64,000 nt of DNA from contig NZ_FWXR01000011.1 in the NCBI RefSeq assembly GCF_900176465.1, forward strand, positions 1 to 64,000, written 5' to 3'. The notes beneath the pieces were generated by a model. It did not search any database. It saw only the letters and a list, made by a program, of their open reading frames with translations, and had not been told where the DNA came from. A program made the translations under genes and the position numbers. The first letter of the stretch is position 1. Each line of letters begins with the position of its first letter. Positions 1 to 64,000 of the stretch are shown piece by piece. The DNA comes from Fulvimarina manganoxydans. Lineage in GTDB: Bacteria > Pseudomonadota > Alphaproteobacteria > Rhizobiales > Rhizobiaceae.

Positions 1-459
1 TCCGGCGTCCGCGTCGCCCGCGAACTGGATCGGCTGATAGTCGAGCATGGGAAGCCCAAGATGATCGTCAGCGACAACGGAAGCGAGTTTACCTCGAACG
101 CCATCCTGGGTTGGGCCGACCGGGCCAGGGTCGAGTGGCATTACATCGCACCGGGCAAGCCCATGCAGAACGGTTTCATCGAGAGCTTCAACGGTCGTCT
201 GCGCGATGAGCTTCTCAACGAGACACTGTTCTCGTCTCTCACCCATGCACGGGCAGCACTGGCGCTCTGGCGCGCCGACTACAACACGGCGCGTCCACAC
301 TCGCAGCTCGGCTGGAGCACTCCGGCAGAGTTCGCCGCAACCCTCAAACCGCGACGGGCTCTGGCGCTGCGCTCAGCCGACTGCTCCGCGCCGCCGCCCG
401 TCGCTCACCCCGCCCAGCCAAGCAACCCAACCGCCGGAAACGAACTTTCGGCTGGATAA
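1..459 (+). mobile_element. IS3-family transposase (OrfB, integrase core), C-terminal part
   Basis: The reading frame is open from base 1, so the gene begins left of the window. The visible part carries the end of a DDE (rve) integrase core: a VSDNGSEF motif holds the second catalytic Asp, and a [13 protein letters not shown] motif holds the catalytic Glu. The [14 protein letters not shown] ending is usual for IS3-family OrfB proteins. In that family OrfB is made by frameshifting from OrfA and catalyses strand transfer of the element. The frame ends at TAA 457-459. The element's right end probably lies just beyond, near 475, but no partner end is visible, so neither the terminal repeat nor the target duplication can be confirmed. 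Whether the complete element is active cannot be judged. Confidence 0.9.
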
Positions 460-649
460 AACTTGGGGGCAACGTCAAAATCGACGGCGCGCGTCCCGCG
501 CGGCGTGGACGCTGTGCGGCAAGTTCGCCCGGGGAACAAGCGCCGACCTGCGCTGACACGCGTTTCCGAGAAGCAATCCTCATTTCTCCCCAGACCAATT
601 GCCTCATTTTCAGTCCTGCGCTGAAATGCGCCATGACACGCGTCGGCTG

Positions 650-665
650 TTAAGCTTTCATTAAC
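650..665. promoter_or_regulatory. CtrA-type box upstream of usg
   Basis: TTAA at 650-653, seven bases, then TTAAC at 661-665. This matches the full TTAA-N7-TTAAC site bound by the cell-cycle regulator CtrA in alphaproteobacteria. It lies about 115 bases before the usg start. The rest of 476-779 shows no gene that I can support. Confidence 0.55.
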
Positions 666-779
666 GGTCCGGGCGCAGCATCGTGAGATCGGCTCGTGAG
701 GCCGCGACAAACGAAGACGCCGGGAGCGCCATCGAAGTCATTGGTATTGATGTGGAATTGCTGGAAGAGGATGAAAGCG

Positions 780-1061
780 ATGCAGAAGACCCATGCCGAT
801 CCGTCCTTCATCAAGATGCTTCAAGGCTACAGCCTGACATCCGCCGAAGTGCTTTATCGCATGCCCGATCATCCGGCGCTTTTGCAGACCTTCTTCTGGC
901 AATTTGAGGACATGGCGCCGGATTATCCGCGCCTTCGGCGTTTCCTGGAGCATTGGGAGCGGGAGATCGAGGCGATCATTCATTCGGTGCGCGTCATGCA
1001 TCGCGGGCTTGTTGCGCCCCAGGAGGTTCGCCTCGTGCGCGATGGCGGCCAGTTGCACTGA
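780..1061 (+). CDS. usg: Usg family protein
   Basis: This 93-residue protein resembles the alphaproteobacterial Usg family: the LQGYSLTSAEVLYRMPDHP stretch, the WQFEDMAPDYPRLRRFLEHW core and the HSVRV...PQEVRLV tail match my memory of the family over its whole length. The family was named from its place near trp genes and its molecular function is not known. The start at 780 is chosen because GGAAGAGG lies eight to nine bases upstream. An upstream in-frame ATG at 771 overlaps that ribosome binding site, and longer extensions look unlike the family. No trp gene is in the window. The gene instead sits between the IS3 remnant and flhA, with a CtrA-like box in its upstream region. It is soluble, without signal peptide or membrane segment. 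Confidence 0.8.
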   Translation: MQKTHADPSFIKMLQGYSLTSAEVLYRMPDHPALLQTFFWQFEDMAPDYPRLRRFLEHWEREIEAIIHSVRVMHRGLVAPQEVRLVRDGGQLH

Positions 1062-1175
1062 TCAAACCGTCAGGGGGAGCAGCTTCGTCGCGCCTGCCGA
1101 GCTTATCCAACGCGCCGGCCTTTGTGGCCGACAATGACGGCCTCACCCCGGCGCAAGCTTGATCGTTCAGAACCG

Positions 1176-1190
1176 TTAACAGGGCGTTAA
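1176..1190. promoter_or_regulatory. CtrA-type box upstream of flhA
   Basis: TTAA at 1176-1179, seven bases, TTAA at 1187-1190. It is centred about 75 bases before the flhA start, a usual promoter-proximal position. CtrA directly controls early flagellar genes in several alphaproteobacteria, so the site fits the downstream gene. Confidence 0.6.
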
Positions 1191-1257
1191 TCGCCCGGAA
1201 TGTGCCGGGCGAATTCGCCCCGACATCCACGAACGGACTGGACGATCGAGGCAGCTT

Positions 1258-3366
1258 ATGGCGACCGACATCATGAAGAGCGCGCCGGTCGGCGCGATCG
1301 GCAAGGACGCGAAATCCAAAGGCGGGCGCGAGATCGGCTTTGCCGTCGGCGTCATCTTCGTCCTCACCGTTCTTTTCGTGCCGATCCCGCCGACGCTGAT
1401 CGATATGGGCCTTGCTTTGTCGGTGGCCTTATCGGTGCTCATCCTCATGGTCGCGCTCTGGATCGAGAAGCCGCTCGAATTTTCCGCCTTTCCGACCGTG
1501 CTCCTGCTTGCCACCATGCTGCGCCTGTCGCTGAACATCGCAACAACGCGTGTTATCCTGTCCAATGGTCATGAAGGCGTGAACGCCGCCGGTCACGTCA
1601 TTGGCGGCTTCTCCCAATTCGTCATGGGCGGCGACTTCTTCATCGGTATCGTGGTCTTCGCGATCCTGATCATCGTCAACTTCATGGTCATCACGAAGGG
1701 CGCGACGCGTATCGCGGAAGTCGGTGCGCGCTTCACCCTGGATGCCATTCCCGGCAAGCAAATGGCGATCGACGCCGATCTCTCGGCCGGTCTCATCAAC
1801 GACAAAGAGGCCCAGGCCCGCCGCAAGGAGCTGGAAGAGGAATCCTCCTTCTTCGGCGCCATGGACGGTGCCTCGAAATTCGTGCGCGGCGACGCGATCG
1901 CCGGCCTCATCATCACGGCGGTCAACATCTTCGGCGGCATGGTGATCGGCATCATGCGCTATGACATGGATCCGGGCAGCGCGGCCGACGTCTTCACCAA
2001 GCTCTCGGTCGGCGATGGTCTCGTCTCCCAGATCCCGGCGCTGATCGTCTCGCTCGCCGCCGGCCTGCTCGTCTCCAAGGGCGGGACGCGCGGCGCCGCT
2101 CAGCTCGCTGTCTTCGGCCAGCTCGGCCATTATCCCCGCGCGCTGTCGGTTTCGGCCGGTCTGATGCTGGTCCTGGCGCTCCTGCCGGGCCTTCCCTTCA
2201 TGCCCTTCACGGCGCTCGCCGGCGTTCTCGCCTTCATCGGCTGGGCGATCCCCAGGCGCCGGCAGGAGGAGGAGCAGAAGGCCGCCGCCGTCCTCGCCGA
2301 CGAACAGAAGAAGGTCGTCGACAGCGAGAAGAATTCGGTCAAGGAGAGCCTGAAGATCGTCGAGATCGAGCTCGTTCTCGGCAAGCAGATGGCTGCCCAA
2401 CTGATGATGCAGCGCGACGAGCTCGCCCATCGCGTCCAGAAGATGCGCCGGCGCTTTGCCTCGCGCTACGGCTTCGTCGTTCCCGAGATCAAGCTGTCCG
2501 ACGATCTGGCGGTCGGCTCGAAATCCTACGAGATCAAGATCCACGGCACGACGGTCGCGACCCAGGAGCTCCGCCTCGGCGAAATGCTGGTCGTGCTTGG
2601 CGAAATGCCGGCCCCGGAAGTGCCCCACGACATCACACGCGAGCCGGCTTTCGGCATGCGCGCGGCCTGGATCTCGGAGAGCTTTGCGACGGAAGTGCGC
2701 CGCCAGGGCCACGAGCCGATCGACACGCTCACAATCATCCTCACCCATATGTCGGAAATGCTGCGCAACAACCTCGCCCAGCTTCTCTCCTATAAGGACA
2801 TGCGGGCGCTGCTCGACCGGCTGGAGCCTGAATATAAGCGGCTCATCGAGGAGATCATCCCGACCCACATGTCCTATTCGGGCCTGCAGGCGGTGTTGAA
2901 GCTGCTTCTCGCCGAGCGTGTCTCGGTCCGCAATCTCAACCTCATCCTGGAGGCGATCGCCGAGATCGCGCCCCATGTGCGCCGCTCGGAGCAGATCGTG
3001 GAACATGTGCGCATGCGCATGTCCCAGCAGATCTGCGGCGACCTTCTCCACAATGGCAAGCTCTCGGTTCTGCGCCTCGGCAATCAGTGGGACCTCGCCT
3101 TTCATCAAGCGCTCAAGCGCGATGCCAAGGGCGACGTGGTCGAATTCGACATCGATCCGCGCATCGTCGAACAATTCGCGACCGAGGCAACCAAGGTCAT
3201 CCGCGAGAAGATGGATACGGGCGAGGTCTTCGTTCTCGTCGCAGCCCCTGATGCGCGCCCCTATGTGCGCATGATGATCGAGCGGATCTTCGTCAATCTG
3301 CCGGTGCTCAGCCATGTGGAGATCGCGAGAGGCGTCGAGATCAAGCCGATCGGTTCGATCTCGTGA
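1258..3366 (+). CDS. flhA: Flagellar type III export protein FlhA
   Basis: FlhA is the large inner-membrane subunit of the flagellar export gate. It uses the proton motive force and docks chaperone-substrate complexes on its cytoplasmic domain. The 702-residue length is normal. The N-terminal half has several hydrophobic helices, and the family signature is seen near residues 157-172 ([15 protein letters not shown]). The C-terminal half, from about residue 340, is the soluble docking domain and contains the typical [15 protein letters not shown] and [13 protein letters not shown] stretches. The gene is followed by fliR with a GTGA overlap, so the two are translationally coupled. A CtrA-like box lies upstream. 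An in-frame ATG at 1270 is an alternative start. Confidence 0.97.
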
Positions 3367-4115
3367 GCGAGGCCGCCTCCGCCCTCGTCTTCGCGCTGTT
3401 CCTGATCTTTTGCCGGATCGGGACCTGCATGATGCTGATGCCGGGCTTTTCCTCGAGCCGGATCCCGGCGCAGGTGCGGCTGTTTTTATCCTTCGCCATC
3501 ACCCTGGCGCTCTCGCCGATCATCCTGCCCCAGCTTGAGCCGCTCTTGAGCGGGGCGAGCGACGCGGACCGGCTGCACCTCATCGCCTCGGAGCTTCTCA
3601 ACGGCTTCTTCATCGGGCTCTTGGGCCGCGTCTTCCTGATCGCTCTGTCTTTTGCCGGCCATGTCATCGCCAATGCGATCGGCATGGGCCAGGCGATGGG
3701 CCCGGTCTTCGAGGATGGGCCCGATCCGACGATCTCGACCCTCGTCACTTTCACCGCGACGACCCTGATCTTCGTTCTCAATCTCCATGCCGAGATCGCT
3801 CGGGCGCTCGTCGCCTCCTATTCGGCGATGCCGGCGGCAAACGGCTTTTCGGTCCAGGCGAGCCTCATCAACATCGCCGACAATCTCGACGAAGCCTTCA
3901 TGCTGTGCCTGCGCATATCGAGCCCCTTCGTGCTCTATGCCGTGATCGTCAATTTCGCGATCGGCCTTGCCAACAAATTGACGCCGACCATCCCGATCTA
4001 CTTCATCTCGCTGCCCTTCGTTCTGGCCGGCGGGCTCGTCCTGTTCGGCTATGTGATCGGCGATTTTCTCATCCTCTTCATGCAGGAATTCCAGCAATGG
4101 GTGCTCAACGGGTGA
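3363..4115 (+). CDS. fliR: Flagellar biosynthesis protein FliR
   Basis: FliR is an inner-membrane component of the FliPQR export-gate core of the flagellar type III secretion system. The 250-residue protein is hydrophobic almost throughout, with about six predicted helices. It has the family features [16 protein letters not shown] near the N-terminus, the [21 protein letters not shown] loop in the middle and a [26 protein letters not shown] tail. The start is GTG at 3363, inside the flhA stop (GTGA), with no better downstream candidate. The flhA-fliR pairing is common in Hyphomicrobiales. The neighbouring fliP, fliQ and flhB genes are not in the window. Confidence 0.95.
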
Positions 4116-4125
4116 GGGAACGGCC

Positions 4126-4539
4126 ATGAACGACGCCGACAAACGCGCCAAGCGCATGGAGCGGGTTCTGAAAGTTCAGGTGCAGAAGCGCCAGATCGAG
4201 GAATGGACGCTGACCCATCTGAAGCAGAGACATGCCGAGATCGATCAGGCGGATCGCGAGATTCTGCAGAGCCTCGATCCGTCGTCGGAGCTTCATGGCC
4301 TGTTCGTGGATGCCAAGGTGAAGTCGCTTCGACGCAACGATCTCGCCCGCCGCGACAATTTGAAGGCGCAGGCCGAGACGGAAGGGCGCCTGCGCGAGGC
4401 GCGCCGGGGCGAAAAGGGCGTCGAAAAGCGCCGGGACGAGGCCCGCCGCGAAGCCGGCAGCGCCAGCGAGGCCAAGACGCTGGCCAGCAATGTGGACGCG
4501 TTTCTGGCGCGGGTGCCGGCGCCCGGGGGCCGGCGTTGA
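4126..4539 (+). CDS. Coiled-coil protein of the flagellar operon (FliJ-like candidate)
   Basis: This 137-residue protein begins ten bases after fliR and is probably in the same transcript. It is highly charged and largely alpha-helical by composition, with long runs of Arg, Lys, Glu and Ala from about residue 5 to 115, and it has no signal peptide or membrane segment. Small basic coiled-coil proteins at such positions can be FliJ-like export chaperones that couple the ATPase to the FlhA gate. Here that is an inference from position and composition, because I recognise no diagnostic motif. The start ATG has GAGGGAACGGCC upstream. It could equally be an uncharacterised Hyphomicrobiales flagellar accessory protein. 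Confidence 0.75.
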   Translation: MNDADKRAKRMERVLKVQVQKRQIEEWTLTHLKQRHAEIDQADREILQSLDPSSELHGLFVDAKVKSLRRNDLARRDNLKAQAETEGRLREARRGEKGVEKRRDEARREAGSASEAKTLASNVDAFLARVPAPGGRR

Positions 4540-4609
4540 AGGGGCAGTCGACTTGGCCAGGGCGGGCGTTGATCGCGCCTCGCTCAAGGATTTGAACGAA
4601 TTCGCCGTA

Positions 4610-5089
4610 TCAGACGACCGGACCGACCCGCGCCCTGGTCGCGCTGCGCAATTGCAGCGGCACCACCTCGAAGACGTCATGGGGCGTTCCGGCTGCGGCC
4701 CAGACGGTCGAGAAGCGGAACAGGCTTTCGTCCATGAAGACCTCGATCTCGCCGGTCGAGCCGAGGGGCGAGACGCCGCCAATGGCAAAGCCCGTCGCCT
4801 GGCGCACGAAGTCGGCATCTGGACGACGCAACGCTTCGCCGAAGGCCTCCGCCATCTTCGCTTCGTCGACGCGGTTATCGCCCGCGACGAGAAGGAGATA
4901 GGCCTTGTCCGTCTCGGCGCCGGCAAAGACCAGCGACTTGACGATCTCGCCGACCGAGACCGACAAGGCTTCGGCCGCCTCCTTCGCCGAACGGGCGGTC
5001 TTCTCGGTATGGACGATACGGATCTTGATGCCCTTGGCCTCGGCGTCGGCGACGACGCGGGCAACGGCCGGATGCAATGTCTCGCTCAC
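4610..5089 (-). CDS. YbaK/EbsC-family aminoacyl-tRNA deacylase
   Basis: Proteins of this family hydrolyse wrongly charged aminoacyl-tRNA in trans, most often Cys-tRNA(Pro) or Ala-tRNA(Pro). The 159 residues match a single YbaK domain. An EIVKSLVF strand carries the conserved Lys, followed by LLLVAGDNRVDEAK, the ATGFAIGGVSPLG loop and a C-terminal FRFSTVWAAAGTPHDVFEV segment. It is soluble. It stands alone on the minus strand between two plus-strand blocks, converging with the flagellar genes. Which mischarged tRNA it edits cannot be read from the sequence. The 334 bases between its start and rsmB hold only the two divergent promoter regions as far as I can see. Confidence 0.88.
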   Translation of the reverse strand: MSETLHPAVARVVADAEAKGIKIRIVHTEKTARSAKEAAEALSVSVGEIVKSLVFAGAETDKAYLLLVAGDNRVDEAKMAEAFGEALRRPDADFVRQATGFAIGGVSPLGSTGEIEVFMDESLFRFSTVWAAAGTPHDVFEVVPLQLRSATRARVGPVV

Positions 5090-5423
5090 GGGTTTTCGCG
5101 GCTCTCTTCTGACATAGTGTTAGAACGGCCATAACACGGATTGGTCGCAGCGCCAGGTCGGGAGCACGGAAGAATGGCTTCCTCACTTCATGGCGTAATC
5201 CGAAGGCCTTCATAAGGTTGGACCCGTCGCTGGCGCGGACCTTTGCCAAGACGTGCGTCGGCAAGAGCTGTGCTTTGGAGCGAAGGGCGGCGCGATCTCG
5301 TCGCCGTCTTGACCGTTGGGCCGGGGAGGGGATAGCCGTTCGGCCAGTCCGCGCGACCGGGGATCGCGCTTGGTCCGTATAGCCGATCGACCCATCGGCG
5401 ATAGTCTTGAAACGAGTGATGCC

Positions 5424-6731
5424 ATGCGCCTTGGAGGCCGGCTGTCCGCAGCCATCGAGATTCTGGCCGATATCGAGGCGCGTCGACGGCCCGTCGCTGA
5501 TGCTTTGAAGGATTGGGGCCTGTCCCATCGCTTCGCCGGCTCGAAGGACCGGGCGGCGATCGGCAATCTCGTCTATGACGCCCTGCGGCGCAAACGCTCC
5601 TATGGTGCGCGCATGGAAGAGGAGACCCCACGGGCCTTAGTCTCGGCGGCCGCGCTGGAGACGCTGGTCTCCGGCCCTCAGGCGCTGTATGCGGCTCTCG
5701 AGGGCGATCGCTTCGCACCCGAGCTTCCCGGAGCCGAGGCCCTCTCGCGCTTTCTGGACGATGATGCTCATCAGGCCCCGGCAGCGGTGAAGGCCGATAT
5801 TCCCGACTGGCTGGCGCCTCATTTCGAGGCGGCCTTCGGCGAGGACTGGGTGGCGGAAGCGGCCGCGCTCAGCGACCGGCCACCTCTCGATCTGCGCGTC
5901 AACACGCTGAAATCCGATCGCGAGACCGTGCTCGCGGCCCTCAAACCCTTTTCGCCGGAGCCTTGTGCTCTCTCGCCGGTCGGTGTGCGCATCGCTCCGA
6001 TCGAGGGCGACGGACGCCATCCGAATGTCCAGGTGGAGGCCGGCTTCCAGAAGGGCTGGTTCGAAATCCAGGACGAGGGATCGCAGCTCGCCGCGCTCCT
6101 CTCGGGCGCGATGCCGGGCGGGCAGGTGCTCGACTTCTGCGCCGGTGCCGGCGGCAAGACCCTGGCCCTCTCCGGGGCCATGGAGAATTCGGGCCAGATC
6201 CACGCCCATGACGCCGACCGCCAGCGCCTGGCGCCGATCTATGATCGGTTGAAGCGGGCCGGGGTCCGCAATGCCCAGGTCCATGACCCGCGCGACGATC
6301 TCTCAAGCCTTGAAGGGGCGATGGATATCGTCCTCATCGACGCGCCCTGCACCGGCACGGGCACCTGGCGCCGTCGGCCGGACGCCAAATGGCGCTTGAG
6401 CGAGGCGGCGCTCGCCAAGCGCACGGCCGAACAGGATGCGGTGCTCGCGGCGGCAAGCGCCTTCGTCAAGCCGGGCGGCACTCTCGTCTATGTCACCTGT
6501 TCGGTGCTCGGCGTCGAGAATGCGGACCGTGTCGAAGCGTTCCTGGACCGCAATGCGGGGGGCTTCTTGCCGATCGACATGGCGGCGCGCTGGGCCGAGA
6601 TACTGCCCGATGTGTCGCCGGCCTATCGAGCGGTGCCGATCGCCGGGGTGGCGGCCGGAGGGCTGATGCTCTCGCCGCGCATCAGCGGGACCGACGGCTT
6701 CTTCATCGCAGCGCTTCAGGCCGCATCGTGA
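5424..6731 (+). CDS. rsmB: RsmB-like 16S rRNA (cytosine-C5) methyltransferase
   Basis: This is a SAM-dependent RNA m5C methyltransferase of the Sun/RsmB family, which modifies 16S rRNA. The 435-residue protein has an N-terminal NusB-like helical region (to about residue 140) and a C-terminal Rossmann methyltransferase domain. The SAM site is QVLDFCAGAGGKTLALSG. The two family cysteines lie in IDAPCTGTGTWRRRPDAKW and YVTCSVLGVEN. The start at 5424 gives the usual N-terminus; the frame is open further upstream but lacks family character there. The stop overlaps the GTG start of the TspO gene, which in turn overlaps the nucleosidase gene, so the three form a tight operon upstream of guaA. Confidence 0.93.
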   Translation: MRLGGRLSAAIEILADIEARRRPVADALKDWGLSHRFAGSKDRAAIGNLVYDALRRKRSYGARMEEETPRALVSAAALETLVSGPQALYAALEGDRFAPELPGAEALSRFLDDDAHQAPAAVKADIPDWLAPHFEAAFGEDWVAEAAALSDRPPLDLRVNTLKSDRETVLAALKPFSPEPCALSPVGVRIAPIEGDGRHPNVQVEAGFQKGWFEIQDEGSQLAALLSGAMPGGQVLDFCAGAGGKTLALSGAMENSGQIHAHDADRQRLAPIYDRLKRAGVRNAQVHDPRDDLSSLEGAMDIVLIDAPCTGTGTWRRRPDAKWRLSEAALAKRTAEQDAVLAAASAFVKPGGTLVYVTCSVLGVENADRVEAFLDRNAGGFLPIDMAARWAEILPDVSPAYRAVPIAGVAAGGLMLSPRISGTDGFFIAALQAAS

Positions 6732-7177
6732 GCCCGCGTTTCGCGCTCTTCGCCTTCGTTCTTTTGAGTCTCGGCGGCGGCGGGCTGATCGGCCTCCTCG
6801 TCGAGACCGGCGATTGGTATCAAAGCCTTGCCAAACCGGCCTTCAATCCGCCGGGCTTCGTCTTCGGACCGGTCTGGACCGTCCTTTATATCCTGATCGG
6901 CTTTGCCGGCTTCCGGGTCTGGCGGGCGGGTCTCAGGCGGCTTCAGCAGCTCTGGTGGGCCCAGCTTGCGCTGAATTTCGCATGGCCGGTCCTCTTCTTT
7001 TCCGCCCATGCCCTGACGGGTGCGCTCGCCGTCATCGCGCTTCTCGTCCTCGTCATCCTCGCCTTCGTCGCGATCGCCTGGACAAGGGAGCGCTTGTCGG
7101 CGCTTCTCTTTCTGCCCTACGCTCTCTGGACCCTGTTTGCCGCCCTTCTCAACGCCTCGATCGTCTGGATGAATTGA
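6728..7177 (+). CDS. tspO: TspO/MBR family membrane protein
   Basis: TspO proteins are five-helix membrane proteins that bind porphyrins and related ligands. In alphaproteobacteria they act as oxygen- or light-linked regulators of tetrapyrrole metabolism. The 149-residue protein shows the family pattern: a WYQSLAKPAFNPPGFVFGPVWTVLYILIG first loop, then AQLALNFAWPVLFF, and a final YALWTLFAALLNASIVWMN. Translation starts at GTG 6728, inside the rsmB stop codon (GTGA). The frame also runs much further upstream, but that part is antisense-like noise within rsmB. Its stop overlaps the ATG of the nucleosidase gene (TGATG). The physiological ligand is not evident here. Confidence 0.9.
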   Translation: MSPRFALFAFVLLSLGGGGLIGLLVETGDWYQSLAKPAFNPPGFVFGPVWTVLYILIGFAGFRVWRAGLRRLQQLWWAQLALNFAWPVLFFSAHALTGALAVIALLVLVILAFVAIAWTRERLSALLFLPYALWTLFAALLNASIVWMN

Positions 7178-7821
7178 TGAGCTTTTCGCCTGATGTTTCG
7201 CTGACGGATCTCGCCGGACGCCGTGTCCTCTTCGTCATGGCGGCCCATGCGGAATATGGGCCGGCGCTCAAGGCGCGCATCCGGCCGCTGATGACCGGCG
7301 TCGGGCCGATCGAATCGGCGCTGGCAATGGGAATGGCCCTTCAGTCCCTTGCGGCGGAAACGAGGCTGCCCGATCTCGTCGTCTCGCTCGGCTCGGCCGG
7401 CTCGCGACGTCTCGAACAAGGTGCGATCTATCAGGTCGCTTCGGTCTCCTGGCGCGATATCGACGCCTCGCCGCTCGGCTTCACCAAAGGGGTCACGCCC
7501 TTTCTCGACCATCCCGTCGAAACGGCGCTGCCGACCCCGATCGAAGCCCTTCCGACGGCGCGGCTTTCCACCGGCTCCGACATCGTCACGGGCGCGGCCT
7601 ATGACGGGATCGACGCCGATATGGTTGATATGGAGACCTTCGCGGCCTTACGTGCCTGCCAGCGCTTTTCCCTGCCGCTGATCGGCCTCCGCGGCATTTC
7701 GGACGGCGCCGCCGATCTCCATCATTACGACGACTGGACAGAGCTTCTCCACGTCATCGACGAGAAGCTCGCCGAGGCGGTGGACGGGCTGGAGACGGCG
7801 ATCGAGGCCGGCAAGCTTTAG
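7177..7821 (+). CDS. 5'-methylthioadenosine/S-adenosylhomocysteine nucleosidase-like protein
   Basis: A 214-residue PNP/UDP-family nucleosidase that probably splits MTA or SAH into adenine and a thio-sugar, recycling the by-products of methylation. Family motifs are MTGVGPIESALAMG, SLGSAGSRRLEQG, the VDMETFAALRAC segment with the substrate-binding Met-Glu pair, and LRGISDGA with the catalytic Asp. The start ATG overlaps the tspO stop by one base. Its neighbour rsmB uses SAM, so an SAH-handling role fits, but the substrate is inferred. The TAG stop lies within the left arm of an inverted repeat (7818-7918), so the 3' end of the mRNA would fold directly on the stop codon. Confidence 0.85.
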   Translation: MSFSPDVSLTDLAGRRVLFVMAAHAEYGPALKARIRPLMTGVGPIESALAMGMALQSLAAETRLPDLVVSLGSAGSRRLEQGAIYQVASVSWRDIDASPLGFTKGVTPFLDHPVETALPTPIEALPTARLSTGSDIVTGAAYDGIDADMVDMETFAALRACQRFSLPLIGLRGISDGAADLHHYDDWTELLHVIDEKLAEAVDGLETAIEAGKL

Positions 7822-7918
7822 AGCGAAATGCGATCAATCGGGATCGCCATTTCGCTCTAAGCATTTGTTTTGCCGCATGATGTGATCGGAAAAGTCATGC
7901 AACTTCTCCGCATCATGC
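7818..7918. repeat. Two-hairpin intergenic repeat, copy 1
   Basis: A perfect 13-bp inverted repeat (TTAGAGCGAAATG at 7818-7830 with its complement at 7848-7860) is followed by a second hairpin with arms GCATGATG (7875-7882) and CATCATGC (7911-7918) and an inner GGAAAAGT/ACTTCTCC stem. A diverged copy with the same layout is at 27936-28040. It resembles palindromes scattered through Hyphomicrobiales genomes, as I remember them. It may also end transcription of the rsmB operon. Confidence 0.7.
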
Positions 7919-7945
7919 TGTAGGCGCGGGCCTCGATCGCCGACG

Positions 7946-8563
7946 TCAATAGACGGTCGAGCTGATTCCACCCGGCGGCGTCGGGCCGCCGGAGAAGACG
8001 CCCGGCGCCTGCTGACCGGCCGGACCGTTGCCGTATTCAGACGCCATGTTGGACAACGGCGCGATCCCGTCCCCTTGGCCGTATGCGCCTTGCGGCGCCA
8101 TGGGCGCAAAGCTCGACGCCTCGCAGGTGATGATCGCGCTCCACTTCTCGACGCGCTCGTTCAGATAGACGTCGTGGCCGTATTGCTGTTGGAATTGCGG
8201 CTGGGTGCCGGGCTGGCAGACCCGCTCATTGGCGACCTCGACGACCACCGCCCGCGCGACCGCCTCGTGCTGCGGGCTGCCGATGCGAATCTTCGGCGCT
8301 GAGACGCGGACATAGGAGCGCGGCGCTCCGCCACCCGTCGAAGGCTGACTCCAAATGTCGACCGTGAACGGATTATAGGTGATCTGGCTTGGCGAGGTGT
8401 AGGTGAATTGCTGCGGAGCGCCCATGGGCTGAACGGACAGCACATCCTCGACGGGCTTCTCGCCGCTTCCCCCGCTCTGGCAGGCGGTCAGCGTCGACAG
8501 GACGAGGGCCAGGGGCCATAGGGCGCGAAACGTCAAGGCGATGGGTCCTTCCGCAAAATTCAA
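7946..8563 (-). CDS. Putative lipoprotein of unknown function
   Basis: I do not recognise this 205-residue protein. It begins with a hydrophobic segment ending in the lipobox LTAC, so it is probably a lipoprotein with its acylated Cys near residue 28. The rest is polar, with a Pro/Gly/Gln-rich C-terminus and two further cysteines (in ERVCQPG and ITCEAS) that could form a disulphide. A TTG codon at 8536 is an alternative start. It has a better ribosome binding site (GGAAGGA, nine bases away) and would give a more usual 19-residue signal peptide. The gene is alone on the minus strand between the nucleosidase gene and guaA. Confidence 0.75.
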   Translation of the reverse strand: MNFAEGPIALTFRALWPLALVLSTLTACQSGGSGEKPVEDVLSVQPMGAPQQFTYTSPSQITYNPFTVDIWSQPSTGGGAPRSYVRVSAPKIRIGSPQHEAVARAVVVEVANERVCQPGTQPQFQQQYGHDVYLNERVEKWSAIITCEASSFAPMAPQGAYGQGDGIAPLSNMASEYGNGPAGQQAPGVFSGGPTPPGGISSTVY

Positions 8564-8756
8564 GTTCCCGATATCGGGCGTCCGACCGCCTTAGCAACTG
8601 CGGCGGCAAAAGGCATCAATCCGGATGCTCGGCTCCTCGGGATTTCTCGTCCCACACACTGCAACTGCGGCATCGGCATGGCGGCAGGCGTCACGAGTGC
8701 TAAAAGCTATGCGGTTCCATGTTGCGCGGCAACAGGAGTTTGACTAAGGCATCGCC

Positions 8757-10313
8757 ATGACAGCGCACCCTGAATCCGTTCTCATCGTCGATTTCGGCTC
8801 CCAGGTCACCCAGCTGATCGCGCGCCGTGTGCGCGAGGCGGGCGTCTATTCCGAAATCGTGCCCTTCCAGTCTGCCGAAGACGGCTTTCATCGTCTGAAG
8901 CCGAAAGCCGTGATCCTGTCCGGGTCGCCCGCCTCCGTCACTGACGAGAACGCGCCGAGTATCCCCTCCGTGATCCTTAAGGCGGGTCTACCCGTCTTCG
9001 GCATCTGCTATGGTCAGCAGACCATGTGCGAACAGCTGGGGGGCAAGATCGAAGGCGGGCTCCATCGTGAGTTCGGCCGCTCCTTCCTCGAGGTCAGGAA
9101 GGCCTCGCCGCTCTTCGAGGGCATTTGGGCGGAAGGCACGCGCCACCAGGTCTGGATGAGCCACGGGGACCGGGTCACCGCGCTGCCCGACGGCTTCGAG
9201 GTGATCGCGACTTCGCCCGGCGCGCCTTTCGCCGCGATCGCCGACGAGGGCCGGCGCCTCTACGGCGTCCAGTTCCATCCCGAGGTGGTCCACACGCCGG
9301 ATGGCGCCAAGCTCCTGTCCAATTTCGTCCACAAGATCGCCGGCCTCAAGGGCGACTGGACCATGGCCGCCTTCCGCGATCAGGCGATCGAGGAGATTCG
9401 CAAGAAGGTCGGCGACGGCCGGGTGATCTGCGGCCTGTCGGGCGGCGTCGACTCCTCTGTCGCGGCGGTCCTCATCCATGAGGCGATCGGCGACCAGCTG
9501 ACTTGCATCTTCGTCGACCATGGCCTCATGCGGATGAACGAGGCCGAGGAAGTGGTCTCCATGTTCCGCGACCACTACAATATCCCGCTCGTCCATGTTC
9601 AGGCCCAGGACCTTTTCCTCGACGCGCTCGAAGGCGAGATGGACCCGGAGGTCAAACGCAAGACCATCGGCCGCCTCTTCATCGAGACCTTCGAGGATGA
9701 AGCCAAGAAGCTCGGCGGCGCCGATTTCCTCGCGCAAGGGACGCTCTATCCCGATGTGATCGAAAGCGTCTCCTTCACCGGCGGCCCCTCGGTGACCATC
9801 AAGTCCCATCACAATGTCGGCGGCCTGCCCGAGCGCATGAATATGAAGCTCGTCGAGCCCTTGCGGGAACTCTTCAAGGACGAGGTGCGGCTCTTGGGGC
9901 GCGAACTCGGCCTTCCCGAGCGTTTCGTCGGCCGCCAGCCCTTTCCGGGGCCGGGCCTCGCCATTCGCTGCCCCGGCGGCGTCACCCGCGACAAGCTCGA
10001 CATTCTGCGCCAGGCCGACGCGATCTATCTCGACGAGATCCGCAAGGCCGGCCTCTATGACGCGATCTGGCAGGCCTTCGCCGTGCTCCTGCCCGTCCAG
10101 ACCGTGGGTGTCATGGGCGACGGACGCACCTATGAATTCGTCTGCGCGCTCCGCGCCGTCACCTCCGTCGACGGCATGACCGCCGATTTCTACCCCTTCG
10201 ACATGGACTTCCTCGGCAACGCCGCGACCCGCATCATCAACGAGGTCCGAGGCATCAACCGCGTCGTCTACGACGTCACCTCGAAGCCGCCGGGCACGAT
10301 CGAGTGGGAGTGA
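8757..10313 (+). CDS. guaA: GMP synthase (glutamine-hydrolysing)
   Basis: GuaA converts XMP to GMP with ATP and glutamine, the last step of guanine nucleotide synthesis. The 518-residue protein has the full two-part layout. The class I glutamine amidotransferase domain comes first, with the nucleophile Cys84 in GICYGQQTM and the His-Glu pair in [11 protein letters not shown]. It is followed by the ATP pyrophosphatase domain with the [10 protein letters not shown] loop near residue 228, and the C-terminal dimerisation domain ending PPGTIEWE. The length is normal. The preceding ribosome binding site is weak. A terminator-like hairpin lies about 130 bases after the stop. Confidence 0.98.
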
Positions 10314-10441
10314 GCGTCAGAGGCGCCTGACGCCGTTGATTCAGCGATCCGTCCAGGAGTTCGGGAGCGCCTTTGCATGGCGCGACCCGGATCAATGGGC
10401 GGAAGGCGCTTGGGCGCTTGGCCCATTCGATCTTGCACGAC

Positions 10442-10473
10442 ATCCGTTCGATCGCTTCGCGATACGGATTTTT
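10442..10473 (+). terminator. Probable rho-independent terminator after guaA
   Basis: ATCCGT (10442-10447) and ATCGC (10451-10455), with a three-base bulge between them, pair with GCGAT-ACGGAT (10459-10469) across a TTC loop. A run of T follows (10469-10473). The 129 bases between the guaA stop and this hairpin show only short further inverted repeats. Confidence 0.5.
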
Positions 10474-10536
10474 AAGGCCGGTCAAGCGCCGCGCGGGCTT
10501 TGATGCACAGGCCGGCTGAATCATCCGGACGCCGTA

Positions 10537-10953
10537 TCAGCAGCCGATGATCGGGCGCGAATCGCGTCCGGCCCAGGACAGGCCGGCTGAGGCAAGGGGG
10601 CCTTGCTGGTCGGCTTCGTCGATCATCGCCGTCAGGATCCCCAAGAGAAGTTTCTGGTCGCGAAGCGAAAGCTCGTCGACCCGGCGCTTGATCTCTTCTG
10701 CGACCGAGACGCTTTCCCAGTCATCATCACTCGTGGCCAAAAAATGGGACGGGGTGCGGCGATAGAGCCGGGCGAAAGCCGATAAATCGGCGAGGTGGAT
10801 CGAAACGGTGCCGGCTTCGATGGCTTGGATTGTTTTAGGCGGAAGACCGATCTGCGTCGAAACTGCTTCGACGCTCAGCCCCACCATTCGTCGAGCCGCC
10901 TGAAGGCGGACACCTACATCCTGCGCTAAACTCTGAGAGGCCTGGTCGCACAT
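10537..10953 (-). CDS. XRE-family helix-turn-helix regulator
   Basis: A 138-residue protein with an N-terminal Cro/C1-type helix-turn-helix, roughly residues 15-70: VGVRLQAARRMVGLSVEAVSTQIGLP is the first half, and KTIQAIEAGTVSIHLADLSAFARLYRRTPSHFL is the recognition helix and the usual end of the fold. The C-terminal half is a short helical tail (EEIKRRVDELSLRDQKLLLGILTAMIDEA) that may dimerise. No effector domain is seen. Ribosome binding site AAGG lies before the ATG. It is transcribed away from a 620-base AT-rich stretch shared with the AraC gene. The target genes are unknown; self-regulation from that stretch is likely for such proteins but not shown here. Confidence 0.85.
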   Translation of the reverse strand: MCDQASQSLAQDVGVRLQAARRMVGLSVEAVSTQIGLPPKTIQAIEAGTVSIHLADLSAFARLYRRTPSHFLATSDDDWESVSVAEEIKRRVDELSLRDQKLLLGILTAMIDEADQQGPLASAGLSWAGRDSRPIIGC

Positions 10954-11573
10954 AAGCAGTACCTTGAACGGATGAAACTCTTGGGCATGTCAGACACTGT
11001 TCTTACACGAAAGTCTTATGTCCGAAGTGAGCTCGGCCGAAAGTCGGTTTGCGGATTCGCGACAGTCTGATTCGCGAAAACCACCCACTTGCACGTTAGG
11101 AGAGTTATTTTTGCTGCCAGAAATCGACCTAAGATGGAATAATTGAGGAAATCACGCTCTAAGACGTAAGTCAGATGAAGCCAATTGCGCCTAGAAATGG
11201 GCTCTCTTTTTCAGCGCTTCAGGCTGCTAAAGCGCGAGTAAGAACTGGTCGTCTCAAAACCAACAGCTCGGAAACCGGCAACGTATGCTATTGTCGAAAA
11301 GTATTAAAATTTTACTGAAATGTATCACCCGTTCTCGGAACGGCACCCGAGGAATAAAATATTTTATGTTACCATTCACTCCACCAGAATTAGAATAGCA
11401 CTAAGGCCTTATGGGTCTATTATTTTCGGAATATTTTTGATATCCGTAGACTTGGTGAGCCAGACAGCAGATGGTCGGCCAAGCCGATCTCGAACAGGAG
11501 ATGTTCGGGGCCGAAATGGTGGCTCGCTTAAAAAGCGAGCGCGCGACGCGCTCTGTCACGGGCATGGATTGAT
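10954..11573. other. AT-rich intergenic stretch between two regulator genes
   Basis: About 620 bases without a supported gene. It is visibly richer in A and T than the rest of the window, especially 11100-11440. It must hold the promoters of the XRE gene (leftward) and the AraC gene (rightward). I see no complete repeat, att core or RNA structure in it. A short open frame at 11320-11646 overlaps the AraC start and has no recognisable product. Confidence 0.6.
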
Positions 11574-12617
11574 ATGGCGATCGCGAAAAAGGAGGCGATT
11601 TATTCGGGCCCCTATGCCGAGCGGCCTTATTATCGTCATTGGCTGAATGGGATGGCGGATGCCGAGGCCTTCAACGCCTCACTCCTGACGCCGCTCGTTT
11701 ATCGAAATCGGGCAGGATCTGACCTCGACATGACATTCGAGGGTGGACGAGGCAGTGATCTCAATCTTTGGAAGACCACTTCACCGACTGGATTTCGGAC
11801 ATCGACAATCTACGAGGTGGATGTCGTCACGGTCCGCTTCGTGTTGCAGGGGCAGATCTTTCGTCACGATCCTCGTGGAGAGATCGTAGCAAAAGCCGGT
11901 TTCGGGATGCTTCTGCCCTTCGCCAGCCAGCGTCTGGAAGAGGCCTCAGCACGCTTCGAAGCGATCGCCGCCGTCATTGATCGCAGCACGATTATCTCGC
12001 ATCTCTACGCGCTCGAGGGTTGCGAGCGGGTGACCCTGCCGGATTTCGCCCTGATGGCCGATACGCGCAAGCCTGGAATGATGGCGCTTCTCTACAGCCT
12101 TGTCGGCACACAGCAGCGTATCGCAAACGGCGTGCCGGCGAGCAATATCATCACGCCCCTGTTGCAGGAGGTGTTGATCTACCAATTTCTCGGTGCATGG
12201 CCGCGACTGAACGGCCAGCCACCAAGCCCTGAGACCTACGCCCAGCCGCGCAAGCTGAGAACGGCGATGGAGTATATTGAGGGCAATCTCAGCTCAAAAC
12301 TGCGCGTGTCGGACGTGGCTGCGGCCTGCGGCATGAGCGTTCGAAATCTGCAGCTCCTGTTCAAGCGCGAGACTGGCAAGTCGATCGTCCAGACGATCAG
12401 CGACCTTAGGCTCGACCGGGTTAAACGCGATCTTCGCACCGATCCGACCCTGTTGATCAGCCAAGTCGCCTATCGCTGGGGCTTTCACCATATGGGCGAT
12501 TTCAGCCAGCGCTATCGCGAGCGCTTCGGTCGTCTCCCGTCTGAGACACGGGCAGGCCGAATCAGTGAGGTGAACAGCGTCGACAGCACGCTTCTGCGCA
12601 TTGATCATATGGCCTAG
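11574..12617 (+). CDS. AraC-family transcriptional regulator
   Basis: A 347-residue regulator. The C-terminal hundred residues (about 225-330) form the AraC/XylS double helix-turn-helix: a MEYIEGNLSSKLRVSDVAAACGMSVRNLQLLFKRETG first motif and an ISQVAYRWGFHHMGDFSQRYRERFGRLPSE second motif with the family's usual aromatic and Gly positions. The N-terminal part resembles the ligand-sensing region of AraC proteins of the AraC_binding_2 type, but the inducer is not evident. The start at 11574 lacks a clear ribosome binding site; an ATG at 11652 is an alternative. It lies alone between the AT-rich stretch and phaC, converging with phaC. Confidence 0.9.
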   Translation: MAIAKKEAIYSGPYAERPYYRHWLNGMADAEAFNASLLTPLVYRNRAGSDLDMTFEGGRGSDLNLWKTTSPTGFRTSTIYEVDVVTVRFVLQGQIFRHDPRGEIVAKAGFGMLLPFASQRLEEASARFEAIAAVIDRSTIISHLYALEGCERVTLPDFALMADTRKPGMMALLYSLVGTQQRIANGVPASNIITPLLQEVLIYQFLGAWPRLNGQPPSPETYAQPRKLRTAMEYIEGNLSSKLRVSDVAAACGMSVRNLQLLFKRETGKSIVQTISDLRLDRVKRDLRTDPTLLISQVAYRWGFHHMGDFSQRYRERFGRLPSETRAGRISEVNSVDSTLLRIDHMA

Positions 12618-12669
12618 ACCCACACCGTCGGGCAATCGACCGGCTTTGCGCGTCGTTGTCGTTCGTCGA

Positions 12670-14523
12670 TCACGACTTGGTCCGCACATAGCTTCCCGGC
12701 GCATCCTCGATCGGGGCGAGCTTGCCGCCGCCGGGCTCGCGCGCCGGCACGCGCTCATCCCTGTTGTGGCTTTCCGTCCAGGCCTGCCAATGGGGCCACC
12801 AGGAGCCGGGTGTCTCTTCGGCTGACAAGAGCCAGTCCTCGAAGGTCGAGGATCCCTCCGGCTGCGGCCCCGTCCAATATTGATACTTCTTCTTCTCCGG
12901 CGGATTGACGACGCCGGCGATATGGCCCGAGCCCGACATCACATAGGTGACCTCGCCGCCAAAGGCCTTGGAGCCGACATAGACGCTGCGCGCTGGGGCG
13001 ATATGGTCTTCCTTAGTGGCGAGATTGTAGATCGGCATCGTGACGTCCGACAGGTTCAGCCGGATCCCGCCGATCTCCATCTGGCCGCGCGAGAGGCGGT
13101 TTTCGAGATAGCAATTGCGCAAGTAAAACATGTGGTTCGCCTTCGGCATGCGCGTCGCGTCGGCGTTCCAGTAGAGAAGGTCGAAGGGCAGGGGCTCCTT
13201 TCCCTTCAGATAGTTGTTGACGAAATAGGGCCAGATCAGATCGGAGGAGCGCAGCATGTTGAAGGCGGTCGCCATTTGCGATCCGTCGAGATAGCCCTTC
13301 GCGCCCATGGTCTTTTCTAAAAGGGCGAGCTGGCGCTCGTCGACGAAGACCTTCAGGTCCCCGGCATGTTTGAAATCGACCTGGGTGGTCAGGAAGGTGG
13401 CGGACGCGATCCGGTCGTCCCCCTTGGCCTTCAGATAGGCCAAGCCCGCCGCGAGCAGCGTGCCGCCGACGCAATAGCCGATGACATTGACCGATCGCTC
13501 GCCCGTCGCCTGTTCGACCGTGTCGAGGCCATAGACGACGCCCTCCTCGATGTAGTCCTGCCAGGTCTTTTCCGCGTGGCGCGCATCGGGATTGACCCAG
13601 GAGATGACGAAGACCGTATGGCCCTGGTCGACCAGCCAGCCGATGAAGGATTTCTGCGGGTTGAGGTCGAGAATGTAGAATTTGTTGATCCAGGGCGGCG
13701 AGATGAGGATCGGGCGCTTCCAGACCGTCTCGGTGCGCGGCGCATATTGGATGATCTGGCAGATCTCGTTCTGGGCAATCACCTTGCCGGGTGTCACCGC
13801 CATGTCCCGCCCAACTTCGAAGGCGTTGTAGTCGGCCTGGCGAAGGCGCAGATTGCCACGGCCCGCCGCCATGTCCTCGGCGAACATTTTCATGCCTTTG
13901 ACGAGATTCTCGCCATTGGAGGCGATGGTCTCGCGATAGAGTTCGGGATTGGTTGCCACGAAATTGGTGGGCGACAGGGCGTTCGAGACCTGACGCATAT
14001 AGAAGGCGGCCTTGTGCTTGGTGTGCTCGTCTAGCCCGTCGGCGCGGTCGACGAGGTCGTCGGCCCAGCGCGTCGTCATGATATAGGCCTGTTTCAGGAA
14101 GTCGAAGAAGAAGTTCTTCTGCCAGTCCTCGTCGGAAAAGCGCTTGTCGCCCTTTTGGGGGGTGATCGCCGAACCGTTGAGATCTTCGCCCGCCAGACGG
14201 CGGATCGAGTTGTTCCACACCGTCATATAGCCGGCGAAAAGGCTCGTCTGAGCCTCGATGGCGCGCATCGGGTCGGTCATCCAATATTCGCCGACCTTCG
14301 ACAGGGTTTCGACGACCTCCGACATGGAGACCGGACCGGTCTCGATCGTCTCGCCCTTTTCGCGCGGCTCGACCCAGGCGCTCGCAGCCTTGCCGATATG
14401 TTCGAGCATCCGCGCCATGTTCATCGCGAACTGTTCGGGGTCCTGCACGGCGAACTCGCTCGGGGGCATGGTGCTCTCTGTCTCTGCCCGTCGATCGTTT
14501 GTGCCCGGCCTTTGTGCCGCCAT
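12670..14523 (-). CDS. phaC: Class I poly(3-hydroxyalkanoate) synthase
   Basis: PhaC polymerises (R)-3-hydroxyacyl-CoA, mostly 3-hydroxybutyryl-CoA, into storage polyester at the granule surface. The 617-residue length fits class I. The alpha/beta-hydrolase fold carries the lipase-like box GYCVGG with the nucleophile at Cys351. The Asp is in the LATKEDHIAPARS segment and the His in SGSGHIAGVVNPP. The N-terminal domain contains the family's WKRPILISPPWINKFYILDL junction. The start at 14523 is preferred because GGGAGG lies eight bases upstream; the open frame continues 20 codons further without support. phaA, phaB and phasin genes are not in the window. Acetoacetyl-CoA synthetase at 30596 could serve polymer mobilisation. 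Confidence 0.96.
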   Translation of the reverse strand: MAAQRPGTNDRRAETESTMPPSEFAVQDPEQFAMNMARMLEHIGKAASAWVEPREKGETIETGPVSMSEVVETLSKVGEYWMTDPMRAIEAQTSLFAGYMTVWNNSIRRLAGEDLNGSAITPQKGDKRFSDEDWQKNFFFDFLKQAYIMTTRWADDLVDRADGLDEHTKHKAAFYMRQVSNALSPTNFVATNPELYRETIASNGENLVKGMKMFAEDMAAGRGNLRLRQADYNAFEVGRDMAVTPGKVIAQNEICQIIQYAPRTETVWKRPILISPPWINKFYILDLNPQKSFIGWLVDQGHTVFVISWVNPDARHAEKTWQDYIEEGVVYGLDTVEQATGERSVNVIGYCVGGTLLAAGLAYLKAKGDDRIASATFLTTQVDFKHAGDLKVFVDERQLALLEKTMGAKGYLDGSQMATAFNMLRSSDLIWPYFVNNYLKGKEPLPFDLLYWNADATRMPKANHMFYLRNCYLENRLSRGQMEIGGIRLNLSDVTMPIYNLATKEDHIAPARSVYVGSKAFGGEVTYVMSGSGHIAGVVNPPEKKKYQYWTGPQPEGSSTFEDWLLSAEETPGSWWPHWQAWTESHNRDERVPAREPGGGKLAPIEDAPGSYVRTKS

Positions 14524-14662
14524 GATCTTCGCCTCCCGTAAGACCCGTTCGGTTATGAGCGGCCACCTGTGGGCGGCGCCCATTCCGTCCAGTGTGTTTA
14601 TCGCGCACCTGTCGATACATCCGATCGCGGCGCCTGCTTTGTAAAAGCTTCGTATGTAGGAT

Positions 14663-15139
14663 ATGACACGACCGCCGATTTCAAAAAGGCTTTTCGTTAT
14701 GCGTGCCAGAGCTGGGCTTGCAACCTTCGGGCTGATCGCCGCCGCTTCGTCTCTTTCCGCCTGTCAGGCTTTTGGCCCGGAGGAGGAGACGTCGGTCGGC
14801 GCCTTGCGCCTGAGCGCCGCCCAGCCGGTCGCCTCCAGCCAGCGCCTCGACGAGGATGGCTATCCGCTCCTCGGCGCCTATCCGGGCGCGGCCGCGCCGC
14901 AGCTGTCGGCCGCCGAGGTCGCTTCGGCCGACAGCCGTCTCAACCAGGTCGCCGCCTCGCGCACCGGCACGGGCGGCGCCACCGGCTATGATGCCAAGAT
15001 CGCCAGTCTGAAGGCCATTCGCGACCGCCGCGTCTCCGAGGCCGAAGCCGCACTCGCCACACAGCCCCGCCCCTCGCGGACGACGGGGCGTGGGCCGCGA
15101 CCGGAAGACGTCCTGCGCGAGATCGAAAGCTCCCAATAA
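14663..15139 (+). CDS. Putative small lipoprotein, divergent from phaC
   Basis: I do not recognise the family. The 158-residue product has a positively charged N-terminus, a hydrophobic stretch and the lipobox LSAC, so it is probably an acylated envelope protein. The mature part is Ala/Ser/Pro-rich and low in complexity, with a helical charged segment near residues 110-130 (DAKIASLKAIRDRRVSEAEAALA) and a Pro-rich tail. A second in-frame ATG at 14699 would give a compact 22-residue signal peptide and may be the true start. It is transcribed divergently from phaC across a 139-base region and precedes an aminotransferase gene. Confidence 0.7.
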   Translation: MTRPPISKRLFVMRARAGLATFGLIAAASSLSACQAFGPEEETSVGALRLSAAQPVASSQRLDEDGYPLLGAYPGAAAPQLSAAEVASADSRLNQVAASRTGTGGATGYDAKIASLKAIRDRRVSEAEAALATQPRPSRTTGRGPRPEDVLREIESSQ

Positions 15140-15223
15140 GCGCGGCAACCACCGGCAACGGGCTTCGATCGACAATTGGTGAAGAGATCGCGGCCCCTTT
15201 TTGCGCCGCAAGGACCCAAGCTT

Positions 15224-16441
15224 ATGGAAGAATATTACAAGATTCGCCGCCTGCCGCCTTACGTCTTCGAAGAGGTGAACCGGCTGAAGGCCAGCGCCCG
15301 GGCGCGCGGCGCCGACATCATCGATCTCGGCATGGGCAATCCCGACCTGCCGACGCCGAGCTTCATCGTCGACAAATTGTGCGAGGTCGTGCGCGATCCG
15401 CGCTCCCATCGCTATTCGGCCTCGCGCGGCATTAACGGTCTGCGCAAGGCGCAAGCGGCCTTCTACGAGCGCCGTTTCGGGGTCAAGCTGGATCCGAACA
15501 GCGAGGTTGTGGCGACGCTCGGCTCGAAGGAGGGCTTCGCCAATATGGCCCAGGCGATCACCGCGCCGGGCGACGTGGTGCTCTGCCCCAACCCGACCTA
15601 TCCGATCCACGCCTTCGGCTTCATCATGTCGGGCGGAACGATCCGCTCGATCCCGGCCAAGCCCGACGAGGAGTATCTGCGGGCGATCGAGCGGGCCGTG
15701 GTCCATTCGATCCCCAAGCCCATTGCCGTGATTCTCAACTTCCCCGGCAATCCGACCGCCTATACGGCCGATCTCGACTTCTACCGGGACGTCGTCGCCT
15801 TCGCCAAGAAGCACGAAATCATCGTCCTGTCGGATCTCGCTTATTCCGAAATCTATTTCGACGACGTGCCGCCGCCTTCCATCCTTCAGGTCGAAGGGGC
15901 ACGGGACGTTGCGGTCGAATTCACCTCCATGTCGAAATCCTATTCGATGCCGGGTTGGCGCATCGGCTTTGCGGTCGGCAACAAGCGGCTTTGCGCGGCG
16001 CTCGGCCGGGTGAAGTCCTATCTCGACTATGGCGCCTTCACGCCGGTCCAGGTGGCGGCCGCGACCGCCATCAATCAGGGCGACGAGGCGGTCGCCGAGA
16101 TTCGCCAGACCTATAAGAAACGCCGCGATGTGCTCGTCGACGCCTTCGGCCGCGCGGGCTGGGACGTGCCGGCGCCGTCCTCGACCATGTTCGCCTGGGT
16201 TCCTCTGCCCGAGGCCTATCGCAAGATGGGCTCCTTGGAATTCTCCAAGCTCTTGGTCGAAAAGGCGGATGTCGCCGTCGCGCCGGGCGTCGGATTTGGC
16301 GAGCATGGCGACGATCATGTGCGCATCGCGCTGGTCGAGAACGAGCATCGCATCCGGCAGGCCGCCCGCAATATTCGCCGCTTCCTTGCAACCGAGGACG
16401 AAGAGCGTCAAAAGGTCGTGCCGATGAGGGCGCGGGCCTGA
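15224..16441 (+). CDS. AlaC-like class I/II aminotransferase
   Basis: A PLP-dependent fold-type I aminotransferase of 405 residues, closest by eye to the AlaC/LL-diaminopimelate aminotransferase-like group that in alphaproteobacteria sits upstream of hom. Motifs seen are DIIDLGMGNPDLPTP near the N-terminus, NFPGNPTA (substrate-binding Asn), SDLAYSEIYFD (PLP-binding Asp and Tyr), and SMSKSYSMPGWRIGF with the Schiff-base Lys and the phosphate-binding Arg. The start at 15224 has AGGA nine bases upstream; the frame is open 16 codons further. The substrate is probably alanine/pyruvate or an aspartate-family intermediate, inferred from the neighbouring hom. The 160 bases before hom hold no evident gene. 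Confidence 0.88.
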   Translation: MEEYYKIRRLPPYVFEEVNRLKASARARGADIIDLGMGNPDLPTPSFIVDKLCEVVRDPRSHRYSASRGINGLRKAQAAFYERRFGVKLDPNSEVVATLGSKEGFANMAQAITAPGDVVLCPNPTYPIHAFGFIMSGGTIRSIPAKPDEEYLRAIERAVVHSIPKPIAVILNFPGNPTAYTADLDFYRDVVAFAKKHEIIVLSDLAYSEIYFDDVPPPSILQVEGARDVAVEFTSMSKSYSMPGWRIGFAVGNKRLCAALGRVKSYLDYGAFTPVQVAAATAINQGDEAVAEIRQTYKKRRDVLVDAFGRAGWDVPAPSSTMFAWVPLPEAYRKMGSLEFSKLLVEKADVAVAPGVGFGEHGDDHVRIALVENEHRIRQAARNIRRFLATEDEERQKVVPMRARA

Positions 16442-16601
16442 CGGTCCAGCCCTCGAAGGCATGACATATTGACGCCGGCTCGTGCGGGAGACCTTCCGCG
16501 CGGGCCTTGTTCCACGGACCTTGCGCCTGGGACCGGTCGCCATCGATTTCCCGGTGCCGCGACGGGCCTCGGGCCCATCGAATGACGACTGACTGGACCC
16601 C

Positions 16602-17903
16602 ATGACCAAGCCCCTGCGCATCGGCATTGCCGGCCTCGGAACCGTTGGCGCGAGCCTCGCTCGCCTTCTCATTACCAAATCCGAGACCATCACCCGTCGC
16701 GCAGGTCGGCCGATCGAGATCGGCGCGGTTTCCGCGAGAGACAAGACGCGCGATCGCGGCGTCGACTTGAGCGCGCTCGCCTGGTTCGACGATCCGGTCA
16801 AGCTCGCTCAGGACGGCGAGATTGACGCGCTGGTCGAACTGATCGGCGGGTCGGAAGGCGCTGCACTCGATTGTGTCCGGGCGGCGCTGTCGCGGGGCCT
16901 GCCGGTGGTCACGGCCAACAAGGCGCTGCTCGCCCATCACGGCGTCGCGCTCGCGCGGCTCGCGGCCGAGAACGGCACCGAACTTCTCTACGAGGCGGCG
17001 GTCGCCGGCGGCATCCCGATCATCAAGGCGATGCGCGAGAGCCTGTCGGGCAACGAGGTCAGCCGCGTGACCGGTATCCTCAACGGCACCTGCAACTACA
17101 TGCTAACGCGCATGGAGCGCGAGAACCTCTCCTTCGAGGCCTGTCTGAGGGATGCCCAGGCGCTCGGCTATGCCGAGGCCGATCCGACCTTCGACATTGG
17201 AGGCTTCGACGCCGCCCACAAGCTCGCCATTCTCACCTCGCTCGCCTTTGGCACCGAGATCGACATCGATTCGGTCTATGTGGAAGGCATTCAATCGATC
17301 ACCGCCGAGGACATCGCGGCGGCGACCGAGCTCGGCTATACGATCAAGCTTCTCGCCGTCGCCCAGAAGACCGATACCGGCATCGAGCAGCGCGTTCATC
17401 CGACCATGATCCCGGCGGAAGCGGCGATGGCGCAGATTTCCGGCGTCACCAACGCCGTCACCGTCGACACCGATCTTCTCGGCTCGATCATGCTGGCCGG
17501 CCCCGGCGCCGGCGGCAATGCGACCGCCTCGGCGGTGCTCTCCGACGTCATGGATCTTGCGACCGGCGTCGTGCCGCCGACCTTCGCGGTGCCGCCGGAT
17601 CGTCTCGTGCCTTACGAGCGCGCTCGGATGCGGACCCATGAGGGCGGCTACTATATCCGCCTGTCGGTCCGCGACCGGGTCGGGGCCTTCGCCTCGATCG
17701 CGACGCGCATGGCGGAAAACGGCATTTCGCTGGAATCCATCGTCCAGCGCAAGGCGGCGGGCGTCGCCGATGTGGCGAGCGCCATGGTCGTGCTCGTCAC
17801 CCATGAGACGACCGAGGAGGCGATCCGCTTGGCGCTCAAGGCGATCTCGGAGGATGGCCATCTCTCGGGCGATCCCCAGATGATCCGGATCGAACATCTC
17901 TGA
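16602..17903 (+). CDS. hom: Homoserine dehydrogenase
   Basis: Hom reduces aspartate semialdehyde to homoserine with NAD(P)H, the branch point to threonine and methionine. The 433-residue protein has the N-terminal nucleotide-binding fold (GIAGLGTVGASLARLL), the VTANKALLAHHG catalytic-domain entry, the GILNGTCNYML and GYAEADPTFDIGGFDAAHKLAILTSLAFG core, and a C-terminal ACT domain from about residue 350 (VRDRVGAFASIATRMAENGISLESIVQ) that usually binds threonine for feedback inhibition. The length is normal. It lies between the aminotransferase and glpX, an order that is familiar in Hyphomicrobiales. Confidence 0.97.
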   Translation: MTKPLRIGIAGLGTVGASLARLLITKSETITRRAGRPIEIGAVSARDKTRDRGVDLSALAWFDDPVKLAQDGEIDALVELIGGSEGAALDCVRAALSRGLPVVTANKALLAHHGVALARLAAENGTELLYEAAVAGGIPIIKAMRESLSGNEVSRVTGILNGTCNYMLTRMERENLSFEACLRDAQALGYAEADPTFDIGGFDAAHKLAILTSLAFGTEIDIDSVYVEGIQSITAEDIAAATELGYTIKLLAVAQKTDTGIEQRVHPTMIPAEAAMAQISGVTNAVTVDTDLLGSIMLAGPGAGGNATASAVLSDVMDLATGVVPPTFAVPPDRLVPYERARMRTHEGGYYIRLSVRDRVGAFASIATRMAENGISLESIVQRKAAGVADVASAMVVLVTHETTEEAIRLALKAISEDGHLSGDPQMIRIEHL

Positions 17904-18130
17904 TCGAGAGCTCAGGCGCAAAGGTGCGGTGCCGGCCGGCGACGTTTGGCCCGAAGGACCGACATCGGGCTTTCATGCATTGCGCCCATAGAGCATGATG
18001 GCGGGACGTTGCATGGCTCCTGCGATGGTATCATGCGGCAGAACAAAGACTTATAGCGCCGGACGAATGACTTGACCCGTCGGGTCGATCCGCGTCCGGT
18101 GCAAGGCTGGAAACGCCGCCAGTTAAGGCA

Positions 18131-18164
18131 GCGCCATCGAACGATCCGGATCGTTACATGGCGC
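18131..18164. promoter_or_regulatory. 34-bp near-perfect palindrome upstream of glpX
   Basis: Outer arms GCGCCAT (18131-18137) and ATGGCGC (18158-18164) enclose inner arms AACGATCC and GGATCGTT (18140-18155), with only a two-base mismatch between inner and outer stems on each side. It is centred about 58 bases before the glpX start. It could be a dimeric operator or an mRNA leader hairpin. The rest of 17904-18205 shows no gene. Confidence 0.5.
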
Positions 18165-18205
18165 ATGAGGGCGATCACTTGTGCTCGCAAGGGAGGGGAA
18201 AGACG

Positions 18206-19168
18206 ATGGGCAAGGAAGCGCGAGCGCTGGATCGCACCTTCACGCTTGAGCTGGCGCGCGTGACCGAACATGCGGCGATCGCGGCGGCCAGGCTGCGCGG
18301 GCGCGGCGACGAAAAGGCCGCCGATCAGGCTGCGGTCGATGCCATGCGCCGCGAACTCGACACGCTTTCGATCGACGGCACCATCGTCATCGGCGAGGGC
18401 GAGAAAGGTGAGGCACCGGCGCTCTTCATCGGCGAAAGCGTCGGATCGGCCGAGGGGCCAGCGGTCGATGTCGCGCTCGACCCGCTCGAGGGCAAGACGG
18501 TCTGCGCCAAGAATCTGCCGAACTCCATCGCGGTGCTCGCCATGGCGCCGAAAGGCAGCCTCCTGAAGGTGCCGGATGTCTATATGGAAAAGCTCGCCAT
18601 CGGGCCGGGCTATCCGGCCGGCATCGTCTCCTTGACGAGAAGCGCGGAGGAGAACCTCACCGCGCTCGCCAAGGCCAAGGGCGTCGACGTCACGGAGATC
18701 ACCGCCTGCATTCTCGATCGCCCCCGCCATGGCCGGCTCATCGAGGAGGTGCGCGCAGTGGGCGCCGCAATCCGCCTGATCGGCGATGGTGACGTGGCCG
18801 GCGTAATCCATGCCGCCAATCCGGCCGAGACCGGCATCGACATCTATATGGGAATCGGCGGCGCGCCCGAGGGCGTCCTGGCTGCGGCCGCGCTTCGCTG
18901 CACCGGCGGGCAGATGGAAGGCCGGCTGCAACTGACGACGCCGGAAAAGCGCGCCCGCGCCGATGCGCTCGGCATCACCGAGCCGAACCGCATCTATTCG
19001 GTGGAGGAAATGGCCTCCGGTGACGTGGTCTTCGCCGCGACCGGCGTCACGGACGGCAATCTTCTCGACGGCGTGCGCTTCCAGCGCGACCGCATCACGA
19101 CCCATACGCTGATGATGCGCTCGGCCACCCGCACGATCCGGGAAATGCACGCCCAGCACTATATCTGA
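18206..19168 (+). CDS. glpX: Class II fructose-1,6-bisphosphatase
   Basis: GlpX removes the 1-phosphate of fructose 1,6-bisphosphate in gluconeogenesis and, in some alphaproteobacteria, in the Calvin cycle. The 320-residue protein has the class II motifs IDGTIVIGEGEKGEAP, VDVALDPLEGKT (metal-binding Asp/Glu), a PRHGRLIEEVRAVGAAIRLIGDGDV segment and GIGGAPEGVLAAAALRC. The start at 18206 is supported by a strong GGAGGGG eight bases upstream; the sixteen codons before it are unlikely to be translated. In related genomes recJ usually follows glpX. Here the next gene is ureA on the opposite strand, which suggests a rearrangement between 19168 and 19243. Confidence 0.95.
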   Translation: MGKEARALDRTFTLELARVTEHAAIAAARLRGRGDEKAADQAAVDAMRRELDTLSIDGTIVIGEGEKGEAPALFIGESVGSAEGPAVDVALDPLEGKTVCAKNLPNSIAVLAMAPKGSLLKVPDVYMEKLAIGPGYPAGIVSLTRSAEENLTALAKAKGVDVTEITACILDRPRHGRLIEEVRAVGAAIRLIGDGDVAGVIHAANPAETGIDIYMGIGGAPEGVLAAAALRCTGGQMEGRLQLTTPEKRARADALGITEPNRIYSVEEMASGDVVFAATGVTDGNLLDGVRFQRDRITTHTLMMRSATRTIREMHAQHYI

Positions 19169-19242
19169 GCTGGGAGTCGGCCGGACGCCATCTCCTCGCG
19201 ACGCAAGGGTCTCGTCGCGGCCGGGCCGCGCGAACCAAACGG

Positions 19243-19545
19243 TCAGCGGATTGGTTCGTGAACCGTCACCAGCTTGGTGCCGTCCGGAAAGGTCGCTTCG
19301 ACCTGGACGTCGTGGATCATTGCGGCAATGCCCTCCATCACCTGATCGCGCGTAATGACCTTGGCGCCGGCTTCCATCAGATCGGCGACGGAGCGTCCGT
19401 CGCGGGCGCCTTCGACCACGAAATCGGTGATCAGCGCGATCGCCTCCGGGTGGTTGAGCTTCACCCCACGGGCGAGGCGCTTGCGCGCGACCTCCGCCGC
19501 CATGGCGATGAGCAGCTTGTCCTTTTCGCGCGGCGTGAGTTGCAT
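19243..19545 (-). CDS. ureA: Urease gamma subunit
   Basis: UreA is the small structural subunit of nickel-dependent urease, which hydrolyses urea to ammonia and carbamate. The 100 residues match the full family length and pattern: [44 protein letters not shown] and [18 protein letters not shown]. Ribosome binding site GAGGGA precedes the ATG. It is the last gene of the minus-strand urea operon. The expected ureB and ureC do not follow; instead glpX converges on it with only 74 bases between. The gene itself looks intact, so the catalytic subunit must be encoded elsewhere, or the urease is no longer functional. Confidence 0.97.
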
Positions 19546-19591
19546 GCGTCTTTTTCCCTCGTCGGCTCATGCCCTCGATGATTGGGCGATT

Positions 19592-20431
19592 TCATAGCGA
19601 CCATATCCGCGGCAAGGGCGCGATGGCCAGTCGGTTCAAAAGTGGGACCAGCGTCTTTCTGAGAGCGAAGCCGCCCTCGGCGACGAGCCGGATCACAAGA
19701 CAGCCTTCGACGAGGCTCGCCCCGCCGCGATCGCTGATGATCTCGCGGACCTCGCCGATCAGCGCCTCTGCGCGCGGTGAGACGAGAAGGAGGCTTGCAA
19801 AGGCTCTTGCCCCGCCAAGCCCGGCCGCCGCAGCGGTGATGCGCGCGATGTCGGGCCCGAGCCGCAGGGCGTCGGCATAGACGAGACGCCCCGCGATCCG
19901 CACCCGCCAGCGATCGGCGAGAAAAGCCTTGCAAAGCGTCTCGCCCATCGCCTCACGGCCAAGAATCACCGGCTCGCATAAAAGCGCTTCGGCGCCTTCG
20001 GCAAGATCGACATCAAGGCGGCGGGAGAGGACGCCGCCTTCGAAGAGGATCGTCTCCTGGGGCAGATAGGCCAGATGCGCGCCGCTCTCGGCCGACAGCC
20101 GTGTCGCAACTTCAGCCTGTCCGCCGCTTGCGCGATAGACCCGCTCGCAGGCCTGGGTGGTGACGGTGAGGGCCGCGCCGGCGTCGAGGTGAAAGACCTG
20201 GGTCAGACGGTCGCCGCCTGTCAGCCCGCCTGACGTGTTGATGAGGACCGCCTCGATCGAGGGCTGGGGAAGCCGGGGAAAGCGCAGCTTGAGGCAGCCT
20301 TCCTGGCGCAGATCGGCAAGTTTCGTCCGCTCACCGAGACGGCGGACCCTCGCCTCTGCTGATCCCCGTGCCCGCTGAAGCGCGGCGGTCTCAGCGCCGT
20401 CGTCGCAGCGGGCGAGAAGGGAAGGGGGCAT
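19592..20431 (-). CDS. ureD: Urease accessory protein UreD
   Basis: UreD binds apo-urease and, with UreF and UreG, delivers nickel to the active site. The 279-residue length is usual. Recognisable stretches are CLKLRFPRLP near the N-terminus, VLINTSGGLTGGDRL, LTVTTQACERVYRA, the HLAYLPQETILFEGG strand and GREAMGE, all typical of UreD. AAGG lies before the ATG. It lies between urtE and ureA in one transcript, 36 and 46 bases from its neighbours. Its partners ureE, ureF and ureG are not in the window. A UreD without UreF/UreG would not be expected to work, so a second urease locus is likely. Confidence 0.94.
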   Translation of the reverse strand: MPPSLLARCDDGAETAALQRARGSAEARVRRLGERTKLADLRQEGCLKLRFPRLPQPSIEAVLINTSGGLTGGDRLTQVFHLDAGAALTVTTQACERVYRASGGQAEVATRLSAESGAHLAYLPQETILFEGGVLSRRLDVDLAEGAEALLCEPVILGREAMGETLCKAFLADRWRVRIAGRLVYADALRLGPDIARITAAAAGLGGARAFASLLLVSPRAEALIGEVREIISDRGGASLVEGCLVIRLVAEGGFALRKTLVPLLNRLAIAPLPRIWSL

Positions 20432-20467
20432 CGGTCTGCCTTAAGGTTCAAAGGGTCGGAATGGGGT

Positions 20468-21160
20468 TCACACCGTCAGATGCCGGCGAACTTCCTCCCT
20501 GTCCAGGCTTTCGGCCGGGCCTTCGTGAACGATCTCGCCGCGATCCATGATATAGACCTTGTCGGCGAGCTCCCGGCAGAAGTCGAGATATTGTTCGACC
20601 AGGAGGACCGCGAGGCCGGCCTCTTCTTTCAGGAAACGGATCGCCCGGCCGATATCCTTAATGATCGAAGGCTGGATGCCTTCGGTGGGCTCGTCGAGGA
20701 CGAGGAGCTTCGGCCGCGTCACCAGCGCCCGGCCGATGGCGAGCTGCTGCTGCTGGCCGCCCGAGAGATCGCCGCCGCGCCGACCGAGCATGTCTTTGAG
20801 CACCGGAAACAGCTCATAGACGTGGTCGGGGATCGTCTTGTCGGATTTCAGCGGCGCAAAGCCTGTCTGAAGATTTTCCTTCACCGTCAGAAGCGGAAAG
20901 ATCTCGCGGCCCTGGGGCACGAAGCCGATGCCCTTTCGCGCCCTCGCATAGGGTGCCGAGCGGCCGAGGGCTTCGTCGCCGAGGCGGATTTCGCCCTTGC
21001 GGATCGCCTGCTGACCGACGATGGCGCGCAGGAGCGAGGTCTTGCCGACACCGTTGCGGCCAAGGACGCAGGTGATCTCGCCCTGTTTCGCGTCGAGCGA
21101 GACATTCTTCAGCGCCTGGGCGGCGCCGTAATAGAGATCGACATTGGAGACTGTCAGCAT
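20468..21160 (-). CDS. urtE: Urea ABC transporter ATP-binding protein UrtE
   Basis: UrtE is one of the two ATPases of the high-affinity urea importer UrtABCDE and belongs to the branched-chain amino acid (LivF) class. The 230 residues contain Walker A (LGRNGVGKTS), the Q-loop region, the ABC signature LSGGQQQQLAIGRAL, Walker B (KLLVLDEPTEG) and the switch His region (LVEQYLDF). The start at 21160 gives the usual N-terminus MLTVSNVDLYYG; the frame is open 16 codons further upstream but there overlaps urtD. It lies 37 bases after urtD and ends 36 bases before ureD. Confidence 0.96.
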   Translation of the reverse strand: MLTVSNVDLYYGAAQALKNVSLDAKQGEITCVLGRNGVGKTSLLRAIVGQQAIRKGEIRLGDEALGRSAPYARARKGIGFVPQGREIFPLLTVKENLQTGFAPLKSDKTIPDHVYELFPVLKDMLGRRGGDLSGGQQQQLAIGRALVTRPKLLVLDEPTEGIQPSIIKDIGRAIRFLKEEAGLAVLLVEQYLDFCRELADKVYIMDRGEIVHEGPAESLDREEVRRHLTV

Positions 21161-21197
21161 TGTCTGTTTCCCATCAGGGCCTGTCGCGACGCTTCGC

Positions 21198-22208
21198 TCA
21201 TCGCCCAAGATACACCTCGATTACCCGTGGATCGCTCGACACATGGTCGAGCGTGCCTTCCGAGAGCACCGTTCCCTCGTGAAGGCAGGTGACCTTGACG
21301 CCGAGAGCGCGGACGAAATGCATGTCGTGTTCGACGACGACGACGGAATGCTTCTCGGCGATCTCGCGCAGGAGCCGCGCCGTCTCTTCCGTTTCGGCGT
21401 CGGTCATGCCGGCCACCGGTTCGTCGACGAGGAGGAGTTCGGGGTCCTGGGCGAGCAGCATGCCGATCTCCAGCCATTGCTTCTGGCCGTGGGAGAGGTC
21501 GGCGGCGAGGCGGTGGCGCTTGTCCACCATGCGGGTGGTGTGAAGGATCTCCTCCACCCGGTCGTTCTCTTCGCCCGAACGCTTGTGAAGCAGTGCCTCG
21601 AAGACCGAGCGCGAGCCGGCGAGCGAGAGGCGGAGATTCTTTTCCACCGTCAGCCCTTCGAAGACCGTCGGCTTCTGAAACTTGCGACCGATCCCCATAG
21701 AGGCAATCGACGCCTCGTCATGCTTGGTGAGATCGACGTCGCCGGCAAAGAAGACGTCGCCGGAATCGGGCCGGGTCTTGCCGGTGATGATATCCATCAT
21801 CGTCGTCTTGCCGGCCCCGTTCGGGCCGATGATGGCGCGCATTTCGCCGCGCTGGACGACGAGGGAGAGATTGTTGATGGCCTTGAAGCCGTCGAAGGTC
21901 TTGTTGACCCCGTCGAGATAGAGAAGCGTCTCGCGGCGGGCGCCAAGCCGGGCTTCCTTCTTCGCCTGTTCGACGGCGCGTTCGGTCGCGTAAGGATGCG
22001 GCGAGACGCGGGGGACCGTGATTGGCTCCGATGCCGGTTCGGGCGCGGGCTTTGGCGCGGCGGCGTGCGATGGCGCCAGGCCGTCTGCCGGCGCCGTCTC
22101 CGCTCCTTGCGGCTCTTGAAGAATGCGCGCCTGTTCGGCCGCCTCGTCCCTTCCATCGCCGGCGGGAAGAGGATCGCGGGTCGTGTTCATCTCGTCCATC
22201 CTCGTCAT
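21198..22208 (-). CDS. urtD: Urea ABC transporter ATP-binding protein UrtD with N-terminal extension
   Basis: UrtD is the LivG-like ATPase of the urea importer. The ATPase domain occupies about residues 90-336, with Walker A IIGPNGAGKTT, signature LSHGQKQWLEIG, Walker B ELLLVDEPVAGM and the switch region VVVVEHDMHFV. The protein is 336 residues, longer than the roughly 250 usual in the family. The extra N-terminal 85 residues are rich in Ala, Pro and Glu and look disordered. The start at 22208 is supported by an ATGA overlap with the urtC stop, so the extension is probably translated. There is no in-frame ATG between residue 7 and the ATPase core. Confidence 0.95.
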   Translation of the reverse strand: MTRMDEMNTTRDPLPAGDGRDEAAEQARILQEPQGAETAPADGLAPSHAAAPKPAPEPASEPITVPRVSPHPYATERAVEQAKKEARLGARRETLLYLDGVNKTFDGFKAINNLSLVVQRGEMRAIIGPNGAGKTTMMDIITGKTRPDSGDVFFAGDVDLTKHDEASIASMGIGRKFQKPTVFEGLTVEKNLRLSLAGSRSVFEALLHKRSGEENDRVEEILHTTRMVDKRHRLAADLSHGQKQWLEIGMLLAQDPELLLVDEPVAGMTDAETEETARLLREIAEKHSVVVVEHDMHFVRALGVKVTCLHEGTVLSEGTLDHVSSDPRVIEVYLGR

Positions 22209-23371
22209 TCCGCCGGGCTCGCGGCAAGGTTGGGATCGTTGCCGGTGCCTTCCGACTCGCCTTTTTCGCGGTTTTTCGCGCGGCGCCGGGCTTTCAGCGC
22301 GTCCCAGCCATGATCGATCGTGCCGACGATGCCGCGCGGCAGGAAGATCGTGACGACGACGAAGAGGCCGCCGAGGACGAAGAGCCAGTATTCCGGCGCG
22401 AGCCCCGTGAAGACGCTCTTGCCGTAATTGACCAGAAGCGCGCCGATGACCGGGCCGAGCAGGGTGCCGCGTCCGCCGACGGCAGCCCAGACGACGATCT
22501 CGATCGAATTGACCGGGGCGAACTCGCCCGGATTGATGATCCCGACCTGGGGCACGTAAAGCGCGCCGGCGATGCCGGCCATGACGGCGGAGAGGGTGAA
22601 GGCGAAGAGCTTCACATATTCCGGCCGCCAGCCGATGAAGCGCGTGCGGCTTTCGGCGTCACGGACGGCGATCATCAGATCGCCGAGCTTGGAGCGAATG
22701 ATCGCGCCGACGCAGAGGACGGCGAGGGCGAGCGCGATGCAGCTGGCGGCAAAGAGCGCGGCGCGGGTCGTATCGGCCTGGATCGGATAGCCGAGAATGT
22801 CCTTGAAGTCGGTGAGGCCATTATTGCCACCAAAGCCCATATCGTTTCGGAAGAAGGCAAGCAGCAGCGCATAGGTCATCGCCTGGGTGATGATCGAGAG
22901 ATAGACCCCGGTCACGCGGCTTCGGAAGGCGAAATAACCGAAGACGAAGCCGAGCAGGCCGGGCACGACCATGACCATCAGCGCGGCGAACCAGAACTGA
23001 TCGAAGCCATACCAATACCAGGGCAGCTCCTGCCAGTTGAGGAAGACCATGAAGTCGGGAAGCTCGGGATTGCCATAGACCCCGCGCGCCCCGATCTGGC
23101 GCATCAGATACATGCCCATCGCATAGCCGCCGAGGGCGAAGAAGGCGCCGTGACCGAGCGACAGGATGCCGAGATGGCCCCAGACGAGATCGAGGGCGAG
23201 CGCCAGCATCGCATAGCAGACATATTTGCCGATCAGCGGAACCAGATAGGACGGCACGTGCAGCGGATGGTTCGCCGGCAAAGCGAGATTGGCGAGGGGC
23301 ACGAGAATGGCGGCGGCGACAAGCGCCGCGACGAGGATCCAGACCCGGGCGCCGAGATATCGGATGATCAT
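22205..23371 (-). CDS. urtC: Urea ABC transporter permease UrtC
   Basis: UrtC is the LivM-like inner-membrane permease of the urea importer. The 388-residue protein is hydrophobic with about ten predicted helices and shows the family stretches ALALDLVWGHLGILSLGHGAFFALGGYAMGMYL, NNGLTDFKDI, AVRDAESRTRFIGW and VWAAVGGRGTLLGPVIGA. The last twenty or so residues are charged and low in complexity. The start at 23371 overlaps the urtB stop (ATGA). The frame continues far upstream, but that part is out-of-frame shadow of urtB. The urtC stop overlaps the urtD start, so urtB, urtC and urtD are translationally coupled. Confidence 0.95.
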   Translation of the reverse strand: MIIRYLGARVWILVAALVAAAILVPLANLALPANHPLHVPSYLVPLIGKYVCYAMLALALDLVWGHLGILSLGHGAFFALGGYAMGMYLMRQIGARGVYGNPELPDFMVFLNWQELPWYWYGFDQFWFAALMVMVVPGLLGFVFGYFAFRSRVTGVYLSIITQAMTYALLLAFFRNDMGFGGNNGLTDFKDILGYPIQADTTRAALFAASCIALALAVLCVGAIIRSKLGDLMIAVRDAESRTRFIGWRPEYVKLFAFTLSAVMAGIAGALYVPQVGIINPGEFAPVNSIEIVVWAAVGGRGTLLGPVIGALLVNYGKSVFTGLAPEYWLFVLGGLFVVVTIFLPRGIVGTIDHGWDALKARRRAKNREKGESEGTGNDPNLAASPAE

Positions 23372-25014
23372 GCGTCGACGAAGCGTCCCTTCTGGGCGAA
23401 GAGGCCCCGCGGCCGCTTCTGGATGAACAGGATGATGAGGACGAGGACGACGATCTTGCCGAGGACCGCGCCGGCGAAGGGTTCGAGGAACTTGTTGACG
23501 ACGCCGAGCGTCATGGCGCCGACGAGGGTTCCCCACAGATTGCCGACGCCGCCGAAGACGACGACCATGAAGCTGTCGATGATGTAGCCCTGGCCGAGAT
23601 TGGGCGAGACATTGTCGATCTGGCTGAGGGCGACGCCGGCGATCCCTGCAATGCCAGAGCCGAGCGCGAAGGTCATGGCGTCGACCCAGGGGGTGCGGAT
23701 GCCCATGGCCGAGGCCATGCGCCGGTTCTGGGTCACGGCCCGCATCTGGAGGCCGAGCGAGGTCTTGTTGAGGACGGCCAGCAGCGCGACGAAGACGATG
23801 ATCGCGAAGACGATGATCCAGAGGCGGTTCCAGGTGACCTGCATCAAGCCGACTTCGAAGGCCCCCGACATCCAGTCGGGATTGCCGACCTCGCGGTTGG
23901 TGGGCCCGAAAATGGTGCGCACGGCCTGTTGCAGGATCAGCGAGACGCCGAAGGTGGCGAGCAGGGTCTCCAACGGCCGTCCATAAAGGAAGCGGATCAG
24001 CCCGCGCTCCATGACGAGGCCGACGAGACCCGAGACCAGAAAGGCGAGCGGCAGGGCGATGGCGAGCGACCACTCGAACAGGCCCGGCACATTGGTGCGG
24101 ATGAACTCCTGAACCACGAAGGTCGTGTAGGCGCCGAGCATGACCATCTCGCCATGGGCCATGTTGATCACCCCCATGACGCCAAAGGTGATGGCAAGGC
24201 CGATCGCGGCGAGCAAGAGAACCGAGCCGAGCGAGAGCCCGTACCACACATTCTGGGCCTGGTTCCAAAAGGCGATGTTGTTCTCCACCTGGGCGATCGC
24301 CGAAAGCGCGGCGGAGCGGGCCTCCGGCGTCTGCGCGCTGTCGGCGAAGCGGGAGAGCATGGCGAGGGCTTCGCGGTCGCCGCGCGCGGCGAGGATGCGC
24401 GCTTCCTCCGCCTTTTCCGCTTCCGGCGCATCGGAGGCGAGAATGGCGCTGGCGCGCGCCTCTGCCATCGCGGTCTTGACGGCCGGGTCCTCCTCGGCGG
24501 CGATCGCTTCGGTGAGGGGGGCGATCATCTCGGGATCGGCTTCGGAAAAGAGGGTCTGGGCGGCCCGCAGGCGCTGGGCCGGATTGTCCGAGCGCAAGGT
24601 GAGGGAGCCGAGGGCCAGCGTCACCGCATTGCGGATGGAATTCTTGACGCGGACCTTTTCCATCTCGCCGCGGGGCGCGGTGCCGGCCGTTTCGCCGGTC
24701 ATGGGGTCGAGAAGATCGTATTCGTCGCCGTCGCGCGTTGCGATGAAGACCGCCTGATCGCCTTCGCGCCAGTAAAGATCGCCGTCTCTGAGGGCACGCA
24801 AGGGCCGAGCGACCGCCGGATCGCCGGTTCCGGCGAGTTCGGAAATGACCGCCTCGGTCTCGTCATAGCTCTGCTTGCCGCCGAACTTCTGGACGATGGC
24901 CGCCGGATCGCCGCTCGCGGTCGTGGCAGGTTCCTGGGCCGTGGCAGGCGCTGAGAGGAGCGAGCCGAAGAGAAGGGCGAGGAGGGCAAGAAGCCAAGGC
25001 ATCGGACGGATCAT
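23368..25014 (-). CDS. urtB: Urea ABC transporter permease UrtB
   Basis: UrtB is the LivH-like permease of the urea importer. UrtB proteins differ from other LivH permeases by a long periplasmic N-terminal region, seen here: a signal-like segment PWLLALLALLFGSLLSAPATAQ is followed by about 220 polar residues with HEAT-like helical character (residues 30-250). The permease domain follows with NMAHGEMVMLGAYTTF, SGLVGLVMERGLIRFLYGRP, GIRTPWVDAMTFALGSGIAGIAGVAL and VFGGVGNLWGTLVGA. The start at 25014 (MIRPMPW) is preferred over one 34 codons upstream because it begins the signal peptide. It is separated from urtA by 144 bases that contain a strong hairpin. Confidence 0.94.
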   Translation of the reverse strand: MIRPMPWLLALLALLFGSLLSAPATAQEPATTASGDPAAIVQKFGGKQSYDETEAVISELAGTGDPAVARPLRALRDGDLYWREGDQAVFIATRDGDEYDLLDPMTGETAGTAPRGEMEKVRVKNSIRNAVTLALGSLTLRSDNPAQRLRAAQTLFSEADPEMIAPLTEAIAAEEDPAVKTAMAEARASAILASDAPEAEKAEEARILAARGDREALAMLSRFADSAQTPEARSAALSAIAQVENNIAFWNQAQNVWYGLSLGSVLLLAAIGLAITFGVMGVINMAHGEMVMLGAYTTFVVQEFIRTNVPGLFEWSLAIALPLAFLVSGLVGLVMERGLIRFLYGRPLETLLATFGVSLILQQAVRTIFGPTNREVGNPDWMSGAFEVGLMQVTWNRLWIIVFAIIVFVALLAVLNKTSLGLQMRAVTQNRRMASAMGIRTPWVDAMTFALGSGIAGIAGVALSQIDNVSPNLGQGYIIDSFMVVVFGGVGNLWGTLVGAMTLGVVNKFLEPFAGAVLGKIVVLVLIILFIQKRPRGLFAQKGRFVDA

Positions 25015-25075
25015 GAAGGCAAGGCCCCGGTCGGTCGGTTTGTCCGGCGGTCCCGCGAGGGATGTCGGGCGTTTG

Positions 25076-25111
25076 AAAAGGGCGGAGCGGCCGATCACCA
25101 GCCGCTCCGCC
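25076..25111 (-). terminator. Hairpin between urtA and urtB
   Basis: GGCGGAGCGGC (25081-25091) pairs perfectly over 11 bp with 25101-25111 across a nine-base loop. On the minus strand it is followed by CTTTTC. It probably acts as a partial terminator or 3' stabiliser, giving more of the binding protein UrtA than of the membrane complex. Confidence 0.55.
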
Positions 25112-25158
25112 GGCACCCCTTGGGAGGACAGGGTGCGGGAGACGCAAAGACGGAAGCC

Positions 25159-26466
25159 TTACTGGGCTGCGGCGGTCTCACCCAGGCACTTGCCGGCCTC
25201 GGTGTCGTAATTGCCGCATTTCAGCTCGACCCAGTCGGCCTTCAGCTTCTTAGATTCCGGCAGGAAGTCCGACCAGGCATCGCCCGGCACGAGGTCGTCG
25301 GTCTCGGAGACGACGTCGAACTGGCCTTCGTCGTTGATCTCGCCAATGAGGACCGGCTTGGTGATGTGGTGGTTCGGCAGCATGACCGAGGTGCCGCCGG
25401 TCAGATTCGCCTGCTCAATGCCCGGCAAGGCGTCGATGACGGCGTCTGCGTCGGTGGTGCCAGCCTTCTCGACCGCCTTCACCCACATGTTGAAGCCGAT
25501 ATAGTGGGCTTCCATGGGGTCGTTGGTGACGCGCTCGTCATTGCCCGTGAACTCATGCCACTTGGCGATGAAGTCCTCGTTCTCGGGCGTGTCGACGGAC
25601 TGGAAGTAGTTCCAGGCAGCAAGATGGCCGACCAGCGGTCCGGTGTCGATGCCGGCCAGCTCTTCCTCGCCCACAGAGAAGGCGACGACCGGGATGTCGG
25701 TCGCTTCGATGCCCTGATTGGCGAGTTCCTTATAAAAGGGAACGTTCGCGTCGCCATTGATGGTCGAGACGACGGCGGTCTTCTTGCCGGTCGAGCCGAA
25801 TTCCTTGATCTTGGCGACTTCCGTCTGCCAGTCGGAGAAGCCGAAGGGCGTGTAGTTGACGATGATGTCCTCGGCGGCGACGCCCTTGTCCTTCAGATAC
25901 TGCTCGAGAATCTTGTTGGTCGTGCGCGGATAGACATAGTCGGTGCCTTCCAGCACCCAGCGCTCGACGCCCTCGTCCATCAGATAGTCGACGGCAGGTA
26001 TCGCCTGCTGGTTCGGCGCGGCACCCGTATAGAAGACGTTGCGCTCTGATTCCTCGCCCTCATACTGGACGGGATAGAACAGGATCGAATTCAGCTCCTT
26101 GAAGACCGGCAGGACGGACTTGCGGGAGACCGACGTCCAACAGCCGAAGACCGCCGCGACCTCGTCCTGGCTGATCAGTTCGCGCGCCTTTTCGGCAAAG
26201 AGCGGCCAGTCGGATGCGGGATCGACGACCACTGCCTCAAGGGGTCGGCCAAGAACGCCGCCCTTCTTGTTCTGCTCTTCGATGAGCATCAGCATGGCGT
26301 CTTTGAGGGTCGTCTCCGAGATCGCCATGGTGCCCGATAGCGAATGGAGAATACCGACCTTGATCGGCTCGCCGCTCGGCGTCTGGGCCATGGCGCTTGT
26401 GGCCATGGTGGACCCGATCGTTGCCGCCGCGGCGAGATTGCGCAGCCATGTCAGGGATGACGTCAT
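25159..26466 (-). CDS. urtA: Urea ABC transporter substrate-binding protein UrtA
   Basis: UrtA is the periplasmic urea receptor. The 435-residue precursor has a signal peptide (LAAAATIGSTMATSAMAQ, cleavage near residue 27) and the type I periplasmic-binding fold of the LivJ/FmdD class: VGILHSLSGTMAISETTLKDAMLMLIEEQN at the mature N-terminus, AVFGCWTSVSRKSVLPVFKELNSILFYPVQYEGEE, VNYTPFGFSDWQTEVAKIK and VAAWNYFQ-like core segments (here LAAWNYFQSV). AGGAG lies six bases before the ATG. It is the first gene of the operon, read from a sigma-54-type promoter at 26521-26540, which implies nitrogen control by NtrC. Confidence 0.97.
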   Translation of the reverse strand: MTSSLTWLRNLAAAATIGSTMATSAMAQTPSGEPIKVGILHSLSGTMAISETTLKDAMLMLIEEQNKKGGVLGRPLEAVVVDPASDWPLFAEKARELISQDEVAAVFGCWTSVSRKSVLPVFKELNSILFYPVQYEGEESERNVFYTGAAPNQQAIPAVDYLMDEGVERWVLEGTDYVYPRTTNKILEQYLKDKGVAAEDIIVNYTPFGFSDWQTEVAKIKEFGSTGKKTAVVSTINGDANVPFYKELANQGIEATDIPVVAFSVGEEELAGIDTGPLVGHLAAWNYFQSVDTPENEDFIAKWHEFTGNDERVTNDPMEAHYIGFNMWVKAVEKAGTTDADAVIDALPGIEQANLTGGTSVMLPNHHITKPVLIGEINDEGQFDVVSETDDLVPGDAWSDFLPESKKLKADWVELKCGNYDTEAGKCLGETAAAQ

Positions 26467-26487
26467 CCAGCTCTCCTGTCGTTCCGT

Positions 26488-26507
26488 CCCGCCTTTTTGT
26501 CGGCGGG
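26488..26507 (-). promoter_or_regulatory. Leader hairpin of the urt mRNA
   Basis: CCCGCC and GGCGGG (26488-26493 with 26502-26507) form a six-base stem in the predicted 5' leader, between the sigma-54 promoter and the urtA ribosome binding site. The role is not known; it may protect the 5' end. Confidence 0.35.
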
Positions 26508-26520
26508 CTCCCGGACGGAG

Positions 26521-26540
26521 ATTGCAAAGGCCGTGCCAAT
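26521..26540 (-). promoter_or_regulatory. Sigma-54 (RpoN) promoter of the urt-ure operon
   Basis: Read on the minus strand the site is TTGGCACG-GCCT-TTGCA, an exact match to the sigma-54 consensus TGGCACG-N4-TTGC with correct spacing of the -24 GG and -12 GC. The -12 GC lies at about 26524-26525, which puts transcription start near 26512 and leaves a leader of about 46 bases before urtA. A TGCA-N7-TGCA dyad at 26710-26724 upstream is a weak candidate activator site. The rest of 26541-26792 shows no gene. Confidence 0.85.
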
Positions 26541-26792
26541 CACTCGAATCGGGGCAGGTTTTGGCATGGAAGCCTTAGGCTACTGCCTTTGAGGAAAGCA
26601 GCGCCAGGGCGCTTGTCGAGAGGCCATTGATCAAGAGCTGAGGTCGATATGCTCCTTCATTAAGCACAAATCTCCCAGGGCGCACAAAAAATAATCAGCC
26701 TATTCTTCGTGCATCGGCGGTGCATACCCCGCCTTAGCAGTTCACCCGTCACAGCAGATCGAAAGGCCGAGAAGTTGCAGAGATGAAGACGC

Positions 26793-27878
26793 TCAGACGC
26801 CGCGCTCGGCGCTTTCATGGGCGGTCATGATTGCCTGCAAAGTCGCCTCAATCGCGGCGAGGAGCGGATCGGGGCCTTCCTCGGCTGCATGAGCGAGGTA
26901 ATCGAGCACTTCGATGTCGGAGAGGGCTGCGCGCAGGGCGGGGGCGACCAGCGGGTCCCCCATGCGACCGCTGGCCTCAAGGCGAGTTTCGGCGACCCGA
27001 AGGGCGCCGAGGACAGGGCGCAATTCGGCGAGAGCTCGTTCCGTCTCGGTCCTGTTCGCGCTTGCCGGCGAAGCGAGAAAGCCGCGAGCTTCGGCTCGAC
27101 CGAGAAGGGCTGCGATGGCGGTCAGGCGCTCGCCTTCGGATGCAAGGGCGACGACGTCACGGGACTTCGGCGGCAGATCGGGGTCGATAGCGGGCCCATA
27201 GGGAGCCTTGGCGAGGCCCTGGGTCGTCATCGGATCGAGACCGTCGCGGCGCTCTCCGACCGTGAGGCTCGGGCGAAGATCGAGCGCGATCGGCACGCTT
27301 TGGACATCGGCGGGACGAACGGAAGGCGCGAAATGCGGCAGCGGCACGGGGCGCATGGCGGCATAGGCCTCGGCAAGGCTGCGGCGGGTGCGCGTCGTCT
27401 GCGCATCGGTAAGGGCTGTGAGCGTCTCGGACGAACCGGAGCCGATGCGATCGAGATAGCTGCGCATGGTCGATACGTAGTTTTCGGTGCCGGCGCAGAG
27501 ATAAGGTGCCGGCGCCTGGCCGAGAAAGTCGGAGAGGTCTGTCACGATCCGATCGGCGATCCAGCGGCTGTCGGAATCACCGGCCCAGCTCGCTCGTCCC
27601 CGGGCGCGCGCAAGACCCGTAGCGATCCGCAGGGATTTTGCCTCCTCGCCGCTCCGCCGGCCCGAGGCGGGCGTGAGGACAAGGCGGCCGGGAAGGCGTT
27701 CGTCGCCGCGTCGGGCGAGGGCCCTGGCCTCCGCGATTTTTGCGAAAGGGCCCGATCGGACATCGGCTAGCTTCTCATGGAAGCGTGCCGCACATTCGCT
27801 CGCCGATCGGCTGCCGGCGAGCGCGGGTGGGACCAGCGCAAAAGCAAAGCACAGAAAGACGAGCGGGAAGCGCGGCAT
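26793..27878 (-). CDS. Secreted protein of unknown function
   Basis: I do not recognise this 361-residue protein. A clear signal peptide (LVFLCFAFALVPPALAG) indicates export. The mature part is Ala/Arg/Glu-rich and mostly helical by composition, with three cysteines (near residues 29, 124 and the signal peptide) and no known catalytic motif. A central region (about 170-215) is Pro-rich and may be a linker between two helical domains. It lies alone on the minus strand between the urea operon promoter and the AsmA gene, preceded by 353 bases that hold a repeat copy. Base composition and codon use look like its neighbours, so it seems a resident gene. Confidence 0.75.
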   Translation of the reverse strand: MPRFPLVFLCFAFALVPPALAGSRSASECAARFHEKLADVRSGPFAKIAEARALARRGDERLPGRLVLTPASGRRSGEEAKSLRIATGLARARGRASWAGDSDSRWIADRIVTDLSDFLGQAPAPYLCAGTENYVSTMRSYLDRIGSGSSETLTALTDAQTTRTRRSLAEAYAAMRPVPLPHFAPSVRPADVQSVPIALDLRPSLTVGERRDGLDPMTTQGLAKAPYGPAIDPDLPPKSRDVVALASEGERLTAIAALLGRAEARGFLASPASANRTETERALAELRPVLGALRVAETRLEASGRMGDPLVAPALRAALSDIEVLDYLAHAAEEGPDPLLAAIEATLQAIMTAHESAERGV

Positions 27879-27935
27879 GGCAGAGATCCGGTGGCTGTCG
27901 CCGGCAGCGATCGCCGAACCGCCGGCGGAAGCTCG

Positions 27936-28040
27936 ATAGAGTGAAACGCGACCGAGTTGGGTCGCATGCTCGCTCTAAAGCCTTGTCTTTCGTAAGCCGT
28001 TATCCAAAAAGTCGATCAACTTTTGGGCGTCTTACTCGAG
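27936..28040. repeat. Two-hairpin intergenic repeat, copy 2 (diverged)
   Basis: The order of elements matches copy 1 at 7818-7918. An imperfect AGAGTGAAACGCGACC / GGTCGC...GCTCT stem comes first, then an AAGCCTTGTCTTT linker, then a CCAAAAAGT / ACTTTTGG stem. The inner stem of copy 1 is GGAAAAGT / ACTTCTCC, so both arms changed together. The remainder of 27879-28231 shows no gene. Confidence 0.5.
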
Positions 28041-28231
28041 GCATCCCGGCGGACCGATGACATGCTGCGCGGCCCATTCGCCCGCCATGCTCGCATGGAG
28101 CCCTTTCTCTCAGGTGAACGAACCATTTCCTAAGCGAGGGGATGGACTGGGAACCGATGAAGTGAAGGCGCCGGTCGCGACGGATCAGAGGCTGGACAAC
28201 ACTTCGTCGGTAGAGCCCTGGGCCCTGTCCT

Positions 28232-30058
28232 TCAGTGCCCGGAACTCTTCCTGGAAGGTCTCGTCACGACCCTCGGATTGGGCCATAGGCCTTCCAGGCT
28301 AAAATTCACCGGTTGCGAGGCGGTGAATTCCTCGGGCGTTCCGGCCGAGGCCGTCAGAGAAAATTCCTCATAGCTACCCAAGAGTTGGAGCCAACGATCC
28401 GTGAGGGATACCCGGCCATGAGCCGTTAGGACGCCGCTTTGATCTTTGATTTCCAACGCATCCACCGCCACCCGTGGACCGTGGCCGGACAACTCGACTT
28501 CCATCCGCGTAAAGGGCATGGAGCCTTCCACGAGGCCGGCCATGAGGGGCTGCGTTCCCGCTTTCGAAAACACTTTGGGGTCGAAGCCGGACACGATGCC
28601 GTTGTGAACGGTGAGATCGGCTTTCAGCTCGGCGCTGGACAGGATGGTCTCCCAATCCCGCGCGTCGGCGGTGAGCTCTGCATCGAACTGGCCCTGGCCG
28701 GTCAGCTGCACATTGGTGTCGCCAAGCCGGGATACCAGACGTCCCATGTCGATGCCCGAGCCTGTCCAGTGGCCGGCAAGCCCCGGCACCTTGCCATTGA
28801 TCAGCGCGATGCGGCCATAGGTGCGCCCGCCGAACAGGGATGCGTCGCCCACATCCAGCGTCGCCTTGCCGTCCGAGACGCCGATGACCGCCGCCACGTC
28901 CTGCAATGGCAGCGAGCCGATTAACGCCTCGCCCGCCGACAGGCGGATATTGAGATCGATCGCGTCGGAGAAAGCGACGTCGATCGGCCGGCGCAGATTG
29001 AAGGGGCCGGTCGGCGGCGGCACGACCGCCCGGGCGATCGGGCCGAAATCGAAACTCGGATAGGCGAGGGTGCCGCTCAGCCGGCGACGATCGAGATCGA
29101 ATTCCATCGCCCCCTGGCCGGTCGAGCCGGCGATGGAAAGCGCCGCATTGCCGAAAGCGAGGGTCGAGCCGGCCAGCGCCATGTCGCCATTGAGCGCGAC
29201 AGAGCCAAGTTCGGGAACCATCATCTGCGGCGAGGCGAGCCATCCGACCATGCGAGAGAAGGAATCGCCCGCGATGGAAAACCGGCCGTCCAGGCGCCGC
29301 AGCGAGCCGAAATCGAGCGTGCCGTCGAAATTGGCCGAAAGCGGAGGTGTCGCCAGGCTGAAGGACACCGCACTGGCGCCGGCCTCTTCGAGATTGGCGG
29401 TCGAGGCGATCGACATGTCGAGATCGGCCGGCTGGCCGTTCCAGATGAAGCTGCCATCGACGCGAACGGCGCTGCGATCGGAAGTGCGCGCCACCGTGAA
29501 ATTGGCGTTGCTGAAGCCGTTGGGGCTGATCCCGGTCTGTGTCGGACGCCAGACCCCATCGCGGACTTCGAGCACCTGAAGCTTGTCGAGGCGGGTGATG
29601 GCGGCGCGGGTGAGACGCTCGAATTCGTTGAAGGCCTCGATCGAAGGCGAGACCGGACCGGCAGGCCTTAGGCCCGTCTCGATCGGGTTAGATGCGTCTC
29701 TCTGGGCCTCGGCGGGCCGATATTCCGGCCGGATCAGCACGATCCGCGCAATGGTCGCCTTGCCGAACAAGGCATCGACGGGATCGAGATCGGCGACGAT
29801 CCGATCGACGGAAAAGCCGATCGCCGGTCCGATCTCCACATGGTCGGCGATGAGGCGCGTGCGCGGCATCACCGAGAAGCGAACCGGCCCGCCGATCGCG
29901 ACCTCCGCACCTGTCAGGGCGCGAATGCGCTGGGCAAGTTCCCGCTCCGCATCGCCGGACGCCAGGACAAAGCGCGGCGCGAGCATCGCCACCGCCACGA
30001 TGACGGCTGCGAAAAGCCCGATCCCCAGCCACCGGCCTTTGCGGCGCTTCGACAGCAT
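28232..30058 (-). CDS. AsmA-family protein
   Basis: AsmA-like proteins are anchored in the inner membrane and span the periplasm as a beta-groove thought to carry phospholipids toward the outer membrane. The 608-residue protein has an N-terminal membrane anchor (WLGIGLFAAVIVAVAMLAPRFVL, residues 10-32), followed by the family's first module (ELAQRIRALTGAEVAIGGPVRFSVMPRTRLIADHVEIG). A long beta-strand-rich region with repeated LDF/LNG/GSA-type strands ends in the conserved AsmA_2-type module (AELKADLTVHNGIVSGFDPKVF, PFTRMEVELSGHGPRVAVDALEIKDQSGVLTAHGRVSL). Ribosome binding site GGAGTAGGGG lies directly upstream. No partner gene is adjacent. Confidence 0.9.
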   Translation of the reverse strand: MLSKRRKGRWLGIGLFAAVIVAVAMLAPRFVLASGDAERELAQRIRALTGAEVAIGGPVRFSVMPRTRLIADHVEIGPAIGFSVDRIVADLDPVDALFGKATIARIVLIRPEYRPAEAQRDASNPIETGLRPAGPVSPSIEAFNEFERLTRAAITRLDKLQVLEVRDGVWRPTQTGISPNGFSNANFTVARTSDRSAVRVDGSFIWNGQPADLDMSIASTANLEEAGASAVSFSLATPPLSANFDGTLDFGSLRRLDGRFSIAGDSFSRMVGWLASPQMMVPELGSVALNGDMALAGSTLAFGNAALSIAGSTGQGAMEFDLDRRRLSGTLAYPSFDFGPIARAVVPPPTGPFNLRRPIDVAFSDAIDLNIRLSAGEALIGSLPLQDVAAVIGVSDGKATLDVGDASLFGGRTYGRIALINGKVPGLAGHWTGSGIDMGRLVSRLGDTNVQLTGQGQFDAELTADARDWETILSSAELKADLTVHNGIVSGFDPKVFSKAGTQPLMAGLVEGSMPFTRMEVELSGHGPRVAVDALEIKDQSGVLTAHGRVSLTDRWLQLLGSYEEFSLTASAGTPEEFTASQPVNFSLEGLWPNPRVVTRPSRKSSGH

Positions 30059-30061
30059 CCC

Positions 30062-30427
30062 CTACTCCAGTTCTGCGGGGGCAGCCGACCATCGGCCATC
30101 CTCCCGCACGGTGGATCTGACGCTCCCATCGTCCTTCGCGATGTCCGCTCGAACGAAGGCCAAATCCAAAACCGTTTCATTCGCGCGCTCCTGCCAAGAG
30201 CTCTCGGACCCCGGACAGGACATCGTCGCACCGAACATGGACCTTGCGGTCCTCCGGCGAGCCCACGCCAATTCCATGACGGTGAGCAAAAGGATCCAAT
30301 CTCCGAATCGGGCCCTTATTTCCAAACGGCCCCTTCCAAAGCGGTGGAGATGGTCCGTCCGATCCCGAGGCGATTGGACGCCTTCGTCATTCCACCTCTT
30401 CAACCCGAAACCGATTGCGCACTGCAA
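30062..30427 (-). CDS. Doubtful small open frame upstream of the AsmA gene
   Basis: A 121-codon frame whose stop lies three bases before the AsmA start, which would suit a coupled gene. The product has no signal peptide, no membrane segment and no motif that I recognise, and its codon third positions are less GC-biased than in the surrounding genes. I list it because this 537-base interval (30059-30595) otherwise holds only the divergent promoters of the AsmA and acetoacetyl-CoA synthetase genes. It is more likely to be noise than a gene. Confidence 0.2.
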   Translation of the reverse strand: MQCAIGFGLKRWNDEGVQSPRDRTDHLHRFGRGRLEIRARFGDWILLLTVMELAWARRRTARSMFGATMSCPGSESSWQERANETVLDLAFVRADIAKDDGSVRSTVREDGRWSAAPAELE

Positions 30428-30595
30428 TAGGCTTCAATCCCATGTCGGGTTTGGAGACGGGACTGGCAAGATGGCCACGCTGTTGCAATGCGAAACTTCG
30501 TACCAGATAGCCGCATAGTCCACGCATCCTAGGTCATGGCTCCTGCCCCAAACCTGTGGCATCAACATGACCGCGATGTCAGAAAGAGGTTTGGA

Positions 30596-32545
<1,950 letters not shown>

Positions 32546-32659
32546 TCCTTCTTATTGTGGATTGGCGGGCGAGGCCATCGTCCGCCGGTCTCGATCGCCA
32601 TATCCTCGCCTTCAGTCATCGCGCATTGGCGGTGACGGGCAAGAGAGCGAGAAGCGACA

Positions 32660-33082
32660 ATGGACAGACCCGGCGTTGGCTGCGGCGTCGTCATCTTGAA
32701 CGATGCCGGCGAACTTCTCCTGATCCAGCGGCGAAAGGCGCCGCAGGCCGGCCATTGGGGCCTGCCGGGCGGCAAGGTCGATTTCTTTGAAGAGACACGA
32801 ATGACAGCGGCCCGCGAGGCGCAAGAGGAACTCGGCATCAAGGTGGCAATCGGCGAATTGATTTGCCTCACCGAAGAGCATCACGCTGAAGAGGCCGAGC
32901 GATATCACTGGGTCTCGCCGGTCTATCGGGCCGCCTCTTTTGAAGGCGAAGCCGTTCTCAAGGAGCCGGACAAGCATTCCGGCCTCGGCTGGTTCGCGCT
33001 CGATGCGCTTCCGAAGCCCTTGACCGAACCCACCCGTCAGGTCCTGCCGCATCTTCGGACGAAAACGGGCGATGCCGGCTGA
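32660..33082 (+). CDS. Nudix hydrolase
   Basis: A 140-residue Nudix pyrophosphohydrolase. The full Nudix box GX5EX7REUXEEXGU is present at about residues 39-61 (KVDFFEETRMTAAREAQEELGI after the Gly pair), so magnesium binding and catalysis should be intact. It starts VGCGVVILNDAGELLLIQRRKAPQAGHWGLPGG, which is closest to nucleotide-sugar, ADP-ribose or MutT-like members; the substrate cannot be told from this. The gene follows acetoacetyl-CoA synthetase by 114 bases on the same strand, so it may be read from the same promoter, although no functional link is evident. Confidence 0.92.
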   Translation: MDRPGVGCGVVILNDAGELLLIQRRKAPQAGHWGLPGGKVDFFEETRMTAAREAQEELGIKVAIGELICLTEEHHAEEAERYHWVSPVYRAASFEGEAVLKEPDKHSGLGWFALDALPKPLTEPTRQVLPHLRTKTGDAG

Positions 33083-33107
33083 TTTGGCATGAAGCCGAGA
33101 CGGGTGT

Positions 33108-34151
33108 TCAGTTCTTCATCACGATGCAGGAGCCGCCCGCTTTGCGCAGACGACCGCAGAGACCATCGGCCTCCGAGCGGGAATCAGCGCCGATCCGCAC
33201 CGCATAAATGCGCTGACGGCTCGCATTGCGCGAACGAATGACCAGCGGGTCCTTGCCACCGATGACGGAACCATAGGCGGAACGGACGCGCGAGAACATT
33301 TTGACCGCGACGGACCGATTGGCGTGGCCGGCGACCTGAACGCCCCAGGGCTTCATCGGCACGCTCTCGCTGCCGTCCAGCGAGGCGAAAACGGCCCTGG
33401 TCTTCATGATCGGCAGCCGAGCGCAGGACTGATCGAAGGAAAGGTCCTTATCGAGCGGGCGCGGCTCGACCTCCCGCCCCGTCTCGGTGAACCATTCGAC
33501 CGGGCGAAAGGTAATCGCATTCACATATTCGACGGTCTCATAGGGCAGGCCGCGCGTCGAAGTCTCCGCCATCCAGCCTTTCACCCGGTTGATGCCGCCA
33601 TTATAGGCCGCCGCCGCAAGGCCCCAATTGCCGAGCTCGGCCTTCAGGTCGCGGAGGTAGAGCGCCGAGTGGCGGATCGCTTCCTCGTAATCATATGGGT
33701 TGGCAAGCCCGCGTTCCTTGGCAGTATAGGGCATGAATTGCGCAATGCCGCGCGCCCCCACCGGCGAGACCGCTTTGACGTCGAAACGGCTCTCCTTCCA
33801 GATGAGGCGGGCGAAGAAATCCCTGTCCATCTTCACCCGGTCGGCTGAATCCCGGATTACCGAACAGATTTCGGCGGCCGTCGGCGGCTTTGTCGCTTCG
33901 TCCTGACCATTGGCGGCTTCGGCGGCACTCGGCGGAGGGTCCTTTTGAGTGCTGGACGCTTCGGTCGTCGTTTCGCTTGCCTTGTCCTCGGGCGCTTCGT
34001 CCTCGCGCGCTTCGCTCTTGTCGGCCGAGACGGCGCTCTCCGCCGGCGCCCGCGCGGCCGCTGCCTTGTCTTGTGCCGCTGCTCCTGTCGCCAGGGTTTG
34101 AGCGAGCGCAAGAAGGACGGCGATGGTGATCGTCCTCGGCGAAACGGCCAT
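33108..34151 (-). CDS. Periplasmic lytic transglycosylase (SLT domain)
   Basis: The enzyme cleaves peptidoglycan between MurNAc and GlcNAc with formation of 1,6-anhydroMurNAc. The 347-residue precursor has a signal peptide (residues 1-26), then an Ala/Glu/Lys-rich low-complexity linker to about residue 90, then the SLT domain. The domain shows the catalytic Glu in LIWKESRFD, followed by PVGARGIAQFMPYTAKERGL, the ALYLRDLKAELGNWGLAAAAYNGG signature and EYVNAITF. The C-terminal 60 residues (AVRIGADSRSEADGLCGRLRKAGGSCIVMKN) look like a SPOR-type denuded-glycan binding module. AGGGAG lies before the ATG. It may serve cell division or envelope remodelling. Confidence 0.92.
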   Translation of the reverse strand: MAVSPRTITIAVLLALAQTLATGAAAQDKAAAARAPAESAVSADKSEAREDEAPEDKASETTTEASSTQKDPPPSAAEAANGQDEATKPPTAAEICSVIRDSADRVKMDRDFFARLIWKESRFDVKAVSPVGARGIAQFMPYTAKERGLANPYDYEEAIRHSALYLRDLKAELGNWGLAAAAYNGGINRVKGWMAETSTRGLPYETVEYVNAITFRPVEWFTETGREVEPRPLDKDLSFDQSCARLPIMKTRAVFASLDGSESVPMKPWGVQVAGHANRSVAVKMFSRVRSAYGSVIGGKDPLVIRSRNASRQRIYAVRIGADSRSEADGLCGRLRKAGGSCIVMKN

Positions 34152-34207
34152 GATCGCTCCCTGGAAGCTGGTTTGAAGCGGCGACGGTCGATCCGCCGCC
34201 CTTCGTC

Positions 34208-35482
34208 TTATTCGGCCGCCGCTCGTCCGTTGCCCGAGCCGAAGCGCTTTTCGATGTAATCGGCGACCATCGCCTGAAAGTCCTCGGCGATCTTCGGTCC
34301 GCGCAGCGTCGTCACCTTCTTGCCGTCGACGAAGACCGGCGCGGACGGGCTCTCGCCCGTGCCGGGCAGCGAAATGCCGATATCGGCATGTTTGGATTCG
34401 CCCGGACCGTTCACGATGCAGCCCATGACAGCCACATTGAGGGCCTCGACGCCGGGATATTTCTCCCGCCAGACCGGCATATTGGTGCGAATGTCAGACT
34501 GGATCGCCTCGGCGAGTTCCTGGAACACCGTCGAGGTGGTGCGCCCGCAGCCCGGACAGGCCGCGACGACGGGCAGGAACTGGCGGAAGCCCATGGTCTG
34601 GAGAAGCTCCTGAGCCACCTGCACCTCGCGGGTCCGGTCGCCGCCGGGCTCCGGCGTCAGGGAGACGCGGATCGTGTCGCCGATGCCTTCCTGAAGGAGG
34701 ATGCCCATGGCGGCCGAAGAGGCGACGATGCCCTTGGTGCCCATGCCAGCTTCGGTCAGGCCGAGATGGAGCGCATAGTCGCAGCGCCGGGCGAGATCGC
34801 GATAGACGGCGATCAGATCCTGAACCTGGCTGACCTTGGCCGAGAGAATGATGCGGCTTCGCGGAAGGCCGATCTCCTCGGCGAGTTCGCCCGACAACAG
34901 CGCCGATTGCGCCATCGCCTCGCGGGTGACGGCCCGGGCCGAGCGCGGTTCGGAGAGGTCGTTGTTCTCGTCCATCAGCCGGGTCAGAAGCTCCTGATCG
35001 AGCGAGCCCCAATTGACGCCGATGCGCACCGGCTTGTCGTAGCGGATGGCGGTCTCGATGATCGCGCCGAACTGCCGGTCGCGCTTGTCCTTGAAGCCCA
35101 CATTGCCGGGATTGATGCGGTATTTGGCGAGCGCCTCGGCGCAGGCCGGATGATCGGCGAGAAGCTTGTGACCGATATAATGAAAGTCGCCGACGAGCGG
35201 CACGCTGACGCCCAAGCGATCCAGCCGCTCGCGCACCTTCGGAACGGCGGCCGCGGATTCGTCGCGATCGACGGTGATGCGCACGATCTCGGAGCCGGCG
35301 CGCGCGAGCGCTGCGACCTGGGCGACCGTTGCATCCACATCCGCCGTGTCGGTGTTGGTCATCGATTGGACCACCACCGGGGCGCTTCCGCCGACCAGGA
35401 CGCCACCCACATCGACCCCGACCGTGCGCTTGCGGGGCAGGGGATCGGCGATGATGTCGTCTTCCATGGTCATGTCCTTCAT
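34208..35482 (-). CDS. ispG: 4-hydroxy-3-methylbut-2-en-1-yl diphosphate synthase
   Basis: IspG (GcpE) is a 4Fe-4S enzyme that converts methylerythritol cyclodiphosphate to HMBPP in the MEP isoprenoid pathway. The 424-residue protein is the short bacterial two-domain form. The TIM barrel begins with [25 protein letters not shown]. The C-terminal cluster domain carries [11 protein letters not shown] (two Cys) and [22 protein letters not shown] (third Cys and the conserved Glu). Three possible ATGs lie close together (35482, 35473, 35467). The first has GGAG nine bases upstream and the third has AAGGA seven bases upstream, so the start is uncertain by up to five residues. Confidence 0.97.
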
Positions 35483-35652
35483 CGCTTGAAGCTCCGCGCC
35501 GGCGCTCAGGCGCCTCGGTCGATCGGCGTTGCCCGAGGCTTTCGAACCCTTTGGTCACACGCCGGATGATCGAAGACCAGTCTTTCCCGGCTCGCCCGAC
35601 GCGCTAAACGCCTTCGAGGTGGCGCCATCGGGCGGCCTTGTCAATTGACCCC

Positions 35653-35665
35653 GTGCCAATGGCAC
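35653..35665. promoter_or_regulatory. 13-bp dyad upstream of the DUF3309-like gene
   Basis: GTGCCA-A-TGGCAC is a perfect dyad, 75 bases before the miniprotein start. It could be an operator, although no known regulator is matched. The remainder of 35483-35739 shows no gene. Confidence 0.3.
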
Positions 35666-35739
35666 GCATGTGACGCATATGAAACGCGCCGATCACGAAG
35701 CTGTCGGTTGGCGCAAATGGCTCAAAGGAGATGAATGAG

Positions 35740-35913
35740 ATGGAAGTGGGTTACGGGCCGATCATCGTGGTTCTGGCCTTTCTCGTGCTGATCGCGGCGA
35801 TCCCGACATGGCCGTGGTCGCGTCAATGGGGTTTTCGGCCAACCATCTCACTCGGCATCATTTTCACGATGATCGCCGTCTTCGTGGCGATCGGCGGGTT
35901 CGGACCGGGCTGA
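35740..35913 (+). CDS. DUF3309-like membrane miniprotein
   Basis: A 57-residue protein with two hydrophobic helices (PIIVVLAFLVLIAAI and SLGIIFTMIAVFVAIGGFG) joined by a PTWPWSRQWGFRPT loop. The Pro-Thr-Trp-Pro-x-Ser-Arg-x-Trp-Gly pattern of the loop is the hallmark of the DUF3309 family, small membrane proteins of unknown function common in proteobacteria. The start at 35740 is preferred over an in-frame ATG at 35731 because AAGGAG ends at 35730, nine bases before 35740 but directly against 35731. It stands alone between ispG (divergent) and lolA. Confidence 0.8.
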   Translation: MEVGYGPIIVVLAFLVLIAAIPTWPWSRQWGFRPTISLGIIFTMIAVFVAIGGFGPG

Positions 35914-36102
35914 GACAAGCCCGCTTGAACGGCCCTGCCGTCTTTCGATTCCGCACAGGACTTCGCATTCAGTATGGGTTCATGACCGGATTGTCATTCT
36001 GGTGAACCTTGGAAAAGCCGAATTTCGCATGATCTTCGACCTGAGATGGTTTCGGTTTCGCGTGCCCCACGCGGCGGCTTCGCGCCATTTTTGAGATGTA
36101 GA

Positions 36103-36816
36103 ATGGCCAGGATGAAACCGAACCGACACGAACCAGACACCGCTTCGACGATGAGACCGATGGCCCATACCTCACTTCTCGCTCGCCTCCGCTCCAGCCT
36201 TGCCCGTTTTGGCCTCGCCGCTGCCCTTTCCATGACGGTCGCTCTTCCGATCGCGGCCTTGGCCCCGTCAGCCGCCTATGCCCAGAGCGCGGCCCAGCGC
36301 ATCGCCGACCATTTTTCGAGCGTGCCCTCCATGCATGGCAATTTCGTCCAGTTCGATCCGAACGGACGTCAGAGCGAGGGCAAATTCTATATCGAGCGGC
36401 CCGGCAAGGTGCGCTTCGACTACACCAACACGCCGCTGCGCGTGATCGCCGACGGCTCCAATGTGGCGATCAACAACAAGAAGCTGAACACCTGGGACAC
36501 CTATCCCCTGTCCGAGACCCCGCTGAAGCTGCTTCTCGACCGGCGCATCGATCTCTCGGAGGCCAATATCCAGAGCGTGAAGGAAGAGCCTGACCTGACC
36601 ACCATTGTGATGGGCGACCGCTCCGTCTTCGGCAATTCGCGCATCACCATGATGTTCGATCCGAAGACCAGCGATCTGAAGCAATGGACCATCCGCGACA
36701 AGCAGGGCCGCGATACGACGGTCATGATCTTCGACGTTCAGGAAGGCGGCAACATCCAGGATTCGGCCTTCAAGATCCCCTATACGGCGATCAGCCAGGG
36801 CCAGACCGGCAACTGA
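36103..36816 (+). CDS. lolA: LolA-like outer-membrane lipoprotein carrier
   Basis: LolA carries lipoproteins across the periplasm from the LolCDE transporter to the outer membrane. After a signal peptide (LAAALSMTVALPIAALAPSAAYAQ) the mature part shows the LolA barrel pattern: IADHFSSVPSMHGNFVQFDPNGRQSEGKFYIERPGKVRFDYT, VIADGSNVAINNKKLNTWDTYPLSETPLKLLLD, and the C-terminal RITMMFDPKTSDLKQWTIRDKQGRDTTVMIFDVQEG. Several in-frame ATGs precede the signal peptide (36046, 36103, 36112, 36151, 36160) without a decisive ribosome binding site; 36103 is a compromise. In many relatives it follows ftsK; here it does not. Confidence 0.88.
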   Translation: MARMKPNRHEPDTASTMRPMAHTSLLARLRSSLARFGLAAALSMTVALPIAALAPSAAYAQSAAQRIADHFSSVPSMHGNFVQFDPNGRQSEGKFYIERPGKVRFDYTNTPLRVIADGSNVAINNKKLNTWDTYPLSETPLKLLLDRRIDLSEANIQSVKEEPDLTTIVMGDRSVFGNSRITMMFDPKTSDLKQWTIRDKQGRDTTVMIFDVQEGGNIQDSAFKIPYTAISQGQTGN

Positions 36817-36892
36817 CCGGTTGCAGACAGGGGCTGAGGCCGATCAGCAACAGCCCCGCCGTCTTCGACCTGATCCGGGTAAGTCATTGAAC

Positions 36893-36916
36893 GAAAGGCG
36901 CCGAATGGCGCCTTTT
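36893..36916 (+). terminator. Rho-independent terminator after lolA
   Basis: AAAGGCGCC (36894-36902) and GGCGCCTTT (36907-36915) form a perfect nine-base stem with a GAAT loop, followed by T. It lies 77 bases after the lolA stop. Confidence 0.75.
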
Positions 36917-37045
36917 GCTTTCCGTCGAACTTCTAAGCCGCCCGTAGGGTCAACGAAACATTAACCATTGGAATTTACCGTCTTCGTTAAGGCTAACAGG
37001 TCGTCATCCGGGCGGCCGATGCGCCGTTGACGCGGAGACACCACC

Positions 37046-37996
37046 ATGAAGACTTATCTGCTGACAACCGCCGCGGCTCTCGGGGCCCTGTCGGCAATGA
37101 CCCTTGCGGCTCCGGCCGCCGATCTTATCGAACCGCCGGTCTATATCGAGCCGCAGCCGCTCCCCGTCCCGGTCGAGGAGGTTTCCACGGCCGGCTGGTA
37201 TATCCGCGGCGACGTGGGCTACGCTTTCTCATCGAAGACGGACGGTTACTACAAGTATCAGCGCGGTTATGCGACGGCGCATGGCTACGACATCTTTCTT
37301 GACCAGGCTCATTATGAGAGCATCGAGACGGACGACAGCTTCCTGATCAGTGGCGGTCTCGGCTATCGCTTCAATCAGTTCGCCCGCGTTGATCTGACGG
37401 CCGACTATCTCTCGACCGATCTTCGCGGCTCGACCAACTGCGCCGGCTATCCGGGTAACGTCTGCAGCTATGACGACTCCTCCGATGCCGACATCTGGAC
37501 GGTCATGGCGAATGCCTATGTCGATCTCGGCACATACGGCCGCATCACGCCCTATGTCGGCGCCGGCCTCGGCTTCGCCAATGTCTCCTACGGTTCGATG
37601 AACAACAAATTCGTCTGCGATCAGGCTGTTATCGGCCATGGCGGACCGATCTGCGGCTCCAGCGGCAAGCATGAGGGTCAGTCGAGCTGGCGCTTCGCCT
37701 ACGGCCTCGCGGCCGGTGCTTCGGTGGATATCACCTCGAGCCTCAAATTCGACGCCGGCTACAAGTGGACCCATATTCGCGGCGGCGAGGCCTATGGCTT
37801 CGATGACGAGGATCGGGCGGCCGGCTTCACCGGGGTTCAGTCCTGGGATCATGGCTTCGACATCCATACGATCCGCGCCGGTCTGCGCTACGAGTTCGGT
37901 GGCGGCGGTTTCGGCAAGGGCAAGGGCCCGATGCCGGTCGAGCCGATGCCGGTCTATGATCCGGTCCCGGTCCAAGAGGACGTCGTCTGGAAATAA
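37046..37996 (+). CDS. Omp25/Omp31-like outer-membrane beta-barrel protein 1
   Basis: A 316-residue outer-membrane protein of the small beta-barrel group (OmpA-like barrel without peptidoglycan domain) abundant in Hyphomicrobiales. It has a signal peptide ending ALSAMTLAAPAA, a Pro-rich mature start (EPPVYIEPQPLPVPVEE), then alternating strands such as GWYIRGDVGYAFSS, GGLGYRFNQFARVDLTADYLS, YVDLGTYGRITPYVGAGLGFANVSY, SWRFAYGLAAGASVDITSSLKFDAGYKW and HTIRAGLRYEFGG. The C-terminus ends in a further Pro-rich tail. GGAGA lies seven bases before the ATG. It is followed by a terminator-like hairpin and by a paralogue. Confidence 0.9.
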   Translation: MKTYLLTTAAALGALSAMTLAAPAADLIEPPVYIEPQPLPVPVEEVSTAGWYIRGDVGYAFSSKTDGYYKYQRGYATAHGYDIFLDQAHYESIETDDSFLISGGLGYRFNQFARVDLTADYLSTDLRGSTNCAGYPGNVCSYDDSSDADIWTVMANAYVDLGTYGRITPYVGAGLGFANVSYGSMNNKFVCDQAVIGHGGPICGSSGKHEGQSSWRFAYGLAAGASVDITSSLKFDAGYKWTHIRGGEAYGFDDEDRAAGFTGVQSWDHGFDIHTIRAGLRYEFGGGGFGKGKGPMPVEPMPVYDPVPVQEDVVWK

Positions 37997-38044
37997 TCGG
38001 GAGCGGCTTTTGCCGAAAAGGCAGGCCCCATCCGTCAAGTCTGA

Positions 38045-38088
38045 CACGAAGGCCGCGTTTCCCGTTCGGGAGCGCGGCCTTCGTGCTT
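38045..38088 (+). terminator. Long hairpin after the first outer-membrane protein gene
   Basis: CACGAAGGCCGCG (38045-38057) pairs perfectly over 13 bp with 38073-38085. The loop has its own CCCG/CGGG stem. There is only a short T-rich tail. It probably ends the upstream transcript. Confidence 0.65.
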
Positions 38089-38227
38089 TGTAACGACGTG
38101 TTTGCACCGAGCCATAGGCGTCTCGATCAGCCGTCCTATCCAGGATGGAGACGGGCCGGGATCGGTTGCGCATGATCGGCGCTGAACCCGCCGGGCGGCA
38201 TGGAAAATGACCTGTTAAAAAACACGG

Positions 38228-38242
38228 TTAATGGCTCGTTAA
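38228..38242. promoter_or_regulatory. CtrA-type box upstream of the second outer-membrane protein gene
   Basis: TTAA at 38228-38231, seven bases, TTAA at 38239-38242, with a further TTAA half-site at 38215. It lies about 90 bases before the start at 38329. The first paralogue has only scattered half-sites. Confidence 0.55.
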
Positions 38243-38328
38243 TCATTCGCTGGCATCGTCCAGGCCAAGTCCCCGCAAGGGGAAATGGCAATCGACCCAA
38301 AGGCCTCGTCCAAGCGGCCGGAGTTGAG

Positions 38329-39219
38329 ATGACGATGACCCACTTTTCGATCCGTGCCGGTTCCGCGCTTGTCGCGCTTTCGGCTTCGCTCTTGAGCCTG
38401 ACGGCCACCCATGCGGCCGATCTGCCGCCGATCTACGAGACGCCGCTCTTCGAGACCGCGCCCGAACTGCAGCCCGTGGAGATCGGCACCGGCTGGTATC
38501 TGCGCGGCGACGTCGGCTATGCCTTCAAGGGCGAGAACACGGTGACCATCAACCGGCGCGCGCCGTTTTCGAGCGGATCGGAGTACGGCACGCTCGACGA
38601 GAACGTCGAAAACCAGTGGAGCGCTGGGATCGGCGCCGGCTATCGCTTCAATGACTGGTTGCGCGCCGACGCGACCGCCGAATGGCTCGCCAATGCCGAT
38701 GCGAGCCTGAACGGCCGCACGCCTTGCACGACCTATCGTTCGGTCGACTTGGGCGCCGGCCCGTTCGATCGCGCCTATGACGACGAATGCGATATCGCCG
38801 GCTCCGCCGATCTCGACGTCTACAACTATATGGCCAATGCCTATGTGGACCTCGGCACCTATGTGGGTTTCACCCCTTATGTCGGCGCAGGCCTTGGCGT
38901 CGCCAACTTCCAGACGACGGCGAAGGCCAACGAGACCTGTAACGGATCGGCCGATCCCGATGTCGGCTGCCTCGCCTCGGTCGCCAATATCAATTACGGC
39001 TCACCCACAGGGGAGACCACGGTCAATTTCGACGATTCGACCTGGCAGCTGTCCTATTCGCTGATGGCGGGCCTAGGCTACAATGTCAGCAAGAATCTCA
39101 CCCTCGATGTGGGCTATCGCTATCTGTCGGTGCCCGAATACAAGGCCTTCGGCATCAAGAACGACGATGGCTTCGACATCCATCAGATCCGGGCGGGTGT
39201 ACGCTATTCCCTCTGGTAG
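38329..39219 (+). CDS. Omp25/Omp31-like outer-membrane beta-barrel protein 2
   Basis: A 296-residue paralogue of the preceding protein. It has a signal peptide (GSALVALSASLLSLTATHAAD), then the mature barrel with GWYLRGDVGYAFKGENTVT, AGIGAGYRFNDWLRADATAEWLA, YVDLGTYVGFTPYVGAGLGVANFQ, QLSYSLMAGLGYNVSKNLTLDVGYRYLS and a C-terminal strand HQIRAGVRYSLW ending in an aromatic residue as the BAM machinery requires. Two cysteine pairs lie in extracellular-type loops. The start at 38329 follows GGAG; the 43 codons upstream in frame include the CtrA-like box and are not coding. A terminator follows. Confidence 0.9.
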   Translation: MTMTHFSIRAGSALVALSASLLSLTATHAADLPPIYETPLFETAPELQPVEIGTGWYLRGDVGYAFKGENTVTINRRAPFSSGSEYGTLDENVENQWSAGIGAGYRFNDWLRADATAEWLANADASLNGRTPCTTYRSVDLGAGPFDRAYDDECDIAGSADLDVYNYMANAYVDLGTYVGFTPYVGAGLGVANFQTTAKANETCNGSADPDVGCLASVANINYGSPTGETTVNFDDSTWQLSYSLMAGLGYNVSKNLTLDVGYRYLSVPEYKAFGIKNDDGFDIHQIRAGVRYSLW

Positions 39220-39255
39220 GCCCCGGGCGCGCTTATCCATTTTAGCTTTCCTTCG

Positions 39256-39283
39256 AACGGCGGGCCATCGGTCCGCCGTTTTC
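39256..39283 (+). terminator. Terminator after the second outer-membrane protein gene
   Basis: AACGGCGG (39256-39263) pairs with CCGCCGTT (39272-39279…39280) across a short loop with extra G-C pairs, and TTT follows. It begins 37 bases after the stop. Confidence 0.7.
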
Positions 39284-39372
39284 GCGTTTGGCAATGAGGC
39301 CCGCTTGGCTTTGAAACATCGGCGTAAGGATAAAGCGCGCTGTCATCGAAAGGTCGCTTGACGGACCTCGCG

Positions 39373-39443
39373 CAAAGGCATATCGCCATCCGTGGGACAC
39401 GCCTCCCCAACGAGGCGCGCCTATCTGAAAGGGTAGTTACAAG
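39373..39443 (+). ncRNA. Candidate serC leader RNA
   Basis: Directly before serC are two small hairpins: GCCTC/GAGGC (39401-39405 with 39412-39416) and CTATC/GGTAG (39421-39436, one G-U pair). The second contains the AAAGGG ribosome binding site of serC. Position and layout recall the alphaproteobacterial serC RNA motif, but I cannot align it here. A role in controlling translation start is inferred. Confidence 0.4.
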
Positions 39444-40619
<1,176 letters not shown>

Positions 40620-40645
40620 CCGCATGGCTTGAATGACAGGAATCC

Positions 40646-40774
40646 TCATCCTCGGGATCGTCCCGAGGATCTGAACTCGCCTGTCCTGTTACGGCATTCG
40701 ACAGATTTGAAATGTCATGCGCCGGCCGTTCTCTTCAAAGATCGGCAGATCCTTAGGGGCGAGCCCGAGGATGA
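40646..40774. repeat. MITE-like palindromic element between serC and serA
   Basis: Two related palindromic ends of 28-29 bases (40646-40673 and 40746-40774) lie in inverted orientation around about 70 unrelated bases. Each end contains CATCCTCGGG; the left end alone is a perfect ATCCTCGGGA-TCG-TCCCGAGGAT palindrome. Similar ends are common between genes in Hyphomicrobiales, as I remember. The serA frame is open through the right end, which can mislead start prediction. Confidence 0.7.
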
Positions 40775-40851
40775 CGGCCGACACGCATGATGCCCATGAC
40801 GCCGCGCTTGAGTTGCCTCGCGCGCCTCCAAAAGACATCAAAGGATATCCC

Positions 40852-42453
40852 ATGGCACCCCGCGTTCTCGTTTCCGACAAGCTCTCCGAAACTGCCGTCC
40901 AGATCTTTCGCGATCGCGGCGTCGAGGTCGATTTCCAGCCCGATCTCGGCAAGGACAAGGACAAGCTCCTCGAAGTCATCGGCCAATATGACGGCCTTGC
41001 CATCCGCTCGGCCACCAAGGTGACCGAGAAGATCATCGAGGCGGCGACCAATCTGAAAGTCATCGGCCGCGCCGGCATCGGCGTCGACAATGTCGACATT
41101 CCGGCAGCCTCCAAGAAGGGCATCATCGTGATGAACACGCCCTTCGGCAATTCCATCACGACGGCCGAACACGCCATCGCGCTGATGTTCGCCGTGGCTC
41201 GCCAGCTGCCCGCCGCCGACGCCTCGACCCAGGCCGGCAAGTGGGAGAAGAACCGCTTCATGGGCGTCGAGATCACCGGCAAGACGCTCGGCGTCATCGG
41301 CTGCGGCAATATCGGCTCGATCGTGGCGACCCGAGGTGTCGGACTGAAGATGCGCGTCGTCGCCTTCGATCCGTTCCTGTCGGCGGAGCGGGCGGCCGAA
41401 CTCGGCATCGAGAAGGTGGAACTCGACGATCTCTTCAAGCGCGCCGACTTCATCACGCTGCACACGCCGATGACCGACAAGACGCGCGGCATCATCAATG
41501 CCGAGGCGATCGCCAAGATGAAGGACGGCGTGCGCATCATCAATTGCGCGCGCGGCGGCCTCGTCGTCGAGGCCGATCTTGCGGAAGGCATCAAGTCGGG
41601 CAAGGTAGCGGGCGCCGGCGTCGACGTCTTCGAAACCGAGCCGGCCAAGGACTCCGTTCTGTTCGGCCTGGACAATGTCGTCTGCACGCCGCATCTCGGC
41701 GCTTCGACGACCGAGGCGCAGGAGAATGTCGCGCTTCAGGTCGCCGAGCAGATGTCGGATTATCTGATCCGGGGCGCCGTCACCAACGCCATCAACATGC
41801 CCTCGATCACCGCCGAGGAAGCGCCGAAGCTGACGCCCTTCGTCAAGCTCGCCGATATTCTCGGCTCCTTCGCCGGCCAGGCGACGGAGAATGCGATCAA
41901 GAAGGTCGAGATCACTTATGACGGCCATGTGGCGGGGATGAACACCCGCGCGCTGACCTCGGCCGTGCTCGCCGGGCTCATCCGCAGCCAAGTCGCCGAC
42001 GTCAACATGGTCTCGGCGCCGATCATGGTGAAGGAACGCGGCATCCAGCTGACCGAATCGCGGCGCGACAAGTCCGGCATCTTCGACGGCTACATCATGC
42101 TGTCGGTGACGACGGAGAAGCAGACGCGGTCGGTGGCCGGCACCTGCTTCTCGGACGGCAAGCCGCGCTTCATCCAGATCAAGGGTATCGGCCTGGAGGC
42201 CGAAGTCGGCGAGAACATGATCTACTGCACCAATGACGACACGCCCGGCGTCATCGGCTTCCTCGGCAACACGCTGGGCGAGGCGGGCGTCAACATCGCC
42301 AACTTCCAGCTCGGCCGCTCGGCCAAGGGGGGCGATGCCATCGCGCTGCTTTATGTGGACGGGCCGGTCTCGGACGAAATCCTCGCCAAGGTCCAGGCCT
42401 CCGACAAGATCAACACCGCGAAATATCTAAAATTCGCCGTTGCGGCCGAATAA
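40852..42453 (+). CDS. serA: D-3-phosphoglycerate dehydrogenase
   Basis: SerA oxidises 3-phosphoglycerate to 3-phosphohydroxypyruvate, the first step of serine synthesis. The 533-residue protein is the long form. It has a substrate/NAD domain with GVIGCGNIGSIVATRGVGL, NCARGGLVVEADL and the catalytic His in CTPHLGAST, then an intervening domain (residues 320-450), then a C-terminal ACT domain (TPGVIGFLGNTLGEAGVNIANFQLGRSAKGGDAIALLYVDG) that usually senses serine. The start at 40852 (MAPRVLVSDKLS) has AAAGGA upstream. The open frame continues 45 codons into the repeat element but that part is not protein-like. A strong terminator follows. Confidence 0.97.
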   Translation: MAPRVLVSDKLSETAVQIFRDRGVEVDFQPDLGKDKDKLLEVIGQYDGLAIRSATKVTEKIIEAATNLKVIGRAGIGVDNVDIPAASKKGIIVMNTPFGNSITTAEHAIALMFAVARQLPAADASTQAGKWEKNRFMGVEITGKTLGVIGCGNIGSIVATRGVGLKMRVVAFDPFLSAERAAELGIEKVELDDLFKRADFITLHTPMTDKTRGIINAEAIAKMKDGVRIINCARGGLVVEADLAEGIKSGKVAGAGVDVFETEPAKDSVLFGLDNVVCTPHLGASTTEAQENVALQVAEQMSDYLIRGAVTNAINMPSITAEEAPKLTPFVKLADILGSFAGQATENAIKKVEITYDGHVAGMNTRALTSAVLAGLIRSQVADVNMVSAPIMVKERGIQLTESRRDKSGIFDGYIMLSVTTEKQTRSVAGTCFSDGKPRFIQIKGIGLEAEVGENMIYCTNDDTPGVIGFLGNTLGEAGVNIANFQLGRSAKGGDAIALLYVDGPVSDEILAKVQASDKINTAKYLKFAVAAE

Positions 42454-42489
42454 GGCCTTTTTAGACCCAGAGCCTCCCAAGGCCAATCG

Positions 42490-42528
42490 AAACGCCGGTG
42501 TGGACCAAGGTCCGCGCCGGCGTTTTTT
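42490..42528 (+). terminator. Rho-independent terminator after serA
   Basis: AACGCCGGTGTGGACC pairs over 16 positions with 42509-42524, including two G-U pairs, with an AA loop, and is followed by TTTT. It is one of the strongest terminators in the window. Confidence 0.85.
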
Positions 42529-42747
42529 GTATGGTTGTCCAAGTGACTGTTCGCGGAAACCGCCGGGAATGGTCTCGATCTTAGAAAAACGCTGGCGACG
42601 TGTTGGCTCGGAGAACTCGACGTCCGGTCAGCTCGGATAGGGGACGTTCCAGATTGGCTCCTTCGGCCTTTTCCAGCCAGGGAACCATCATGACGCCCCG
42701 ACCGGTTAACCCAGAGATGCGCCATCAACCGAGAGGAGGCCGCCCCA

Positions 42748-43275
42748 TTGTCCGTCGAACCGATCCGCCTGCCTGCGACCGCAACGATCCCGAATAGCGA
42801 CTGGCCGCTTCTCCTCGTAAAGGGGGCGATCACCCAAGAGGCGGCTCGTTCGGCGGCTGTCGAGCAGCGGTTTCAGGATCACGGCTGGCAGGGAACCTGG
42901 ACCTATACGGTCTACGACTATTGGCACTACCATGTGGAAGGCCATGAAGTGTTGGCCTGCGTCAGCGGGACCGGGAAGGTCGGCTTCGGCGGGGAGCCGG
43001 AAGAAGGTGGGCGCGTTCTCGATCTCGAAGTGGGCGATGTGGTCATTCTCCCCGCAGGGGTCGGCCATAAGCGCTTCGAGGCGAGCTCGGATTTCGCGGT
43101 GGCCGGCGCCTATCCGCCGGGCCAGACCGGTGCGATCACCCGGGCCGGTTCGATGGATCTGGACGAGGCGCGCCGTCGGATCGCTGCGCTGTCGCGCCCG
43201 GCGAGCGATCCCATCGACGGGGCCGAGCCAGGCGTCCTCGCCCATTGGGCGGACGAGCACCCTGAGCGTGCGTGA
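42748..43275 (+). CDS. Cupin-domain protein (YjlB-like)
   Basis: A 175-residue protein with one cupin beta-barrel, roughly residues 60-130. The first motif is YWHYHVEGHEVLACVSGTGKVGFGG, with a His pair and Glu that could bind a metal, and the second is LEVGDVVILPAGVGHKRFEAS with the final His. The overall layout is that of the YjlB group of unknown function. The start is TTG at 42748, chosen because GAGAGGAGG lies eight bases upstream and no ATG fits. It is monocistronic, between the serA terminator and a terminator at 43349. Metal binding and any catalysis are inferred from the motifs only. Confidence 0.85.
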   Translation: MSVEPIRLPATATIPNSDWPLLLVKGAITQEAARSAAVEQRFQDHGWQGTWTYTVYDYWHYHVEGHEVLACVSGTGKVGFGGEPEEGGRVLDLEVGDVVILPAGVGHKRFEASSDFAVAGAYPPGQTGAITRAGSMDLDEARRRIAALSRPASDPIDGAEPGVLAHWADEHPERA

Positions 43276-43348
43276 GTTTCGGCATCTAGCGCTACCGTTG
43301 AAGGTATATCTGTTATCAGAACAGGTGATTTTAGGACGAGACCTTACG

Positions 43349-43376
43349 AGGCGCCGTTATCTCGGCGCCTTTCGTT
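43349..43376 (+). terminator. Terminator after the cupin gene
   Basis: AGGCGCCG (43349-43356) and CGGCGCCT (43363-43370) form an eight-base stem with a TTATCT loop, followed by TTCGTTT. Beyond it, 43377-43825 shows no gene that I can support. Confidence 0.7.
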
Positions 43377-43825
43377 TCCAATTCTTGGAAGGAGCCATAG
43401 GCGCGCCGAGCGATGGTGACACTTATTCTTGCGGCATATCCCATTTGGGGTATGCAAATTTGGTTGACGTATGATGAAAATCGTCTTGCAGGGCTGCCGG
43501 TCAGGAACCGGGATCGCAGCTCTTCGACGGTCGCCTTTGCGCTGCTCCCAACGGCGCAGAGGCGCCCGTCGACTGGGGCGCTCGCCGAATAATTGGGTCC
43601 GAGACTATCCCAACGCTCTTTGCCTGCGCGCTGGCGCATCATGCACCGGGTCGCTGATGCTCTTGAGCCTCTGACCCTCGGCATGGTCGCTGTTGGGAGG
43701 CCTTGGGACTCGCCCGGCGCGAGTTCTGGCCGGCAAGGCGGAGGCGGAAACGAAAGGAATGCGAGCCGATGGAAGGCGGATGGTGGTCTTCCGCCCGTTT
43801 CGGCTCCTGTTCAAAGACTGTTGAG

Positions 43826-43972
43826 ATGGGGAATGGCAGGATGCAGGACGACACGGAGCCCGACAGCAAGATTTTCATACTGACCTGGATGGCCATCGCG
43901 GTGCTTCTGGCTCTGTTCTGGTATGGCGCTGGACGCACGCTCTATTCGGCGATCGAGCCTGCTTTTTACTGA
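43826..43972 (+). CDS. Possible small single-span membrane protein
   Basis: A 48-codon frame (or 43 codons from the ATG at 43841) encoding a short acidic N-terminus, one hydrophobic helix (IFILTWMAIAVLLALFWYG) and a short tail. The helix and its flanking charges look like a real membrane span, and small proteins of this kind are often missed. The ribosome binding site is weak at either start. It lies just upstream of the convergent fructosamine kinase gene. I do not recognise a family. Confidence 0.4.
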   Translation: MGNGRMQDDTEPDSKIFILTWMAIAVLLALFWYGAGRTLYSAIEPAFY

Positions 43973-44043
43973 CGCTGTTGCCTTCGGCCGCTCACGAGCG
44001 TCCGACAAAGCGCCCTCGCTCGATCGAAGGCAAAGCCACCTGG

Positions 44044-44850
44044 TCAGACACCGAGCATGGCCAGAAGGCGCTCCACGAGCCTTCGATAGCCGCTCCCGAA
44101 GAGCCGCAGATGAACGAGGGCGGGCCAGAGCGTATAGATCGTCTGCCGTTCCTCGAAGCCGGGCGCCAGCGACCCATAGGCCTCGGTGAAGGCGGGGCCG
44201 GGCGAGGCGAAGAGATGGAGCATGGCGAGATCGACTTCTCTATCGCCGTAATAGGATGCCGGGTCGATCAGCCCCGTGACGCAGCCCTTCGAAACGAGAA
44301 TATTGCCCGACCAGCAATCCCCGTGAAGGAGCGAGGCATATGGGGTCTTCGGCAGTCTGTCCGTAAGATCTGAGCAGAGCCCTTCGATGCGCCGCGCGAG
44401 ATCTTCGGGGATATGGGCCGCATGGACCATGAGCCTGCGCTCGGCAAAGAAGCTCGGCCAGTCGGCCGCCGGTCGGTTGTCGATGGCAACGGGACCAAAG
44501 GCATAGGGCTCCGGCCAGCCATAGTCCGGTCCCTCATCAGCATGGAGCGTCTTCAGCGCGGTGCCGAGGCTGCCCCAGGCCCTCTGCAGGCTGTCGTCTG
44601 AGGCGATCCATTCGATGGCGAGAGCATCGTCGTCGACCGCGAGAACCGCTGGGGCCGGAGCGCCGGTCTTGGCGATCACCTCCAGCATCGAGGCCTCCGT
44701 GCGAGGCGCCGGGCCGCCTTTGAGAACCGCCTTGCGGCCATCCTCCATCGTGACCAGCAAAAGGGCCGATAGATCGCCGCCGGAAAGGGATTTTGACGCA
44801 GTAATCCGTCCGCCGAGAAGCCGCTCGCCTGCGGCTGCGAGCTTGGTCAA
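44044..44850 (-). CDS. Fructosamine/ribulosamine kinase family protein
   Basis: A 268-residue protein-kinase-fold enzyme of the fructosamine-3-kinase (FN3K) family, which phosphorylates sugars bound to protein lysines so that the adduct falls off. Motifs seen are GGDLSALLLVTMEDGRKAVLKGG (ATP-binding Lys), the SLLHGDCWSGNILV catalytic loop with Asp and Asn, and GLIDPASYYGDREVDLAMLHLF with the metal-binding Asp. Translation starts at TTG 44850, which overlaps the stop of the phosphatase gene (TTGA). Bacterial family members act mostly on ribulosamines and erythrulosamines. Coupling to a low-molecular-weight phosphatase supports a joint protein-repair role. Confidence 0.9.
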   Translation of the reverse strand: MTKLAAAGERLLGGRITASKSLSGGDLSALLLVTMEDGRKAVLKGGPAPRTEASMLEVIAKTGAPAPAVLAVDDDALAIEWIASDDSLQRAWGSLGTALKTLHADEGPDYGWPEPYAFGPVAIDNRPAADWPSFFAERRLMVHAAHIPEDLARRIEGLCSDLTDRLPKTPYASLLHGDCWSGNILVSKGCVTGLIDPASYYGDREVDLAMLHLFASPGPAFTEAYGSLAPGFEERQTIYTLWPALVHLRLFGSGYRRLVERLLAMLGV

Positions 44851-45338
44851 TCGGCTGGCTCCCTCGTATTGCTTGCGATCAGCCGCACCATAAGGGCCTT
44901 CGCCCCGGCGCTGACGTCGCTCCAGGTCGTCTCGAACCCGTCGGCATTGCCATAATAGGGATCGGCAACGGGCTCGCCGACGCGCCCCGTCACATGGTCG
45001 AGCAGCAGCGAGAGGCTCGCCGTCGCATCGTCTGGCCGCAGTCGCTTAAGAATGTGCAGATTTTCGTGGTCGAGGGCGATGACATGATCGAAGCGGCGAA
45101 AATCGGCCTCGCTCACCTGCCGCGCCTTCAAATGGGAAATGTCGGCGCCATGACGCAAGGCGACCGCCTGGGCCCGCCGGTCGGGCGCCGCGCCGATATG
45201 ATAGTCGCCCGTTCCCGCCGAATCGATCTCGACCTTGACGCTCAGCCGCTCGGCTTCGAGACGTAGCGCGGCTTCCGCAAGCGGCGAGCGGCAGATATTG
45301 CCGAGGCAGACGAACAGCACCGCCGGCGGTCGGGACAT
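44847..45338 (-). CDS. Low-molecular-weight phosphotyrosine phosphatase family protein
   Basis: A 163-residue phosphatase of the LMW-PTP family. The P-loop CLGNICRS with the nucleophilic Cys and Arg lies near the N-terminus (VLFVCLGNICRSPLAEAAL), and the general-acid Asp is in VADPYYGNADGFE. The first family Asp-Ser region (EIDSAGTGDYHIGAAPDRRAQAVALRHG) is also present. The start at 45338 (MSRPPAVLFVC) is preferred, as the 36 codons upstream are Arg-rich and unlike the family. It precedes the fructosamine kinase in a coupled pair, so its substrate may be a sugar phosphate or protein-bound sugar phosphate rather than phosphotyrosine. Confidence 0.9.
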   Translation of the reverse strand: MSRPPAVLFVCLGNICRSPLAEAALRLEAERLSVKVEIDSAGTGDYHIGAAPDRRAQAVALRHGADISHLKARQVSEADFRRFDHVIALDHENLHILKRLRPDDATASLSLLLDHVTGRVGEPVADPYYGNADGFETTWSDVSAGAKALMVRLIASNTREPAD

Positions 45339-45523
45339 GGCTCTCTCCATCGCTGGCCCCATCGGATGGCGTTTCATCCTTTCACGCCTTCCCATCCAGA
45401 GCAAAAGGCGGCGGGGCGATCGCAACCCTCGCAGCGCCCCGCCCAAGCCACCATGCGACCTTTTGCGCCTTCATCTCGCCGGCCTGGAGCCGTATCCGGC
45501 GGCGGATTTGAAAAGGAGGACCC

Positions 45524-45826
45524 ATGCCGTCGACCCGTTTCCCGATCCGCAGTCTCGTTGCCCTGTCCATTATGTCGGCGCTTGCCGGTTGCGCGTCCGA
45601 GCCGACCTTCGGCGAGAGGCTTGTGGCCGAAGGTCAATCACGTGCCGAGATGGGCGCGCAGGCGGTTCAGGCGGAGAAGGACATCGAACGCGGTCGCCGG
45701 CTGATCGAGGAGGGCCGGTCGCAAGAACGCGATGCCCGCGCCAAGCTCGACGAAGGCCAGCGCCTCGTCGATCGGGGCAATGATCGGTTGAACGAGATCA
45801 GGAACGCCGTCTCGCAGCGGCGCTGA
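45524..45826 (+). CDS. Small coiled-coil lipoprotein
   Basis: A 100-residue protein with a short signal peptide and the lipobox LAGC (IRSLVALSIMSALAGC), so the mature protein is acylated at Cys22 or so. The remaining 75 residues are strongly charged and helical (RAEMGAQAVQAEKDIERGRRLIEEGRSQERDARAKLDEGQRL in pattern), with heptad-like spacing, and resemble small Lpp-like or spacer lipoproteins, although no family is recognised. AAAAGGAGG lies just upstream of the ATG. It is the first of three small lipoprotein genes in 1.4 kb. Confidence 0.8.
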   Translation: MPSTRFPIRSLVALSIMSALAGCASEPTFGERLVAEGQSRAEMGAQAVQAEKDIERGRRLIEEGRSQERDARAKLDEGQRLVDRGNDRLNEIRNAVSQRR

Positions 45827-46037
45827 GCTCGCCGGTCGGCGCGTGCCGCATCCGAGTCTTTCCCGCGGGGAGCATGATCAAAAGCTCACAGCGTCCGATC
45901 GATGGTCCCGTCGAACGGACGCAAAATGTGTCGTCCCTGACAATTCTTGGGCTGTCCGGGGGACCGCACCCATTGCTCGCCGGACTGCAAGCTCTATCCT
46001 TGCCCCTATGGGACACCTTACGGAGAGGACCGTGACA

Positions 46038-46319
46038 ATGAAAAAGCTGTTCATGCTCACCGCCTTGACAATGACCGTCGCGGCTGCCGGCTGCACCACC
46101 GAAGACCGCTACACCGCTGGCGGTGCCGCCCTCGGCGGCCTTGGCGGCGCGGCCATCGGTGCCGGCGTCAGCGGCAATGCCGAGGGCGCGCTGATCGGCG
46201 GTGCGCTCGGCGCAGGCGCTGGCGCGGTCGCCGGCAATGTCGTCGGCCGCAGCCAGGAGCGCGAGGGCTATTGCCGCTATTCGGACGGCAATATCTATCG
46301 CTGCCCGGCTGGCTATTGA
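46038..46319 (+). CDS. Glycine-zipper lipoprotein
   Basis: A 93-residue protein with a lipoprotein signal (KLFMLTALTMTVAAAGC) and a glycine-zipper segment (GGAALGGLGGAAIGAGVSGNAEGALIGGALGAGAGAVAGNVVG in pattern, residues 28-70), ending in a short Cys-containing tail YCRYSDGNIYRCPAGY. Such 17 kDa-antigen or YMGG-like glycine-zipper proteins are common envelope lipoproteins whose hairpin may associate with the outer membrane. GAGAGGA lies nine bases before the ATG. A perfect terminator follows after 25 bases, so the gene is transcribed alone or with the previous lipoprotein gene. Confidence 0.85.
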   Translation: MKKLFMLTALTMTVAAAGCTTEDRYTAGGAALGGLGGAAIGAGVSGNAEGALIGGALGAGAGAVAGNVVGRSQEREGYCRYSDGNIYRCPAGY

Positions 46320-46344
46320 CCGGTTCGTCGCTTTGACGACTATG

Positions 46345-46370
46345 GGCCGCCGGGCGACCGGCGGCCTTTT
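46345..46370 (+). terminator. Rho-independent terminator after the glycine-zipper gene
   Basis: GGCCGCCGG (46345-46353) and CCGGCGGCC (46358-46366) form a perfect nine-base stem capped by a GCGA tetraloop and followed by TTTTCTTTT. Confidence 0.9.
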
Positions 46371-46507
46371 CTTTTATGAGCGGGGGACCTTAGTCGCCGC
46401 CTCTTTGCTCGTCTCGCACGCAATAGAAGACGGGGAAAGCGGTTCGGGCGACCGAGATCGAGGGCGCGAGGCGCTAGGCGATGACAGGACCGAGGGAGGG
46501 ACGAGAC

Positions 46508-46864
46508 ATGCCTTTTGCGAAGTCGGTGAGACGATTGTCGGTCGAATGCTCTGGGTCGGACCGGCGGGCTGCACGCTCGGCTGTGCTGCGTCGTCGGAGC
46601 ATGACGGCGGTTCTGCTCGGCGGTCTCGCCTTCGTCGCCGGCGGCTGCACCGGGCCGGAGGGCTCTCCCGTCCTCGGCGCTGTCTTCGGCCTTGAGGACG
46701 CGTCGACGAAATCCTTTCGCATGGGCCGTATTCCTGTGCCCACCGTGCGCCCGGGCGACGATCTCATCGGCCAGGCTGCCAATTCCCCTGGCGAATGTAT
46801 CTGGCGCAGAGCCGGCTCCTCCCGCCGCTTCCAGGCCGCATGCCCGGATGGCTACGAGCCGTGA
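46508..46864 (+). CDS. Putative small lipoprotein of unknown function
   Basis: A 118-residue protein with a long basic N-terminus, a hydrophobic stretch and a lipobox-like VAGGC (SMTAVLLGGLAFVAGGC), then a short globular part with two more cysteines (GECIWRRAG and QAACPDGYEP). The Cys-rich tail resembles that of the neighbouring glycine-zipper protein (CPAGY against CPDGY), so the two may share a partner. The start at 46508 has GGAGGG seven bases upstream; an ATG nine codons earlier is possible. An internal Met just before the hydrophobic segment would give a more normal signal peptide. No family is recognised. Confidence 0.65.
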   Translation: MPFAKSVRRLSVECSGSDRRAARSAVLRRRSMTAVLLGGLAFVAGGCTGPEGSPVLGAVFGLEDASTKSFRMGRIPVPTVRPGDDLIGQAANSPGECIWRRAGSSRRFQAACPDGYEP

Positions 46865-46921
46865 TGGGCACATCTCGGTGCGCAAGGATTTCGTGAGCGG
46901 TCACAAACGCCGCCCATCACG

Positions 46922-47674
46922 TCAATGCGCGCCGTCCGAGACCAGATCGACAAAGGCTTTACGATAGCCGCCGTCTCCTGCCGGATCGCGCCGAAACGCG
47001 ATTCGGGCGAGGCGATCGGATCGGGCGATCTCGAAGCCGCGTCGGTCGACGGTCGCGATGCGCCAGCCGTCACCCGCCTGTCCATTGGCGGCGGCGATCG
47101 CATCGATCGCGTCGCCATGATCCTCGTTCATATGAAGCCGGGCGCGTTCCCCGGCTGCTTCGAGATCGGTGTCGATCGCTTCGTCGAGAAGGTCCCCGGC
47201 TTCGAGCTCATAGGCACGGGCAAAGCCGCCATTCAGCGAGGCCGAGAGGGAATCGAGCCGAACGAAACGAAAATCCGGGAAATCCACATAGAGCTCGGCT
47301 TTGGGATGGCGGGCGAGGAAGCGATGACGCAGGTTTGCCCGTTCGGGGGCGTCCGGCGCGATGATGTCGGCGGTGGCGAAGAGAGACAGGCGTGGATGAG
47401 CGAGCGGATCGCCCTTGCCGGGCTCGCCGAGAAGCAGCGAACAGCGCCTGTCGTGTTGCAGCGCCTTGGCATGCAGCGAGAGGCCGGAGACAAGGAGGAG
47501 CGGGCGACCGAGAAAGTCCGTCGCCACGAGCACGCGACTGGCTGCCGGAAATCCATCGTCAGGCCGTAGCACCGCGAGCGAGCCATAGCGACTGCTGCGC
47601 GTCAGTTGCCGGGCAAGGGCGCGTGCATCCTCGTCGACATCCTGGGTCAAAGCCGGTTTTGCCGCCTCCGTCAT
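46922..47674 (-). CDS. HugZ-like pyridoxamine-5'-phosphate-oxidase-fold protein
   Basis: A 250-residue protein with a split-barrel flavin/heme-binding domain (residues 15-160: ALARQLTRSSRYGSLAVLRPDDGFPAASRVLVATDFLGRPLLLVSGLSLHAKAL in pattern) and a C-terminal DUF2470-type helical domain (RARLHMNEDHGDAIDAIAAANG, then VDRRGFEIARSD). This two-domain layout is that of HugZ/HutZ heme-utilisation proteins and of related proteins without a known role. The heme ligands cannot be assigned here and no heme transporter is nearby, so heme use is only suggested. The start at 47674 follows GGGAGG at some distance. It is divergent from mrp. Confidence 0.85.
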   Translation of the reverse strand: MTEAAKPALTQDVDEDARALARQLTRSSRYGSLAVLRPDDGFPAASRVLVATDFLGRPLLLVSGLSLHAKALQHDRRCSLLLGEPGKGDPLAHPRLSLFATADIIAPDAPERANLRHRFLARHPKAELYVDFPDFRFVRLDSLSASLNGGFARAYELEAGDLLDEAIDTDLEAAGERARLHMNEDHGDAIDAIAAANGQAGDGWRIATVDRRGFEIARSDRLARIAFRRDPAGDGGYRKAFVDLVSDGAH

Positions 47675-47822
47675 CGCCGTCTTGCCTCCCTCGCGGCTGC
47701 GTCTTCCTACCAAAGGACGTCCCTCATGGCGCCTTCTGCCTGTCTTCGCCCTTTGCGTCGGCGCTCATCCGTCATATCTGCCCCATCAAGCTGACAGAGA
47801 CGAGCGGAAAGGCAAGCAAGCC

Positions 47823-48974
47823 GTGGCGGAAGACATCAAGGGCCAGATCCACGATATCCTCAGAGCGATGGAAGCTCCCGACAAAGCCGGTGACGTGGTC
47901 TCGCGCGGGCTTCTGTCGGACGTCTTCATCGCCGACGGCAAGGCGTTCTTCTCCCTGACGGTCCCCGCCGACAAGGCGCAGATCTTCGAGCCTTTCCGCC
48001 AGGAGGCCGAGCGCCGGGTGGAGGCGATCCAGGGGGTGACGAAGGCGATGGTCGCGCTCACCGCCGAAAAACAGGCCGGAACGCCCTCGCGGGCACCGCA
48101 GCCGGCGCCTGCCCAGCCTGCGGCTCGCCCCGCCCCGCCGCAGGGCGGCGGTCGCCCGCAGACTTCCAAGCCCGGCATTCCTGGTATTGATCGCATCGTC
48201 GCGGTCGCTTCCGGCAAAGGCGGCGTCGGCAAGTCGACGACGGCGGTCAATCTCGCCCTTGGTCTGCGCGATCTCGGGCTGAAGGTCGGCATTCTCGACG
48301 CCGACATCTATGGCCCCTCAATTCCTCGGCTTCTCGCGCTGAAGGACAAGCCGCAATCGGCCGGCGGGCGGATGATCAAATCGCTCGACGCCTATGGTCT
48401 GAAGGCCATGTCGATCGGCCTTCTCGTCGAAGAGGAGACGGCGATGATCTGGCGCGGGCCGATGGTGGTTTCCGCGCTGACCCAGATGATGCGCGAGGTC
48501 GAATGGGGACCGCTCGACATTCTCGTCGTCGACATGCCGCCGGGCACGGGCGACGCGCAACTGACCATGGCCCAGCAGGTGCCGCTCGCCGGCTCGGTCA
48601 TCGTCTCGACCCCGCAGGATCTCTCGCTGATCGACGCCCGGCGTGGCATCGCCATGTTCCGAAAGGTGGATGTGCCCGTTCTCGGCATCGTCGAGAATAT
48701 GAGCTATTTCATCGCCCCCGACACGGGCGCGCGCTACGACATCTTCGGTCATGGGGGCGCGGAGGCGGAAGCCAGACGTCTCTCCGTCCCGTTTCTGGGC
48801 GCCGTTCCCCTCGACATGAATATCCGCGTGCGCTCTGACGAAGGCGTGCCGATCGTCCAGGCCGAACCGGACGGACCGCATGCCGAAATTTATCGCGATA
48901 TGGCGGCCAGAACCCTGTCGGGCCTGGAGACCGGACCCGTCGCTTCCTCGGGGCCGTCTATCGTTTTTGAGTGA
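47823..48974 (+). CDS. Mrp/NBP35-family P-loop ATPase (iron-sulphur carrier, ApbC-like)
   Basis: ApbC/Mrp proteins bind and pass on iron-sulphur clusters. The 383-residue protein has an N-terminal MIP18-type domain (IKGQIHDILRAMEAPDKAGDVVSRGLLSDVF in pattern), an Ala/Pro-rich linker near residues 90-120, then the ATPase domain with the deviant Walker A VASGKGGVGKSTTAVNLA, the VDMPPGTGDAQLTMAQ switch and IVENMSYFIAPDTGARYDIFGHGGAEAEA. In many family members the segment after NMSYF is CPxC and binds the cluster; here it is IAPDTG, so that pair is absent. The start is GTG 47823 with AAAGG upstream; no suitable ATG exists. Confidence 0.9.
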   Translation: MAEDIKGQIHDILRAMEAPDKAGDVVSRGLLSDVFIADGKAFFSLTVPADKAQIFEPFRQEAERRVEAIQGVTKAMVALTAEKQAGTPSRAPQPAPAQPAARPAPPQGGGRPQTSKPGIPGIDRIVAVASGKGGVGKSTTAVNLALGLRDLGLKVGILDADIYGPSIPRLLALKDKPQSAGGRMIKSLDAYGLKAMSIGLLVEEETAMIWRGPMVVSALTQMMREVEWGPLDILVVDMPPGTGDAQLTMAQQVPLAGSVIVSTPQDLSLIDARRGIAMFRKVDVPVLGIVENMSYFIAPDTGARYDIFGHGGAEAEARRLSVPFLGAVPLDMNIRVRSDEGVPIVQAEPDGPHAEIYRDMAARTLSGLETGPVASSGPSIVFE

Positions 48975-49078
48975 CTGGTCAAAAAATTGGGTTGCGAAGG
49001 AGCGACAAAAGCTGTCGGATGGCGCGATCGGCGGACGACAAGAATCCGCCGGACCGTTCTGACAGGAGATCGTCCTTC

Positions 49079-50677
49079 ATGAGACTCATTTCCCGGCTAC
49101 TCGCCGCGACCGCGCTGACGCTTGCTTTCGGCACGGCGGCAGCGTCGGCCAAGACGCTCGTCTATTGTTCGGAAGGCTCGCCCGAGGGCTTCGATCCGGC
49201 GCTCTATACCGCCGGCACGACCTTCGATGCCTCGTCCCGCGCCGTCTACAACCGTCTGGTCGAGTTCAAGCATGGCTCGACGGAGATCGAGCCGGGTCTG
49301 GCCGAATCCTGGGAGGTCTCGGAGGACGGCACGGAATATACGTTTAAGCTGCGCCCCGACGTGAAGTTCCAGACCACGGACTTCTTCACGCCGACCCGCG
49401 CGCTGAACGCCGACGACGTGATCTATTCCTTCGAGCGTCAACTCTCCGGCGACAATGCCTGGAATCAGTATGTTCCCGGCGCGAGCTGGGAATATTTCAA
49501 CGGCATGGGCTTTCCCGATCTGATCAAATCGATCGAGAAGGTCGACGATCTGACGGTGAAGTTCACGCTGAACCGGCCCGAAGCGCCGTTCCTAGCCGAT
49601 CTCGCCATGGATTTCGCTTCGATCATGTCGAAGGAATATGCGGACCAGCTGGAAGCCAATGGCAATATGGAGCAGCTGAACCAGCAGCCGCTTGGCACCG
49701 GCCCGTTCCAGTTCGTCGCTTACCAGCCCGACGCGGTCATCCGCTACAAGGCCCATCCCGACTATTGGGCTGGCAAGCAGCCGATCGACGATCTGGTCTT
49801 TGCCATCACCTCCGACGCCTCGGTGCGCGCCCAGAAGCTGCTCGCCAACGAATGCCAGATCATGCCCTATCCGAATGCGGCCGATGTTGCTTCGATGAAG
49901 GACAATGATGCCCTCAATGTTCTGGAGCAGGAGGGTCTGAACGTTGCCTATATGGCCTACAACACGACCCAGGCGCCCTTCGATAAGGTCGAGGTTCGCA
50001 AGGCGCTGAACATGGCGATCAACAAGGAAGCGATCATCGACGCCGTGTTCCAGGGTGCGGCCGTGCCGGCCAAGAACCCGATCCCGCCGACGATGTGGTC
50101 CTATAACGACGCCATCAAGGACGATCCTTACGATCCGGAGGCCGCCAAGAAGATGCTGGAAGAGGCGGGCGTCACCGATCTCTCCATGAAGATCTGGGCC
50201 ATGCCGGTTTCGCGGCCCTATATGCTGAACGCCCGGCGTGCGGCCGAGCTGATGCAGGCCGATCTTCAGAAGATCGGCGTCAACTCCGAGGTCGTCTCCT
50301 ATGAATGGGGCGAGTATCTCGACAAGTCCAAGGCCAAGGACCGCGACGGCGCGGTGATGCTTGGCTGGACCGGCGACAATGGCGATCCGGACAACTTCCT
50401 CGACACGCTGCTCGGCTGCGACGCGGTTGGCGGCAACAACCGCGCCCAATGGTGCAATGAGGAATTTGACGCACTCGTCTCGAAGGCGAAGGAAATATCC
50501 GACCAGGGCGAGCGCGCCAAGCTCTACGAACAGGCCCAGGAGGTCTTCAAGCGTGAGGCGCCCTGGCTGACGATCGACCATTCCACCGTGGTTATGCCGA
50601 TGCAGAAGTCGGTTCAGAACTTCGTTCAGGATCCGCTCGGTTATCACCGCTTCGATGGTGTCGATTTGGCCGAGTAA
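49079..50677 (+). CDS. dppA: Dipeptide ABC transporter substrate-binding protein
   Basis: DppA-type periplasmic receptor of the SBP_bac_5 family. The 532-residue precursor has a signal peptide (LLAATALTLAFGTAAASA) and the DppA-like mature start KTLVYCSEGSPEGFDPALYTAGTTFDASSRAVYNRLVEF, then LNADDVIYSFERQ, LGTGPFQFVAYQPDAVIRYKAHPDYW and a C-terminal DNGDPDNFLDTLLGCDA, all close to dipeptide/heme receptor DppA. AGGAGA lies upstream of the ATG. It opens the dpp operon and is separated from dppB by 266 bases containing a 15-bp perfect hairpin, which probably sets the excess of receptor over permease. Confidence 0.95.
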   Translation: MRLISRLLAATALTLAFGTAAASAKTLVYCSEGSPEGFDPALYTAGTTFDASSRAVYNRLVEFKHGSTEIEPGLAESWEVSEDGTEYTFKLRPDVKFQTTDFFTPTRALNADDVIYSFERQLSGDNAWNQYVPGASWEYFNGMGFPDLIKSIEKVDDLTVKFTLNRPEAPFLADLAMDFASIMSKEYADQLEANGNMEQLNQQPLGTGPFQFVAYQPDAVIRYKAHPDYWAGKQPIDDLVFAITSDASVRAQKLLANECQIMPYPNAADVASMKDNDALNVLEQEGLNVAYMAYNTTQAPFDKVEVRKALNMAINKEAIIDAVFQGAAVPAKNPIPPTMWSYNDAIKDDPYDPEAAKKMLEEAGVTDLSMKIWAMPVSRPYMLNARRAAELMQADLQKIGVNSEVVSYEWGEYLDKSKAKDRDGAVMLGWTGDNGDPDNFLDTLLGCDAVGGNNRAQWCNEEFDALVSKAKEISDQGERAKLYEQAQEVFKREAPWLTIDHSTVVMPMQKSVQNFVQDPLGYHRFDGVDLAE

Positions 50678-50731
50678 GGGCTTTTGACCGCTGAAAAGCC
50701 TATTTCGGCTTTGCGGCGGATTTGACGATCA

Positions 50732-50774
50732 AGGTCGAGGACGGGTGGCCCGAAGGCTTACCCGTCCTCGACCT
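50732..50774 (+). terminator. 15-bp hairpin between dppA and dppB
   Basis: AGGTCGAGGACGGGT (50732-50746) pairs perfectly with 50760-50774 across a 13-base loop; the 3' side is followed by GTTT. It probably acts as a partial terminator or 3' stabiliser of the dppA message. The rest of the 266-base gap shows no gene. Confidence 0.65.
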
Positions 50775-50943
50775 GTTTCCTGACAATCCTGCGGGTTCGA
50801 AGCGCTGCGGCCGTAGTAGCGATCGATCCGGGCCTTTCGTAGACGCCCGTCTATTCCATCCGGCGACGATGGGCTTGGCGAGAAGGCTCTGGATCTGCGC
50901 GGCAAGAATGGCGTGAACCCCCGAATCGGAGAGCGGACAGCCC

Positions 50944-51951
50944 ATGCTGCGCTTCTTCCTATCGCGCGTCCTCGTGCTCATCCCGACATTCATCGGCGTG
51001 TCGATCGTCGCCTTCGCCTTCATTCGGCTGCTGCCGGGCGATCCGGTGGCGCTGATGGCCGGCGAACGGGTGATGGACCCGGAGCGTCATGCGCAGATCA
51101 TGGCGCAGCTCGGCTATGACCGACCGCTGATCGTGCAATATCTCGATTATCTCTTCGGCCTCTTCACCGGCGATTTCGGCACCTCAATTGTGACGAAGCG
51201 CGGTGTCGCAGGCGAATTCTTCACCCTGTTTCCCGCAACGCTTGAACTGTCCTTCTGCGCCATCGTCATCGCGGTGGCGATCGGCGTGCCGGCGGGTGTC
51301 TTCGCAGCGGTCAAGCGCGGCTCCTGGTTCGACCAGATCACCATGGGCGCGGCTCTTGTCGGCTATTCCATGCCGATCTTCTGGTGGGGTCTTCTTCTCA
51401 TCATCCTGTTTTCGGGAACGCTCGGCTGGACGCCGGTCTCGGGTCGCATCTCGCTGCTCTACTATTTCCCGCAGGTCACCGGCTTCATGCTGATCGACAG
51501 CCTCCTATCCGGTCAGGAGGGGGCCTTCACCTCGGCGCTGTCGCATCTGATCCTGCCCTCGGTGGTGCTCGCGACGATCCCGCTCGCCGTCATCGCCCGC
51601 CAGACGCGCTCGGCCATGCTCGAGGTGCTGGGCGAGGACTATGTGCGCACCGCGCGCGCCAAGGGCCTCAGCCGCTTCCGCGTCGTCGGCGTTCACGCCT
51701 TGCGCAACGCCATGATCCCGGTGATCACCACGATCGGCCTGCAGGTCGGCGTCTTGATGGCGGGTGCCATCCTGACGGAGACGATCTTCTCCTGGCCGGG
51801 CATCGGCAAATGGATGGTCGATAGTGTCTTCCGCCGGGACTATCCGGTGGTCCAGGGCGGGCTGCTGCTCATCGCCCTCGTCATCATGATCGTCAATCTC
51901 GTCGTCGACGTCCTTTACGGCGTCATCAATCCGCGCGTGCGCGCCCGCTAA
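50944..51951 (+). CDS. dppB: Dipeptide ABC transporter permease DppB
   Basis: A 335-residue inner-membrane permease of the OppB/DppB class. It begins MLRFFLSRVLVLIPTFIGVSIVAFAFIRLLPGDPV, as the family does, has about six helices, and carries the EAA-like cytoplasmic loop RTARAKGLSRFRVVGVHALRNAMIPVIT that contacts the ATPases. TETIFSWPGIGKWMVDSVFRRDYPVVQG near the end is also typical. It starts the membrane part of the dpp operon and is followed by dppC after 16 bases. The ribosome binding site is GGAG, at a rather long distance. Confidence 0.95.
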   Translation: MLRFFLSRVLVLIPTFIGVSIVAFAFIRLLPGDPVALMAGERVMDPERHAQIMAQLGYDRPLIVQYLDYLFGLFTGDFGTSIVTKRGVAGEFFTLFPATLELSFCAIVIAVAIGVPAGVFAAVKRGSWFDQITMGAALVGYSMPIFWWGLLLIILFSGTLGWTPVSGRISLLYYFPQVTGFMLIDSLLSGQEGAFTSALSHLILPSVVLATIPLAVIARQTRSAMLEVLGEDYVRTARAKGLSRFRVVGVHALRNAMIPVITTIGLQVGVLMAGAILTETIFSWPGIGKWMVDSVFRRDYPVVQGGLLLIALVIMIVNLVVDVLYGVINPRVRAR

Positions 51952-51967
51952 ATTTGAGGAGGCGACG

Positions 51968-52909
51968 ATGAGCCATATCGAAGCACAGGAAGCAGGCGAG
52001 GGGGTCGGAGCCGACGTGCCGGACCGCGAGCCCGCGAAGAGCATGCGGCGGCAGATGCTCGCCGAGTTCTGGTATTACTTTTCCGAGAACAAGGGCGCGG
52101 TGGTCGGCCTTGTCGTTTTCATCGCCATCGTTTTGATCGCATTGGCCGCGCCGCTGATCGCGCCCCATTCGCCTGTTCTGCAGAACCGCAACGCGCTGCT
52201 CATCCCGCCCTTCTGGCAGGAGGGCGGCTCGACCGCCTATCTTCTCGGCACGGACGCGGTCGGGCGCGACATCCTTTCGCGCCTGATCTTCGGGGCGCAA
52301 TATTCGCTCTTCATCGGCGTCGTCGTGGTGGTCATCGCTGTCACCGTCGGCATCGCCGTTGGTCTCATCGCCGGCTATGTGGGCGGCTGGGTCGATACGG
52401 TGATCATGCGGGTGATGGACATCATCCTCGCCTTTCCCTCGCTGCTTCTCGCCCTCGTTCTCGTCGCCGTGCTCGGCCCTGGCCTCGTCAATGCGATGAT
52501 CGCGATCTCGCTGGTGCTTCAGCCCCATTTCGTGCGGCTGACGAGGGCTTCGGTGATGGCGGAGAAGAACCGGGAATATGTCACCGCCGCGCGGGTCGTC
52601 GGGGCTTCGCCTCTCCGCCTCATGGTGGTGACGATCCTGCCGAACTGCCTTGGGCCGCTCATCGTTCAAGCGACGCTATCCTTCTCGAACGCGATCCTCG
52701 ATGCGGCCGCCCTCGGCTTTCTCGGCATGGGAGCCCAGCCGCCGACGCCCGAATGGGGCACCATGCTTGCCGAAGCGCGCGAATTCATCCTGCGCGCCTG
52801 GTGGGTGGTGACCTTTCCAGGCCTTGCCATCCTGGTGACGGTGCTCGCCATCAATCTCGTCGGCGACGGACTTCGCGACGCGCTCGATCCGAAGATGAAG
52901 CGGAGTTGA
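51968..52909 (+). CDS. dppC: Dipeptide ABC transporter permease DppC
   Basis: A 313-residue OppC/DppC-class permease, the partner of DppB. The N-terminal OppC_N segment (FWYYFSENKGAVVGLVVFIAIVLIALAAPLIAPHSP) is followed by the family's LLGTDAVGRDILSRLIFGAQYSL motif and an EAA loop (EYVTAARVVGASPLRLMVVTILPNCLGPLIVQAT). The C-terminus has DAAALGFLGMGAQPPTPEWGTMLAEAREFIL, also typical. GAGGAGGCGACG lies just before the ATG. Instead of the ATPase gene, an unrelated orphan gene follows after 67 bases. Confidence 0.95.
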   Translation: MSHIEAQEAGEGVGADVPDREPAKSMRRQMLAEFWYYFSENKGAVVGLVVFIAIVLIALAAPLIAPHSPVLQNRNALLIPPFWQEGGSTAYLLGTDAVGRDILSRLIFGAQYSLFIGVVVVVIAVTVGIAVGLIAGYVGGWVDTVIMRVMDIILAFPSLLLALVLVAVLGPGLVNAMIAISLVLQPHFVRLTRASVMAEKNREYVTAARVVGASPLRLMVVTILPNCLGPLIVQATLSFSNAILDAAALGFLGMGAQPPTPEWGTMLAEAREFILRAWWVVTFPGLAILVTVLAINLVGDGLRDALDPKMKRS

Positions 52910-52976
52910 TTCATAGGGGTGCGGCGAGTGAATGCGCTGTGTCAGAGTTTATTCTCGTTCCCGCTAGGAGCATTCA

Positions 52977-53816
52977 ATGCTGAATGATGCTTTTTCAGCT
53001 TATTGGGACGTATTGACAGCTCGTCCGACTGCGCCTGTCGAGCCTCTTTCCTTCGTGCAGACCGTCTTCAGCAAAGACAGCCTCCTGGGAGCGGCCATCG
53101 TGGGAGCGGGTGCATGGCTCGGCAAAAAAGGTATCGAAGCTCTCACGGATTCGTGGCGGCAGGAAAAACGCGAGCGCGAGGCGATGGTCTGGGTCATGAC
53201 CGAGACAGCATCGCGGATCTCAAGTGTGGAAGAGCATTTTCCGAAGGCGGCGCTGCCGACGCTGATCGAACGACTATCGAGGACAAGCCGGAAAAAGCCG
53301 TTCCGATTCTACCTCGTGTCGTCCTACGATACACGGTCCTATGAGGCTTTCAGGCAAACCGCCTATCGCTACGGTCCAAGGGTGATTGCGGCATTCCACC
53401 GCTATGTCACTCTGGATCAGTTTTGGGTTGCCCAATATGAAAAGCTTGGGTCGGATGACTTCGCCGATTTGCCGTTTGAGCGAAAAAAGCTCGCGGTGAC
53501 GTCGCTTTTTCAGACGACGGAAGAACTTGTCGCTGCCGGCAAGGACTTTCTGTACCAGCTTTCGCTCGATCGACGAGCGGCATCGCGCGGTGCTGGAATG
53601 GTACCATTTGATAAAGAGGCGGCAGAGGCACGCAACGCACTAAAAAGCCTGTCGCGTATCATCGACGACAGGGCATGCAGCAAACTAAAACAAAAACTTG
53701 AGGCGATTGATAATGAGTTGAAGCCTTTGCTTCACCCCTTCGAACATTCAGATAAGCGGGAGTACGGGGCCAGTCATGGCGATGCTCCGGTTCAAACGCG
53801 ATCGGACGAAAGATAA
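52977..53816 (+). CDS. Orphan protein encoded inside the dpp operon
   Basis: I do not recognise this 279-residue protein. It has one probable membrane segment near residues 37-57 ([21 protein letters not shown]), then a soluble, mostly helical and strongly charged region (residues 58-250) rich in Arg, Lys and aromatic residues, and a disordered tail. There is no transporter, kinase or nuclease motif. TAGGAG lies upstream of the ATG. Its stop overlaps the ATG of dppD (TAATG), so it is translationally coupled to the ATPase gene. Its codons use more A and T than dppC or dppD, which suggests later acquisition. A role in regulating or anchoring the transporter is possible but unsupported. Confidence 0.8.
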
Positions 53817-54790
53817 TGCCCCTTCTCTCTATCCGCAACCTGTCGGTCACCTTCGCCACAGCCTCCGGCCCGTTCAAGGCCGTCGATGGCGTCGATCTCG
53901 CCGTCGAGCCGGGCGAAGTGCTCGGCATTGTCGGGGAGTCGGGCTCCGGCAAGTCGGTCGCCATGCTTGGTCTGATGGGCCTTTTGCCGCCATCTGCAAC
54001 CGTGACCGCCGACGAGATCGCCTTTGAAGGCCGCGACATGCGGGCGCTCGGTGCCCGTCAACGGCGCAAGATCATCGGCAAGGACGTCGCCATGATCTTT
54101 CAGGAGCCGATGAGTTCGCTCAATCCCTGCTTCACGGTCGGCCATCAGATCAAGGAATCTCTGAAGGTTCATCTCGGTCTCGACAGAAGCGCGCGCAAGA
54201 CGCGGGCCGTCGAGCTCTTGTCGCAGGTCGGGATCCCCGAGCCCGAGCGCCGCCTGTCGGCCTTTCCGCATCAGCTGTCGGGTGGCATGAGCCAGCGCGT
54301 GATGATCGCCATGGCCATGGCCTGCAATCCAAAGCTCCTCATCGCCGACGAGCCGACGACCGCCCTCGACGTCACCATCCAGGCGCAAATCCTCGATCTT
54401 CTGGTCGATCTGCAGAAAAGCCAGGGCATGGCGATGATCCTCATCACCCACGATATGGGCGTCGTCGCCGAGACCGCCCAGCGTGTCGTGGTTCAATATG
54501 CCGGTCAGCAGGTCGAGCGCCAAAAGGTCTCGACGCTGTTCGATCATCCCCACCATCCCTATACGGCCGCGCTCCTTTCGGCGATCCCCGAGCGAGCGAC
54601 GGGCAAGCGCCTGCCGACCATTCCGGGCGTTGTGCCGGGGCAGGGCGACCGGCCAAACGGCTGCCTGTTTAACCCCCGCTGCCCGCGCGCCGACGATCGC
54701 TGCCGCACCATCGTGCCGCCTCGCCAGCCCGCCAGCCTCGGCGAAGCGCTCTGCCATTATCCCCTTGAAGCCGTCGGAGAAGCCGCGTGA
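53816..54790 (+). CDS. dppD: Dipeptide ABC transporter ATP-binding protein DppD
   Basis: A 324-residue OppD/DppD-class ATPase. It has Walker A ([20 protein letters not shown]), the Q-loop ([20 protein letters not shown]), the ABC signature ([18 protein letters not shown]), Walker B ([20 protein letters not shown]) and the switch His ([13 protein letters not shown]). The C-terminal OppD_C region with the [27 protein letters not shown] cysteine motif binds an iron-sulphur cluster in some relatives. The start ATG overlaps the stop of the orphan gene by one base, and its own stop overlaps the GTG of dppF. Confidence 0.96.
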
Positions 54791-55785
54791 ACGCGATCGT
54801 CACCGCCAAGGATCTCAGCCAGATCTACGAAGTCAAACGTGGGGTCTTCGCCAAGCCGCTGGAGCTCAAGGCCGTCAAGGAGGCGAGTTTCACCGTTCAG
54901 GAGGGCGAGACCCTCGCCATTGTCGGGGAATCGGGCTGCGGCAAGTCGACCCTCGCCCGCATCCTGACGATGATCGAATCCCCCAGCGAAGGCGAACTCG
55001 TCATCGATGGCGTGACGATCGCGGCAAGCGGCGCCGGAAGCGATGCCAAGCGCCTGCGCTCCATCGTCCAGATCGTCTTCCAGAATCCCTATGGCGCGCT
55101 CAATCCGCGCCAGAAGGTCGGCGCGATCCTGGAAGAGCCGCTGAAGATCAACACCAAGCTGTCCGCCGGCGAGCGGCGGAAAAAGGCCGAGGCGATGCTC
55201 GCCGAGGTCGGCCTGCGCCCTGAGCATTACGGCCGCTATCCGCATATGTTCTCCGGCGGCCAGCGTCAGCGCATCGCGATCGCCCGCGCGCTCATGCTGG
55301 AGCCGAAGATCCTCGTTCTCGACGAGCCGGTCTCGGCCCTCGACGTCTCGATCCAAGCGCAGATTCTCAATCTTCTCGCCGATCTCCAGGAGCGGCTGAA
55401 CCTCACCTATATCTTCATCAGCCACGACCTCTCAGTCGTGAAGCATGTGGCGAACAGGGTGATGGTCATGTATCTCGGCCGGCCTGTGGAGATCGCGCCC
55501 AAGGACGTGCTCTATGCCGAGCCGAAGCACCCTTATACACGGGCGCTCCTCTCGGCGACGCCCGCTACACGGCCCGAAGATCGCGGCGAGCGTATCCGGC
55601 TGACAGGCGAACTGCCGTCGCCCTTCAATCCACCGCCTGGCTGTTCCTTCAATCCGCGCTGCCCTTATGCGAATGATCGCTGCCGATCCGAGCGACCGCT
55701 GCTCAAGCGCCATGGGGCGAGCGATGTCGCCTGTTTCGCCGTGGATGAAGGACGCCTACCCGGCCTTGAAAAGGACGCTGCGTAA
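54787..55785 (+). CDS. dppF: Dipeptide ABC transporter ATP-binding protein DppF
   Basis: A 332-residue OppF/DppF-class ATPase, the second nucleotide-binding subunit of the peptide importer. It has Walker A ([18 protein letters not shown]), the Q-loop ([17 protein letters not shown]), the signature ([17 protein letters not shown]), Walker B ([20 protein letters not shown]), the switch His ([13 protein letters not shown]) and the C-terminal [26 protein letters not shown] motif. The start is GTG 54787, inside the dppD stop (GTGA). It ends the dpp operon. The next gene, potF, follows after about 285 bases with its own ribosome binding site. Confidence 0.96.
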
Positions 55786-56070
55786 CATTCGTCCACCCTT
55801 TGCCGACCGCACGCTGATATTCGTTCCACGTCGATCGCGGTGAGGCGAGACACTGAGCCGTGGCCGGGGCGGGAGCTTCGGCTCCGGGTCACGAATTGGC
55901 ATTTGAATGGGCATCCGTTCGCTTTGCTTAAGGGCAAAGCAAAGCCTTGCCCTTGCCGTCCGAGCGTTGCACACTCTCTTCAGACGAGAAGGAGCGAGTT
56001 CTGCCGCGTGATTCCTTTCGAGGGCTTGCGCCGGCATGACGGCGACGGCAATTCGGAGGCAGACGTTTTG

Positions 56071-57189
56071 GTGAAACGCAATTTCCACGCATTCGGAACG
56101 GCACTCGGCGCGATCGCCGCGCTGTCGGCCATAATCGGCCTATCAAGCCCCGCAAGCGCGCAGGAACGTGTCGTCAACGTCTATAATTGGTCCGACTATA
56201 TCGACGAATCGATTCTGTCCGACTTCACCAAGGAGACCGGGATCAAGGTCGTCTACGACGTCTTTGATTCGAACGAAATCCTGGAGACGAAGCTGCTCGC
56301 CGGTGGCACGGGCTACGACGTGGTTGTGCCGACCGGGACCTTCCTGGCCCGCCAGATCAATGCCGGCGTGTTTCAGGAACTCGACAAGTCGAAACTGTCC
56401 AATTGGGACAATCTCGATCCCGACATCCTTGAGCGCCTCGCCATGTATGATCCCGGAAATGAGCATGCCGTGAACTATATGTGGGGCACGACCGGGCTTG
56501 GCATCAATTCGAAAATGGTGAAGGAGCGGCTCGGCGAGGACCAGCCGCTCAATAGCTGGGATCTTCTCTTCAAGCCCGAGCTTGCCGAGAAGCTGTCCGA
56601 CTGCGGCATCTATATGCTGAACACGCCCGAAGAGGTGGTGCCCGCAGCACTCAACTATCTCGGTCTCGATCCCAATTCCGATAATCCGGACGACCTGCAG
56701 AAGGCTGAGGATCTGCTTCTGTCGATCCGGCCCTATGTTCGCAAATTCCATTCCTCCGAATATATCGAGGCACTGGCCAACGGCGACATCTGCATGGCCC
56801 ATGGCTGGTCCGGCGACATTCTGCAGTCGCGCGACCGGGCTGCGGAAGCCGGACAGGGCGTCGAGATCCAATATGTGATCCCCAAGGAGGGTGCGGTCAT
56901 CTGGGTCGACAATATGGCGATCCCGGCCGATGCGCCGCACACGGAGGAAGCCTACGAGTTCATCAATTACATGATGAGGCCCGAGGTCATCGCCAAGGCG
57001 ACGAACTTCGTGAACTACGCCAATGGCAATGCGGCGGCTGACGAATTCGTCGAGCCGGCCATCCTCAACGACCCCAGCGTCTATCCCGACAAGGAGACGC
57101 GTCAGCGCCTGTTCGCGGTTCAGCCCAAGGGCCCGCGCGAGCAGCGCCTGCAGACGCGGCTCTGGACCCGCGTCGTGACCGGCCAATAG
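56071..57189 (+). CDS. potF: Putrescine/polyamine-binding periplasmic protein
   Basis: A PotF/PotD-type receptor for putrescine or spermidine. The 372-residue precursor has a signal peptide (GTALGAIAALSAIIGLSSPASAQ) and the mature start ERVVNVYNWSDYIDESILSDFTKETGIKVVYDVFDSNEILETKLLAGGTGYDVVVPT, which is the PotF hallmark. Also present are YMWGTTGLGIN and DICMAHGWSGDI with the ligand-cage residues, and IPKEGAVIWVDNMAIPADA. GGAGG lies eight bases before a TTG at 56068 and eleven before the GTG at 56071; either may be the true start. It opens a complete potFGHI set. A short CTTTGCTT/AAGCAAAG hairpin near 55920-55942 lies in the upstream region. Confidence 0.93.
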   Translation: MKRNFHAFGTALGAIAALSAIIGLSSPASAQERVVNVYNWSDYIDESILSDFTKETGIKVVYDVFDSNEILETKLLAGGTGYDVVVPTGTFLARQINAGVFQELDKSKLSNWDNLDPDILERLAMYDPGNEHAVNYMWGTTGLGINSKMVKERLGEDQPLNSWDLLFKPELAEKLSDCGIYMLNTPEEVVPAALNYLGLDPNSDNPDDLQKAEDLLLSIRPYVRKFHSSEYIEALANGDICMAHGWSGDILQSRDRAAEAGQGVEIQYVIPKEGAVIWVDNMAIPADAPHTEEAYEFINYMMRPEVIAKATNFVNYANGNAAADEFVEPAILNDPSVYPDKETRQRLFAVQPKGPREQRLQTRLWTRVVTGQ

Positions 57190-57213
57190 GCCCGGTTCCT
57201 TCGCGCTCCGCCC

Positions 57214-58356
57214 ATGAAGACCCAGTCCCTCGGCTCGATCCGAAAGAGCTTCGCCCCCTGGGCGGACCCGTCCGAGAAGCCGCTGATCCGCTTCGAGAAC
57301 GTGACCAAGACCTTCGACGGCTTCACCGCCGTCGATGACCTTTCCCTCGATATCTATACGCGGGAATTCTTCGCGCTTCTTGGCGCCTCGGGCTGCGGGA
57401 AATCGACGCTTCTGCGCATGCTCGCCGGCTTCGAAAGGCCGACCAAGGGACGCATCGTTCTCGATGGAGAAGATTTGACCGGCATTCCGCCCTATCGGCG
57501 GCCGGTCAATATGATGTTCCAATCCTATGCGCTGTTTCCGCATATGAGTGTCGCCAAGAACATCGCCTTCGGCCTCAAACAGGACGGCATGGCCAAATCC
57601 GAGCGTGAGGACCGGATCGCCGAGGTTCTGAAGCTCGTGAAGATGGAGCGCTTCGCCAATCGCAAGCCAGACCAGCTCTCCGGCGGCCAGCAGCAGCGCG
57701 TGGCGCTCGCCCGCTCGCTCGCCAAGCGGCCGAAGGTGCTTCTGCTCGACGAGCCTCTCGGCGCCTTGGACAAGAAGCTGCGCGAAGAGACCCAATTCGA
57801 GCTGACCGATCTGCAATATGATCTCGGAATGACCTTCATCATGGTCACCCATGATCAGGAGGAGGCGATGACCATGGCCGACCGCATCGCGGTCATGGAT
57901 CAGGGCCATATCCGCCAGATCGGTACGCCGCCGGAGATCTACGAGGCGCCAAGCTCGCGTTTCGTGGCCGATTTCGTCGGCTCGGTGAACATCTTCGAGG
58001 GCAAGGTCGCCAAGAAGACCGGCGAGCGCGTCACGCTCGAAACGCCTTCCGGCGGGGTGATCGAGGCCGACAATGGCGGCGCGGCCGAGGCGGGCTCCAC
58101 CGCCTGGTATGCGGTGCGACCTGAAAAACTGATCATCTCGGCCGAGCCTCTGGATGGCCCGAACGTCTTCAGCGGCGAGGTGTGGGAGATCGCCTATATC
58201 GGCGACATGACCCTCTTCCATCTCAAGCTCGACGATGGCTCGATCTTGCGGGTCTCGATGGTCAACCGGGCGCGGTCGAGCCCGCTTCAGCTCACCTGGC
58301 ACGAGCGCGCCTGGGCCTCCTTCGCGCCCGACGCCGGTCTGGTTCTGGTGAGGTAG
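57214..58356 (+). CDS. potG: Putrescine ABC transporter ATP-binding protein
   Basis: A 380-residue PotA/PotG-class ATPase. The nucleotide-binding domain (residues 25-260) carries Walker A ([19 protein letters not shown]), the Q-loop (MMFQSYALFPHMSVAKNIAFGL), the signature (QLSGGQQQRVALARSLAKRP), Walker B (VLLLDEPLGALDKKLREE) and the switch His (FIMVTHDQEEAMTMADR). A C-terminal TOBE domain (residues 290-370) follows, with YAVRPEKLIISAEP. It begins 24 bases after potF and ends six bases before potH. The set potF-G-H-I in this order indicates a putrescine importer. Confidence 0.95.
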   Translation: MKTQSLGSIRKSFAPWADPSEKPLIRFENVTKTFDGFTAVDDLSLDIYTREFFALLGASGCGKSTLLRMLAGFERPTKGRIVLDGEDLTGIPPYRRPVNMMFQSYALFPHMSVAKNIAFGLKQDGMAKSEREDRIAEVLKLVKMERFANRKPDQLSGGQQQRVALARSLAKRPKVLLLDEPLGALDKKLREETQFELTDLQYDLGMTFIMVTHDQEEAMTMADRIAVMDQGHIRQIGTPPEIYEAPSSRFVADFVGSVNIFEGKVAKKTGERVTLETPSGGVIEADNGGAAEAGSTAWYAVRPEKLIISAEPLDGPNVFSGEVWEIAYIGDMTLFHLKLDDGSILRVSMVNRARSSPLQLTWHERAWASFAPDAGLVLVR

Positions 58357-58362
58357 AGGTCC

Positions 58363-59268
58363 ATGGCGGCAAGCGGCATGGGCAAGGGAGTCTTCCGGCG
58401 GGTCGCCATCGGCCTGCCCTATCTCTGGCTCCTCGCGCTCTTCCTCATTCCCTTTCTAATCGTCCTGAAGATTTCCGTCTCGACGATCGCAACGGCGATC
58501 CCGCCCTATACGCCGACCTTCGGCGATATCTCGACCTGGCTCGACGGCATCCGGCAGTTCACCTTCGAGAACTATCTCTGGATCGCGAGCGACTCGCTCT
58601 ACATCACTTCCTATCTGGAAAGCCTGAAGATCGCGGCGATCTCGACCGTTCTGACGCTCGCGATCGGCTATCCGCTGGCCTATGGCATGGCGCGGGCGCC
58701 GCAGCGGATGAAGCCGCTGCTTCTCATGCTCGTCATCCTGCCGTTCTGGACGAGCTTTCTCATTCGCGTCTATGCTTGGATCGGCATTTTGAAGCCAGAA
58801 GGTCTTCTGAACCAGTTTTTGTTCTTCCTGGGCGTCATTGATGCGCCCTTGATCATCACCAACACGCCCGTCGCGATCTATATCGGCATCGTCTATTCCT
58901 ATTTGCCCTTCATGGTGCTGCCGATCTTCGCCAATCTCGACAAGATGGACGGCCGTCTGTTGGAGGCGGCGGCCGATCTCGGCTCGACGCCGCTGCGTGC
59001 CTTTTGGACGATCACCTTTCCGCTCTCCCTACGCGGCGTTCTCGCCGGTGCGTTCCTCGTCTTCATCCCGGCGGTGGGTGAGTTCGTCATTCCCGATCTT
59101 CTCGGCGGCTCGCGCACGCTGATGATCGGCAAGACGCTCTGGATGGAGTTCTTCAACAATCGCGACTGGCCGGTCTCTTCGGCCGTGGCGATCATCCTTC
59201 TGCTCATCCTCGTTGTTCCGATCGTGATCTTCCAGCGCATTCAGGACCGGCAGGAGGCGAGCCGATGA
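58363..59268 (+). CDS. potH: Putrescine ABC transporter permease PotH
   Basis: A 301-residue PotB/PotH-class permease. The N-terminal helix (GLPYLWLLALFLIPFLIVLKISVS) is followed by a periplasmic stretch, then the six-helix core with YPLAYGMARAPQRMKPLLLMLVILPFWTSFLIRVYAWIGIL. The EAA loop is RLLEAAADLGSTPLRAFWTITFPLSLRGVLAGAFLVFIPAVGEFVIPDLLGG, matching the family closely. It is six bases after potG, and its stop overlaps the potI start (ATGA). A start eighteen bases downstream (ATG in ASGMGKG) is possible. Confidence 0.95.
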   Translation: MAASGMGKGVFRRVAIGLPYLWLLALFLIPFLIVLKISVSTIATAIPPYTPTFGDISTWLDGIRQFTFENYLWIASDSLYITSYLESLKIAAISTVLTLAIGYPLAYGMARAPQRMKPLLLMLVILPFWTSFLIRVYAWIGILKPEGLLNQFLFFLGVIDAPLIITNTPVAIYIGIVYSYLPFMVLPIFANLDKMDGRLLEAAADLGSTPLRAFWTITFPLSLRGVLAGAFLVFIPAVGEFVIPDLLGGSRTLMIGKTLWMEFFNNRDWPVSSAVAIILLLILVVPIVIFQRIQDRQEASR

Positions 59269-60080
59269 ACAAGGGCTGGACCGGCTTCAACATCGCCTCG
59301 GTGGTGATCGGCTTCGCCTTTCTCTATCTGCCGATCGTCATTCTGGTGATCTATTCCTTCAACGCCTCCCAGCTCGTGACCGTTTGGGGCGGCTTCTCGA
59401 CCCGCTGGTATGGGCAGCTCTTCTCCAATCGCGGGCTTCTCGACGCGGCCTGGGTGACCTTGCGGGTGGGGCTCTTATCGGCCACCGTCGCCACGATCCT
59501 CGGCACGCTCGCCGCCGTCGCCTTGACGCGTTACACGCGCTTTCGCGGGCGCGTGCTCTTCACCGGCATGGTCTATGCGCCCCTCGTCATGCCCGAGGTG
59601 ATCACCGGCCTGTCGCTCCTGCTTCTCTTCGTCGCCATCGATTTCGATCGCGGTTTTTGGACCGTGACCCTCGCCCATGTCACCTTTTCCATGTGCTTCG
59701 TGGCGGTGGTCGTGCAATCGCGCCTCCTGTCCTTCGATCGCTCTTTGGAAGAGGCGGCGATGGATCTTGGCGCAACGCCTGCGCGAACCTTTCTCTTTGT
59801 GACGTTGCCCGTCGTCTGGCCAGCGGTCATCGCTGGCTGGATGCTCGCCTTCACCCTGTCCCTCGACGATCTGGTGATTGCGAGCTTCACCTCCGGCCCA
59901 GGCGCGACGACCTTGCCCATGAAGATCTACAGCCAGGTGCGGCTTGGCGTCACGCCGGAGATCAATGCCGTCTGCACAATCCTGGTGGGCCTCGTGACGC
60001 TCGGCGTGATTACCGCGACGCTCGTCAACAAGCGGCGCGAGGTGAAGAAATCGCGCGAGGGCGAACTGGCGATGGCCTGA
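59265..60080 (+). CDS. potI: Putrescine ABC transporter permease PotI
   Basis: A 271-residue PotC/PotI-class permease, the second membrane subunit. Family stretches are YLPIVILVIYSFNASQLVTVWGGFSTRWY near the start, FTGMVYAPLVMPEVITGLSLLLLF, and the EAA loop EEAAMDLGATPARTFLFVTLPVVWPAVIAGWMLAFTLSLDDLVIASFTSGPGATTLPM. The C-terminus is short and charged. The ATG lies in the potH stop. It ends the operon; a bulged hairpin at 60168-60190 may terminate the transcript. Confidence 0.95.
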   Translation: MNKGWTGFNIASVVIGFAFLYLPIVILVIYSFNASQLVTVWGGFSTRWYGQLFSNRGLLDAAWVTLRVGLLSATVATILGTLAAVALTRYTRFRGRVLFTGMVYAPLVMPEVITGLSLLLLFVAIDFDRGFWTVTLAHVTFSMCFVAVVVQSRLLSFDRSLEEAAMDLGATPARTFLFVTLPVVWPAVIAGWMLAFTLSLDDLVIASFTSGPGATTLPMKIYSQVRLGVTPEINAVCTILVGLVTLGVITATLVNKRREVKKSREGELAMA

Positions 60081-60167
60081 GCCGGGCGGCCATCGAATAG
60101 ATGGCTTCCGAAGGCCCAGCGCCGTATTGCGCGCGTTTTCGATGAAAGGATAATCCCCCCGAGGGCC

Positions 60168-60190
60168 GACGCCGTCTCAAAAGAGGCGTC
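60168..60190 (+). terminator. Possible terminator hairpin after potI
   Basis: GACGCC (60168-60173) with GGCGTC (60185-60190) and an inner TCT/AGA pair form a bulged stem with a CAAA loop. There is no T-run. The rest of 60081-60387 shows no gene; its last 60 bases are AT-rich and probably hold the luxR-type promoter. Confidence 0.35.
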
Positions 60191-60387
60191 GTGTGACGCG
60201 CCTGAGCGCCGAATTTGGGGCAGCTTGGCGGTGGGCGCATCGCCGCCCTCGGAGGTGAGCCTATCGGCTGATCTACATTCGCGCCATGCGAGTGCCACGT
60301 CATCCTCCATTTGGGGGATGCCTTAGGGAATTTCTGCCATAGCTTTTTTAGAGTATTTATATCGAGCTTTTTGAAACAGACCGATTG

Positions 60388-61467
60388 ATGACACTGTTCG
60401 CAGGTGACCAAGACCTTTTGGGGCGCATCTACGAGGCGGCCTTCGTTCCGGACCTTTGGCCCTCGGTTCTGGAAGAGCTTTGTCAGGTTTCGGGCGGTAT
60501 CGGCGCAGGGCTCTTTACCGCCGATCCCAATGGCATGCGCTGGGTCGCCACGGACTTCATGAACCAGCTCTTGGCCGATTTCGCCGAGCTCGGACAGCCG
60601 GACATCGATGTGCGAACCCTGATCGGCGGGCGCCTGGACTATCCGGGCTTCATGCGCGAACAGGACTTTCTCGGCGATATCGATTTCAGCGAGTTGCCGC
60701 TCTATCGCGACTTTCTGTGGCCGCGAGGCGTGGGCTTCTGTGTCGGGACGCCCATCCGCGTCCCGAGCGGCGATCATCTGGTCTATTCGATCGAAGGGCG
60801 GCGCGAGGATGGTCCGTTTTCGCAAGCGGTCGTCGCAAGGCTCGATGCTCTGAGACCGCATCTTGCGCGCGCGGCCGTTCTGTCGGGACGTTTTGCCGTC
60901 GAACAGGCGCAGGTCGCGACCGAAACCTTGTCGTTGATCGGACTGCCGGCGGCCGTCCTGTCCTTTGGCAATCGGCTGATGGCGGTCAACGCCCTGTTCG
61001 AACCGCTCATTCCGCGCATCGTCGAGGATCGACAGACGCGGCTCACCTTCCGTGATGCGGGGGCGGATGCGCTGCTCGACATCGCGCTATCCTCGCAAAA
61101 TGCGAGCACTGTGCGCTCGATCGCTCTGCGGCCCGGGCCGGAGGAGGCGCCGATGATCGCCCATCTGGTCCCCGTCTGCCGGGAGGCTCGGCACCTGTTC
61201 GCCTTCGCCAGCTGGATCATGATCATGACCCGCGCGACCAACGCCAAGATCCCGAGCGCCGACCTCATTCAGGGGCTTTTCGACCTGACGCCCGCCGAAG
61301 CAAGGGTCGCTAGGGGCGTTGCCGAAGGGCGCACGCCCCAGGATCTGGCCACCGGCGCCGGTCTATCGCCGGCGACGGTGCGCACCCAGCTGAAAGCGGT
61401 CTTTGCAAAGACGGGCGCCTCGCGCCAGGCTGAACTGGTGCGGCTGTTAAGCGGCCTGTCGATCTGA
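60388..61467 (+). CDS. LuxR-family transcriptional regulator
   Basis: A 359-residue regulator with a C-terminal LuxR/GerE helix-turn-helix (FDLTPAEARVARGVAEGRTPQDLATGAGLSPATVRTQLKAVFAKTGASRQAELVRLL, residues 300-357) in which the recognition helix is intact. The N-terminal 290 residues do not look like an autoinducer-binding domain or a receiver; they resemble the long sensor region of one-component LuxR proteins often found in alphaproteobacteria, with possible PAS-like strands around residues 185-285. The start at 60388 is preferred to the TTG just before it. It follows the pot operon on the same strand and could respond to the same nutrients, but that is only positional. Confidence 0.88.
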   Translation: MTLFAGDQDLLGRIYEAAFVPDLWPSVLEELCQVSGGIGAGLFTADPNGMRWVATDFMNQLLADFAELGQPDIDVRTLIGGRLDYPGFMREQDFLGDIDFSELPLYRDFLWPRGVGFCVGTPIRVPSGDHLVYSIEGRREDGPFSQAVVARLDALRPHLARAAVLSGRFAVEQAQVATETLSLIGLPAAVLSFGNRLMAVNALFEPLIPRIVEDRQTRLTFRDAGADALLDIALSSQNASTVRSIALRPGPEEAPMIAHLVPVCREARHLFAFASWIMIMTRATNAKIPSADLIQGLFDLTPAEARVARGVAEGRTPQDLATGAGLSPATVRTQLKAVFAKTGASRQAELVRLLSGLSI

Positions 61468-61500
61468 CGACGGCTTTGCGCGTTCCGTCTCCGTAAGCCT

Positions 61501-62601
61501 TCAAGCGGGAAGGTCGGCGCGCTCCACGATTTCGTCCAAACGCCGATCGCGCAAGGCCGCGACATTGCCCATTTCTTCCGCTTCGATATGCGCGAGGAGC
61601 CCGCGAAGAATCGCGGCCGGCAGGCCCGGTCCGCCATAGACGAGGCCTGAATAGATCTGGACGAGGTCGGCGCCGGCCTCGATCTTGCCGATCGCATCCG
61701 TCGCATCGAAGACCCCGCCGACACCGATGAGCGGCATGTCCCCTCCGAGCGCCTTGCGGAAGAGGGCGAGCACCATGGTCGATTGGTCATAGAGCGGACG
61801 ACCGGACAGGCCGCCGGTCTCCTGTCCATGATCATGGGCCTCGACGCCTTCGCGAGAGAGCGTCGTATTGCTGACGATAAGCCCGTCGATTTTGCGGCGC
61901 TTGGCGACCTCCGCGATCTCGCCGATCGCCGATCGGGTGAGATCCGGCGCCACTTTCAGGAAAACCGGGACCTTGGCCGATGCCGAAACGGCGGCTTCGC
62001 CGTTCCTTGCCGCGACCACATGATTGAGCAGCCGGTCGAGCTCGTCCGCTGCCTGCAGGCCGCGCAGGCCCGGCGTATTGGGCGAAGAGACATTGACGGT
62101 GAGATAGCGGGCAAGGGGGGCAAAACGCGTCACCCCTTCCACATAGTCGGCGACCCGATCGGCCGCGTCCTTGTTCGCGCCGATATTGACGCCGACGATA
62201 CCGGGCTTGCGCTGGCGCAAGGCGAGGCGCTCCACCGCGTCGGCATGGCCGCAATTGTTGAAGCCGAAGCGGTTGATTACTGCCTGATATTCGGGAAGCC
62301 GGAACAGGCGAGGCTTCGGATTGCCGTCCTGGGGGCGGGGCGTCAGCGTACCCACTTCGACAAAGCCGAAGCCGAGCCGCAACAACGCGTCCGGCACCAT
62401 CGCATCCTTGTCGTAACCGGCCGCAAGGCCGATCGGATTGGGAAAGGCGATCCCGGCGACTTTCGTGCGGAGCCTGTCGTCGACCGGCACCTTGCCGCCT
62501 TTGACGAGACCTTTTCGGAGTGCGGCAAGGGACAGGTCGTGCGCGCGTTCGGGATCGAGCCGGAAGAGGGCCGGCCGCGCCAGGCGATAGAGTGCGCTCA
62601 T
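61501..62601 (-). CDS. pyrD: Dihydroorotate dehydrogenase (quinone), class 2
   Basis: PyrD oxidises dihydroorotate to orotate in pyrimidine synthesis and passes electrons to quinone at the inner membrane. The 366-residue protein has the class 2 N-terminal helix pair (YRLARPALFRLDPERAHDLSLAALRKG) and the FMN barrel with IAFPNPIGLAAGYDKD and FGFVEVGTLTPRPQDGNPKPRLFRLPEYQAVINRFGFNN. Further features are the VNVSSPNTPGLRGLQ loop with the catalytic Ser, the SNTTLSREG segment and LIGVGGVFDATDAIGKIEAGADLVQIYSGLVYGGP. The start at 62601 overlaps the stop of the DUF952 gene by four bases. Confidence 0.96.
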   Translation of the reverse strand: MSALYRLARPALFRLDPERAHDLSLAALRKGLVKGGKVPVDDRLRTKVAGIAFPNPIGLAAGYDKDAMVPDALLRLGFGFVEVGTLTPRPQDGNPKPRLFRLPEYQAVINRFGFNNCGHADAVERLALRQRKPGIVGVNIGANKDAADRVADYVEGVTRFAPLARYLTVNVSSPNTPGLRGLQAADELDRLLNHVVAARNGEAAVSASAKVPVFLKVAPDLTRSAIGEIAEVAKRRKIDGLIVSNTTLSREGVEAHDHGQETGGLSGRPLYDQSTMVLALFRKALGGDMPLIGVGGVFDATDAIGKIEAGADLVQIYSGLVYGGPGLPAAILRGLLAHIEAEEMGNVAALRDRRLDEIVERADLPA

Positions 62602-62945
62602 CGCACGCTGGCCGGGAAGGTGTGATGGCCGTCGGGCGCGAGCGGCAGGTCCTCGGCCCAAAGAACCCTATCGAGGGGCAGCGGTCCGTAAAGATGCGGA
62701 AACAGCTGGCCGCCGCGCGAGCGTTCCCACTTCAACGCATCGCCCAGCGCGTCCGCGTCGATCGCAAGGAGGAGAAGATCGTCCTCGCCCGAAAAATGCC
62801 GCTCGGCCGTCTCGCGCACCTGCGCCCCGGTCGAGAAATGGATGTAGCCATCCTTCAGATCGACGGGTGCTCCCTCGAAGCGGCCCTTTGCCTCGGCCTC
62901 CCGCCAAAGCGGGCGCGGAACGATTTTATAGATCGGCGTATCCAT
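62598..62945 (-). CDS. DUF952 family protein
   Basis: A 115-residue protein of the DUF952 family, small soluble proteins of unknown function that are often found beside pyrD in Hyphomicrobiales. Typical stretches are IYKIVPRPLWREAEAKGRFEGAPVDLKDGYIHFSTGAQVRETAERHF, LLLLAIDADALGDALKWERSRGGQLFPHLYGPL and the C-terminal VLWAEDLPLAPDG. Its stop overlaps the pyrD start (ATGA), so the two are translationally coupled. The start at 62945 gives the usual N-terminus MDTPIYKIV; a frame twelve codons longer exists. The fold recalls ADP-ribosyltransferase-like proteins, but no activity is claimed. Confidence 0.9.
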   Translation of the reverse strand: MDTPIYKIVPRPLWREAEAKGRFEGAPVDLKDGYIHFSTGAQVRETAERHFSGEDDLLLLAIDADALGDALKWERSRGGQLFPHLYGPLPLDRVLWAEDLPLAPDGHHTFPASVR

Positions 62946-63200
62946 GGGCGAAGAGATGCGGCAGCGGTGTGGGAAAATCAATTGGACGGCGCTGCTTCAA
63001 CCTCTGACGCGAAAGGACTGCCGACGGAAGCCGTTCGAATAAAATTCCGCTTGAATAGCGATATGAGTATCATTGATTGAGATCGATCGGGAATGGAGTT
63101 AGGAGCAATAACGAACTTGTAACGAAAAAGGGTCTACCAACGTGTATCACCATGATATATGTTCCTCTCGAAGCCGAGCTGGCGTGGCAGGACAGACGTC

Positions 63201-63560
63201 GTGACGCAGGCAAAGGCATGGACACCGACGGAGGCGACCAATGGCATTCGGCGTTTTGCAAAAGCGAAGACTCTCGCGCTGACCTACAAGCTCCATGCGC
63301 GTGAGCGCATGGCGGAGCGCGGGCTGATCGTCGGTGACGTTCTCTACGTTCTCAAGAACGGCTTTGTTCATGAGGCGGCGGTGCCGGCCACGCGCGTTGG
63401 TTATTACAAATACTGCATCGAGAGTCGGACGCCGAACAGCGGTGGCCGACAGGTTCGGCTTGTCGTCATTCCCGACGAACGGGGCCCCCTCATCAAGATC
63501 GTCACCATCATGTGGGTCGATGAGGACGCCACCCGAGCCGGCTCGATCCTAGGAGATTGA
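63201..63560 (+). CDS. DUF4258-domain protein, probable toxin of a toxin-antitoxin pair
   Basis: A 119-residue protein whose central part (residues 30-105) fits the DUF4258 fold: YKLHARERMAERGLIVGDVLYVLKNGFVHEAA and VRLVVIPDERGPLIKIVTIMWVDE. Such domains are related to the RelE/MqsR-like RNase fold and are often paired with a helix-turn-helix antitoxin. That pairing is seen here, with the XRE gene starting one base after the stop. The start is GTG 63201 (AGGA nine bases upstream); an ATG at 63159 would add fourteen residues. The upstream region contains GATA-N4-TATC and TATC-N5-GATA dyads (63060-63160) that could be operators. RNase activity is inferred from the family only. Confidence 0.8.
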   Translation: MTQAKAWTPTEATNGIRRFAKAKTLALTYKLHARERMAERGLIVGDVLYVLKNGFVHEAAVPATRVGYYKYCIESRTPNSGGRQVRLVVIPDERGPLIKIVTIMWVDEDATRAGSILGD

Positions 63561-63561
63561 C

Positions 63562-64000
63562 ATGGTGCATCATTACACTGAGAGCGGATTGGACAACGTC
63601 TTCATCGATGGGATCCGGATCGAGCGCGACGACGATGGCGACGATGTCGTCACCGTTCCGGCGATCAACGAGCTCCATCGCGTGATCGCTGAAGGCATCG
63701 TCCTGCATGGGAAGGGGATGAGCGGCGCCGAGCTGCGATTCTTAAGGACCGAGCTCGGTCTCACCCAAGCCGAACTCGCCCAGCTCGTTCATCGCGACAA
63801 GCAGTCGATCGGGCGTTGGGAGCGCGGCGAGATCGAGTTCGATCCGACCGCTGAAACCTTGATCCGACAATTGGCGATCGAAAAGCTCGAGCTTGATGTC
63901 GAGGTCGGGATCGGCGAGCTGTCCCAGCGCAGTGTGCCGACGGCCGAGACCCAGCCGATCTCGATCGTCGCCCGAAACGGCGGTAAGGATGGATACGCGC
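63562..64000 (+). CDS. XRE-type antitoxin-like regulator, cut by the window end
   Basis: The frame is open to the last base, giving at least 146 residues. After an N-terminal segment of the MqsA/YgiT-associated type (HHYTESGLDNVFIDGIRIERDDDGDDVVTVPAINELHRVI in pattern, without its CxxC zinc pair), a helix-turn-helix covers about residues 53-110: GAELRFLRTELGLTQAELAQLVHRDKQSIGRWERGEIEFDPTAETLIRQLA. AGGAGA lies five bases before the ATG. It follows the DUF4258 gene by one base, as expected of a type II toxin-antitoxin operon with the toxin first. The C-terminus is outside the window. Confidence 0.85.
   Translation, partial: MVHHYTESGLDNVFIDGIRIERDDDGDDVVTVPAINELHRVIAEGIVLHGKGMSGAELRFLRTELGLTQAELAQLVHRDKQSIGRWERGEIEFDPTAETLIRQLAIEKLELDVEVGIGELSQRSVPTAETQPISIVARNGGKDGYA

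Follow-up and report, generated by a model that had tools for sequence, protein, structure and literature searches.

Why does a urea operon with a complete importer, ureD and ureA end after ureA, and where is the rest of the urease? The window, by which we mean the whole stretch of 64,000 nucleotides analyzed here, is contig C41, positions 1-64000, of Fulvimarina manganoxydans (G000; a 54-contig assembly of 4.82 Mb with a listed completeness of 98.22 and a contamination of 0.01). The original prediction noted that ureB and ureC do not follow ureA, and that recJ does not follow the neighboring glpX, and it proposed a rearrangement breakpoint in the short spacer between the two genes.

The window locus and the four pieces of the urease set

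The urea genes and their neighbors, in window coordinates, are:

15176-16441: aminotransferase-like gene, named by eye
16602..17903, plus strand: hom, homoserine dehydrogenase (PRK06349, 540 bits)
18158..19168, plus strand: glpX, class II fructose-bisphosphatase (TIGR00330, 319 bits, above cut-off)
19169..19242, unstranded: 74-bp spacer separating the glpX stop from the convergent ureA stop, where the urt-ure fragment now ends
19243..19545, minus strand: ureA, urease gamma subunit, 100 aa (NCBIfam PRK13241, 172.6 bits, cut-off 123)
19592..20431, minus strand: ureD, urease accessory protein (PF01774, UreD, 170 bits)
20468..21208, minus strand: urtE ATPase (TIGR03410, 343.6 bits, above cut-off)
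21198..22208, minus strand: urtD ATPase (TIGR03411, 378 bits, above cut-off)
22205..23371, minus strand: urtC permease, named from position alone as the open reading frame between urtB and urtD, with the ATG that overlaps the urtB stop chosen as start
23368..25116, minus strand: urtB permease, from open reading frame and gene order, 76% to Aurantimonas aggregata
25159..26466, minus strand: urtA, urea ABC transporter binding protein (TIGR03407, 557 bits, above cut-off)
26523..26538, minus strand: sigma-54 (-24/-12) promoter-like site, TGGCAC-N5-TTGCA with 0 mismatches, lying 72 bp before urtA
26793..30058, minus strand: upstream neighbors, a protein without Pfam match (26793-27878) and an AsmA-family protein (28232-30058)

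Profile matches and reading frames confirm the basic description of the locus: the urtA-E-ureD-ureA run ends 74 bp from convergent glpX, and ureA, the last gene of the fragment, is intact, covering positions 1-100 of the 100 in the PRK13241 profile. Gaps inside urt-ureDA are all 46 bp or less. The spacer is GC-rich and folds on either strand, in a calculation that carries no shuffle control.

The absence of ureB, ureC and recJ holds at this locus but not in the genome. There is one match each for ureB (urease beta, C37:1697), ureC (urease alpha, C20:449833), ureF (C25:248660) and ureG (C25:249235), ureE immediately precedes ureF on C25 (by translation and Pfam), and the ureA of the window is the sole match for the gamma subunit; recJ is at C20:278695, away from glpX. 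The gamma, beta and alpha subunits are separate genes, with one match above cut-off in the genome to each of PF00547, PF00699 and PF00449, and the accessory genes ureD, ureE, ureF and ureG are all present. The structural urease genes thus stand at separate, distant loci in one genome, as a dispersed set. The whole set occupies four contigs as urtABCDE-ureDA, ureJ-ureB, ureC and ureE-F-G, the searched ure genes being intact and in single copy, and ureB, ureC and ureEFG do not lie together elsewhere but on three different contigs.

On C37, ureB is preceded by ureJ (PF04955, 171 bits) and followed by a fliJ-like gene (no Pfam match) and then a ctrA-like gene, both named by eye; the ureJB piece begins 1.1 kb from the contig end, with ureB 1.7 kb from the contig start. 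The neighbors of ureC on C20 are the opposite-strand gene C20_171, a DUF29 gene and the opposite-strand gene C20_251, with no Pfam match for either C20_171 or C20_251. After ureEFG on C25 comes an amidohydrolase-family gene (PF01979), here called guaD.

A probable ancestral cluster and its breaks in relatives

In Aurantimonas aggregata (locus L054), a single stretch, about 17 kb long, runs urtA-B-(C)-D-E-ureD-ureA-ureJ-ureB and continues as C20_171(opposite)-ureC-DUF29-C20_251(opposite)-ureE-ureF-ureG-guaD, where urtC was left out of the queries, and where two extra genes (cyclase-like and carboxymuconolactone decarboxylase-like) lie between ureB and C20_171. All queried cluster genes of the four G000 pieces have the same order and orientation there. 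The two genomes have the same genes, the same order within pieces and the same neighbors (C20_171, DUF29, C20_251, guaD), but A. aggregata is contiguous whereas G000 is cut at A/J, at B/C20_171 and at C20_251/E. Since the four pieces are united in A. aggregata, in the same order, G000 appears to carry a dismembered ancestral cluster, and in this respect the proposal of a rearrangement was right.

We consider it highly probable that an ancestral urtABCDE-ureDA-ureJB-ureC-ureEFG-guaD cluster was split by several ordinary chromosomal rearrangements. The resulting pieces in G000 would be (1) urtABCDE-ureDA, (2) ureJB, (3) ureC with its ancestral neighbor genes, and (4) ureEFG-guaD; every piece retains the ancestral inner order, and the searched ure genes are single and intact. 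The A. aggregata spacers are about 450-600 bp at A-J (depending on the choice of ureJ start), 2568 bp at B-C and 1729 bp at C-E, compared with 21-22 bp inside D-A and J-B, and the breaks in G000 and the other split genomes fall only at spacers that are already wide in this intact cluster. Neutral breakage outside genes would look alike, and thus breaks at wide spacers are no proof of selection. The breaks may have been tolerated because intact relatives already had ureC and ureEFG behind opposite-strand genes and wide spacers, and each piece would thereby have been able to be its own transcription unit.

An intact cluster is also found more widely among named relatives. Loci L055-L058 and L066 (Aureimonas, and a strain labelled Aurantimonas) keep D-A-B-C-E-F-G together with C20_171 between B and C, and ureJ was not found in these five loci. 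The closest named UreD matches among those listed are Aurantimonas aggregata and Aureimonas, at 52-57% identity. UreA, B and C are on the same fetched stretch in 79 of the best 80 of at least 338 confirmed UreD matches, a non-random set of named loci from which near-identical records are possibly left out; in the exception, L130, a contig of 6 kb breaks off behind ureB.

To put a frequency on the split we use 151 genomes of the family, evenly drawn from a larger group and including G000. Gamma and beta each turn up in 126 of them, UreF in 121 and alpha in 132, the last count taking in weak hits on other amidohydrolases; A, B and C are all present in 123 genomes. Both the A-B and the B-C distance are within 8 kb in 117 of these 123 (G001 being counted as linked solely via ureB pieces on two contigs). 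The six unlinked genomes are G000, G022, G027, G020, G122 and G130, the last of them uninformative, with ureB 194 bases from a contig start. Only G000 and G022 (2/123) have A, B and C all apart. For the accessory genes, ureF and ureC are separated (by over 12 kb, or by lying on different contigs) in 7 of the 118 genomes among these 123 that also have a listed UreF: G000, G020, G027, G042 (18 kb), G070 (110 kb), and two uninformative ones, G011 and G097, in which the contig starts 2.3 and 0.5 kb from ureC.

G022 and G124 belong to the same genus as G000, so that three genomes of the genus can be compared. The G022 split is visible on a single contig of 3,705,815 bases (C4), with ureA at 465 kb, ureB at 844 kb and ureC at 3008 kb; that is, ureA and ureB are 0.38 Mb apart and ureB and ureC 2.2 Mb (shorter if the contig is circular), in pieces ureDA (465 kb), ureJB (844 kb) and ureC-ureEFG-guaD (3.0 Mb), with urt at 245 kb. 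Relatives of the AsmA-family gene (48%) and of the 26793-27878 gene (42%) of the window are directly upstream of ureD in G022. The remaining split genomes are intermediate. On one contig of G027 we find C20_251-ureEFG-guaD at 413 kb, ureDA-JB at 550 kb and ureC at 724 kb, while urt is on a different contig; the G020 set falls into three places, with ureDA, ureJB-ureC and ureEFG as its pieces; and in G122 ureDA is separate from ureJB-ureC-ureEFG. A DarT-family ADP-ribosyltransferase gene (PF14487; L049:8499-9143) lies near the downstream side of ureA in G122, a hint that this junction holds a toxin-antitoxin or defence pair.

Across G000, G022, G027, G020 and G122, D-A, J-B and E-F-G are each unbroken. 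In both G000 and G022 the ureJB piece has the same neighbors, a fliJ-like and a ctrA-like gene, so this common junction predates the separation of the two species. On the other hand, C20_251 has been kept with ureC in G000 and with ureE in G027, and because the partner differs, the C/E breaks of these two genomes are distinct.

A tree of RecJ, Hom and the aminotransferase (RecJ alone for G022, G124, G021 and G123) places G000 with (G022, G124), with supports of 0.996 and 1.000, and G027 with G020/G122 (0.926). Concatenating UreA, C, D, E, F and G gives a tree that joins G000 with G022 (1.000) and G027 with A. aggregata (0.953). The tree of UreC alone conflicts, with weak support, pairing G022 with A. 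aggregata (0.756) and G000 with G020/G122 (0.301); as it separates G000 from G022, it is the concatenated tree and synteny that carry the case for a shared history of the pieces. Hand parsimony on the RecJ+Hom+aminotransferase and concatenated trees, with rejoining disallowed, would call for at least six breaks: at A/J at least one (concatenated tree) or two, at B/C at least two, and at C/E at least three.

The sister of G022, G124, has no scattered set. It carries a compact ureD-A-B-C-E-F-G operon (G124:C25:1-6400, L045), in which there is no ureJ match, and which falls with G021/G123, at 0.990 in the concatenated tree and at 0.436 in the tree of UreC alone. Its urt genes (G124:C23, L168) are divergent, UrtA being at 41%. 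The native urease set of G124 has likely been lost and replaced through transfer.

Control, function and rival explanations

The site upstream of urtA was scored against what we take to be the sigma-54 -24/-12 consensus, and an equal score is reached in 0.4% of 2000 random draws of 450 bp from the window, draws over the site itself included. The same site is found 70-72 bp before urtA in G022, G027 and A. aggregata, that is, in 4/4 genomes with G000. Allowing 0-2 mismatches, no such site was found before ureJ, ureC or ureE in G000, G022 and A. aggregata, and none before ureD and ureC in G027 or before ureD in G022. A regulator common to all pieces was considered and dropped, as scans with the sigma-54 and NtrC-like consensus are clear for urtA only.

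Other conserved blocks lie upstream of the remaining pieces. The divergent C20_171/ureC spacer contains a promoter-like block, GAAGACAAGC...TATG (L001, about 1390-1425), which by eye is in 7/8 aligned genomes, weaker in Aureimonas and absent in G022. Upstream of ureJ there is a dyad, CGCGACCCAAnYCGGGGCGC (G000:C37:1036-1055, L005), present by eye in 6/6 of the Aurantimonas-like loci aligned (L005, L043, L046, L050, L052, L054). It stands 30-50 bp before the ureJ start in G000, and farther from the chosen start, and changed, in G022; its pattern, written after the alignment, has no other occurrence in the 2.42 Mb scanned. The dyad could be an operator or leader for ureJ, which is of the HupE/UreJ family. 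An RNA element before ureJ was also considered and is not claimed: single-strand folds do not beat shuffled sequences (z -0.87 to +0.78), and Rfam reports no match up to E 5 in G000 and five below-cut-off matches in A. aggregata. Rfam does report 5_ureB_sRNA (107-119 bits) antisense to the 5′ part of ureC at L044, L050, L052 and L054, which makes 4/4 ureC-bearing loci of the 8 loci searched; we set these matches aside as probably a matter of protein-coding conservation, an antisense RNA being the less probable reading.

Taken together, we infer that the ureJB, ureC and ureEFG pieces had their own promoters before parting. The urease of G000 is most likely expressed from at least four predicted transcription units, only urt-ureDA among them standing behind a perfect sigma-54 promoter-like site. 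Import and ureDA would be under nitrogen (sigma-54) control and the other pieces on promoters of their own, and the separately transcribed subunits would assemble into a normal (UreABC)3 nickel urease.

Was the separate control itself selected? The splitting would then be adaptive, with nitrogen-regulated import, UreD and UreA gating a constitutive pool of UreB, UreC and UreEFG, an arrangement to which the sigma-54-like site upstream of urt-ureDA only, and the own conserved upstream blocks of ureC and ureJ, would be well suited. The same comparisons make this rather doubtful: ureDA is unlinked to urt in G022, G027, G020 and G122, and thus the gate is not conserved, and the ureC block and the ureJ dyad are also present in A. 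aggregata, where the cluster is intact.

One could also read the break-up as a step toward loss, with the enzyme no longer made; in favor of this, same-genus G124 lacks the native genes and carries a compact, divergent set. We regard such decay as unlikely, given what the genes themselves have retained. All of ureA-G are stop-free in both G000 and G022, and dN/dS between the two (NG86) is well below 1 throughout: 0.10 for ureA, 0.08 for ureB, 0.07 for ureC, 0.23 for ureD, 0.16 for ureE, 0.23 for ureF and 0.14 for ureG, the values for ureB, ureD, ureE and ureF being rough as their dS is >1. Purifying selection on the ure genes is supported by these estimates. UreC residues 4-570 align with solved urease alpha chains, and the motifs HIH, KLHED, HTDT, HTEGAGGGH, CHHL and SDSQAMGR, whose residues we take to be the metal ligands and the carbamylated lysine of the urease active site, are located where expected, between 135 and 360 (chain 8hcn_C has KIHED for KLHED and HSDT for HTDT). 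The retained motifs, the reading frames and the low dN/dS point to a urease in G000 that probably works.

Less likely still is a single recent rearrangement at 19169-19242, perhaps via an insertion sequence, that took ureBC-EFG and recJ at once. Both expected followers are indeed gone at this junction, and recJ is, as had been claimed, the usual follower of glpX, its match lying 0.26-1.65 kb from that of glpX in 5/5 glpX-keeping relatives (7 searched). The aminotransferase-hom-glpX order of the window is retained in G027, G020 and G122, where it continues as aminotransferase-hom-glpX-recJ. There is no glpX match in G022 and G124, the five other searched relatives having the gene. In G000, G022 and G124, recJ stands in a common glpX-free context with a purL-like gene nearby (two additional genes lie between the two in G000). 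This context being glpX-free in all three genomes of the genus, the parting of glpX and recJ was probably in the genus ancestor. About 11 genes around recJ, recJ included, are common to G000 and G022 in the same order, which counts against complete genome shuffling.

The missing urease genes, moreover, are on three other contigs in different contexts, and the ureJB junction is common to G022; one breakpoint for both lost followers is not supported. The original prediction had named relatives with a working split urease and the same junction as what would speak against it, and this is half the case: G022 does have the split, but the gene after its ureA is of the ornithine cyclodeaminase family and not glpX. 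With three genomes of the genus to compare, either of the two ureA junctions, with glpX in G000 or with the ornithine cyclodeaminase-family gene in G022, may be the older, and to that extent a recent event at the spacer retains some room.

An insertion sequence at the ureA/glpX junction was suspected as well, and none was seen in the G000 stretches compared, which are part of the genome. Window positions 1-459, at the start of contig C41, encode, judging the translation by eye, a C-terminal portion of a transposase of the IS3-like (integrase-core) type. Within those stretches there is no other copy of this fragment, no second copy of the 74-bp spacer save a 15-base match, and no copy of the first 700 bases of C37 near any piece, with a 29-base match on C20. 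With no IS or repeat copy near any urease piece in the stretches compared, we dropped an IS-mediated junction.

Finally, that the cluster is whole in the cell and only looks split through contig breaks, chimeras or contamination, as a draft of 54 contigs with ureB 1.7 kb from the start of C37 and an IS3-like fragment at the end of the window's contig might lead one to suspect, is hardly credible and largely refuted: ureA, ureC and ureEFG are at least 19 kb inside their contigs and flanked by other genes, the listed contamination is 0.01, and the G022 split at three places on one 3.7 Mb contig, together with the ureB/fliJ-like junction common to both genomes, makes an assembly artefact very unlikely.

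Scattered urease genes and what the split means

The canonical cluster, of the K. aerogenes type, has the order ureDABCEFG (PMC6737895), and G000 has the same genes in the same relative order within its pieces. Scattered urease genes are described for cyanobacteria (PMC6737895, section 12), and Synechocystis PCC 6803 is given there as the case in which all ure and urt genes are completely scattered. Like those cyanobacteria, G000 spreads a complete urease set over several loci; unlike Synechocystis, it keeps D-A, J-B and E-F-G, and a whole urtABCDE linked to ureDA, and in its family the intact cluster and intermediates also exist. Nostoc PCC 7120 has ureDAB and ureC parted by one gene, with ureEFG at a second locus (PMC6737895, section 12). 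There, as in G000, the structural genes are broken from ureEFG and a foreign gene comes between B and C, but Nostoc holds A, B and C in one locus and G000 does not. According to the same source, inactivation of ureC gave urease-defective mutants in Synechococcus PCC 7002 and Synechocystis (PMC6737895), and thus scattering is compatible with function.

We found no report of scattered urease genes in Alphaproteobacteria in the open literature, mostly without subscription papers, and we do not claim absence from print. G000 is a proteobacterial case of scattered urease genes, otherwise described for cyanobacteria, and few of its relatives have such an arrangement.

An operon that encodes a multi-subunit enzyme would be expected to stay whole. 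We put forward a more far-reaching reading only tentatively, as a possibility we would not bet on: a small alphaproteobacterial clade may have repeatedly and independently (in at least six breaks) dismembered its urease cluster with the enzyme still working, so that the subunits of an obligate 1:1:1 complex would come from distant loci under different control (UreA and UreD from a nitrogen-controlled sigma-54 promoter, the catalytic subunit from its own promoter), and one species' set would have been replaced by a transferred compact operon.

There is also a practical warning, that annotation by locus could score G000 as urease-negative. Intact cluster, intermediates, full split and compact operon (the last a likely replacement) all occur among relatives in one family, and wide spacers with opposite-strand genes are the apparent precondition for a break. 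These relatives make it possible to test if the genes of a protein complex have to stay side by side, and what comes before a break.
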